DNA of 27,237 nucleotides from a virus: positions 1 through 27,237 of the IMG/VR virus record IMGVR_UViG_3300048044_000033, one strand, 5' to 3'. The notes below the pieces were generated by a model. That model was not told where the DNA came from, searched no databases, and saw only the letters and a program-made list of their open reading frames with translations. Shown piece by piece: positions 1-27,237 of the stretch (within the stretch, counting starts at the first letter, position 1; every line of letters starts with the position of its first letter). The position numbers and the translations under genes were made by a program.

Positions 1-2542
1 CAGGAGCCGCCCAAACAGGAGATGCGCCTGTCGATCCTGTGAGTACTTGCCCAGTCGTTCCGTTCGCCAATGCGCCAAGTTGTCCCGTAGAGGATATGTT
101 GACGAGGGGACCAACCACAGTCACGCCCGTTATGCCTGCAATAAAAGCCCGATTCTGTTGACCTGCACTAGATCCGTTTACTCCAATTCGGATTGTGTTG
201 GATTCTGATAATGTTCCGGTATTACCGATAACAATGTTCGAACTCTCAGACGTACCATACGTAGAACCTGCATTTACACCCAAAGCAGTATTCTGCGTGC
301 CTGTAGTAATTCCACCTAAAGCATTGTATCCTATACCTGTATTTGATCCCGTTGAAACTTGTAGTGTGTTTAGTGCACTAGCTCCGACAGCTACGTTTTG
401 AACTGAACCAGTCATAAGAAGAAGAGCATCATTACCTATTGATACGTTATTAATTCCCGTGCTAGTTGCATTACCAGAATTAAAACCAACACATACGTTA
501 TTTTCTCCGCTTGTGAGACTGTTTAAAGAACCTTCACCCAACCCAACATTAGATGTTGCAAAATTAATTGATGTGGAGGAACTCCCAATAATTAGATTTG
601 TCAAACCAAAATTTAAAGTCTCGGTGTTGGCCGTACCAGCGAATTTGACCGTTGTATTCGCGGTTAAAAAATTAAAGTTCCCTGCACTAGGAGATTCAGC
701 GCCTCCAGTATTACCGGTGATTGTCTGTATGCCCGATGCGGCCGGAGCCGCCCAAACTGGATCTTCGCCTGTCACGCCGGTTAAAACCTGACCGGTGGTT
801 CCTACGGCCGTCGCAGCTATAGAGCTTGTGCCCTCTCCTATTAATACCCCATGCGCTGTGTAATTTGCGGGAGTATAAGGGCCTATGAGAGATATGACGG
901 GAGTTGTAGTGCCAGTGGCTACGGAAACTTGATTTGCTGTACCTGAGACACTAGTTACAGTTCCAGAGGTTGCAGGAGCTGTGCTTGTCCAGATAGTCCC
1001 GTTTGAGGTCAGCACATTGCCTACTGTCCCCGATGCTGTGAGACCTGTTCCGCCCTGTAAGGTCGATAATGGATAACCCGTAATGGTAAGCGCAGCATTT
1101 ATCAAACTTGATGTCCCGTTAAATATAGTTCCACCAATGTTTAAAACCCCTCCTGCTGATCCAGTTATGGCATTCGTGTTAGAGCTGTTTACAGCGCCGT
1201 TTACAAGAATTAAGTTTCCCAAAGATCCTATAGAGATAGCGGATGCAGTTCCGCTAGAAAAGTAGGAACTCACTGAAAAAGCTGCACCTGATCCATTAAC
1301 AGTTAGTCCTGTTGCCTGAGTGCCTGTGTTGGCCAAATCAACGACAGAATCTTGAACCCCTATTAATCCGGCGCCAGTTGATCCAACGGATATGCCAAAA
1401 TCACAAAAATACAGGTTAGATCCCCCAGCGGAATTACTAGAAATAGTTGTACTTTTTCCTGTGTTATTCATGTACGTATAGTCTGCTCTGATCATGCCAG
1501 CAGAAGTTGAGTTCCATAAAGCTATACCAGTTGTGGCAAGATTTCCTCGGCAATCCGTGATCTGGATAAGTGAACTTGCACTTGAACTTGTATAGCTTAT
1601 GCCGGTATTGTTCAGACAATTCAGATAGCAGCTTTTTAAATTAACAACCGTGGCTGCTGATCCAGAAACCGTCAAGAATGGTGCGCTATTAGTCTGAAGC
1701 CGAATGCCCGAAATGCTGTTAGAACCTGATCCCGTGCAAGTGATTGTACCGCTAATTGTGACATTTGGGGTTAATGCGTCCGCATCAAATGCCACTAGGT
1801 CTATGCCAGGTGGAAGTGTTAGGTTTTCTGTATACACCCCAGTCAAACCAGGCATGATAAAAATTGTGGAGTTGATCCCGCTTGCTACAGCCGCCGTTAT
1901 CGCCGTTGCGATGGTTGTATAGTTGGCTCCCGTTCCTGATCCAACTCCTGCTGAACTTACAATATAAAGTGCTGTATGCAGATCTACTAGGGGGATCCCA
2001 GCTGCTAAAGTGACAAATCCATTTGGATCAACGCCAAATTGAGCACTATCAAAATGAGAGACACCATTTAAAGCCGGAGTAGAAACAGCCGCACTGGAAG
2101 AATCCTGGATTTCTAATGTAATAATGTGTTCCGCTGAAGTATTAGATCTAATTACATCTAGACCAACAACCCCTGGGCCTACTTGATTTCCTGTGAGGCT
2201 TATTGTTCCGGCAGCCGTAGGAACCACCGGATTGTTAATCCCTAAACCATTTGTATCCACCTGGATATTTAATAGATCACCTGCCGCAGTGGAGAAAAGC
2301 ACCCAAAGTGCTCCGCCATTTCTCAGAGCTTCAGCCTTAACTAAAATATAAACGTTAAGATCACTAGTATCTATCCAAATAGAGGGCACCGGGTAGTACC
2401 CTTGATTTAAGGGATCTCTTAAATCATTATGATCAGGCGCTCTATTTCTTCGGTAAGTGGGAAGAAATTGATAATTCTGACCAGAATATTTTAATAGATT
2501 TCTAGATGAATCTGAATTTGGGCTTTGCGGCGATGACGTCAT
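1..2542 (-). CDS. Long tail fibre / receptor-binding protein, C-terminus beyond window
   Basis: The minus-strand frame is open without a stop from the ATG at 2542 to the left edge, 847 codons. AGGA precedes the start, inside the end of the upstream gene; the two are one base apart. The N-terminal 150 residues look like a virion-attachment region (YRRNRAPD, IWIDTSDLNVYILV). Residues about 195-390 alternate short hydrophobic strands with Gly/Ser/Asn turns, as in right-handed beta-helix spikes. From about residue 590 there are collar-like repeats (TGQVLTG..G..PVWAAP, near 745-790 and again at 1-50) flanking YadA-head-like units (GSLNSLTSGENN, GIGYNALGGITTGTQN). Such fibres often end in a self-cleaving S74 chaperone, which would lie outside the window. 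The likely role is host adsorption. Fibre identity is clear from composition and place; the exact family is not. Confidence 0.85.
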   Translation of the reverse strand, partial: MTSSPQSPNSDSSRNLLKYSGQNYQFLPTYRRNRAPDHNDLRDPLNQGYYPVPSIWIDTSDLNVYILVKAEALRNGGALWVLFSTAAGDLLNIQVDTNGLGINNPVVPTAAGTISLTGNQVGPGVVGLDVIRSNTSAEHIITLEIQDSSSAAVSTPALNGVSHFDSAQFGVDPNGFVTLAAGIPLVDLHTALYIVSSAGVGSGTGANYTTIATAITAAVASGINSTIFIMPGLTGVYTENLTLPPGIDLVAFDADALTPNVTISGTITCTGSGSNSISGIRLQTNSAPFLTVSGSAATVVNLKSCYLNCLNNTGISYTSSSASSLIQITDCRGNLATTGIALWNSTSAGMIRADYTYMNNTGKSTTISSNSAGGSNLYFCDFGISVGSTGAGLIGVQDSVVDLANTGTQATGLTVNGSGAAFSVSSYFSSGTASAISIGSLGNLILVNGAVNSSNTNAITGSAGGVLNIGGTIFNGTSSLINAALTITGYPLSTLQGGTGLTASGTVGNVLTSNGTIWTSTAPATSGTVTSVSGTANQVSVATGTTTPVISLIGPYTPANYTAHGVLIGEGTSSIAATAVGTTGQVLTGVTGEDPVWAAPAASGIQTITGNTGGAESPSAGNFNFLTANTTVKFAGTANTETLNFGLTNLIIGSSSTSINFATSNVGLGEGSLNSLTSGENNVCVGFNSGNATSTGINNVSIGNDALLLMTGSVQNVAVGASALNTLQVSTGSNTGIGYNALGGITTGTQNTALGVNAGSTYGTSESSNIVIGNTGTLSESNTIRIGVNGSSAGQQNRAFIAGITGVTVVGPLVNISSTGQLGALANGTTGQVLTGSTGASPVWAAP

Positions 2543-2543
2543 G

Positions 2544-2879
2544 TTAAAATCCTAAAACGGTTATGGATAGCGTGCCTGTTCCGGCAGCTCCAGAGGGGAG
2601 CTTGACCATATAAAGAGTATTAGCAGGCACCATAGCTTTTGAATCTTCAGTTTGACCAGATCCGGACAATCCTTCAGAAATATTCAACGTGGTAGATGCA
2701 GGTACATAGAAAACATCGTTCGTTGTCTGATCCTGAATTTGTACGTCAGTAGTTGTACCATTAATTATGATCAACTTATAGGCTGAGATAGTTACGATTG
2801 CTCCAGCCGCTTGATAAGAAGTGGTTAGGCTAGCCCCCGCAAAGGTTCTAACCTGACGTTTCATTAGTCTAGGCGTCAT
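2544..2879 (-). CDS. Small beta-rich virion protein, probably fibre-associated
   Basis: 111 residues behind a strong AAGGAG site 6 bases from the ATG. After a basic N-terminus (MTPRLMKRQVRTF) the protein is rich in Thr, Ser, Ala and Ile in short alternating strands (YKLIIINGTTTDVQIQD, NTLYMVKLPSG, GTLSITVLGF), suggesting a compact beta sandwich with no catalytic signature. It sits between two fibre genes in one tight unit, so a structural or fibre-attachment role is inferred. I do not recognise the family. Confidence 0.75.
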   Translation of the reverse strand: MTPRLMKRQVRTFAGASLTTSYQAAGAIVTISAYKLIIINGTTTDVQIQDQTTNDVFYVPASTTLNISEGLSGSGQTEDSKAMVPANTLYMVKLPSGAAGTGTLSITVLGF

Positions 2880-2889
2880 ATTTAACTCC

Positions 2890-3723
2890 TTATGCGTTTA
2901 ATACTAAGAAGTCAATTTGAATATCAGCTACTGTTGTGGTCGCTCCCGTTCCGTTTGTAACCACAATTGCCAGAGATCCAGCCGAAGCGGTCTTGCTCTT
3001 TATGCTTAAAGCTGAACCGCTAGTTGCCCCACTCATGCTGAGCATAACTTCGGTTGTCGAAGCAGTGATTGCAGAGTTTGTTAGAGTTAATGTTAGATCA
3101 GCGCCAGCAGCAATCGAAACAGTTGTAAAAGTTGCTCTACCAGATCTTCCATTAACTACAACGGGATTAGCCGCAATACCAGATGCTTGAGCAGAGTTTA
3201 AAAGAATACCTGTGCCAACTGCTGTTCCAACAAAATTACCGTTAGTAGCTGTGATAGCTCCCGATGTGGCAGTCAGAGTAGTTGCTGAAGTTATAGAACC
3301 TAAAGTGGTAGTTATGTTCCCTGCGGAGGCAACGATATTTCCGGTGGTTGCGGTAATGCCTGTTCCACCGGTTAAAGTCGTTATAGATGTAATTGATCCA
3401 GGGGCAATGAAAGTTGCTGGAATCGTTAGAGTGGTAATTCCTGCGTTAGTTACGGCAGTTATTTGCGTTGCGCTACCGCTGACAATAGCGACAATGTCTG
3501 ATCCACCGCTAGATAAAAGAACCCAGTTACCTGGCTGAGTTTGAACCCAGAGGTTTTGTAACACAGTGTTTAGCCAAAGAGTTCCTACAGGATTCTTTTT
3601 AGCGCTTGTAGTTGGATCTATTTTAGCTTTAACGAAGTTCCATCCCCCTATGGGCACGATAACATTTATACCTTCGTATGCTTGCGGTTCTTTAGATAGA
3701 CCGAGTGGATTTTTCCCTGACAT
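2890..3723 (-). CDS. Tail fibre-like protein with Thr/Ala/Ser-rich repeat shaft
   Basis: 277 residues; AGAGG lies 6-7 bases before the ATG. Residues 1-75 look like an attachment domain (GGWNFVKAKIDP, GTLWLNTVLQNLWVQ). Residues about 80-170 are low-complexity repeats of the type GNIVASAGNITTTLGSIT, in which GxI/GxL steps recur every 8-10 residues, as in a thin beta-stranded trimeric shaft. Residues about 190-277 form a distinct C-terminal domain (NGRSGRATFTTVSIAAG, ending IQIDFLVLNA). It is the first gene of the fibre unit and follows a 230-base intergenic region with an operator-like palindrome. Probably a short fibre or fibre partner; binding specificity cannot be read. Confidence 0.75.
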   Translation of the reverse strand: MSGKNPLGLSKEPQAYEGINVIVPIGGWNFVKAKIDPTTSAKKNPVGTLWLNTVLQNLWVQTQPGNWVLLSSGGSDIVAIVSGSATQITAVTNAGITTLTIPATFIAPGSITSITTLTGGTGITATTGNIVASAGNITTTLGSITSATTLTATSGAITATNGNFVGTAVGTGILLNSAQASGIAANPVVVNGRSGRATFTTVSIAAGADLTLTLTNSAITASTTEVMLSMSGATSGSALSIKSKTASAGSLAIVVTNGTGATTTVADIQIDFLVLNA

Positions 3724-3747
3724 TTTGACCTCTTTAGGTTTTATCGT

Positions 3748-3766
3748 TTAGTAAAATATTTACTTG
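3748..3766. promoter_or_regulatory. 19-bp operator-like palindrome, copy 1
   Basis: TTAGTAAA-ATA-TTTACTTG lies 25 bases upstream of the fibre gene that starts at 3723. Its right arm is identical to the copy at 16263, and its 15-base core is the exact reverse complement of the core at 16944. Intergenic location and conservation suggest binding by a dimeric regulator. Confidence 0.55.
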
Positions 3767-3828
3767 ATTCTCACCTTAGCAGGTGCAAGTTTATCTTTAA
3801 AGAAATGTTTATGATGTTTGAGTGAAAA

Positions 3829-3872
3829 GTTATAGCTATAACCGTGTATAACTGCCTATAACTTGCTATAAC
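3829..3872. repeat. Four TATAAC direct repeats in 10-bp phase, plus a perfect 14-bp palindrome
   Basis: TATAAC occurs at 3837, 3847, 3857 and 3867, exactly 10 bases apart, so all copies face the same side of the helix. An inverted copy at 3829 makes the first a perfect palindrome, GTTATAGCTATAAC. The array lies between divergent units (fibre genes to the left, membrane cassette to the right). It could be a cooperative regulator site or an iteron-type origin; no replication gene is nearby to favour an origin. Confidence 0.65.
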
Positions 3873-3953
3873 TAGATGAAAAAATGTCTTGTCTGGAAAT
3901 ATTCTGTGGGATGTGATAGAATTTTGGGCGAACAAACAACAAAGGATGGGTTT

Positions 3954-4151
3954 ATGGAATGGATGCATGTATTTACAATATTAGCCGGTAACATGGCCCT
4001 TATGGGGATAGCTATAGGATTATTTTTATGGTCACGAGCAGAATCTAGGTCTGATATGCGTATGATGATGGGAATTATCAATAGCATTAAAGATGAGATA
4101 AAAGACTTTCATGGAAGATTGTGCGCTATAGAAGAGAGGAATAGGAAATAA
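3954..4151 (+). CDS. Small membrane protein, holin-like (first of three)
   Basis: 65 residues from the ATG at 3954. I prefer this start over the upstream in-frame ATG at 3876 because AAAGGA lies just before it and the longer N-terminus is not membrane-like. The N-terminus holds one hydrophobic segment (about residues 5-24, FTILAGNMALMGIAIGLFLW), then a charged amphipathic tail with a coiled-coil feel (IINSIKDEIKDFHGRLCAIEERNRK). One base separates it from the next gene. Size, topology and clustering with two more membrane peptides suggest a lysis or membrane-altering cassette. No enzyme of lysis is visible nearby, so holin is an inference. Confidence 0.7.
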   Translation: MEWMHVFTILAGNMALMGIAIGLFLWSRAESRSDMRMMMGIINSIKDEIKDFHGRLCAIEERNRK

Positions 4152-4152
4152 T

Positions 4153-4338
4153 ATGGACTGGATAAAAAAACATGCTGATACTGTAATTTTGATGATAACG
4201 ATCATCACATCTTTACTGACTTCAGTGATGTGGATGAATACCAAATTTACAGAGCTGGAAAAAGATATATTGGTAATAAAAACCGTGCTCATCATAAAAG
4301 GCGTAATGCCTATAGAGCTAGCAAAGGCAGGGGAATAA
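4153..4338 (+). CDS. Small membrane protein, holin/spanin-like (second of three)
   Basis: 61 residues; AGGAAATAAT precedes the ATG. After MDWIKKHAD comes a hydrophobic segment (about residues 10-28, TVILMITIITSLLTSVMWM), then a short amphipathic tail (FTELEKDILVIKTVLIIKG) ending MPIELAKAGE. The plan matches its neighbour: one N-terminal membrane segment and a helical cytoplasmic or periplasmic tail. Its TAA overlaps the next ATG (TAATG), so the two are translationally coupled. Confidence 0.7.
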   Translation: MDWIKKHADTVILMITIITSLLTSVMWMNTKFTELEKDILVIKTVLIIKGVMPIELAKAGE

Positions 4339-4415
4339 TGGCTATCGTTGTGATTATTGGAATCATAGCCTACCTTGCGATAGGCTGTTGTGTAGTGGCA
4401 AGTGAGTTTGATTAG
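4338..4415 (+). CDS. 25-residue single-span membrane peptide (third of three)
   Basis: ATG at 4338 overlaps the previous stop by one base, with GGGG six bases upstream. The peptide is almost wholly one hydrophobic helix (VVIIGIIAYLAIGCCVV) ending ASEFD. Its TAG (4413-4415) overlaps the stop of the large minus-strand gene (TTA, 4412-4414), so the two convergent genes share bases. It is short enough to be doubted, but the coupling, ribosome site and membrane character agree with its neighbours. Confidence 0.5.
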   Translation: MAIVVIIGIIAYLAIGCCVVASEFD

Positions 4416-7400
4416 CGTTTCTTTTTCTTGGCTACATCCTTACGGGCTTGTTCAACTAGAGTGAATTGCTGTTTTTTTTCTTTTATATCCATCTGTTGCA
4501 TGGTTCTTTCGATTGCATTCATGTTAACGCCAGCTTGCAGGATATTACCTTCAACTGCGTTCTTCATGACTTGGCTATAATGATTACGTAAAGCAGGGGA
4601 TGCAACCATTCTATGAACAATCTTCTGAGTGTGGTATATAGGCCACAAACCTACTGCTCCAACCGTAGCAGCTGCTTTAGCTCCTACACCTACAAAACCA
4701 AATAATTTTCTTGTGAGTGGATCAGAAACTTTATCGCCAAAGTTCTTTTGGAGTATATTCCCTAAAGAATTGCTAGTCGCCCATGTGGCATATGCCTCAT
4801 TTCCAGCACGATTAAGTTTTCCCCATTCTGGATCAACTTTTGCATATTGATCAGTTGCCTTAAGTAAAAGGCTTTTGAATCTGTTTAGCCAGTAAACAGC
4901 TTTCTTTCCTATGCTCTTATCTTTAGTGAGATCAAATCCGCCTTTGGCTTCTATGATCTCATTAACGGTTTTTCTCATGCCTACAGCGTTTTCCATTGGA
5001 AGTTTACCACCTGTGCTGAACTTCAGTGATTCTTCAATCTTGGTAAGTGCAGGTCCATGAGAATCAGACTTACCGCCTTTAGTCATTTCTTTTTCGAGTT
5101 TTCGAGCTTCTTTATTAAAATCTCTAGAATGAACATATGACCCAGGAGTTAGTCTTTTATCTGCATCGTTCAGCATGCCTGTAGCATATTGTCTTGCTCC
5201 ACCATTTTGTATGCGACCAGCCATAACATCAAAAAATAACATAGTGCCCGAAGCGGCCAGATCTGAAACATTCTTGCTAAAACCAGTGTATGTCAACCCT
5301 TCTTTAGTTGAAGCTCCTATGACTGGTATTGCTAATGTCCTGAAGAATCCTAATCCACCAGACATGGCATTAGCAACGATATTACTGCCTAATGCGTCTA
5401 TCTTCTCATCCATTTCTGTTTTTGGTTCAAAAGCACCTGCTGTCAAATCTTTAATAGTATTTCGAACATCCGTAGAAGTTGGCAAGTGTTGAGTTGTGTG
5501 ATCTTTTAAACCTGGTATGAAACCTATCATCCATTTTCCAACAGCTTCAGCATTTCCTGGAAGTCCAATCAGACTTTCTAAAGCTCTAACCTGTACTCTT
5601 TTCTGTGAAGAATCCCATATATCAGGTTTAGGAGTTCCTTTACTTTTCTCTTCCTTAGCCAAAGGTTTTTCCGTATTAGTCTCTTTAGCTTGCTCTGCTT
5701 CTTTAGCTAACCTGCGTTGTGGTGCTTCATTTATCTCAGAAACAAATTGCTCTTTGCGGGCATTGAATTCTTTTTTTGTAGCAGACAAAGCATTCGCAAC
5801 ATTTGGATATTTTTCCTTAATTACTCGTTTGACATCTTCCCATGGTGAACCAAAACCTTTAGTTTCTCCAACCTCTTTAGCTTTTTTATTTATAAAATCA
5901 AGTAAAGGCGCAGGGAGCGATTTTCCTTCCTCAGTCAATGGTTCAGTCGTATCAGATGCGATGTCCTGTCCTTGTGCCTCTAATGCGGTTTCTTGAGGCA
6001 TTCCAATAGGTTGTGTTTGTGCAGGTTGTTGCATTTGAGATTGAGGCTCTTGAGGCACTTGGCCCATAGGGGAAGCTTGCTGTGCTGGTTGAGCTTCAAC
6101 TTGTGCTTGAGGCATAGCCGCTTCTTCCCCTTCAGGCACTTCATATCCAAGATTCTTTGCCATCTGACGTGCAACTTCTGGATCTTTAGTGATAGATTCA
6201 AGATAGGCTAATCTTGCTGGAGTTAGGGGAGTGCCGGGCTCGGCTTTATCCAAAGATTGGATCTTAGAAGGATCATCATTCTCCATGTATGTTTGAATCT
6301 TAAGCTTGCTTTCTTTAAGCCTTCCCTTTTGATATATATCATTCAAAGCCCTAGCTCTTTCAGCCACGTCACGTTTGACATATCCGGACTTACCAGGCAT
6401 TGAAGTTTCTTTGATATCTTGTGCCGATAAATTGCGCACATTATCCCAATAGTTTTTAGCTACATCGACACCATATCTTTTAGCCTCTATGACTACTTTA
6501 TTTGCCCATTCTCTTTTATCAATGGAAGGTAAGCTATTGAAGATCTGTTTATCAATCCAGACGTTAGGTCTGCTGCCCAAACTTTTAATATCTTCCACGG
6601 TAAAGTTCTTAACAGCTGATTGGAATTGAGCATCAGCAGGTGATGTACCCAAAGGTAAACCAGTCTTTGCGGATAACCAACCAGTAAATGACAGATCTTT
6701 AGCTGTAGATTCCATTTGGTCTAGGTTATTTACCTTTTCATCGTAAGATGCGTCAAAATCTCTCATTTGCTCTAAAATTTTGTCAGAGACTTTAGTGCTG
6801 TAGTCTCTTTCTGATTCAAAGTTAGATCGTAAGATCTTGTCATCTTCACGCTTATTTTCAAGTTCCGTTGCCCTAGTTTCTGCCATCTGAGTTGCTAAAG
6901 TACGACTTCCTTTATTGTCTAAAACAGATTCAAAAACCTGCTCTGGAGTCATATTTTTATAATCTGGATGTGATTTAACTTTATCTCTTGCTATTACCAT
7001 ATCAGGTGTCAAAGCTTGTTCAGCAGCAGGGATCTTTGGCCCAGTAGCCGACTTTTGTTGCTGTTTCATCTGAGCAACAACTTGATTTCCAAGGATCTGT
7101 TTTTGTTGAAGGTCAATAGGAGCGGACTGAATACCTTGGAGCATCTTGTTTAAATCGCCACCGCTTTGCTCATAAAGAGCACCTAGCAACTTCGAGTTTT
7201 GTTGTTGTTTTTGTTGCTCTTTCTTCTCTTGACGTTCTTCTTCCGCATAGTGCTGTTTAAGCTTTGCTTCTTGCAGTTGCTTAGCTAAACTAAGCTCACG
7301 TTCTTGCCCTTTCTGCTGTTGATACTCAGCCAGACCAGCGTTAAGACCGCCGGCAAATCCCTGGCCTATACCTTGGCCTATTAACCCACCAGTATTATAT

Positions 7401-7429
7401 TTCTCTGGAAGTACTTGAATCTGTGGCAT
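4412..7429 (-). CDS. Large internal virion / DNA ejection protein
   Basis: 1005 residues; GGGGAAATAG precedes the ATG, three bases after the previous stop. Residues about 30-85 are a Gln/Lys/Glu-rich coiled coil, 90-400 are mainly helical and charged, and 430-500 form a Pro/Gln/Ala-rich linker. Hydrophobic helices lie near 690-740 (GGLGFFRTLAIPVIG) and near 920 (KAAATVGAVGLWPIY), and the end is very basic (DVAKKKKR). Podoviral ejection proteins are long, helical and partly membrane-active, and lie near the end of the tail genes, as here. No lysozyme or transglycosylase motif was found. Function rests on size, composition and position; homology to P22 gp16 or T7 gp16 is not claimed. Confidence 0.7.
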   Translation of the reverse strand: MPQIQVLPEKYNTGGLIGQGIGQGFAGGLNAGLAEYQQQKGQERELSLAKQLQEAKLKQHYAEEERQEKKEQQKQQQNSKLLGALYEQSGGDLNKMLQGIQSAPIDLQQKQILGNQVVAQMKQQQKSATGPKIPAAEQALTPDMVIARDKVKSHPDYKNMTPEQVFESVLDNKGSRTLATQMAETRATELENKREDDKILRSNFESERDYSTKVSDKILEQMRDFDASYDEKVNNLDQMESTAKDLSFTGWLSAKTGLPLGTSPADAQFQSAVKNFTVEDIKSLGSRPNVWIDKQIFNSLPSIDKREWANKVVIEAKRYGVDVAKNYWDNVRNLSAQDIKETSMPGKSGYVKRDVAERARALNDIYQKGRLKESKLKIQTYMENDDPSKIQSLDKAEPGTPLTPARLAYLESITKDPEVARQMAKNLGYEVPEGEEAAMPQAQVEAQPAQQASPMGQVPQEPQSQMQQPAQTQPIGMPQETALEAQGQDIASDTTEPLTEEGKSLPAPLLDFINKKAKEVGETKGFGSPWEDVKRVIKEKYPNVANALSATKKEFNARKEQFVSEINEAPQRRLAKEAEQAKETNTEKPLAKEEKSKGTPKPDIWDSSQKRVQVRALESLIGLPGNAEAVGKWMIGFIPGLKDHTTQHLPTSTDVRNTIKDLTAGAFEPKTEMDEKIDALGSNIVANAMSGGLGFFRTLAIPVIGASTKEGLTYTGFSKNVSDLAASGTMLFFDVMAGRIQNGGARQYATGMLNDADKRLTPGSYVHSRDFNKEARKLEKEMTKGGKSDSHGPALTKIEESLKFSTGGKLPMENAVGMRKTVNEIIEAKGGFDLTKDKSIGKKAVYWLNRFKSLLLKATDQYAKVDPEWGKLNRAGNEAYATWATSNSLGNILQKNFGDKVSDPLTRKLFGFVGVGAKAAATVGAVGLWPIYHTQKIVHRMVASPALRNHYSQVMKNAVEGNILQAGVNMNAIERTMQQMDIKEKKQQFTLVEQARKDVAKKKKR

Positions 7430-7432
7430 AGC

Positions 7433-8113
7433 CTATTTCCCCCAAGGATTGTTTGATTGGAATGAACTTCCTTGCGAATTTGATTGGAATGAACTTCCTT
7501 GCGAATCAGCCCAAGGATTATTACTCTGGAATGAAGCACCTTGAGGAGCTGAACCACCTTTATTAAACATACCGCCAAACATGCTCATTAGAGGACCGGC
7601 AGCGGCAAGGCCAACCCCTCCTGTCATAGCTCCAAGTATCGCAGGTAAAGCTGTCTGAAGAAGTCCTTGTGATCCTGGCTGCATTGCCTGAGTGTTCACG
7701 TTCATTCCATTCAGCATGTTTGTATATGGTTGCTGTGCATATTGCAATCCCATTTGAGCGCCTTGTTGCTGCAAACCACCTTTAATAGCACCTAATTGAG
7801 ACATTAGATTAGTCCCGGCAGTTCCCAAGGAGTTGTTTAAAGCGCTTGATCCGGCAGCACCTGCACCCGTGCCCATTCCGGCGAAGCGTTCGGCTATACC
7901 CGGAATAACCTGTTGATTGAATTGATTCATCAGAGGTTGTTCAAACTGTGAAGTATCTCCAGAAAGAAGCTTCATTAAGTAGTCATTTCCTTGCTGATAA
8001 AGAGGATTACTTTGAATACCTTGCGTATATTGGTCCTGCATCTTTTGTTGATTTTTATCTAGTGTACTGATCATTTTAGACTTTGAGCCTAATATAAAAT
8101 CCCAGAATGCCAT
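7433..8113 (-). CDS. Internal virion protein, Gln/Gly-rich with tandem C-terminal repeats
   Basis: 226 residues; AAAGG seven bases before the ATG. The N-terminal half is amphipathic and Gln-rich (LMNQFNQQVIPGIAERFAG, then a GTGAGAAGSSAL stretch). Residues about 160-190 are Gly/Ala/Met-rich and hydrophobic (ILGAMTGGVGLAAAGPLMSM), a possible membrane-inserting segment. The C-terminus carries SQGSSFQSN repeats closing with NNPWGK. It is immediately upstream of the 1005-residue gene, so I infer it is the smaller partner of the ejection apparatus that forms a channel with the larger protein. Confidence 0.65.
   Translation of the reverse strand: MAFWDFILGSKSKMISTLDKNQQKMQDQYTQGIQSNPLYQQGNDYLMKLLSGDTSQFEQPLMNQFNQQVIPGIAERFAGMGTGAGAAGSSALNNSLGTAGTNLMSQLGAIKGGLQQQGAQMGLQYAQQPYTNMLNGMNVNTQAMQPGSQGLLQTALPAILGAMTGGVGLAAAGPLMSMFGGMFNKGGSAPQGASFQSNNPWADSQGSSFQSNSQGSSFQSNNPWGK
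7452..7505 (-). repeat. Perfect 27-bp tandem duplication in the ejection gene
   Basis: Two identical 27-base units (7452-7478 and 7479-7505) encode two SQGSSFQSN-type units. A third, diverged unit (GASFQSNNPWAD) follows at about 7515-7540. Perfect identity at DNA level points to a recent slippage expansion. Confidence 0.85.
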
Positions 8114-8115
8114 AT

Positions 8116-8607
8116 TTAAGCCTTTATATATTCAAGCACGACATAGCATGTGACGTATGCAGTCCAATCGCTTGCAGTTGTTATATTAACGTTAGTTGTA
8201 TCTACGAATAATTCTATATTATCATTAGCGTTATTGCTTGCATAGGGAATTGGAATGAAAGAAGTTCCTGGTTGCGTAGCTGTTGCATAGATCCTAGTGA
8301 AGATTGTTCCGTTAGTAATATTTATTCCATGTGCAACAGCTTTATTCATGGCATTTGGCAACGCGCCGAAATTGACTACTGTGCGGTAAGTATACCTATT
8401 CTTCTTGGGAGAGAAGTTAATCGCGAAGTATTGCTGACCTGATAATATTTCATTGTTTTCGTAATTTCCATTTTCCTTGATATTGACAATATCAGCCGTA
8501 AGTCTTTCTCTTTTGCATATAAAATCTATGAAGCTACTTTCATCTTTAGGTAAAGCAAATTCGACAGGAAGAAAAGAAGATTGAGAATTGATAGGTGCAT
8601 AACTCAT
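8116..8607 (-). CDS. Tail-tip or receptor-binding structural protein
   Basis: 163 residues; GGAAGGATC precedes the ATG, which overlaps the preceding stop (ATGA). The N-terminus is polar with an attachment-like segment (SFLPVEFALPKDESS). Residues about 70-163 form a beta domain (TYRTVVNFGALPN, NGTIFTRIYATATQPGTSF, IELFVDTTNVNITTASDW) ending YVVLEYIKA, a pattern I associate with small C-terminal tail domains in many environmental phages. It lies between the hub and ejection genes, which fits a tail-tip component. No enzymatic motif is seen. Confidence 0.6.
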   Translation of the reverse strand: MSYAPINSQSSFLPVEFALPKDESSFIDFICKRERLTADIVNIKENGNYENNEILSGQQYFAINFSPKKNRYTYRTVVNFGALPNAMNKAVAHGINITNGTIFTRIYATATQPGTSFIPIPYASNNANDNIELFVDTTNVNITTASDWTAYVTCYVVLEYIKA

Positions 8608-10775
8608 CTTTTGATCCTTCCTTCGTTTCTTGTATGGAAGATAACTCCTTGAAGTTCAAAATCTGAAGATCCTACCAATGGATCAGCTAACTGCGCAGCG
8701 CTAAGAGTAATAGTTATTTGATGCTGTCTAGCTATCATCCCCAAGAAAACGCGCGTATATTTCGAATTGTCGGTTGCGCTAGATAAGTTAACGACTCTTT
8801 GCAACCAAGGAGCTGAAGAATTATCATCTATATAATTTTGCAATGTAACTTGGCAATTGTCTGTTCCTGTCGTATATAAATCATAATACTGAAGTCTACA
8901 GCGCATTGCCTTGTTGAAGTATGGATTTATCAAATTTGTGGTTAAAACAAAGTTGTAATTAATTCCATTATCAGTTGAAACGTCAGGAGCCATTATTTGC
9001 CAGACACGTGAACTTACATCACCGGCAACAATGATTATTGTGTTTTGCTGATCGAGGGGAGTTTCCCAAGTTGAAGTATCTCCAGCCCAAATTGTTGTCC
9101 AAGTGCTCCAAATGCTATCTACTGTTTGCTTATATTGACCTAGAGTAGTAAAACTTTGCTGGAATTGTGCCCATGTTGAATCCTGGTAATTATAGCAAAG
9201 AACATTGTTTGGAGTTTGCGCATTGGTGCCAGTATCTCCATATAACCAATAAACCAAGCGCTTTTGATAATCACGAATGCCTTGAATACGATCAATCCCT
9301 TCAACGGTTCCACCATCTTCGAAACTATCTACAAAGTCGGGAACTTCAAGATCAATGCGGTCTACATCATTGAAAGTGGATCTGATAATTCCTCGGCGAC
9401 TTATACCTAAAAGTCCTTCATCAAATTCGACGGTAGTGAAAGTGCCTTCGATTCCAAATTGCGTGTTAATACGTTCCCAGACGAAGGGTAAAATCTCATT
9501 TCCTGTGTAGCGAAGCCTCCACATACTGAATTGAAATCCCACGATAAGGGTATCTTGGACAATTCCACATGCAACGATTTGTTCACTGGTATCTGCATCT
9601 ATATATCCTCCTTTTCCAGGCACATTATCTAGCCAAGCCGTGGCGTCGTTTGAGAATCCAGCAGGAGCGTTTGCCACGAAAGGAGTACCTAATTGACTCC
9701 AACGAGCACGACTATAAAAGTTTTTGTTTCCTATTTGTGGAGTGGCATTACTTCCTTCTGTCGTATTAAGTGCAACCAAGCGGCCTTTATAAGGAAGAAT
9801 CATTAGCGCGGAATTTAAGTATATTGAATTAACCATGGGTTGAAAATCGGCCCATCCGTTTGTTGTGCTTCCATTAAAAAAACGAATCCCAACAGGTTGA
9901 GCAACCGTATTGAAAATATTGTTTGTAGACCACATTACTGTAGCAAAATTGGAAGTGTAGAAAAAATTATCCTTAGTTCCCGACCATGTAATTGGCGCAC
10001 CTGTGGTGTTAAAACTAATGTCAATGAAGCTATTAGACGTTGTATTGTAAAGCCAAGCTTCTTTGGGATTAAAAACAACAAGTTGCTCGTTTCCTGTTGA
10101 TGTCAGGAGGAATGTTCTTGTACCGACTATTGGCAAATAAATGTCAGCCGAAGCGCCTTGCCCAGAAGCCACAACGTTTTGAGATCCAGGGGGAAGCGCA
10201 TTCAAAACTTGAAGAGAAAATGTATTTGCATTTATCACCGTGATATAAAAGGCCTGTTTCTCAAGACCGCCAAGTTCTACTGTTCCTCCAGAAGAATAAG
10301 ATAATCCGTTTGTTGAAACAGACAAAACGATAGTTGAACCTGAAATGGAGATTATGGGGAATGTTCCTTGATTAAGGATAGTTCCTATAGAACCAACGAT
10401 TCCAGTGAGATAAACCGTATTTCCAACAGATATATTTAGAGGTCCAGTTGTAGTTATGCTAGTCGTAATTCCTGGGGTTATTAAGGTGATTGTTCCATTC
10501 GTTGCCACGACGTTTTCTAGATAAACCATGTCCCCGGTTAATAATCCATGTGCTGCAAGAGTGACGACTGGAGGTGTAGCGTTAGTGATAGCAGTGGCAG
10601 AACCCCAAAGAGGGATACGACCAAGCACAACACTTCCTTCACGCTTTTTTACGCTTCCTCTCCAGGTGTAGCAATTCAGCATTTTGACAAAAGCATCCTT
10701 TCCAATAATGAAAGGCTTGTAATACTGGCTAAGCCCGCTTTTGTATGGAGCTACTAAGTTAGGTTCATATCCCAT
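8604..10775 (-). CDS. Tail hub / packaged-DNA stabilisation-like protein with FCCH-like inserts
   Basis: 723 residues; the start overlaps the preceding stop by one base (TAATG) and has no clear ribosome site, so it is probably coupled. The N-terminus (MGYEPNLVAPYKSGLSQYYK ... FVKMLNCYTWRGSVKKREG) resembles P22 gp10-type stabilisation proteins of environmental phages. Residues about 60-90 and 168-190 look like two halves of one FCCH-like beta domain (PPVVTLAAHGLLTGDMVYLE; LEKQAFYITVINANTFSLQV). They are interrupted at about 95-167 by a second similar unit (GPLNISVGNTVYLTGIVGSI). The remainder is beta-propeller-like, rich in Trp and Asn (WADFQPMVNSIYLNSALMIL, TWAQFQQSFTTLGQYKQTV). The role is inferred: closing the portal channel and building the tail hub. 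Confidence 0.65.
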   Translation of the reverse strand: MGYEPNLVAPYKSGLSQYYKPFIIGKDAFVKMLNCYTWRGSVKKREGSVVLGRIPLWGSATAITNATPPVVTLAAHGLLTGDMVYLENVVATNGTITLITPGITTSITTTGPLNISVGNTVYLTGIVGSIGTILNQGTFPIISISGSTIVLSVSTNGLSYSSGGTVELGGLEKQAFYITVINANTFSLQVLNALPPGSQNVVASGQGASADIYLPIVGTRTFLLTSTGNEQLVVFNPKEAWLYNTTSNSFIDISFNTTGAPITWSGTKDNFFYTSNFATVMWSTNNIFNTVAQPVGIRFFNGSTTNGWADFQPMVNSIYLNSALMILPYKGRLVALNTTEGSNATPQIGNKNFYSRARWSQLGTPFVANAPAGFSNDATAWLDNVPGKGGYIDADTSEQIVACGIVQDTLIVGFQFSMWRLRYTGNEILPFVWERINTQFGIEGTFTTVEFDEGLLGISRRGIIRSTFNDVDRIDLEVPDFVDSFEDGGTVEGIDRIQGIRDYQKRLVYWLYGDTGTNAQTPNNVLCYNYQDSTWAQFQQSFTTLGQYKQTVDSIWSTWTTIWAGDTSTWETPLDQQNTIIIVAGDVSSRVWQIMAPDVSTDNGINYNFVLTTNLINPYFNKAMRCRLQYYDLYTTGTDNCQVTLQNYIDDNSSAPWLQRVVNLSSATDNSKYTRVFLGMIARQHQITITLSAAQLADPLVGSSDFELQGVIFHTRNEGRIKR

Positions 10776-11464
10776 TAAAATATACCATATACTATAACAT
10801 TAAGTGTTCCGGCATAAGGATTTTCATTATTAAAAGAATTTACTCTTATTACAAAACCAACATTTGATCTAGCTATAATGCTAACGAAATATATGTCAGT
10901 ATTTACTAGGAAAGGACTATCTAGATTTACAGAAACCCCATATAAATAACTCGAAAGAGGTTGTGTGAAAACAATTGTCCAGCTTCTTTGTGATCCTGAT
11001 GTAACGGGTGTGATAGGGAAATTTATATTAAAAGCATTTCCATTAACGGTTCCTGTTGAATTAAAACAAGCAAAAGCTTGAATGCAGGAGATTGGGTAAT
11101 CAATATACTTCGTTGCGTCTGTTGGATCTGTTCCAATAACATATTTCAATATTGCATGAGGTTCACCTTCCGTTCCTCCGGTATCTGTCGTGGTGTAAAG
11201 GATACCTGCCGCTATTTCTCCATTAACTGCGTTTGTTTGAGACGATGGCGTTGATCGGCTAGGCATACTGACTTGATTATGAAAACCATCTGTGGGAGTC
11301 GTAACGTCGTTCCCTGACATTTGGTGATCAACAGCTAGTGTTCCAGCTGGGGTTATACCTGTGTCGCCTGTCAGATCAAGAAGGTATAAACTATTATTAA
11401 GCAGATCAAGCTGTGAGGCATTTCTTTGATCTCCAGAAAGGGGTTTGTTTTGATACTGAACCAT
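10775..11464 (-). CDS. Unrecognised virion structural protein
   Basis: 229 residues; GAGG six bases before the ATG. The first 45 residues are mixed (SGDQRNASQLDLLNNSLYLL). The remainder is Thr/Asn/Gly-rich beta strand with no transmembrane segment or catalytic motif (SYLYGVSVNLDSPFLVNTDI, ending GTLNVIVYGIF). It is coupled to the hub gene by a one-base overlap and follows the putative connector. A head-tail joining or tail accessory role is inferred from position only. Confidence 0.65.
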   Translation of the reverse strand: MVQYQNKPLSGDQRNASQLDLLNNSLYLLDLTGDTGITPAGTLAVDHQMSGNDVTTPTDGFHNQVSMPSRSTPSSQTNAVNGEIAAGILYTTTDTGGTEGEPHAILKYVIGTDPTDATKYIDYPISCIQAFACFNSTGTVNGNAFNINFPITPVTSGSQRSWTIVFTQPLSSYLYGVSVNLDSPFLVNTDIYFVSIIARSNVGFVIRVNSFNNENPYAGTLNVIVYGIF

Positions 11465-11470
11465 GAAACC

Positions 11471-12607
11471 TCAATATATAGGGAATATAGGCCAGCCAGC
11501 TTGTCCGTTTTGGGCATTTTCTGCATATTTTGTCGGTATGCGCTGATTGGCGAGTTGTTTAAGACATTTTCTTTGAGCTAATCGTTTGTTTTCTTCGAAT
11601 GGGCCTTTTAATCTTTCGGCTTCGTCGTAGTCACCTTCTTCAATCAGAATCTTAATGGCAGCGCCATACGCTAGGACTTGCCACCATTCTTGAAAGAGAG
11701 GTTGTTGAGTGTCCAATGACTGAGTAAGAGGGGTGAATTGTGAATAAACCCCAGGTGGGGGATTAACTGGATTTGTGCCTGCATTTGTTAGATTTGAAAT
11801 GGCGACGCTAGGTTGGACATAAGCAAGTAGTTTTATTCTGTAGGTATCATTAGGTATTGGACGTAAAAAGAGTTGCTGTTGAAAAAACATCATATCTCTA
11901 GGACGCGAGGGCACATAAGGATGATAGTGACAGCTACTTTTTGTTCCCAATGGAGGGGGAGTTATATAATTCAGGTTGACAACGCCAGTTAAATAATCAA
12001 TAGTTCCCGAGCTTCCAAGATTTCCCTTGAGGATTCCTGGATTTACAAATTGCTCTTCTAATGGCTGATCTAGTAAACAAGGGGTATCTTGATCAGTAAA
12101 AGTTTCCAATTTAGGACTATTTGGAGATCCATCAATGTTTGGCTTTAAACCAATCGAGACTGTTCCTTGTTGAATTGGAGTTTGTGTAAGATTGAAAACA
12201 AAAGGATCGGCAGAAGTGCCGCTACTTCCATCTGGAGTAAATAAATTGCGATCAATGAAGTTAAACTCTGGCCAAATGCGGTAAAAGCTTTCAGGATATT
12301 GATGCCAGGAACACTGATAGCCATCGACATAAACAGGATCATAAATTTGATAGATATTATTAGGTACGTTGTATGTCCCGACATTTGGCAAAGCTGTGAA
12401 TTCGAAGAAATCTCTAAGCTTAAGGGTGCGTAAATGCTCTGGAAAATCCAAAAGGTAAAAGTCATTGATGTAATCAATAATGCCTGATGGATTAGAAACA
12501 CTCACATTTCTGTCATCGCCAGCTTGATCAGGCATTTGGTCAAGATCAAATCTTCCAGCCAGCTTTCTTACAGTGTAGATTAGCCTAGAGAGATTCCAAA
12601 CAGTCAT
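11471..12607 (-). CDS. Putative head-to-tail connector (adaptor-like) protein
   Basis: 378 residues; the ATG overlaps the upstream stop (TGATG), with GGCGGA shortly before. The N-terminus is helical (MTVWNLSRLIYTVRKLAGRF) and leads into a section rich in Tyr and Pro. The C-terminal helices (WWQVLAYGAAIKILIEEGDY, DEAERLKGPFEENKR) are acidic and amphipathic, as in connector rings that dock under the portal. The gene lies between head genes and the tail hub, where an adaptor is expected. Assignment is by layout and helix pattern, not by a diagnostic motif. Confidence 0.5.
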   Translation of the reverse strand: MTVWNLSRLIYTVRKLAGRFDLDQMPDQAGDDRNVSVSNPSGIIDYINDFYLLDFPEHLRTLKLRDFFEFTALPNVGTYNVPNNIYQIYDPVYVDGYQCSWHQYPESFYRIWPEFNFIDRNLFTPDGSSGTSADPFVFNLTQTPIQQGTVSIGLKPNIDGSPNSPKLETFTDQDTPCLLDQPLEEQFVNPGILKGNLGSSGTIDYLTGVVNLNYITPPPLGTKSSCHYHPYVPSRPRDMMFFQQQLFLRPIPNDTYRIKLLAYVQPSVAISNLTNAGTNPVNPPPGVYSQFTPLTQSLDTQQPLFQEWWQVLAYGAAIKILIEEGDYDEAERLKGPFEENKRLAQRKCLKQLANQRIPTKYAENAQNGQAGWPIFPIY

Positions 12608-12987
12608 CAGAATTCCGCCATGAATTTATATCTGCATTTTATCTTAGAACCTTTGAGTGGTCTTCCTTCTTCATCTATAAGATGGCTATGGATTTCATAT
12701 CCAATGCGCTCATTTATCATACGGGCTACACTTAAAGGAATAGTCGCGCGCTCGCCATCTTCAAAGGTTCTGCAAAAGTAGGGCATTCCCTTGTAAAGCC
12801 GAGCACAAACTTTAGCTGTCTGACCTGGATATTCTACGTTTACGAAAACGCCAGTGACTTTCTTGTCTGTCTCGGGTGTAAGAGATTCAATGGATTCTTT
12901 GTTAACCGCTGTATGACTAATCATTGCATGGATTAGGGGAATCCGCAGGTTTTGAGAACTAATATCTGATGGTTTTTGTACTTTCAT
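12607..12987 (-). CDS. Unrecognised small head/connector-region protein
   Basis: 126 residues; AAGGA lies before the ATG. A polar N-terminus (KVQKPSDISSQNLRIPLIHA) precedes a mixed alpha/beta body (VTGVFVNVEYPGQTAKVCAR, MPYFCRTFEDGERATIPLSV) and a basic end (GSKIKCRYKFMAEF). It is coupled to the connector-like gene. No family is recognised; it may be a head completion factor or a non-virion regulator. Confidence 0.6.
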   Translation of the reverse strand: MKVQKPSDISSQNLRIPLIHAMISHTAVNKESIESLTPETDKKVTGVFVNVEYPGQTAKVCARLYKGMPYFCRTFEDGERATIPLSVARMINERIGYEIHSHLIDEEGRPLKGSKIKCRYKFMAEF

Positions 12988-12994
12988 GTTTTCC

Positions 12995-13402
12995 TTAAAA
13001 AGGTATTTCTACGGTTGAATTGTTATAAACTTGGTCATCTAGTAAATATTCGCATTCGTTATTTAGTGTTTGCCTAACGGTTCCAAAAACTGGCGTGGGT
13101 CCAGCCCCAACGGCAACGATTTGCGGCGTATTCTTCTGCGCTGCATTTACGTAGGTATCAAAAAAAGTGCTGTCAACATTCACTGCCACTGGAACTTGCG
13201 TATATTGCAAGCTGACACTGGTAGAACTAAGCACTGAAACACTGTAAATTTGGTTATTCATTTGCTGCATTCCATACAAATAAGGAATCCTCATCCTTGC
13301 CACCATCCCAGTCTGAAAATTATGGTCAGTGGTCGTCGTCACCACGGCGGGATTGGCATTCGTTATGTTTGATACGTAGTAAAATGAGGGAACAAATGTC
13401 AT
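12995..13402 (-). CDS. Small FCCH-like head protein, paralogue of the upstream gene
   Basis: 135 residues, with only a weak ribosome site (CCGGATTTT) before the ATG. Residues about 10-50 (ITNANPAVVTTTTDHNFQTG, MVARMRIPYLYGMQQMNNQI) align with residues 202-245 of the 355-residue protein next door (ITQANPMVVTTATAHGLTVG). The shared ending continues through the STFF/STAF and VGAGPTP/IGSGPTP motifs. It is therefore a partial duplicate of the second half of that protein. The likely role is capsid decoration or cement, inferred from location beside the capsid genes. Confidence 0.65.
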   Translation of the reverse strand: MTFVPSFYYVSNITNANPAVVTTTTDHNFQTGMVARMRIPYLYGMQQMNNQIYSVSVLSSTSVSLQYTQVPVAVNVDSTFFDTYVNAAQKNTPQIVAVGAGPTPVFGTVRQTLNNECEYLLDDQVYNNSTVEIPF

Positions 13403-13430
13403 AAAATCCGGTGTAAAGCTGTTTTACATT

Positions 13431-13450
13431 TGGGGGGACTTTCACCCCCA
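13431..13450. other. GC hairpin between the two FCCH paralogues
   Basis: TGGGGG and CCCCCA enclose an 8-base loop in the 68-base gap after the 355-residue gene. On the transcribed minus strand no T tract follows, so it is not an ordinary intrinsic terminator. It could protect or attenuate the mRNA downstream of highly expressed head genes. Confidence 0.55.
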
Positions 13451-13470
13451 CTGTGAACTTTTTTAAGGTT

Positions 13471-14538
13471 CTATACGTCGGCGCGCCAAGCGGTCCAGGC
13501 AATAACATCGCCAGGATTTACACCTATGATGCCGTTGGTCGTCTGCGCTAGCAAACCTGTTCCCACTGTGAAACCTTGGAATTGGACGTTTGTGGTCGCA
13601 TCCAATAAAGTGTCATAGTTATAGATAGGAGGTGTGAGCGTAGGAGTAGGACCAGAACCTATAGGAACAACCTGTGCAGGCGTAAATGGCAGAGAAGCCA
13701 CTGTTGGCCAAGCAAAGGCAGTAAATGCTGTAGAATCAATCCCTGGATTGTTAGAAAGAGGAACAATCCCAAAGGTCATGGTTGTTGCCGTAACAGCCGT
13801 AATCAGACCTTGTAGGTTATTTGCTTGAACCATGCCCAAAGCAGCAGGAACTCGCAAACGAACTACTTGACCAACCGTCAAACCATGGGCAGTGGCGGTC
13901 GTAACCACCATTGGGTTAGCCTGGGTAATTCCAGTGATAACCGTACTTTGTGGGTAATACAAAGGACCAACGATTATTCTACGCCATGAAGTGACGGTCG
14001 TAGCGGTAAACATTGCGCCAGTTGTATCAATTGGGATAGTCACAGTATCAACACCAGTCACCGTAACAGTGAAAGGAATACCAGCAAGCTGGCTCATGGC
14101 AGTGGTAGCCGTTAGGGGCTCCATGATCATGATCTGATCACCGGTTTGCAGGCCGTGAGCTACGGATGTCAATTGAGCTGGATTTGCTTTAGATAATACG
14201 CCACCTGTTACAAGAGGGCCGTACTTAACGCTCTTTGTCCCATCATACAGGGTAATACCTGGAGGAGGGGGTAGAGTTGATGGAACGGCATTGATCTGGA
14301 ATGGAAGCAGTGATGTTCCAGCAGCATTTAGCCTGTACCCATTGGTATTTGTTGGGCTTGTGAAATCCCAAAATGCGGATTGCAAGGCAAAGAAACCTGT
14401 GCCTAAATTACCAAAAAGAGTTTCATCGATAAGTTGTACTTTCGTGGGTAGAAATCCGCAATTTACGTCTACTCTGGCTGGTAATACAGCTGGAACAATG
14501 AATTGTCCTTGAATCATGAAATGTTCTGCGTATGGCAT
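13471..14538 (-). CDS. Head protein with two FCCH-like beta domains
   Basis: 355 residues; AAGGAGATAATTT precedes the ATG. Residues 1-80 form a virion-type leader (QFIVPAVLPARVDVNCGFLP, LQSAFWDF). Two beta domains follow: about 115-175 (KANPAQLTSVAHGLQTGDQI) and about 201-262 (TQANPMVVTTATAHGLTVGQ). Both have the AHGL-x-xG-xx turn also seen in the tail hub; in databases such units are often labelled ubiquitin-activating E1 FCCH domains, a fold match rather than E1 function. It follows the capsid gene directly, with a strong ribosome site, which suggests an abundant decoration or minor capsid protein. Confidence 0.65.
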   Translation of the reverse strand: MPYAEHFMIQGQFIVPAVLPARVDVNCGFLPTKVQLIDETLFGNLGTGFFALQSAFWDFTSPTNTNGYRLNAAGTSLLPFQINAVPSTLPPPPGITLYDGTKSVKYGPLVTGGVLSKANPAQLTSVAHGLQTGDQIMIMEPLTATTAMSQLAGIPFTVTVTGVDTVTIPIDTTGAMFTATTVTSWRRIIVGPLYYPQSTVITGITQANPMVVTTATAHGLTVGQVVRLRVPAALGMVQANNLQGLITAVTATTMTFGIVPLSNNPGIDSTAFTAFAWPTVASLPFTPAQVVPIGSGPTPTLTPPIYNYDTLLDATTNVQFQGFTVGTGLLAQTTNGIIGVNPGDVIAWTAWRADV

Positions 14539-14549
14539 AAATTATCTCC

Positions 14550-15500
14550 TTATGAGTGCGTTGCGCGCAGGTTGAATATCCAAGCGTCGTTTAGAATCCT
14601 AGGCACTTGAGAGAACTTATAGGCACCAAGTTGCAGTCTACGTAATGGGTCAGTTGGCCCACCGGGCGGAGTGTAAATAAAGCTTGCTGTGGCCGAAGTT
14701 AATTCGATCATGGCATAAGCTTCCTGAGCGGTTACGAAGCAGTTATAAACTGTATTTCCGTTCAAAGATGCATTCAGAGTTGTAGAACCTTTAGAGCTGT
14801 AAAGCCATCTAACGTTCGATACAGAACCCCATTCAGCATTCAATACGTTCATATTGCTAGGATATTGTGCTTGTGAAATAAACCCAGTTACTGCTTCTAA
14901 ATCGTCTAGAATACCTGTATTCATCATAGCCCAGAAAGCTTCACGAACTGGAGCTGTACCGAACTTCAAAGTACCTTCGATATTATCACTAATCATCATC
15001 GCATCATTACCTAACAATGCAAGAATAACAGCATCAATATCAGATCTACTTAATTCAGTTGGATTATCGCCGTTAACTCCACCAACGCAATTAATAACAG
15101 AAGCTGTAGATGCAAGCATGTTTCTCAACAGTTCATCTTCGGTTTCTCTCATTGATTGAGCTAATAAGGAAACAGTTTGATTTAATACTGGATCTTGATT
15201 CAAAAACATAACCTGATCGGTTATTGTTACGTAAGTTCCATAAAAATCTAGTCTCGCGTCGATGTCGACAGCGGATAAAACTTGCCCTGGGGGTGTCAAT
15301 CCAGAATCTGGAAGTGGCACTGTAGCGGTCGCAAGGTTTGTATACCTGCGATAACGAGCAATCCGACCTGAGTTAGAAGGAAGCTCTTTTTTCATAGCCA
15401 TCTGCTTGTGGATCAGCTTAGGCATAGGGCGAGATAACAAAACGTTATCGAACCACTGTTGCACTGGCTGAGGTAAAGCGTTGGTTCCGGTAATAGTCAT
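14550..15500 (-). CDS. Major capsid protein, N4-gp56 family
   Basis: 316 residues; AAAGAGAAATTAA precedes the ATG. The N-terminal pattern is that of the N4 gp56 capsid family: a tail-dipped helix (QQWFDNVLLSRPMPKLIHKQ), then the IARYRRYTNLATATVPL strand, LTPPGQVLSAVDIDARLDFY and GTYVTITDQVMFLNQDPVLN. The family forms HK97-fold shells of podoviruses. Length fits the shorter members. The scaffold gene lies directly upstream, 13 bases away, the normal order for procapsid assembly. No protease cleavage site or protease gene is apparent. Confidence 0.85.
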   Translation of the reverse strand: MTITGTNALPQPVQQWFDNVLLSRPMPKLIHKQMAMKKELPSNSGRIARYRRYTNLATATVPLPDSGLTPPGQVLSAVDIDARLDFYGTYVTITDQVMFLNQDPVLNQTVSLLAQSMRETEDELLRNMLASTASVINCVGGVNGDNPTELSRSDIDAVILALLGNDAMMISDNIEGTLKFGTAPVREAFWAMMNTGILDDLEAVTGFISQAQYPSNMNVLNAEWGSVSNVRWLYSSKGSTTLNASLNGNTVYNCFVTAQEAYAMIELTSATASFIYTPPGGPTDPLRRLQLGAYKFSQVPRILNDAWIFNLRATHS

Positions 15501-15512
15501 TTAATTTCTCTT

Positions 15513-16196
15513 TTAAGCACCTCTAGCATACTTCTGTGACTCTGCCCAAACATCTGCCTTAGACATATTAGAGAACTTATCCGCTTGACCTTTGAGTGAA
15601 CTAGAAGCAGCATTAGCGCTAAGGGGCCTAGAAGTGTTTTTTAAGATCTTCTCGGCTTTAGGACTTGTTTCTTTCTTCATAATTCCCTCCTCATAGTCAT
15701 CGGACATTTTTCCTAATCTATAAGCTGTCTCAGCTGGATTCTTTGAGTTCTGTATCTTGTGTGCTAAAGCTGGATCGTTTTTAATAAGAGGCAGTGCGTA
15801 GTTTTCTAGAACATAGTCGTAGTCTTCATGCTTCGCCCTCATGCGTGCCTCGTCTGTGGCTACGGCTTGAGTTTGACTGTATTCCTGCATCATTCGCTTA
15901 GCCGCTTCCATAGCTTTCTTTTCAGCCATCTTCTCGGCCATTTTGCGCGCTTGGAATACAGTTACTGCATCATTAGGGTCTAGATCGTCGAACTCATCCC
16001 TCTCTTCAACTGGGGCTTTAACCTGGTTGTTTTGATGGAGTTGTTCTAGCTCCTGGATACGCTTCTTTTGCATTTCCATGACTTGATTGGCGTAATGCCA
16101 ATTCTTATCAGCTTCTTTAGGTGCAGCCTCTTTGGGCTGTTCCATAACTTCTTGTTCTAGAACTTCTTCCTGGATCTCTTGTGTTTCTTCTGTCAT
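15513..16196 (-). CDS. Scaffolding protein
   Basis: 227 residues; CGGAGTAT precedes the ATG. The protein is highly charged and helical, with no hydrophobic core. Residues 1-35 are acidic (EETQEIQEEVLEQEV), residues 35-60 and 80-125 are coiled coil (MQKKRIQELEQLHQNN; QARKMAEKMAEKKAMEAAKR), and the C-terminus is basic (KADVWAESQKYARGA), where scaffolds typically touch the capsid. Position immediately before the major capsid gene is the main support. Confidence 0.8.
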   Translation of the reverse strand: MTEETQEIQEEVLEQEVMEQPKEAAPKEADKNWHYANQVMEMQKKRIQELEQLHQNNQVKAPVEERDEFDDLDPNDAVTVFQARKMAEKMAEKKAMEAAKRMMQEYSQTQAVATDEARMRAKHEDYDYVLENYALPLIKNDPALAHKIQNSKNPAETAYRLGKMSDDYEEGIMKKETSPKAEKILKNTSRPLSANAASSSLKGQADKFSNMSKADVWAESQKYARGA

Positions 16197-16203
16197 ATAC
16201 TCC

Positions 16204-16256
16204 GTTTATAGCCCATAGGTTGGCTTCACCATGTTTATAGTCCGTGTGCCGACTTC
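16204..16256 (-). repeat. Imperfect 24-base direct repeat in the scaffold leader
   Basis: Two 24-base segments (16204-16227 and 16233-16256) agree at 17 positions, including GTTTATAG at one end and CTTC at the other. On the minus strand each ends CTATAAAC; the nearer copy abuts the scaffold ribosome site. Most differences are transitions, suggesting an old duplication of a leader or promoter element. Confidence 0.45.
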
Positions 16257-16262
16257 GCAAAC

Positions 16263-16281
16263 CAAGTAAAGTATTTACTTG
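16263..16281. promoter_or_regulatory. 19-bp operator-like palindrome, copy 2 (perfect)
   Basis: CAAGTAAAGTATTTACTTG has perfect 8-base arms about a 3-base centre and lies upstream of the scaffold-capsid unit. TTGACT on the minus strand is just upstream, a possible -35 box, but no convincing -10 at normal spacing goes with it. It is the best-formed member of the set at 3748 and 16944. Confidence 0.6.
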
Positions 16282-16301
16282 ATAGTCAAAGCAAATTTTT
16301 T

Positions 16302-16703
16302 TTATCTGAGAAGGCTATCATAATGATAGGTGATCCCAGATGCCTGAATGGACGCGATAGTTTCCGGAACAGGTTCGTTTGCTCCTCCTACTGCCCAAGT
16401 GGGCCAGTCTCCAGGCAAAGCCCATTCCAAAGTCAATTCGCCCTTCTTGTTATCCACGCCAAACAACATGCAAGAAAGTTGCATATGAGGCTTAGTGGGT
16501 ATTCCCTTGATAATCTTTATCTTTATTCGCCCTGAGTGGTCCGGATAAGGCTTTGCATGCACCAAGATATAATACTTATAATCCAAAGATTTGAGTTCAT
16601 TTACGATCCCTTCAATATCCTTAGACATGAGTGTCTTAGTTATAGCTTGACGCGTTTCGCCGAGTTCTTGACCACTTGTGGCATAAGGTAAATCTAAAAT
16701 CAT
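16302..16703 (-). CDS. Unrecognised conserved-looking phage protein
   Basis: 133 residues; AAGGTAGC precedes the ATG, which overlaps the previous stop by four bases (ATGA). The N-terminal half is helical (GETRQAITKTLMSKDIEGIV). The middle has a strong alpha/beta pattern (DYKYYILVHAKPYPDHSGRI, KIKIIKGIPTKPHMQLSCML) and the end is Pro/Trp-rich (LPGDWPTWAVGG). No signal peptide, membrane segment or catalytic motif is seen. It precedes the scaffold unit, separated from it by the palindrome region. Confidence 0.65.
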   Translation of the reverse strand: MILDLPYATSGQELGETRQAITKTLMSKDIEGIVNELKSLDYKYYILVHAKPYPDHSGRIKIKIIKGIPTKPHMQLSCMLFGVDNKKGELTLEWALPGDWPTWAVGGANEPVPETIASIQASGITYHYDSLLR

Positions 16704-16927
16704 GCTACCTTGCTAAATTTGGATCTGTAGAGCTTCTTAGAATCTTCTTTGACAAACTTATTTTGATTCTCAAAATAACGATTACCACGTTCATGATCAT
16801 CTGGATATACACCACGAGGAGAAAACTTCTCGTTGTCGGAAATGTATCCTTTATCAAATGTGTGAGCACCCTCGTGCATTTGTGGCCCTTTATCTGGATC
16901 ACCATGCACACCTTTTGCACCTTTCAT
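16700..16927 (-). CDS. Small charged protein, unknown
   Basis: 75 residues behind one of the strongest ribosome sites in the window (AGGAGGGAAT). It is hydrophilic, Gly/Asp/Lys/His-rich and probably mostly disordered (KGVHGDPDKGPQMHEGAHTF), with a basic C-terminus (KEDSKKLYRSKFSKVA). It starts the minus-strand unit that diverges from the plus-strand RNA-repair module and is coupled to the next gene by ATGA. Strong translation signals suggest a real, perhaps abundant product. Confidence 0.65.
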   Translation of the reverse strand: MKGAKGVHGDPDKGPQMHEGAHTFDKGYISDNEKFSPRGVYPDDHERGNRYFENQNKFVKEDSKKLYRSKFSKVA

Positions 16928-16943
16928 ATTCCCTCCTGGAATG

Positions 16944-16977
16944 TTAGTAAATATTTTACTTTACATTATCTGAGTGC
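16944..16977. promoter_or_regulatory. Operator-like palindrome, copy 3, with ACATTAT/TGAGTGC elements
   Basis: TTAGTAAA-TAT-TTTACTTT (16944-16962) contains the exact reverse complement of the 15-base core of the copy at 3748. It is followed by ACATTAT and TGAGTGC (16971-16977), both also found upstream of the portal gene. The site lies between divergent units, so it could control the small minus-strand gene, the plus-strand RNA-repair module, or both. Confidence 0.5.
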
Positions 16978-17053
16978 GACGAAGTTGTCATTAAAATAAT
17001 TTCTGTAGTTGTGGGAAATCTTAGGCTTGCTTATCTTTTGATAACTTGACTTT

Positions 17054-17143
17054 GCATCCTTAGCTCAAAAGTAGAGCGCATCTGGGCCGTTTATTCCAAT
17101 TTTTGGTTTAGGTGAGGATGATGGTGCAAGTCCATCAGGATGC
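17054..17143 (+). ncRNA. tRNA-like cloverleaf with a 10-bp extended anticodon arm
   Basis: A full cloverleaf can be drawn. The acceptor is GCATCCT (17054) with AGGATGC (17137-17143), 7 perfect pairs. TA then leads into a D arm GCTC-AAAAGTA-GAGC, with one linker base. The third arm is CATCTGGGCC (17079) with GGTTTAGGTG (17105-17114): 10 pairs including G-U, closed by a 16-base loop. A 5-base variable region precedes the T arm GATGG-TGCAAGT-CCATC. The D loop lacks the usual GG, no CCA is encoded, and no 7-base anticodon loop with U33 can be formed, so a decoding tRNA is unlikely as written. Removing 19 bases from the third arm would give normal tRNA size. It sits 75 bases upstream of an RNA-repair operon. 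It could be a decoy, a leader regulator, an intron-bearing tRNA or a decayed tRNA. Confidence 0.65.
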
Positions 17144-17172
17144 TTTAGGGGAAGTGAACCAAAACAGCTTTT

Positions 17173-17188
17173 GCAAGTAGTTACTTGC
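17173..17188. promoter_or_regulatory. Palindrome/hairpin before the RNA-repair operon
   Basis: GCAAGTA-GT-TACTTGC lies between the cloverleaf and the first start codon. Its CAAGTA/TACTTG arms resemble the inner arms of the 19-bp palindromes but with a shorter centre. It could be an operator half-relative or an mRNA hairpin 25 bases upstream of the ribosome site. Confidence 0.45.
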
Positions 17189-17218
17189 CCCCTTGTTCTA
17201 TTCCCTTGAAGGAATCTT

Positions 17219-17866
17219 ATGATTGTTGACTGTATATCTGACTTACACGGCTACTATCCAAAACTTGAAGGTGGGGATCTTCTGATTGTGGCAGGGGATT
17301 TGACGGCTAGAGATCATGAATATGAATACAGAGAAGTTTACGAGTGGTTTTGGATGCAAAATTATGCAGGAATAGTCTTCATTGGTGGAAATCACGATAA
17401 TAATATCGGGACAATAACTAAACAAGGACCTCAAAGCATTCAATATTTATGCGATTCAGGTACAGAATTCCTAGGACTGAAGATCTGGGGATCACCTTGG
17501 ACTAAGACATTCAAAGGCATGAATCCGCATTGTAAAGCCTTCACTATGGAAGATGATTGCCAGATAGGAGAGAAATTCAAACTCATTCCAGACGATACAG
17601 ATATATTGATTACACACTCTCCCCCTTTGGGCATATTAGATGTTGTACAACGTTGGCCAGACATGAAAATGGAAAACTGCGGAAGTGGACATTTGCGTAC
17701 TCATGTAGAAAGAATAAAACCTAAATTGCACGTATTTGGTCATATTCATGAAGGTTATGGCAAACTTCTCCTTAAACACCAAGGTCCCAATACATGGTGT
17801 GTGAATGCTAGCCATGTCAATGAGGTTTACGATCCCATAAATAAGCCTATAAGGATAATCTTATGA
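17219..17866 (+). CDS. Metallophosphoesterase (calcineurin-like)
   Basis: 215 residues; GAAGGAATCTT precedes the ATG. The five metal-binding blocks of the calcineurin-like fold are present in order: SDLHG (7-11), GDLT (26-29), GGNHD (56-60), THSPP (132-136) and GHIHEG (174-179). They would hold two metal ions for phosphomonoester or phosphodiester hydrolysis; no signal peptide is present, so it acts in the cytoplasm. Its stop overlaps the RNA ligase start by four bases. The phosphatase of bacterial Pnkp/Hen1 repair systems is from the same superfamily and removes 2',3'-cyclic or 2'-phosphate ends, so a role in preparing broken RNA 3' ends is a reasonable inference. A nucleotide phosphodiesterase is the alternative. 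Confidence 0.88.
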   Translation: MIVDCISDLHGYYPKLEGGDLLIVAGDLTARDHEYEYREVYEWFWMQNYAGIVFIGGNHDNNIGTITKQGPQSIQYLCDSGTEFLGLKIWGSPWTKTFKGMNPHCKAFTMEDDCQIGEKFKLIPDDTDILITHSPPLGILDVVQRWPDMKMENCGSGHLRTHVERIKPKLHVFGHIHEGYGKLLLKHQGPNTWCVNASHVNEVYDPINKPIRIIL

Positions 17867-18831
17867 ATGAAGGTCTAGCTTACATAGGAAAAATCATATC
17901 TCTTGAAGATGTTCCAGATTCTGATTTTATCTCATGCGCTACGGTGGTTTGTGGAAAAGGTGGTAAGTGGAGGGGAGTAGTTAAACGCGGAACTCTTTAT
18001 GTTGGTGGTCGATGTAGGATTTATCTTCCAGACAGTCTTTTAGTTCCTTCTGAAGAATTTCTGTTCATGGATAAGCATAGGTATCGCGTGCGCATGTGTA
18101 AGTTTCGTGATTGCCCTTCCGAAGTACTCATAATGCCCATGAAGATAGAATACATTTCTTGCCCTGTAGGGGAAGATATTACTTCGTTAGAGGGTGTAAA
18201 AAAGTACTTCAAACAAATACCTTTAGATATGCAAGGTGAGATTTATGGAGAATTTCCTCAATTCATACCTAAAACGGATGAACCGAATTATCAGACTGTG
18301 CCTGATGTTGTTGAAAGTCTGGTTGGCAAGCCTTATTACATCAGTCAGAAGATGGATGGCACGTCATCTACAGCATATAGATACAAGGGTCATTTTGGGG
18401 TGTGTTCGCGCAATTGGGAACTGAAACGTGATGAAAATAATGCATTATGGAAGATAGCTATAGATCATGATTTAGAGAATAAATTGCCCGAAGGTTATGC
18501 TATCCAATGGGAAACCTGTGGTCCTAAAATTCAAAGTAACATGGCTGGATTGAAGGAAATTGAAGGATTTGCGTTCAATATTTATGATATAGAGAAACAA
18601 GAAAGGCTGTATTTTAGTGATTTTAACGATTTCACAGATAAACTTATGTTTCCTATATGTAGGATTTCAGGCATGGGAGAGGCGTTTAATGAAGAAATGA
18701 TGCATATGCATGCCGAGAGACTTACATATGATAATGGACAACCTCATGAGGGTGTAGTTGTGCGCAGTCAAGATCTTATCAATGGACAACACATAAGTTT
18801 CAAGTGCATAAACCTTAACTACGAGAATTGA
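17863..18831 (+). CDS. ATP-dependent RNA ligase, DRB0094/Rnl5 type
   Basis: 322 residues; AAGGATAATCTT precedes the ATG. Nucleotidyltransferase motifs are complete: I KMDGTS (163-168, adenylated Lys163), an SRN block at 182-184, III QWETCGPKIQSN (215-226), IIIa FAFNIYDI (236-243), IV EGVVVRS (296-302) and V SFKCIN (312-317). About 150 residues precede motif I and look like an OB-type beta domain (ATVVCGKGGKWRGVVKRG, YRVRMCKFRD). That N-terminal OB plan and the length match the Deinococcus DraRnl (Rnl5) family, which seals 3'-OH/5'-phosphate nicks in RNA. It is coupled to the metallophosphoesterase upstream. A DNA ligase is unlikely because no C-terminal OB domain follows motif V. Confidence 0.88.
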   Translation: MNEGLAYIGKIISLEDVPDSDFISCATVVCGKGGKWRGVVKRGTLYVGGRCRIYLPDSLLVPSEEFLFMDKHRYRVRMCKFRDCPSEVLIMPMKIEYISCPVGEDITSLEGVKKYFKQIPLDMQGEIYGEFPQFIPKTDEPNYQTVPDVVESLVGKPYYISQKMDGTSSTAYRYKGHFGVCSRNWELKRDENNALWKIAIDHDLENKLPEGYAIQWETCGPKIQSNMAGLKEIEGFAFNIYDIEKQERLYFSDFNDFTDKLMFPICRISGMGEAFNEEMMHMHAERLTYDNGQPHEGVVVRSQDLINGQHISFKCINLNYEN

Positions 18832-18832
18832 T

Positions 18833-19051
18833 ATGCCATGTAGATGTTGTGGAGCAGAAGGGCCAGCAAAGGGATTTAAAACAAATGAATCACAAGATCC
18901 TGCGGATGTGCTAATAAATCATCATTTGGCTTTATCTGCGTATCTTGTAAAAAAACAATATCAAGAACCTCTATACGATCAAGAAGCATGGTTTAAAGAA
19001 TGGGAAAAAGCATTTTCACATCATTTGAGAGGTTGCGATGAGAGGTCTTGA
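18833..19051 (+). CDS. Small protein with N-terminal CxxC, unknown
   Basis: 72 residues starting one base after the ligase stop; ribosome site weak (GAGAATTGAT), so probably coupled. MPCRCCGAEGPAKG at the start gives a Cys-rich turn, and the body is helical and aromatic (YDQEAWFKEWEKAFSHHLRG). One more Cys at residue 68 could complete a metal site. Function unknown; membership in the RNA-repair operon is the only clue. Confidence 0.6.
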   Translation: MPCRCCGAEGPAKGFKTNESQDPADVLINHHLALSAYLVKKQYQEPLYDQEAWFKEWEKAFSHHLRGCDERS

Positions 19052-19364
19052 ATGGTTCAAAACATCAGATAAACTTCCACCGTATGATCTTAAAGTACTT
19101 GGATGGATTGCCTGTGAAGCATGCCGTAAGAAAGAAAACCATGCTCATCCAGCGGTTTGGCATGAATGGTCGCAATGTGATTTTTATCCTGTCACCCTTA
19201 AAGAATTTAGTTGGGAAAACATGAGTTGGGAAAAATCCGAAACAGGGATATGTTTCAAGCCAAAAGAACCTATAGAGGTTAAGAAAGACAATTGGCGACC
19301 TTATCCAAGTCCATCCTATTGGGCGTATATTAATCCACCTAATTTTGAGCAAGATGATGAATGA
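19038..19364 (+). CDS. Possible divergent DUF551-like protein
   Basis: 108 residues; GAGAGGTTGCG precedes the ATG, and the gene overlaps its neighbour by 14 bases. The frame W..sd.LPP.dl.VLgW near the start and WAYINPP near the end recall the layout of DUF551 proteins (as in the gene at 26641), but the match is loose. Two Cys (CEAC) and several Trp lie between. Its role in the operon is unknown. Confidence 0.5.
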   Translation: MRGLEWFKTSDKLPPYDLKVLGWIACEACRKKENHAHPAVWHEWSQCDFYPVTLKEFSWENMSWEKSETGICFKPKEPIEVKKDNWRPYPSPSYWAYINPPNFEQDDE

Positions 19365-19560
19365 AAATACGGTAAATAACCCCTCACACTATCAAGGAAA
19401 GTCCCTTGAGGTTATAGACGTTATATCAGATTTTAATTTGAATTTCTGTCTAGGCAATGCAGTAAAATATATTCTTCGTGCTGGAAAGAAACAAAACCGT
19501 GATGAAGATCTCAAGAAAGCTTTGTGGTATATTCAAAGGGAGATAGAAAATGGATTTTAA
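19354..19560 (+). CDS. DUF3310 family protein (SaV-like, T7 gp1.7-related)
   Basis: 68 residues from the ATG at 19354; a TTG at 19345 is also possible. The whole body matches DUF3310: NPSHYQGKSLEVIDVI, then DFNLNFCLGNAVKYILRAGK and EDLKKALWYIQREIE. The family occurs in many phages and forms part of T7 gp1.7, a nucleotide kinase; this domain alone has no P loop. It overlaps the previous gene by 11 bases and the next by 11. A nucleotide-metabolism role is family knowledge; the link to RNA repair is positional only. Confidence 0.8.
   Translation: MMNENTVNNPSHYQGKSLEVIDVISDFNLNFCLGNAVKYILRAGKKQNRDEDLKKALWYIQREIENGF
19392..19409 (+). other. Hairpin TCAAGG/CCTTGA with AAAGTC loop, copy 1
   Basis: TCAAGG-AAAGTC-CCTTGA lies in the coding start of the DUF3310 gene. 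A second hairpin at 19683 has the identical loop and a stem that differs by one compensated base pair (C-G here, T-A there), as expected if the RNA structure is kept. Confidence 0.4.
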
Positions 19561-19723
19561 TTTTAGACCTCCAAGTTGTCTTGCTAGAGCACAATGGGCA
19601 CGTAATGAAGAATGTAAGATGCGATCAAAGCATTTAGAAAGGCTTGAAAACAAGGAATATGTTGAGAAAATACTAAAAGATGTTAAGGAAAGTCCCTTAA
19701 GGGAGATAGAAAATGGAATGTAA
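19550..19723 (+). CDS. 57-residue charged protein, unknown
   Basis: ATG at 19550 overlaps the DUF3310 reading frame by 11 bases, with GGGAGATAGAAA as ribosome site. The product is hydrophilic and helical (MDFNFRPPSCLARAQWARNE; LERLENKEYVEKILKDV). It ends REIENGM, echoing the REIENGF end of DUF3310, because both genes close with the same 17-base start-site cassette for the next gene. Not recognised. Confidence 0.55.
   Translation: MDFNFRPPSCLARAQWARNEECKMRSKHLERLENKEYVEKILKDVKESPLREIENGM
19683..19700 (+). other. Hairpin TTAAGG/CCTTAA with AAAGTC loop, copy 2
   Basis: TTAAGG-AAAGTC-CCTTAA directly precedes the ribosome site of the 54-residue gene (GGGAGATAGAAAATGGA). It has the same loop as copy 1 at 19392 and a compensated stem change. 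Placed here it could modulate translation of the next gene. Confidence 0.4.
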
Positions 19724-19877
19724 TTTTTGTGTCGTTCCTGGGTGCTCTGGAGTAGATTGTGAATTAAAAAAAGAGCAAAATGATATTTCAGATGCATTCA
19801 ATAAATATCTTCAGAATCTCCTAAAAGAAATACTTGATGAGTCTCCGATACGTTTGAGACAGACAAGAAATTTTTGA
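19713..19877 (+). CDS. 54-residue Cys-rich protein, unknown
   Basis: ATG at 19713 with GGGAG upstream, overlapping the previous gene by 11 bases. The N-terminus has four Cys in 16 residues (MECNFCVVPGCSGVDC), a plausible small zinc site, followed by an amphipathic helix (ISDAFNKYLQNLLKEILDE) and a basic tail (RLRQTRNF). A nucleic-acid or protein-binding mini-protein is possible; not recognised. Confidence 0.5.
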   Translation: MECNFCVVPGCSGVDCELKKEQNDISDAFNKYLQNLLKEILDESPIRLRQTRNF

Positions 19878-19922
19878 ATGATACATAACAGCTATTATCA
19901 GACGTAGTAAATCAAGGACATC

Positions 19923-20540
19923 ATGATCATTTTTGACTTAGATGGAACTTTAGCTAATTGTGATCATCGCAGACATTTTGTCGATGCATCTTATAGAACT
20001 GATTGCTATTACCATTTTCCTGCTACTCTCTCTCAAAGCGAGGGATGGTTTTACAAGGATCGTATTTTAATGTGCGAACCACCAAAAGCAATAAAATTTA
20101 TCCCTGACTGGAAAGCATTCAACGAGGCGTGCGATAAAGATGAGCCCATCCAACCCGTAATGGATATGTTTTGTCGATTGCTGGCGGAACAGCAACAGGA
20201 TATAGAGGTGTGGTCTGGAAGGTGCCAATCTGTAGAAGATAAGACAGTAAATTGGTTGAGATATCATTTAGATGATTATTTTGGTAGAGATGCTTATATT
20301 AAATGGAAATACAATATAAAGATGCGTCCCATAGGCGATTCAACTCCAGACGATCAACTTAAAGAGCGTTGGTTAAACGAACGATGTTCAGATCTTATTG
20401 AAGCTATAATAAATGATCTTCCTCATGCAGTGAAACATGATGTCGAATTTGTATTTGATGATCGCCCGAAAGTGATCCGCATGTGGAGACGTAGAGGTAT
20501 ATTTGTGTTCAACTGTTGTAAGCATGATAGAGAGTTTTAA
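19923..20540 (+). CDS. HAD phosphatase resembling the T4 Pnkp 3'-phosphatase domain
   Basis: 205 residues; AAGGACATC precedes the ATG. HAD motifs: I DLDGT (5-9, nucleophile D5 and acid D7), II WSGR (97-100, Ser98), III DDQLKERW (143-150, Lys146) and IV DDRPKVIRMWRRRG (179-192). The motif IV string, two Asp then R-x-x-V-x-x-MWRR-x-G, is the pattern of the C-terminal phosphatase domain of T4 polynucleotide kinase/phosphatase, which removes 3'-phosphate and 2',3'-cyclic phosphate from RNA ends. There is no kinase P loop, so this is a stand-alone phosphatase. Residues about 17-75 are an extra cap-like segment. It shares the operon with the RNA ligase, supporting an end-healing role. A nucleotide 5'-phosphatase is the alternative. 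Confidence 0.82.
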   Translation: MIIFDLDGTLANCDHRRHFVDASYRTDCYYHFPATLSQSEGWFYKDRILMCEPPKAIKFIPDWKAFNEACDKDEPIQPVMDMFCRLLAEQQQDIEVWSGRCQSVEDKTVNWLRYHLDDYFGRDAYIKWKYNIKMRPIGDSTPDDQLKERWLNERCSDLIEAIINDLPHAVKHDVEFVFDDRPKVIRMWRRRGIFVFNCCKHDREF

Positions 20541-20541
20541 C

Positions 20542-20709
20542 ATGAAATCGGAAGAAAAATGTGTTTTAGTTCTAGAAGAAATTATAAAATTACTAGAAAA
20601 GCTTTCACCCCAAGAAAGACTGTGGATATTAGAGATTCATGTTCCGCAATATATTTGTTTAACTTGCGGAGATAATATTACTGATTGCCAGCATGATGAG
20701 GAATTTTAA
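20542..20709 (+). CDS. 55-residue protein with paired Cys, unknown
   Basis: I start at the ATG at 20542, one base after the HAD stop, because the upstream in-frame extension lies inside the HAD gene. The N-terminus is an amphipathic helix (CVLVLEEIIKLLEKLSPQER). The C-terminus has CLTCGDNITDCQHDEE, three Cys and a His that may bind zinc. GAGAG upstream is a weak ribosome site. It sits two bases before another small Cys protein. Function unknown. Confidence 0.55.
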   Translation: MKSEEKCVLVLEEIIKLLEKLSPQERLWILEIHVPQYICLTCGDNITDCQHDEEF

Positions 20710-20711
20710 TT

Positions 20712-20969
20712 ATGGATTGCCCAGATTGCGGATATGGTCTTTATTGCAGTGACTGCTGGAATGCAATGCAAGTATGTTTTCCCTCAAAAAATGAAATTTA
20801 CACCGGACTAGGCATAACCATAACTGAAAATGAGTGTGAGTTAAGTGTGGATAAGGAATGGATCAAGAGTTTGCTTATGGAATTTAATTCACATCAATTT
20901 CCTATAACGATTGGAATGGGTAAAATTGATAATTTTCTTGAAAAATCAAAAATATGGAATGAAAAATGA
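20712..20969 (+). CDS. Small protein with N-terminal zinc ribbon, unknown
   Basis: 85 residues; GAGGAATTTTAATT precedes the ATG. MDCPDCGYGLYCSDCW gives two CxxC knuckles eight residues apart, a compact zinc site. The rest is alpha/beta (YTGLGITITENECELSVDKE; FPITIGMGKIDNFLEKS). It is coupled to the next gene by a four-base overlap. Possibly nucleic-acid binding; not recognised. Confidence 0.6.
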   Translation: MDCPDCGYGLYCSDCWNAMQVCFPSKNEIYTGLGITITENECELSVDKEWIKSLLMEFNSHQFPITIGMGKIDNFLEKSKIWNEK

Positions 20970-21217
20970 AAACTTTAGACGAGTGCGCAAAATTTTCGCA
21001 TATTTTAACGATAGAAATATCAAAAATCATAGAAAAAATGACAAAGGAAAGTTTTGAAAGTAAAGAAATTTCAAAACTTGAGTTGTCAGCCCTAATGTAT
21101 GGTGTTTTCTATCCAGTTATAGCATGTGCAGTCGCAGGTGGAATAGGAAAAAAGGAGTTGGGTATGATATGTGAACAAATAATTAAGACATCTTATCCTA
21201 AAGATAGCCAGGAATAA
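20966..21217 (+). CDS. Small helical protein, last gene of the plus-strand module
   Basis: 83 residues; overlaps the previous stop (ATGA) with GGAATGAAAA upstream. Mostly helical (LTIEISKIIEKMTKESFESK) with a central hydrophobic segment (SALMYGVFYPVIACAVAGGI) that is too polar-flanked to be a clear membrane span. Its TAA lies in the loop of a hairpin that may end the transcript. Function unknown. Confidence 0.6.
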   Translation: MKTLDECAKFSHILTIEISKIIEKMTKESFESKEISKLELSALMYGVFYPVIACAVAGGIGKKELGMICEQIIKTSYPKDSQE

Positions 21218-21226
21218 ACCCTGGCT
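21206..21226. terminator. Possible terminator between convergent units
   Basis: AGCCAGG-AATAAAC-CCTGGCT forms a 7-bp stem at the junction where the plus-strand module and the portal unit converge. The T tract is short on the plus side (TTT) and mixed on the minus side (ATCTTT), so termination would be weak but could act both ways. Confidence 0.45.
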
Positions 21227-21254
21227 TTGCGCTAAGGGCTAAAACATGTTAAAA

Positions 21255-21422
21255 CTACGGCAGCACAACATAGCTATCATCAGTCGGCATATTCAAAAAT
21301 CCAAGGCCAACACCAAGAACCACGGAAGTAAATTTAACTACTCCCATTGTTCTTTCGATAATCCCATCATTCTTTTCTATTTTTTCTTTAACTTCCCTGA
21401 CGAATTCCAAGTTATACGTCAA
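21255..21422 (-). CDS. 55-residue single-span membrane peptide behind the portal gene
   Basis: The frame starts at a TTG at 21422, eight bases after the portal stop, and ends at 21255. An in-frame stop directly upstream rules out an ATG start. The product has a charged helix (LEFVREVKEKIEKNDGIIER), then a hydrophobic span (MGVVKFTSVVLGVGLGFLNM) and a short acidic tail. The plan resembles the membrane cassette at 3954-4415. The ribosome site is unclear, so initiation may depend on the portal's termination. Confidence 0.45.
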   Translation of the reverse strand: MTYNLEFVREVKEKIEKNDGIIERTMGVVKFTSVVLGVGLGFLNMPTDDSYVVLP

Positions 21423-21430
21423 GGTATTTT

Positions 21431-23458
21431 CTAACTACCCCCTACGCGCTTGGCAGCAGATTCCGATTTAACTTCATCTTCTTGCATTAACTCTTTCTGC
21501 TTCAATTGCATATCCAATACGCTATGTATAAGGCCATGAAGGTGATTAGTCTGCATAGATTCGACCTCCTTGAGGGCACGAGCGTTATCCAAAGCACCAG
21601 ATGCCATATCATGTATAGCCTTGCCTTCATGCCATTTTGCAAGAGACATATCTGCAACTGCTCGAGTTTTCTTCTCATAAGCTGACGCCATCTCATTTTC
21701 TGCTCTAGCGGTTTGCATTTGAGCTTCCGCCTGCATTTTCTGCATCTCAGATTGCATTTGCATTTGCTGCATTTGACCTTGTTGTTGCTGCATCTTATCC
21801 ATTTCTTCGATAATGGTTTTCTTATCTTGTAAGTTAGATCTTTCCACGATGTAACGATTGGAAATGGGAACACCCATCTGTTTGATTTGTAGGGCTTGTA
21901 AGAATTGGAATTGACGCTGTGTAGAAGTAAGCTCACCTTCGTCTACAACACAGTTAAATTTACTAAATAATGTATCAAAGAAACGATCAGTAGGCTTTTT
22001 GCCAATGATACGAGCAACATGACCTTCACTCCAGTTGTTGACTATTAGATCATCCATTATAGTCGAAACAGCCATTTGAGACACGTTTAACTTGTCAAAG
22101 ACACCACGAAGTCCTGTTAGGCCTTGTCCCATTTTGATTTTCATCAAGATGGAAGTCATTTCTTTAGATTTTATGTCATTTCCGAATAGTTCTTCAGGAC
22201 CGACAATGTCCATGATCTCTTTTTCGATATTGGCAATCAATTCTTCCCAACCAGGAGCAACCATAGGAGGATTAATAGGCACTACATCAGTCGCTAGATT
22301 GGCGTTCTGCTTGAAGTATAGGATTTTACCAGGGCCTTGAAAGAAAGCGTCTTCTGGGTTAACTAATGCATCTTCCTTGACCATTAGCCCGCTCTGGATC
22401 TGAGCATCTAGGATGTCTAGTTGCCTATTACGTCTTCTATTAAGTTCTATTTGAGACGATCTGATATTTCTGGGGATACCCATATAGCGGTACGCGTAGT
22501 TTTGAACCTCTGGAAAATGGTAACACATGAATGGGACAAAAGGAAATTTGTCTAGCCCGTAGGGGCGTTTTTCTTCATACATGTGATTGTTATTTACGAG
22601 AACATGGAGTTTGACTGAAGGCTTTTGAGCGGTAATAAGTTCAAGATTTGGATTATATCTAGCTAACATCTTGAATTGTTCAGCATTGCCTTTCCACTCA
22701 ACAACTTCGCCTGTGAATTTATCTAGAATCTTTCGGACTTTACGCCAATCGCGCACCCAATATTCATCATAGGCATACATTTCTATATTATATTGCGTCC
22801 AGTTTTCGGGCATAAACTGGAATTTACCATCCTTGGAGACATATCCCTTGCCTAAATAGGGAAGATCTTTCTTTAGATCAGGGAATAGGGCTAGAAGTTG
22901 TCGTCTATTGACATACTTGCGAGTCCATATACGGGTGCAATCGGATAAGTCCTGTTGGGTCCAATAATTGTCCATAACGAACGACGAATACGGAAGGCGT
23001 GTTGTGCGTATGGCAGGATTTTCGGGATCTTCACGCGGATCAAGCCAAATAGACATAAGCTCCAGACCAGAAGTGATACCACCTTCAAAGCAATCTGAGA
23101 TCTTTTCATAAGTTCCATCTTGTCTTTTTGCCCAACTAAGAGCAGTTGTGCGTTGTTGCGCTGTTTCTCCCATATCAGGATCATTATCAGCTGCTTCCAA
23201 GGTTGAAGCAAGTCGATGATCCCTTTGGAAACCGGAGATCATATTACGCACACGAAGGATTTTATTGAACTGAAGTTGCTGTTGCTGCCTGTAGAAGTTG
23301 TTAGACCACATGTAGTTAGCTGCTTGCTGATCACCTGCGGTCATGCGTGTGTCAATATCAGCTTCTACCCAAAACTGTTGAACCAGAGACTGGGTTTCTC
23401 TCCAAAAATCATCAAGTTCCTGTGCAATAGGATTAGCTGCTGGCCATGTAGACGTCAT
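21431..23458 (-). CDS. Portal protein, P22 type
   Basis: 675 residues from the ATG at 23458. GAGGCAACAC precedes that codon, whereas the ATG at 23470 has no ribosome site. The N-terminal half has the P22-portal pattern (FWVEADIDTRMTAGDQQAAN, NKILRVRNMISGFQRDHRLA), then the SGLELMSIWLDPREDPENP and MYAYDEYWVRDWRKVRKI blocks. Residues about 560-660 are a Gln/Met/Ala-rich coiled coil (QQQGQMQQMQMQSEMQKMQA), like the P22 barrel helix, ending in a charged tail. Twelve copies would form the DNA gateway and terminase dock. Length (675) is close to P22 portal. It is separated from the capsid genes by the inverted RNA-repair module. Confidence 0.85.
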   Translation of the reverse strand: MTSTWPAANPIAQELDDFWRETQSLVQQFWVEADIDTRMTAGDQQAANYMWSNNFYRQQQQLQFNKILRVRNMISGFQRDHRLASTLEAADNDPDMGETAQQRTTALSWAKRQDGTYEKISDCFEGGITSGLELMSIWLDPREDPENPAIRTTRLPYSSFVMDNYWTQQDLSDCTRIWTRKYVNRRQLLALFPDLKKDLPYLGKGYVSKDGKFQFMPENWTQYNIEMYAYDEYWVRDWRKVRKILDKFTGEVVEWKGNAEQFKMLARYNPNLELITAQKPSVKLHVLVNNNHMYEEKRPYGLDKFPFVPFMCYHFPEVQNYAYRYMGIPRNIRSSQIELNRRRNRQLDILDAQIQSGLMVKEDALVNPEDAFFQGPGKILYFKQNANLATDVVPINPPMVAPGWEELIANIEKEIMDIVGPEELFGNDIKSKEMTSILMKIKMGQGLTGLRGVFDKLNVSQMAVSTIMDDLIVNNWSEGHVARIIGKKPTDRFFDTLFSKFNCVVDEGELTSTQRQFQFLQALQIKQMGVPISNRYIVERSNLQDKKTIIEEMDKMQQQQGQMQQMQMQSEMQKMQAEAQMQTARAENEMASAYEKKTRAVADMSLAKWHEGKAIHDMASGALDNARALKEVESMQTNHLHGLIHSVLDMQLKQKELMQEDEVKSESAAKRVGGS

Positions 23459-23481
23459 GTGTTGCCTCATTAAAATATTTA

Positions 23482-23513
23482 TTTACACTGTAAACATTAT
23501 TTTAATTGAGTGC
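23482..23513 (-). promoter_or_regulatory. Portal upstream region: palindrome plus ACATTAT/TGAGTGC elements
   Basis: TTTAC-ACT-GTAAA (23482-23494) is followed by ACATTAT (23494-23500) and TGAGTGC (23507-23513); the last two recur in the same order at 16964-16977. On the minus strand TTGCAC, 17 bases, TACAGT is a possible promoter, with 4 of 6 consensus bases in each box. Confidence 0.45.
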
Positions 23514-23530
23514 AATGAGGGAACCATCAA

Positions 23531-23746
23531 TTACTTTTTTGCTGCCTTACGCTTTGCGTTTTCTGCAATCTTCGCCCTTTTTTTAGAAAATGCTTCATCA
23601 AGCCTAGCTTCCATCTGATTATCTTTACGATTCGCTCCCTTCGTGTCTTTCGCACGAGCTTTAGCACCAAGTCCTTCGTTATGTGCAAGCGTACTGAATG
23701 TTTCCTCACGTTTAGCTACCTTTAGTAAGTTTTTCTTGTCTCTCAT
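23531..23746 (-). CDS. Small basic protein, unknown
   Basis: 71 residues; AAGG seven bases before the ATG, which overlaps the previous stop by four bases. Very rich in Lys, Arg and Ala (AKARAKDTKGANRKDNQMEA, FSKKRAKIAENAKRKAAKK), no hydrophobic core. Such composition suits nucleic-acid binding or a disordered assembly factor. Located between zinc ribbon and portal genes. Confidence 0.6.
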   Translation of the reverse strand: MRDKKNLLKVAKREETFSTLAHNEGLGAKARAKDTKGANRKDNQMEARLDEAFSKKRAKIAENAKRKAAKK

Positions 23747-23961
23747 TTTTTAACCTTATTCATTTGATTTCCACAGTCAAGACAAATTCTTGTTTCATAA
23801 TCTTGCCAACAAGCGATGCGTCTATCACAGATTTCGCATTCGAAAAGAACTTTTTGTGATCGATCGCCCGAAATACTTACGTCTAGGAATGTCTTAGCTG
23901 TTTGACCTACACAAAAGTCATTATGTCTGCTGCCGTAAGTCTCTAATCTCATCTTGCTCAT
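23743..23961 (-). CDS. Zinc-ribbon protein, unknown
   Basis: 72 residues from the ATG at 23961, chosen because GAAGGTG lies five bases upstream; the frame extends to 23988 without a ribosome site. Two knuckles, CEIC and CLDC, stand about 20 residues apart (FECEICDRRIACWQDYETRI), with GN after the second, a classical zinc ribbon. Probably nucleic-acid or protein binding; role unknown. Confidence 0.65.
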   Translation of the reverse strand: MSKMRLETYGSRHNDFCVGQTAKTFLDVSISGDRSQKVLFECEICDRRIACWQDYETRICLDCGNQMNKVKK

Positions 23962-24021
23962 TGACACCTTCACTTTGTTCAGATACACTCAGATTGTCTA
24001 AAGTTTTCATAACTCTGCCTT

Positions 24022-24053
24022 CCCCTCTTTGCTCGCGTTAGGAGGGGTTTTTT
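24022..24053 (+). terminator. Intrinsic terminator on the plus strand, opposite the local genes
   Basis: CCCCTCTT and AGGAGGGG (one T-G pair) enclose a 10-base loop and are followed by a run of five or six T on the plus strand only. Neighbouring genes are on the minus strand, and the T run overlaps the end of the 67-residue gene. It would stop antisense transcripts. Ends are good to about one base. Confidence 0.7.
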
Positions 24054-24255
24054 AACATCCCTTCTTCTTCATCTTCTTATATTCTTTAATCTCTGGATCA
24101 CGCACTTCGCGGTCTATCTTTACAAGTTTTTCATTAGCTTTCTCAGCACCTTTGAGTTCACGTACAGCTAAACCTTTCTTTCCTTTCTGGATAGCGCCCT
24201 GTGCGGTCTGCATGCGTTTAGTCACTTTGTGCATCTTTTTATCCACCGGATTCAC
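24052..24255 (-). CDS. Small basic helical protein, unknown
   Basis: 67 residues from a GTG at 24255; an ATG eight codons in (24234), with GGTGGA upstream, is an equally good start. The protein is Lys-rich and helical with a coiled-coil tendency (AVRELKGAEKANEKLVKIDR) and ends KKMKKKGC. It overlaps the upstream gene by 17 bases with the GTG start, or not at all with the ATG. Perhaps DNA-binding; not recognised. Confidence 0.55.
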   Translation of the reverse strand: MNPVDKKMHKVTKRMQTAQGAIQKGKKGLAVRELKGAEKANEKLVKIDREVRDPEIKEYKKMKKKGC

Positions 24256-24433
24256 CTATATTGTAATTATCATAAAAATGAATATTAGCATTTATCGTTT
24301 TTATCATGCCATGCTCATTGGGATCATGCCCAGATTCCATGAAAGGATATTGCCAGACATGGATAAAGTTAGGAAGAGCATAGATGTCTTCTCTATCCTC
24401 AAGATTAAAACGAACGATAACTCTTTTTTTCAT
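24239..24433 (-). CDS. Small protein, unknown
   Basis: 64 residues; AAGGATT precedes the ATG, which overlaps the upstream stop by one base (TAATG). Short beta-like N-terminus (MKKRVIVRFNLEDREDIYAL) then an aromatic, His/Asn-rich body (FIHVWQYPFMESGHDPNEHG). No motif recognised. Coupled to its neighbours in a run of three small genes downstream of the terminator. Confidence 0.6.
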   Translation of the reverse strand: MKKRVIVRFNLEDREDIYALPNFIHVWQYPFMESGHDPNEHGMIKTINANIHFYDNYNIGESGG

Positions 24434-24621
24434 TACTTTAATCCTTGTAAATTTAGGTTTACGTCTAAAAATACCAATTCTTGTCTAAGTCCGGCCTGCT
24501 CCAAAAAATTACAGAAGTCTTCATCCATATCTCTTCCTATTTTTTGACTATATGAGACTCTTTGACACAGTTTTTTCAATGAATCATACTCGATCATTAT
24601 CATTTTAGCTTTAACTTCCAT
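24433..24621 (-). CDS. Small acidic-basic helical protein, unknown
   Basis: 62 residues; AAGGAGTGTC precedes the ATG, a strong ribosome site placed immediately after the terminator hairpin. Two helices are likely (IEYDSLKKLCQRVSYSQKIG; EDFCNFLEQAGLRQELVFLD). Expression probably relies on partial read-through, as there is no room for a promoter between hairpin and start. Not recognised. Confidence 0.6.
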   Translation of the reverse strand: MEVKAKMIMIEYDSLKKLCQRVSYSQKIGRDMDEDFCNFLEQAGLRQELVFLDVNLNLQGLK

Positions 24622-24635
24622 GACACTCCTTCAAT

Positions 24636-24665
24636 AAAAAAGCCTCAAAGTTTTACCCTTGAGGC
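24636..24665 (-). terminator. Intrinsic terminator after the terminase unit
   Basis: On the minus strand GCCTCAA, a 10-base loop and TTGAGGC are followed by TTTTTT. A perfect 7-bp stem with a T tract is a textbook rho-independent terminator closing the terminase transcript. Confidence 0.85.
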
Positions 24666-24747
24666 TCAATAGAAATTTTACAAAAACTAGGAAAATCAAA
24701 TAGCGAAAGCCAACTCGGAGGAAGGCGATGATCCGTTAAGGAGATCG

Positions 24748-24933
24748 TTAGTAACCATACACAAGATTGCTCATCTCGTCAAGATAACCATAAAGTTTTT
24801 TACCAAGCCATTTGCGGTAGTTCCTAATACGACAATCACAAAAGTATTTCCCTTCGTAATGGGCTTCTTCCCCACTTCGTTTCTTCTGTCTCAACTTCTT
24901 CTTGGAGATCTGCTTCATTATAGTATCCATCAT
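24748..24933 (-). pseudogene. 3' part of a probably frameshifted zinc-cluster gene
   Basis: This frame overlaps the end of the gene at 24836-25021 in another phase. It carries sequence that looks genuinely coding (GEEAHYEGKYFCDCRIRNYR, then WLGKKLYGYLDEMSNLVYGY), including a CDC that could complete the Cys set of its neighbour. A one-base shift near 24860-24870 (TGGGGAAG on the minus strand) would fuse both into about 91 residues. It could instead start on its own at 24933 or 24930, with GGAG upstream. Confidence 0.5.
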
Positions 24934-25021
24934 TCTCCATGCACCACCTACATATGTCAATGCAAGTATGTTCAGATTCCTTAAATTTCTTATCACACAT
25001 GTAGCATATTCTAATATCCAT
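24836..25021 (-). CDS. Zinc-cluster protein, 5' part, probably frameshifted
   Basis: 61 residues, overlapping the terminase end by 11 bases. CYMCDKKF (6-9) and CIDICRWC (20-27) give paired Cys knuckles, a likely zinc site. After about residue 48 the frame turns to an unconvincing tail (WGRSPLRREILL), while the plausible continuation, with further Cys, lies in the +1 frame. The break may be real decay, programmed frameshifting or a sequence error. An HNH-like or small regulatory protein is possible, but too little is left to say. Confidence 0.5.
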   Translation of the reverse strand: MDIRICYMCDKKFKESEHTCIDICRWCMENDGYYNEADLQEEVETEETKWGRSPLRREILL

Positions 25022-26327
25022 AAGCTTTACGTCTCATTTCGTCAATCTTATCTTTAGTCAAAGAACCAACTCCTTTACCATAAAGTTTCAATGCCATAGC
25101 TAGATATCTAGTCGCATCTGCCGCATGGGATGACCAGTCATGCTGGGGAGTATCGCTATATATCTGCATCTTGTCATTGAATTTCTTGTGATAACTCTGG
25201 AGACATTGAATCAGAACTTTGCATTTGTCTTTATCTATATAGCAATGTGACAGCATCGAGCGTGTCTCTTCAATACCTACATCAAAGTCCTCTCTAGGAA
25301 GAGCAATGCCCTTCAGGCCAAGTTCCCATAGTTTATTGATCCCAGTCATTCCAGTCTGGAAGTGACCAGCGGCAGCGTCATGTGGCAAGAAATGCTGCCC
25401 ATAGGCAAAGCCCTTGCTTTGGATCACGCGAACATAGTGGGCCAAGCCTTCACCTTGAGACTCATAGTAGTCGATTATCCTGACTTCAGTTCCAATGACC
25501 TGATACCAGATGATTGAAGTACTGTCTCCGAATCCACAGTCCCATGCCGTATTAACCAAAGCACATGGATCGTAGCCCACTCGGCATATCCTACCTTCAT
25601 CATCCATTTTACCCATAATACGCGCATAGTAGGCACCTTCTGTACCACGAGCAAATGAACAGTAATATTCTTGCTGGATGATCTCTTCCGATCTTCCTTC
25701 AGCTCTTTCTTGATCTATCTGTTCTTGTGTTATTAAACCAGTATCCTCGATAGTCAATTTCTGTCTGAACCAAGTCTTAGAGTCTCGCATATCATCCCAA
25801 AGTTTCCATGCATGATTCTTGCCCATAGGGGTAGTATTGAACACTGCCCAGCCACCATTCTTCAACAGAATAGGAGATAAGATCTCAGACCAGATACGTG
25901 GATCTTGCATAGCGTATTCAGATAGAACGACTCCCTTGGGGTTAGTGCCTCGTATCGCATCGGGATTGTCAGAACCTACAATCTGGATGAGCGATCCATT
26001 TTTCAATCTAATCTTCATCTCAGAGCTGTTAGGTTGACCTTCAATGAATTGCTTAGGAACATAGTCCAAGAAACGCTTACCACTTTCATCCATACCGTCC
26101 CAGATAACCTTTCTACCTTGATTGTATGTAGGTAGAATATAGTAATAAATTCCTGGAACATCCCTACAGGCTGCATAAATGGTCAGCATCCAACAGCTAT
26201 AGTCTTTCCCTGCTCGACGATGGTAAAGAAGGAATGCTCGCCTATATCCAGAAAACATGGCTTTCTCAAACTCAATCTGATACCAACGTGGCTTGTAGTC
26301 ATCTAGGATTTCTATTTCATTGAGCAT
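25011..26327 (-). CDS. terL: Terminase large subunit
   Basis: 438 residues from the ATG at 26327, chosen for GGAGGAAGAT directly upstream; an in-frame ATG at 26384 lacks such a site. ATPase: Walker-A-like HRRAGKD (36-42), Walker-B region GVVLSEYA (132-139, acid Glu137) and coupling motif NTTPMGKNH (164-172). Nuclease: TAWDCGFGDST (Asp263), LPHDA (Asp317) and HAADA (Asp404), the expected acidic triad of an RNase-H-like fold. It cuts and pumps genome DNA through the portal. Walker A is of the relaxed phage type without a GKS/T end. The gene overlaps the upstream reading frame by 16 bases. No small subunit is recognised. Confidence 0.9.
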   Translation of the reverse strand: MLNEIEILDDYKPRWYQIEFEKAMFSGYRRAFLLYHRRAGKDYSCWMLTIYAACRDVPGIYYYILPTYNQGRKVIWDGMDESGKRFLDYVPKQFIEGQPNSSEMKIRLKNGSLIQIVGSDNPDAIRGTNPKGVVLSEYAMQDPRIWSEILSPILLKNGGWAVFNTTPMGKNHAWKLWDDMRDSKTWFRQKLTIEDTGLITQEQIDQERAEGRSEEIIQQEYYCSFARGTEGAYYARIMGKMDDEGRICRVGYDPCALVNTAWDCGFGDSTSIIWYQVIGTEVRIIDYYESQGEGLAHYVRVIQSKGFAYGQHFLPHDAAAGHFQTGMTGINKLWELGLKGIALPREDFDVGIEETRSMLSHCYIDKDKCKVLIQCLQSYHKKFNDKMQIYSDTPQHDWSSHAADATRYLAMALKLYGKGVGSLTKDKIDEMRRKAYGY

Positions 26328-26602
26328 ATCTTCCTCCACTTTGTTACTCCTATCACATGCCCTTGATGCCCACCAAGATCCCATACCTCAAGTGTTGATA
26401 TTTTATCTAAAACGCTTTCCTCTATATCTTCAGGAAATTCCTTCTTCAATCTATATGAAGATATCTCGAATTTGAAGGTGACTTCATGCCATTCTGCAAT
26501 TTCATCCATGTCTTCTTTACAACAATATGTCTTATGTCCAAAACATAGGCATCTCTGATTGTTATCTGGTAAACTTATTAATACACTACGCTCTTCACTC
26601 AT
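26312..26602 (-). CDS. Small protein upstream of the terminase, unknown
   Basis: 96 residues; GGAGTGACGT precedes the ATG. An N-terminal Cys/His-containing segment (CLCFGHKTYCCKEDMDE) may bind metal; an alpha/beta section follows (VTFKFEISSYRLKKEFPEDI; LEVWDLGGHQGHVIGVTKWR). Immediate upstream position would suit a small terminase subunit, but no helix-turn-helix can be seen, so I leave it unnamed. Confidence 0.6.
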   Translation of the reverse strand: MSEERSVLISLPDNNQRCLCFGHKTYCCKEDMDEIAEWHEVTFKFEISSYRLKKEFPEDIEESVLDKISTLEVWDLGGHQGHVIGVTKWRKICSMK

Positions 26603-26618
26603 ACGTCACTCCGGTTAT

Positions 26619-26633
26619 ATTTTCTTAGAAAAT
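26619..26633. promoter_or_regulatory. Perfect 15-bp palindrome upstream of the terminase unit
   Basis: ATTTTC-TTA-GAAAAT has perfect 6-base arms with the same 3-base centre spacing as the 19-bp palindromes, but a different sequence. It lies in the 38-base gap before the 96-residue gene and could be an operator. Confidence 0.4.
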
Positions 26634-26640
26634 CCAACAT

Positions 26641-26844
26641 CTAATCTTCCACTTCAGGTGGTTTTGGTTTTGGCATCCAATGTGTCACCATTGTATCTTC
26701 CTCCCAGAAGTCAGACGTCATTTCAAATGTATTATCCTCAAAACAATATCTTCCCATAGCTATTAATTTTGGATTGTATACGTCTACGCAAATTACAATC
26801 TCACCATTTTCTGGACATTCATCCTCTATCTTTATCCATTTCAC
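26641..26844 (-). CDS. DUF551 family protein
   Basis: 67 residues from a GTG start, with AGGAG eight bases upstream. The N-terminal W-x-x-x-xD-x-xPE-NGE-x-V pattern (KWIKIEDECPENGEIVICVD), the IAMGRY middle and the C-terminal VTHWMPKPKPPE are the signature of DUF551, a small family common in phages and prophages with no known function. Length is typical for the family. Confidence 0.82.
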   Translation of the reverse strand: MKWIKIEDECPENGEIVICVDVYNPKLIAMGRYCFEDNTFEMTSDFWEEDTMVTHWMPKPKPPEVED

Positions 26845-26895
26845 TTTCTTTTCTCCTAGGGTTAATCATTTTCCACTTGACAGATCATCAAAAAC

Positions 26896-26921
26896 TTGAC
26901 AGCATCGAAGATGCGTATAAT
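26896..26921 (+). promoter_or_regulatory. Plus-strand promoter with palindromic 14-bp spacer
   Basis: TTGACA (26896) and TATAAT (26916) match both sigma-70 boxes perfectly, but the spacer is 14 bases rather than 17. Thirteen of those bases form GCATC-GAA-GATGC, an inverted repeat. A second TTGACA lies at 26877. Short spacing would make it weak or activator-dependent; the palindrome could be a repressor site. Confidence 0.45.
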
Positions 26922-26942
26922 TACACAACGTGTGGAGCATCG

Positions 26943-27065
26943 ATGATAGAAAATCCCTTCCTTCACAACTGCGTTGCTCAGTCTGTGATTTTCTTTTTTT
27001 TCTCGTTTTTTATTCTTTTGGTAGTTTGTTCATCCCGAGTGGTGACGCAGGAACGAGGGATGTAA
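26943..27065 (+). CDS. Possible 40-residue membrane peptide on the plus strand
   Basis: ATG at 26943 with GGAG nine bases upstream, downstream of the putative promoter. The product has a polar start (MIENPFLHNCVAQ), a very hydrophobic span (VIFFFFSFFILLVV) and a basic tail. It overlaps the 3' end of the minus-strand coiled-coil gene, and its Phe run is the complement of that gene's Lys run, so it may be only a shadow. Promoter and ribosome site are the reasons for listing it. Confidence 0.3.
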   Translation: MIENPFLHNCVAQSVIFFFFSFFILLVVCSSRVVTQERGM

Positions 27066-27181
27066 ACCCTAACATCTGAGTCTTCTATAATACTCTCTAA
27101 AAACATTAGTTTTTTTTCCAAGGCAGCTAGCTTAACTTCAAGATCAAAAACTCTGTCAAATAAACAATCTTCTTCGCTCAT
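26978..27181 (-). CDS. Small coiled-coil protein, unknown
   Basis: 67 residues; AGGAA precedes the ATG. Residues about 8-35 form a clean heptad coiled coil (FDRVFDLEVKLAALEKKLMF). The tail is basic (RIKNEKKKKITD). Probably an oligomeric accessory or regulatory protein; not recognised. First complete gene at the right end; the last 56 bases beyond it hold no gene I can support. Confidence 0.6.
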   Translation of the reverse strand: MSEEDCLFDRVFDLEVKLAALEKKLMFLESIIEDSDVRVYIPRSCVTTRDEQTTKRIKNEKKKKITD

Positions 27182-27237
27182 CGTATTCCTATAAATGTTA
27201 GGTACTTAGATTAATTCTTTCGATTAAAGCACTATGT

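Follow-up and report, generated by a model that had tools for sequence, protein, structure and literature searches.

The purpose of phage tRNA genes is a matter of decades-long debate in which, to our knowledge, almost every answer presumes decoding. In tmRNA, tRNA-type acceptor and T arms are joined to a long helix and there is no anticodon arm. In the engineered tRNA scaffold a foreign hairpin replaces the anticodon loop. This scaffold is in use for recombinant RNA (PMC3753655). In the Salmonella RNA-repair operon, the tRNA-like RNA YrlA may competitively inhibit an anticodon nuclease without being a substrate itself, and bacterial rtcBA is under the control of tRNA fragments (PMC7790460). 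Some phage tRNAs have changes in the anticodon loop that are predicted to make them resistant to host tRNases (eLife 2023, PMC10264068). The RNA described here is encoded by a soil-type phage. Its acceptor, D and T arms are intact, its elbow pair is compensated, and the place of the anticodon arm is taken by a long hairpin. The RNA was first noticed in a sequence-only reading of the same DNA. The observation is confirmed and is more general than was stated there; the interpretation is partly supported.

The window, by which we mean the whole 27,237-nt stretch of DNA that was analysed, is part of a virus of ~40.5 kb. At positions 17054-17143 of its plus strand, 90 nt fold into a tRNA cloverleaf (−31.3 kcal/mol, centroid identical) with z = −2.98, and 2 of 200 shuffles fold equally well, so the cloverleaf proposed earlier holds. 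The parts are listed in Table 1. The discriminator is the T at 17144 and CCA is not encoded. More specifically, the third arm forms 11 uninterrupted pairs in the canonical 27/43 register, with CATCT/AGGTG at 27-31/39-43. One nucleotide separates it from the D arm and five form the variable loop, so the helix begins exactly at the anticodon-stem position. At least 10 pairs in this register were obtained in 67 of 200,000 base shuffles. The earlier description of a long helix stands, and its size of 10 bp with a 16-base loop changes by one apical pair to 11 bp and 14 nt. Like a decoding tRNA, the RNA has a cloverleaf with a 7-bp acceptor stem, a D arm and a 5-bp T arm. A 5-bp anticodon stem with a 7-nt loop, U33 and a purine at 37 is absent, and we agree that there is no usable anticodon. 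Loss of stem pairing, as in a pseudogene, is not seen: all 16 acceptor, D and T pairs are intact.

As had been pointed out, the D loop (AAAAGTA) has no GG. This is offset by the T loop, TGCAAGT, which carries G55 and C56. Among 582 tRNA-like genes, a sample partly collected by an A18/G55 pattern, the 18/55 combinations were A18/G55 (34), G18/U55 (414), G18/G55 (1) and A18/U55 (6). About normal-size tRNAs are found in 50 of the 53 stretches collected by that pattern. The A18/G55 swap is therefore a natural compensated variant and not a sign of decay, which makes a folded elbow plausible for the window RNA. One gene with the same swap, a tRNA-Thr(UGU)-like gene with the T loop GGCGGTA, lies 1.1 kb past the ligase in a relative (L004:3585-3656).

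Regarding detection by common tools, Rfam RF00005 scores the RNA at 42.5 bits (cut-off 29) under permissive filters only; the gathering scan with default filters does not match it. ARAGORN calls no tRNA here by default and reports tRNA-Thr(ggt) with a 19-nt insert in intron mode. The YrlA model RF02553 has no match at E<=10 within 16950-17220. The tmRNA model does not match the RNA either, and its third acceptor pair is A-U, not G3-U70. Since default ARAGORN and default-filter Rfam miss them, phage tRNA-likes without a decoding arm are probably under-annotated. Our search of the open literature, with subscription papers outside its scope, found no description of a codon-blind tRNA-like class.

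The first gene 3′ of the RNA, for a metallophosphoesterase, lies 75 nt downstream on the same strand, and the gene for the PNKP-type phosphatase is found on that strand 2.8 kb from the RNA. K, D and G of the ligase KMDG motif are invariant across the alignment, and no kinase domain was seen in the PNKP-type phosphatase. Pfam bears out the RNA ligase and two phosphatases of the earlier annotation. Neither a sigma-70 promoter nor a terminator was found in 16880-17260, and the claim that the RNA leads an operon is thus read solely from orientation and spacing. A Ro60 (TROVE) gene is absent from this phage (G000/G001) and occurs in 1 of 48 records tested, namely in a ligase-bearing relative (G031:25345-25662; L227/L228).

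Table 1. Features of the tRNA-like RNA and the genes downstream of it (window coordinates).
Feature	Position	Strand	Evidence
tRNA-like RNA, hairpin in place of anticodon arm	17054..17143	+	fold; Rfam tRNA 42.5 bits; ARAGORN intron mode
Acceptor stem, 5′ strand GCATCCT	17054..17060	+	7/7 pairs with 17137-17143
D arm GCTC-AAAAGTA-GAGC	17063..17077	+	4/4 pairs; A18 G19 replace G18 G19
Third arm, 11-bp helix + 14-nt loop	17079..17114	+	fold; anticodon-stem register
Variable loop AGGAT, 5 nt	17115..17119	+	sequence; length canonical
T arm GATGG-TGCAAGT-CCATC	17120..17136	+	5/5 pairs; G55, C56, A58
Acceptor stem, 3′ strand AGGATGC	17137..17143	+	fold; pair count
Spacer, long imperfect hairpin of modest significance	17144..17218	+	fold z −1.76
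Metallophosphoesterase	17219..17866	+	PF00149 1.8e-10
RNA ligase, N-terminal OB-like domain, KMDG motif	17863..18831	+	PF09414 1.9e-19; phrog_968 7e-37
PNKP-type HAD phosphatase, DLDGT	19923..20540	+	PF25109 6e-19

The sole other copy of the tRNA-like RNA sits in contig L002/G001. With 1 difference over 16,042 nt, and none inside the element, this contig is the same virus, and the copy gives no direct sign of selection on this very RNA. The locus has no blastn match among named phages, and the site upstream of the phosphoesterase in relatives holds no homologue. Judged by the capsid, L144, L146, G056 and G031 are the closest relatives; they have related genes and lack the RNA. In one of them, a GC-rich intergenic stretch 5′ of the capsid gene (L146:7210-7555) reaches −130 kcal/mol in 346 nt and has no match in Rfam.

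Relatives were collected as over a hundred contigs found via the ligase or the phosphoesterase and scanned for cloverleaves with the third arm left free; Markov-shuffled sequence gave 0 matches at score >=39. In these contigs 58 third arms are canonical and 33 non-canonical; the corresponding counts for other phage contigs are 119 and 19. In the ligase clade 16 of 91 third arms are strongly expanded, as compared to 3 of 138 among other phage tRNAs (p 9e-5, or 0.006 with class A counted once). A further ~1 Mb from the remaining parts of the relatives' genomes held no additional expanded-arm gene. Twelve of the 13 expanded-arm genes of the clade are on the same strand as all ligase and phosphoesterase genes located at the locus (<=10 kb), and the 13th (L005) is on the ligase strand. 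Normal-size phage tRNAs with C or G in place of U33 were also seen (L074:6106, L143:1852, L215:1853, L083:16441 and others), with loops such as CCGTTAA, CCGATAA and CGTCTAA.

Seven of the clade sequences form class A, with the frame GGCGATGAG[variable hairpin]TTTTCATGCAGTGTC. Covariation is seen in its acceptor, its T stem and the base of its hairpin: 12 pairs carry double changes, and the score is 0.42 as compared to 0.157 in shuffled alignments, with 0 of 500 shuffles reaching the score. Every letter of the internal loop GCGATGAG/TTTTCATGC is retained, whereas the cap differs greatly between members, both in length and in sequence, and its pairs change in a compensatory way. A looser second class A pattern gave 118 matches and 0 new members. 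Class A was rejected as a bulge-helix-bulge; on each strand the bulge is on the 5′ side of the central helix, the reverse of the archaeal motif. GATGAG was rejected as a hammerhead, its GAAA partner being missing. Relatives without compensatory changes had been named as the outcome adverse to the sequence-only reading. Half of this was found: the nearest capsid relatives keep the genes without the RNA, whereas the distant ligase-bearing ones covary.

Outside the clade, an IMG/VR pattern of class-I D and T arms separated by a 40-70-nt gap gave at least 110 distinct matches, and all 7 acceptor pairs are present in 75 of 110 among the matches listed. The 27-31/39-43 register is fully paired in 24 of the 72 nonredundant viral cases among the matches listed, as compared to 1.0 by permutation (maximum 6 in 2000). 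Family B (GGTGAAGGACC) comprises 11 sequences from unrelated viruses; its covariation is 0.43 as compared to 0.15 (0 of 500 shuffles), and it keeps GAAGG plus other unpaired elements. Families A and B are two independent sets of tRNA-likes without an anticodon, and selection has clearly maintained their base pairs. That the window RNA is no lone oddity is borne out, with comparable genes in relatives and in unrelated viruses, widespread across viral metagenomes, and compensatory changes in two families. In bacteria the same D- and T-arm pattern matches 8 of 883 genomes from three phyla, and 6 of the 8 matches are one Chloroflexota family, a conserved expanded-arm tRNA-like gene (L577-L582) common to 6 of 301 Chloroflexota genomes.

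Another group of viral tRNA genes carries inserts of ~40 nt with a hairpin and an ACAGCAA motif on the 5′ side of the anticodon stem, at about 28/29-29/30 (L457:10535-10647, L471:1483-1596, L485:4649-4764, L525, L553, L561, L564, L506). Inserts of this type are also seen in L491, L495 and L560. Exact removal restores canonical arms with several anticodons, which makes these inserts candidate mini-introns.

Could the window RNA itself be an interrupted tRNA? It would then be a gene for tRNA-Thr(GGU) interrupted by a 19-nt intron, which a host nuclease would remove before the phage ligase sealed the ends, as the ARAGORN intron call, the adjoining ligase gene and the mini-intron-like genes of other viruses could suggest. 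In the excision test one block was removed at any position and a canonical anticodon arm was required; it was run on 22-24-nt class-I arms, while the class-II members L005, L031, L044, L076, L080:12735, L139 and L141 were judged by loop-only excision. Any-position excision restores 13 of the 72 viral cases among the matches listed (0.2 expected), mostly those with the ~40-nt insert near 29/30 and ACAGCAA. Loop-only excision can yield a canonical loop in L141, and with a mismatch in L005, which is within chance for 16 tests. For the window RNA no excision, in the loop or at any position, restores a canonical arm, none of the nine class-I clade members is restorable, and the RNA lacks the motif of the viral ACAGCAA set. 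The loop restored in the ARAGORN call, TTGGTTT, would put U37 where a purine is expected. The tRNA with a small insertion, which the sequence-only reading had also considered, therefore finds no support, and we regard the intron as very improbable. A role in cis has somewhat more in its favour and is still quite unlikely. The tRNA-like fold would be an RNase P/RNase Z processing site or a sensor setting repair-gene expression, as its place on the same strand 75 nt before the first gene and the control of rtcBA by tRNA fragments (PMC7790460) may suggest. Against this, tRNA-likes of relatives are found on both sides of the ligase, at distances of up to 9.6 kb, and within tRNA arrays, and no terminator was found in the region searched.

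Decay is the strongest of the rivals, and we still consider it unlikely. A phage tRNA would have lost its anticodon loop via a small duplication or insertion and would now be drifting, which agrees with a single copy missing from the nearest relatives. The same virus has further odd-armed tRNA-likes outside the window: a 138-nt class-II, Ser-type one with hairpins enlarging the third and variable arms (L031:11568-11705) and, in the next ~120 nt, a CCU tRNA-like with 2 anticodon-stem mismatches (read by eye). Intact pairing of the three other arms, the compensated elbow, a helix of 11 bp in exact register and the selection seen on families A and B all speak against drift. The earlier argument that decay rarely keeps four helices is a fair one; it does not close the matter, as the other copy is the same virus. 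Less likely again is a natural tRNA scaffold, in which a tRNA body would lend defined ends and stability to a small hairpin that regulates or binds protein. For class A this payload would be the invariant internal loop GCGATGAG/TTTTCATGC under a free cap, in line with its constancy while the cap changes by compensatory pairs, and family B retains GAAGG and other unpaired elements. On the other hand, the window RNA, class A and class B have no payload in common.

Our preferred reading of the window RNA is a tRNA mimic that does not decode and that may inhibit tRNA-attacking host enzymes by competition; we give this a probability of roughly 0.4. It draws on the fold and its geometry, the Rfam match, the A18/G55 elbow, the failed intron test, the adjoining RNA repair genes, enrichment and shared strand in the clade, covariation in A and B and the 24 of 72 paired registers. 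Against it stand the lack of a homologue of the exact RNA, nearest relatives without the RNA, no promoter match, and Ro60 in one record of 48. As to membership, a tRNA in the sense of a decoding adaptor fails, and so does a Y RNA: a tRNA-like domain without an anticodon loop is present, a YrlA match and a Ro60 gene are not. The tRNA mimic is the best-supported reading.

How might such a mimic work? Its transcript would be trimmed in tRNA fashion by host RNase P and 3′-end enzymes and would fold to an L with a closed helix at the end of its lower limb. It could then neither read codons nor offer an anticodon loop to be cut. Most likely it would bind host proteins that hold on to the body of a tRNA, chiefly defence enzymes that attack tRNAs, and would inhibit them competitively without being cut itself. 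A further point against the reading is that anticodon nucleases usually recognise the anticodon arm, the very part that is absent here, so a decoy would need to act via the tRNA body. The downstream ligase and phosphatases would repair tRNAs cut despite the inhibitor, the same division of labour that has been put forward for YrlA in the Salmonella RNA-repair operon (PMC7790460). With somewhat less than even odds, viruses of bacteria widely encode codon-blind tRNA mimics with true tRNA ends and elbow and family-specific hairpins, serving as uncuttable decoys or scaffolds in an arms race over tRNAs with the host; the window RNA, class A (GCGATGAG..TTTTCATGC) and family B (GGTGAAGGACC) would be among the members of this class. 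Phage tRNA-likes with a selected body and a lost decoding arm separate the two functions of a tRNA, and the idea of decoy and repair is directly testable.

Compared with known systems, the window RNA resembles tmRNA in the long helix replacing the anticodon arm. It differs in its 4-bp D stem, A3-U70 and closed hairpin, and it has no reading frame and no pseudoknots. Intron-containing tRNA genes, of the archaeal/eukaryotic type or with group I introns, likewise have extra sequence in the anticodon arm, but excision of the window insert never gives a canonical tRNA and the insert is much too short for a group I intron. The engineered tRNA scaffold also has a hairpin at the anticodon loop, whereas the window RNA is natural. 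The phage tRNAs of PMC10264068 share an altered anticodon arm and a tie to tRNA-cleaving defence; those tRNAs still decode and the window RNA cannot. YrlA (RF02553), encoded beside Ro60 and RtcBA, is like the window RNA a non-decoding tRNA mimic encoded with RNA-repair genes. The window phage has no Ro60 gene and carries a PF09414-type ligase instead of RtcB, and in contrast to YrlA its RNA ends at the acceptor stem, like a real tRNA.

Follow-up and report, generated by a model that had tools for sequence, protein, structure and literature searches.

A ligase-centred gene set of a 40-kb phage that may mend cut tRNAs

Organization of the locus

The DNA analysed here (the window) is a stretch of 27,237 nucleotides from the viral record IMGVR_UViG_3300048044_000033. 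The virus is a bacterial phage of about 40 kb with a P22-like portal; a near-identical contig of about 40.4–40.5 kb, G001, appears complete, because its ends overlap at window positions of about 10787–10928. The features of the locus are as follows:

17054..17144, plus strand, tRNA-like gene (ARAGORN with introns allowed)
17219..17866, plus strand, MPPED-type metallophosphoesterase (MPE), 215 aa (Pfam Metallophos and MPPED2 matches)
17863..18831, plus strand, Rnl5/DRB0094-type RNA ligase, 322 aa, with an N-terminal OB domain and a nucleotidyltransferase domain (Pfam, PHROG, phmmer)
18833..19051, plus strand, small ORF, 72 aa, without Pfam or PHROG match
19038..19364, plus strand, small ORF, 108 aa, without Pfam or PHROG match
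19345..19560, plus strand, DUF3310 protein, 71 aa (Pfam 1.6e-19)
19923..20540, plus strand, stand-alone T4-Pnkp-like HAD 3'-phosphatase, 205 aa, without kinase domain (Pfam HAD_PNKP 6e-19)

The tRNA-like gene begins the block, ending 75 bp upstream of the MPE gene. An earlier note on this DNA had described the three enzyme genes as a compact operon of coupled genes with complete active-site motifs. The active-site residues are indeed intact in all three. The coupling holds for the MPE and ligase genes, which share 4 bp (17863–17866, ATGA); it does not extend to the HAD gene, which starts 1,091 nt past the ligase stop, behind the ORFs of 72, 108 and 71 aa and smaller frames. A DUF3310 gene is also present downstream of the ligase in the related phages L004 and L008. 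A scan for promoters and terminators gave signal no higher than in shuffled sequences.

The encoded enzymes

The ligase scores 70.9 bits against Pfam RNA_ligase (cut-off 27) and matches phrog_968 over residues 4–320; a match to the PHA02142 OB model is weak and falls under that model's cut-off. The closest solved structure is that of NgrRnl, the Rnl5-type ligase of Naegleria (5COT; phmmer 8e-33, with the alignment beginning at residue 28). An N-terminal OB domain precedes nucleotidyltransferase motifs I–V, and the active site contains the catalytic lysine (K163-x-D-G), R183, E217, G297 and K314; the motifs of K163, E217 and K314 are conserved, and K163, D165, G166, R183 and E217 are invariant across 70 unique relatives. 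The DRB0094 assignment of the earlier note is borne out. Domain order and motifs are those of DraRnl and NgrRnl, but the phage enzyme, of about 320 aa, is coupled to an MPPED-type MPE. As predicted for the Rnl5/DRB0094 family, it would seal 3'-OH/5'-PO4 RNA nicks. To our knowledge, the role of DRB0094 ligases has been unclear since 2004.

The MPE scores 42 bits against Pfam Metallophos (cut-off 21.5) and belongs to the MPPED family by sequence, fold and two-metal site, matching MPPED2 (3RL4) in phmmer (3e-26), profile (6e-49) and Foldseek (5e-15) searches. Active-site residues D8, H10, D27, N58, H133, H175 and H177 are intact, and all metal ligands are kept, including a histidine absent from MPPED2 (MPPED2 G252). 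A Pnkp-type phosphatase was considered and rejected, since profile and fold searches put MPPED2 far ahead and the Pnkp metallophosphoesterase was missing from the lists. In sequence and fold the phage protein resembles the class III phosphodiesterases MPPED1 and MPPED2; it differs in being encoded by a phage, in a gene that adjoins an RNA ligase. Enzymes of the MPPED family act on diesters alone, with 2',3'-cAMP as the preferred substrate, and their biological substrate has been called unknown (PMC10547211). This preference fits the opening of a 2',3'-cyclic RNA end, and the MPE probably opens such ends. The earlier note had taken the calcineurin-like phosphatase for an RNA-end enzyme, to be given up if it grouped with nucleotide or protein phosphatases. 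The grouping with the MPPED2 cyclic-nucleotide diesterases, and not with Pnkp phosphatases, goes halfway to that outcome; the 2',3'-cAMP preference remains compatible with cyclic RNA ends.

The HAD protein scores 69 bits against HAD_PNKP (cut-off 27.6) and contains the DxDGT, SGR and DDR motifs of a T4-Pnkp-like 3'-phosphatase. The only significant PDB matches of its profile were 5UJ0, 4XRP and 1LTQ, i.e., T4 Pnkp and bacterial Pnkp1, in agreement with the kinase-less Pnkp-like domain first proposed. Its AlphaFold model was too poor (pLDDT 41) and was therefore left out of fold searching. The observation that no 5'-kinase is visible also holds: with the AAA_33 profile, no 5'-OH polynucleotide kinase was detected in the window or in G001, no kinase is found among the main ORFs of the remaining genome, and none of 52 records (G001 and 51 related ones) exceeded the cut-off. 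Subthreshold P-loop matches in these records were judged by eye, by reference to a ParA-like family, to be ParA-like. On these scans of G001 and the related records, a kinase encoded elsewhere in the phage was rejected.

Conservation in related phages

The MPE gene was found in 20 of 24 near-complete ligase-bearing phages. In 16 of these 20 it lies less than 3 kb from the ligase gene, in varied gene orders, where about 16% would be expected under random placement. The window and L009 both have the two genes overlapping, and in L105 they abut. A portal-anchored control, built from a second alignment (the first being too divergent for scanning), contained the MPE in 1 of 24 and the ligase in 0 of 24 cases, a weak base rate because its sequences come mostly from another branch. 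RtcB is encoded by 8/24 ligase-bearing phages and 0/28 ligase-free relatives (p=0.001), plain tRNA genes are present at 20/45 ligase-bearing and 11/67 MPE-only loci (p=0.002), and tRNA genes are linked to RtcB among the ligase-bearing loci (p=0.007), all these co-occurrence figures being confounded by relatedness of the phages.

The HAD gene is unassociated with the ligase (3/24 ligase-bearing and 2/28 ligase-free phages). Conservation of the trio elsewhere, on which the earlier note had made its reading depend, hardly exists: besides the window phage and its twin, L040 was the one phage in which the trio turned up, and there both MPE and HAD have lost active-site residues. The active sites of both enzymes are damaged in L178 too. 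No trio was found around the cellular ligase relatives (L264–L275). HADs of the window type adjoin MPE, RtcB or tRNA genes in L177, L178 and L355. The trio was thus rejected as a conserved unit; of the three genes, only ligase and diesterase travel together in related viruses.

The MPE is also common among ligase-free relatives and may therefore serve another purpose; this, the unlinked HAD and the damaged sites count against a repair module. The three genes could be neighbours and not a pathway: the ligase would repair RNA alone, the MPE, an enzyme common in the lineage, would degrade small cyclic nucleotides, either 2',3'-cNMP or signals used in defence, and the HAD would be an unrelated accessory phosphatase. 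We consider this possible, though not the likelier account. It would agree with the many relatives that have an MPE and no RNA ligase, with the distribution of the HAD, and with cyclic-nucleotide diesterases being the closest solved relatives of the MPE. It does not account well for the overlapping or abutting MPE and ligase genes, their unusual closeness in varied orders, or the clustering of RtcB and tRNA genes with both.

The tRNA-like RNA

The tRNA-like RNA has a 7-bp acceptor, a 4-bp D, a 5-bp anticodon stem and a 5-bp T arm, and its anticodon loop of 26 nt, 19 nt above a normal loop, is extended into a hairpin (fold −32.5 kcal/mol, z −2.6). The gene is 100% identical in G001. It is uncalled by plain ARAGORN or Rfam, and no theta ribozyme or other Rfam RNA was found near it at E<=1. 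A tRNA-like gene in which a hairpin replaces the anticodon loop is a new observation; a limited literature search found no description of such phage RNAs. Among phages whose theta ribozymes are linked to tRNAs, a 140-fold enrichment of DRB0094-type ligase has been reported (PMC10879173), which favours the repair role proposed below.

A covarying family of tRNA-like RNAs with an anticodon-arm hairpin is present in ligase-bearing relatives. The first version of the search pattern gave mostly chance matches, and only matches within the tRNA body were kept. Insert-type ARAGORN calls were dropped in L008 (covering two plain tRNAs), L056 (4605–4720, overlapping two plain tRNAs) and L055 (a duplicate of L054); one call in the MPE-only set, in L111, covers two tRNAs.

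The enzymes might serve to mature the phage's own RNA, these RNAs being cut in the extended hairpin and then sealed again, either by the ligase of the phage or by RtcB. The position of the gene just upstream of the MPE suggests this, as does the enrichment of insert-bearing tRNA genes (9/45 ligase-bearing against 2/67 MPE-only loci, p=0.007), and one family, in which a bulged helix is conserved and the hairpin covaries, occurs in ligase-bearing or RtcB/MPE-bearing contigs. We nevertheless judge it unlikely: once the insert is removed, neither family 1 nor the window RNA is left with a canonical anticodon loop of 7 nt that has U33 and a purine at position 37 (in the window RNA the best excision leaves TTGGTTT, with U37), similar TGCAA-type RNAs occur in many phages without such a ligase nearby, and a splicing endonuclease was not found. 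Still more doubtful is the idea that phages of this group cut and rejoin such RNAs with their own ligase (Rnl5-type or RtcB) and a cyclic-end diesterase, in protein-dependent tRNA splicing or a decoy-and-repair cycle.

A proposed role in tRNA repair

We lean slightly towards an accessory RNA-repair module, with the nick-sealing Rnl5-type ligase at its centre and MPE and HAD healing the ends of cut tRNAs. There is good support for the ligase acting in RNA or tRNA repair, because the MPE–ligase pair is conserved and RtcB and tRNA genes are enriched in ligase-bearing phages. This enrichment also makes tRNA repair built around the ligase better supported than an RNA-repair trio, which is partly supported; the phage probably mends cut tRNAs. 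That the enzymes act instead on DNA or RNA–DNA nicks in phage recombination is highly improbable: the phage encodes RecT and a YqaJ nuclease, and T4 Pnkp-type phosphatases use DNA 3'-phosphates as well as RNA, but ligases of the DraRnl family are RNA-specific on the 3' side of the nick, and the association with RtcB and tRNA genes likewise argues against it.

For the repair module, we infer substrates, an order of steps and a role against anticodon nucleases. The tRNAs cut during infection may be the host's, the phage's or the phage's own tRNA-like RNA. The MPPED-type diesterase would open the 2',3'-cyclic phosphate at the cut end, the HAD would then take off the remaining 3'-phosphate, and the ligase would join the 3'-OH to a 5'-phosphate. 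As the phage has no 5'-kinase, either the cut already leaves 5'-phosphate and 3'-OH or a host kinase supplies the 5'-phosphate. Metal-dependent PIN/VapC-type nucleases would leave 5'-phosphate and 3'-OH, and there the ligase alone may suffice. Breaks with a 5'-OH are not sealable by the ligase alone in a phage without kinase. RtcB-bearing relatives could join 2',3'-cyclic phosphate and 5'-OH ends directly, ligase and RtcB together covering both break chemistries.

Phage RNA repair is known chiefly from T4-like and jumbo phages. If correct, the proposal would show how phages of only 40 kb withstand defences that cut tRNAs, using an Rnl5 ligase, an MPPED diesterase and often RtcB; it would also give the MPPED family a testable RNA substrate and tie DRB0094 ligases to tRNAs.

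As in T4 tRNA repair by Pnkp and Rnl1, a 3'-phosphatase domain and an ATP-dependent RNA ligase are encoded by a phage, but the 5'-kinase domain is absent, the ligase is Rnl5 and not Rnl1, and an MPPED diesterase is added. The bacterial Pnkp1-Rnl-Hen1 system likewise heals and seals RNA ends, and the HAD resembles that of Pnkp1 (4XRP); the phage differs in having no kinase and another ligase family, and no Hen1 was recognised among the scanned proteins. In jumbo phages, ATP-grasp or RtcB ligases together with HAD, 2H or calcineurin-like phosphoesterases and tRNAs are a described strategy (PMC7824862), whereas here 40-kb phages combine a DRB0094-type ligase with an MPPED diesterase. The Deinococcus DRB0098-0100 set consists of an HD phosphatase/kinase, a macrodomain protein and the ligase (PMC1274311); the partner of the phage ligase is instead the MPPED-type MPE.

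Genome context and gene identities

The window is a virus record of 27,237 bases with late genes on the minus strand, including a P22-like portal, interrupted by a plus-strand cassette (17054–21217) that stops just short of the portal gene. Within it GC skew is positive and GC content, at 36–40%, slightly reduced. The near-identical IMG/VR contig G001 (40,538 bases) shares the cassette region. Its ends overlap by about 140 bases at window 10787–10928 (by coordinate mapping, not exact string match); since the window runs unbroken across them, G001 very probably represents a whole genome, about 40.4 kb long. In the 13 kb of G001 that lie beyond the window, a primase-helicase of Toprim/DnaB type, RecT and a YqaJ nuclease are encoded, but a kinase is not.

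Cassette features discussed here
17054–17144, plus strand: tRNA-like gene (ARAGORN, introns allowed), 75 bp before the metallophosphoesterase gene
17219–17866, plus strand: MPPED-type metallophosphoesterase (MPE)
17863–18831, plus strand: Rnl5-type RNA ligase
19923–20540, plus strand: HAD 3'-phosphatase

The ligase matches Pfam RNA_ligase, phrog_968 and Naegleria NgrRnl (8e-33), in agreement with its earlier placement in the DRB0094 family. The HAD protein was rightly called Pnkp-like: it matches HAD_PNKP, and T4 Pnkp and bacterial Pnkp1 are its only significant PDB sequences. For the MPE, MPPED2 leads by sequence (3e-26), profile (6e-49) and fold (5e-15), with all others far behind; among the next-ranked folds are aq_1956 and Dbr1, the lariat debranching enzyme. 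The earlier note described the three genes as a compact operon of coupled genes, which fits MPE and ligase, overlapping by 4 bp, but not HAD, which lies 1,091 nt beyond the ligase, behind open reading frames of 72, 108 and 71 amino acids. The last of these, a DUF3310 protein (19345–19560), matches PHROG families labelled 'nucleotide kinase', a label not to be trusted literally; at 71 amino acids its size rules it out as the missing 5'-kinase.

Conservation in related phages

Relatives of the ligase, 45–54% identical, occur in other phages of similar size, and alignment-based searching finds more. An intact MPE accompanies it in 20 of 24 near-complete ligase-positive records, and a damaged fragment in one more. 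Gene order varies, from MPE–ligase (window) to ligase–MPE (locus L009) and opposite strands (L005). The two genes lie less than 3 kb apart in 16 of 20 pairs, against about 16% expected from random placement in 40 kb (p ~4e-10, an overstated value because accessory genes cluster). Eighty loci picked by MPE alone mostly do not contain the ligase, yet have TerL and portal families in common with the ligase-positive phages; MPE is thus a common gene of these phages. In a portal-picked control, mostly from another branch, MPE was present in 1/24 and the ligase in 0/24.

HAD_PNKP is not associated with the ligase (3/24 ligase-positive versus 2/28 ligase-free records), and a second close grouping of the three genes was seen in L040 only; the proposed trio is hardly conserved. 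Of 95 unique MPE sequences, 93 have intact metal ligands. Both exceptions, L040 (D8C; genes at 11295–12848) and L178 (N58S; 7876–10013), carry a window-type HAD that is likewise damaged: in L040 DxDGT has lost its glycine and ESD replaces DDR, while in L178 the nucleophile is changed from Asp to Asn and DAS replaces DDR. This joint loss of active-site residues, in two cases only, hints that MPE and HAD may share a task. HAD is plausibly a helper, weakly linked to the other two.

RtcB and tRNA genes

RtcB is encoded in 8/24 ligase-positive and 0/28 ligase-free records (p = 0.001), often immediately adjoining the ligase (L005, L036, L047).

RtcB genes near an Rnl5-type ligase
L005, 8760–9941
L007, 3070–4326
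L009, 14783–15949
also L036, L047 and others

Such a 40-kb phage combines two RNA ligases whose end chemistries are opposite. Plain tRNA genes are present at 20/45 ligase-positive and 11/67 MPE-only loci (p = 0.002). Among ligase loci, 12/15 with RtcB and 7/23 without it have tRNA genes, tRNA-like ones counted (p = 0.007; locus lengths differ). This enrichment is stronger support for a role of the ligase in RNA or tRNA repair than the trio is. Published work is in partial agreement: phages with tRNA-linked theta ribozymes show a 140-fold enrichment of DRB0094-type ligase (PMC10879173), and jumbo phages encode ligases alongside HAD enzymes and further phosphoesterases (PMC7824862). Singly, the enzymes are ordinary; what looks new is their combination in small phages, where a coupled MPPED diesterase accompanies an Rnl5-type ligase and RtcB and tRNA genes are often present as well.

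tRNA-like genes with inserts

The tRNA-like gene of the window, which plain ARAGORN and Rfam do not call, forms a full cloverleaf without CCA; its anticodon loop of 26 nt, rather than 7, extends as a hairpin, and the folded RNA has an 11-bp anticodon stem (z −2.6). Insert-type tRNAs were found at 9/45 ligase-positive loci, artefacts removed, versus 2/67 MPE-only loci; 1.6 Mb of shuffled sequence yielded none.

In family 1, an invariant core GGCGATGAG...TTTTCATGCAG takes the place of the anticodon arm, together with a bulged helix and a variable hairpin. The GGCGATGAG-[hairpin]-TTTTCATGCAG arrangement looks like a small bulge-helix-bulge.

Family 1 members
L054, 12298–12404
L056, 4724–4812
L105, 8632–8731
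L041, 11922–12031
L320, L322, L323 and L324

Standard pairs fill 99.4% of pair cells in eight members, and both sides have changed in 9 pairs, mostly of the acceptor and T arms, versus 4.7 in shuffles. When 2.9 million viral contigs were scanned, the core lay within a tRNA body in 10 stretches, with 2 further matches not in a tRNA; where the stretch was long enough, every contig with the core in a tRNA body also had ligase, RtcB or MPE (L324 checked partially).

The window RNA, with a TGCAA T-loop, is of a different type. A second scan gave about 80 viral contigs (L325–L404; for example L336, L341, L343, L346, L355 and L385) with TGCAA T-loop tRNA bodies and enlarged anticodon arms, mostly with no Rnl5 ligase nearby in the stretch examined; a subgroup has GATCC-[hairpin]-GGGGAGAGGTC in common. 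Because excision of the insert from the window RNA or family 1 leaves no canonical anticodon loop, splicing is only one possibility; these RNAs may also be decoys or nuclease-resistant mimics.

Possible repair pathway

MPPED enzymes cleave diesters, leave monoesters untouched and have 2',3'-cAMP as their preferred substrate (PMC10547211), so a division of labour would be chemically sensible in which MPE would open a cyclic RNA end, HAD would then take off the 3'-phosphate and the ligase would seal. As reported earlier, no 5'-kinase is visible: the rest of G001 has none, and no AAA_33 kinase scores above cut-off in any of 52 records. Known chemistry suggests how repair might do without a phage kinase. 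The relevant nuclease may leave 5'-phosphate and 3'-hydroxyl ends, for which the ligase alone would suffice, or a host kinase may act; in relatives, RtcB would deal with 2',3'-cyclic phosphate and 5'-hydroxyl ends.

Further RNA_ligase proteins, short ones with open frames spanning 227–249 amino acids, occur in the related records G030 (two), G050, G061 and G076, two of which also have a DRB0094-type ligase. On an Omnitrophota contig (L274, 3161–6093), two phosphatase-like open reading frames, one resembling a metallophosphoesterase by eye, directly precede a DRB0094-type ligase of 530 amino acids.
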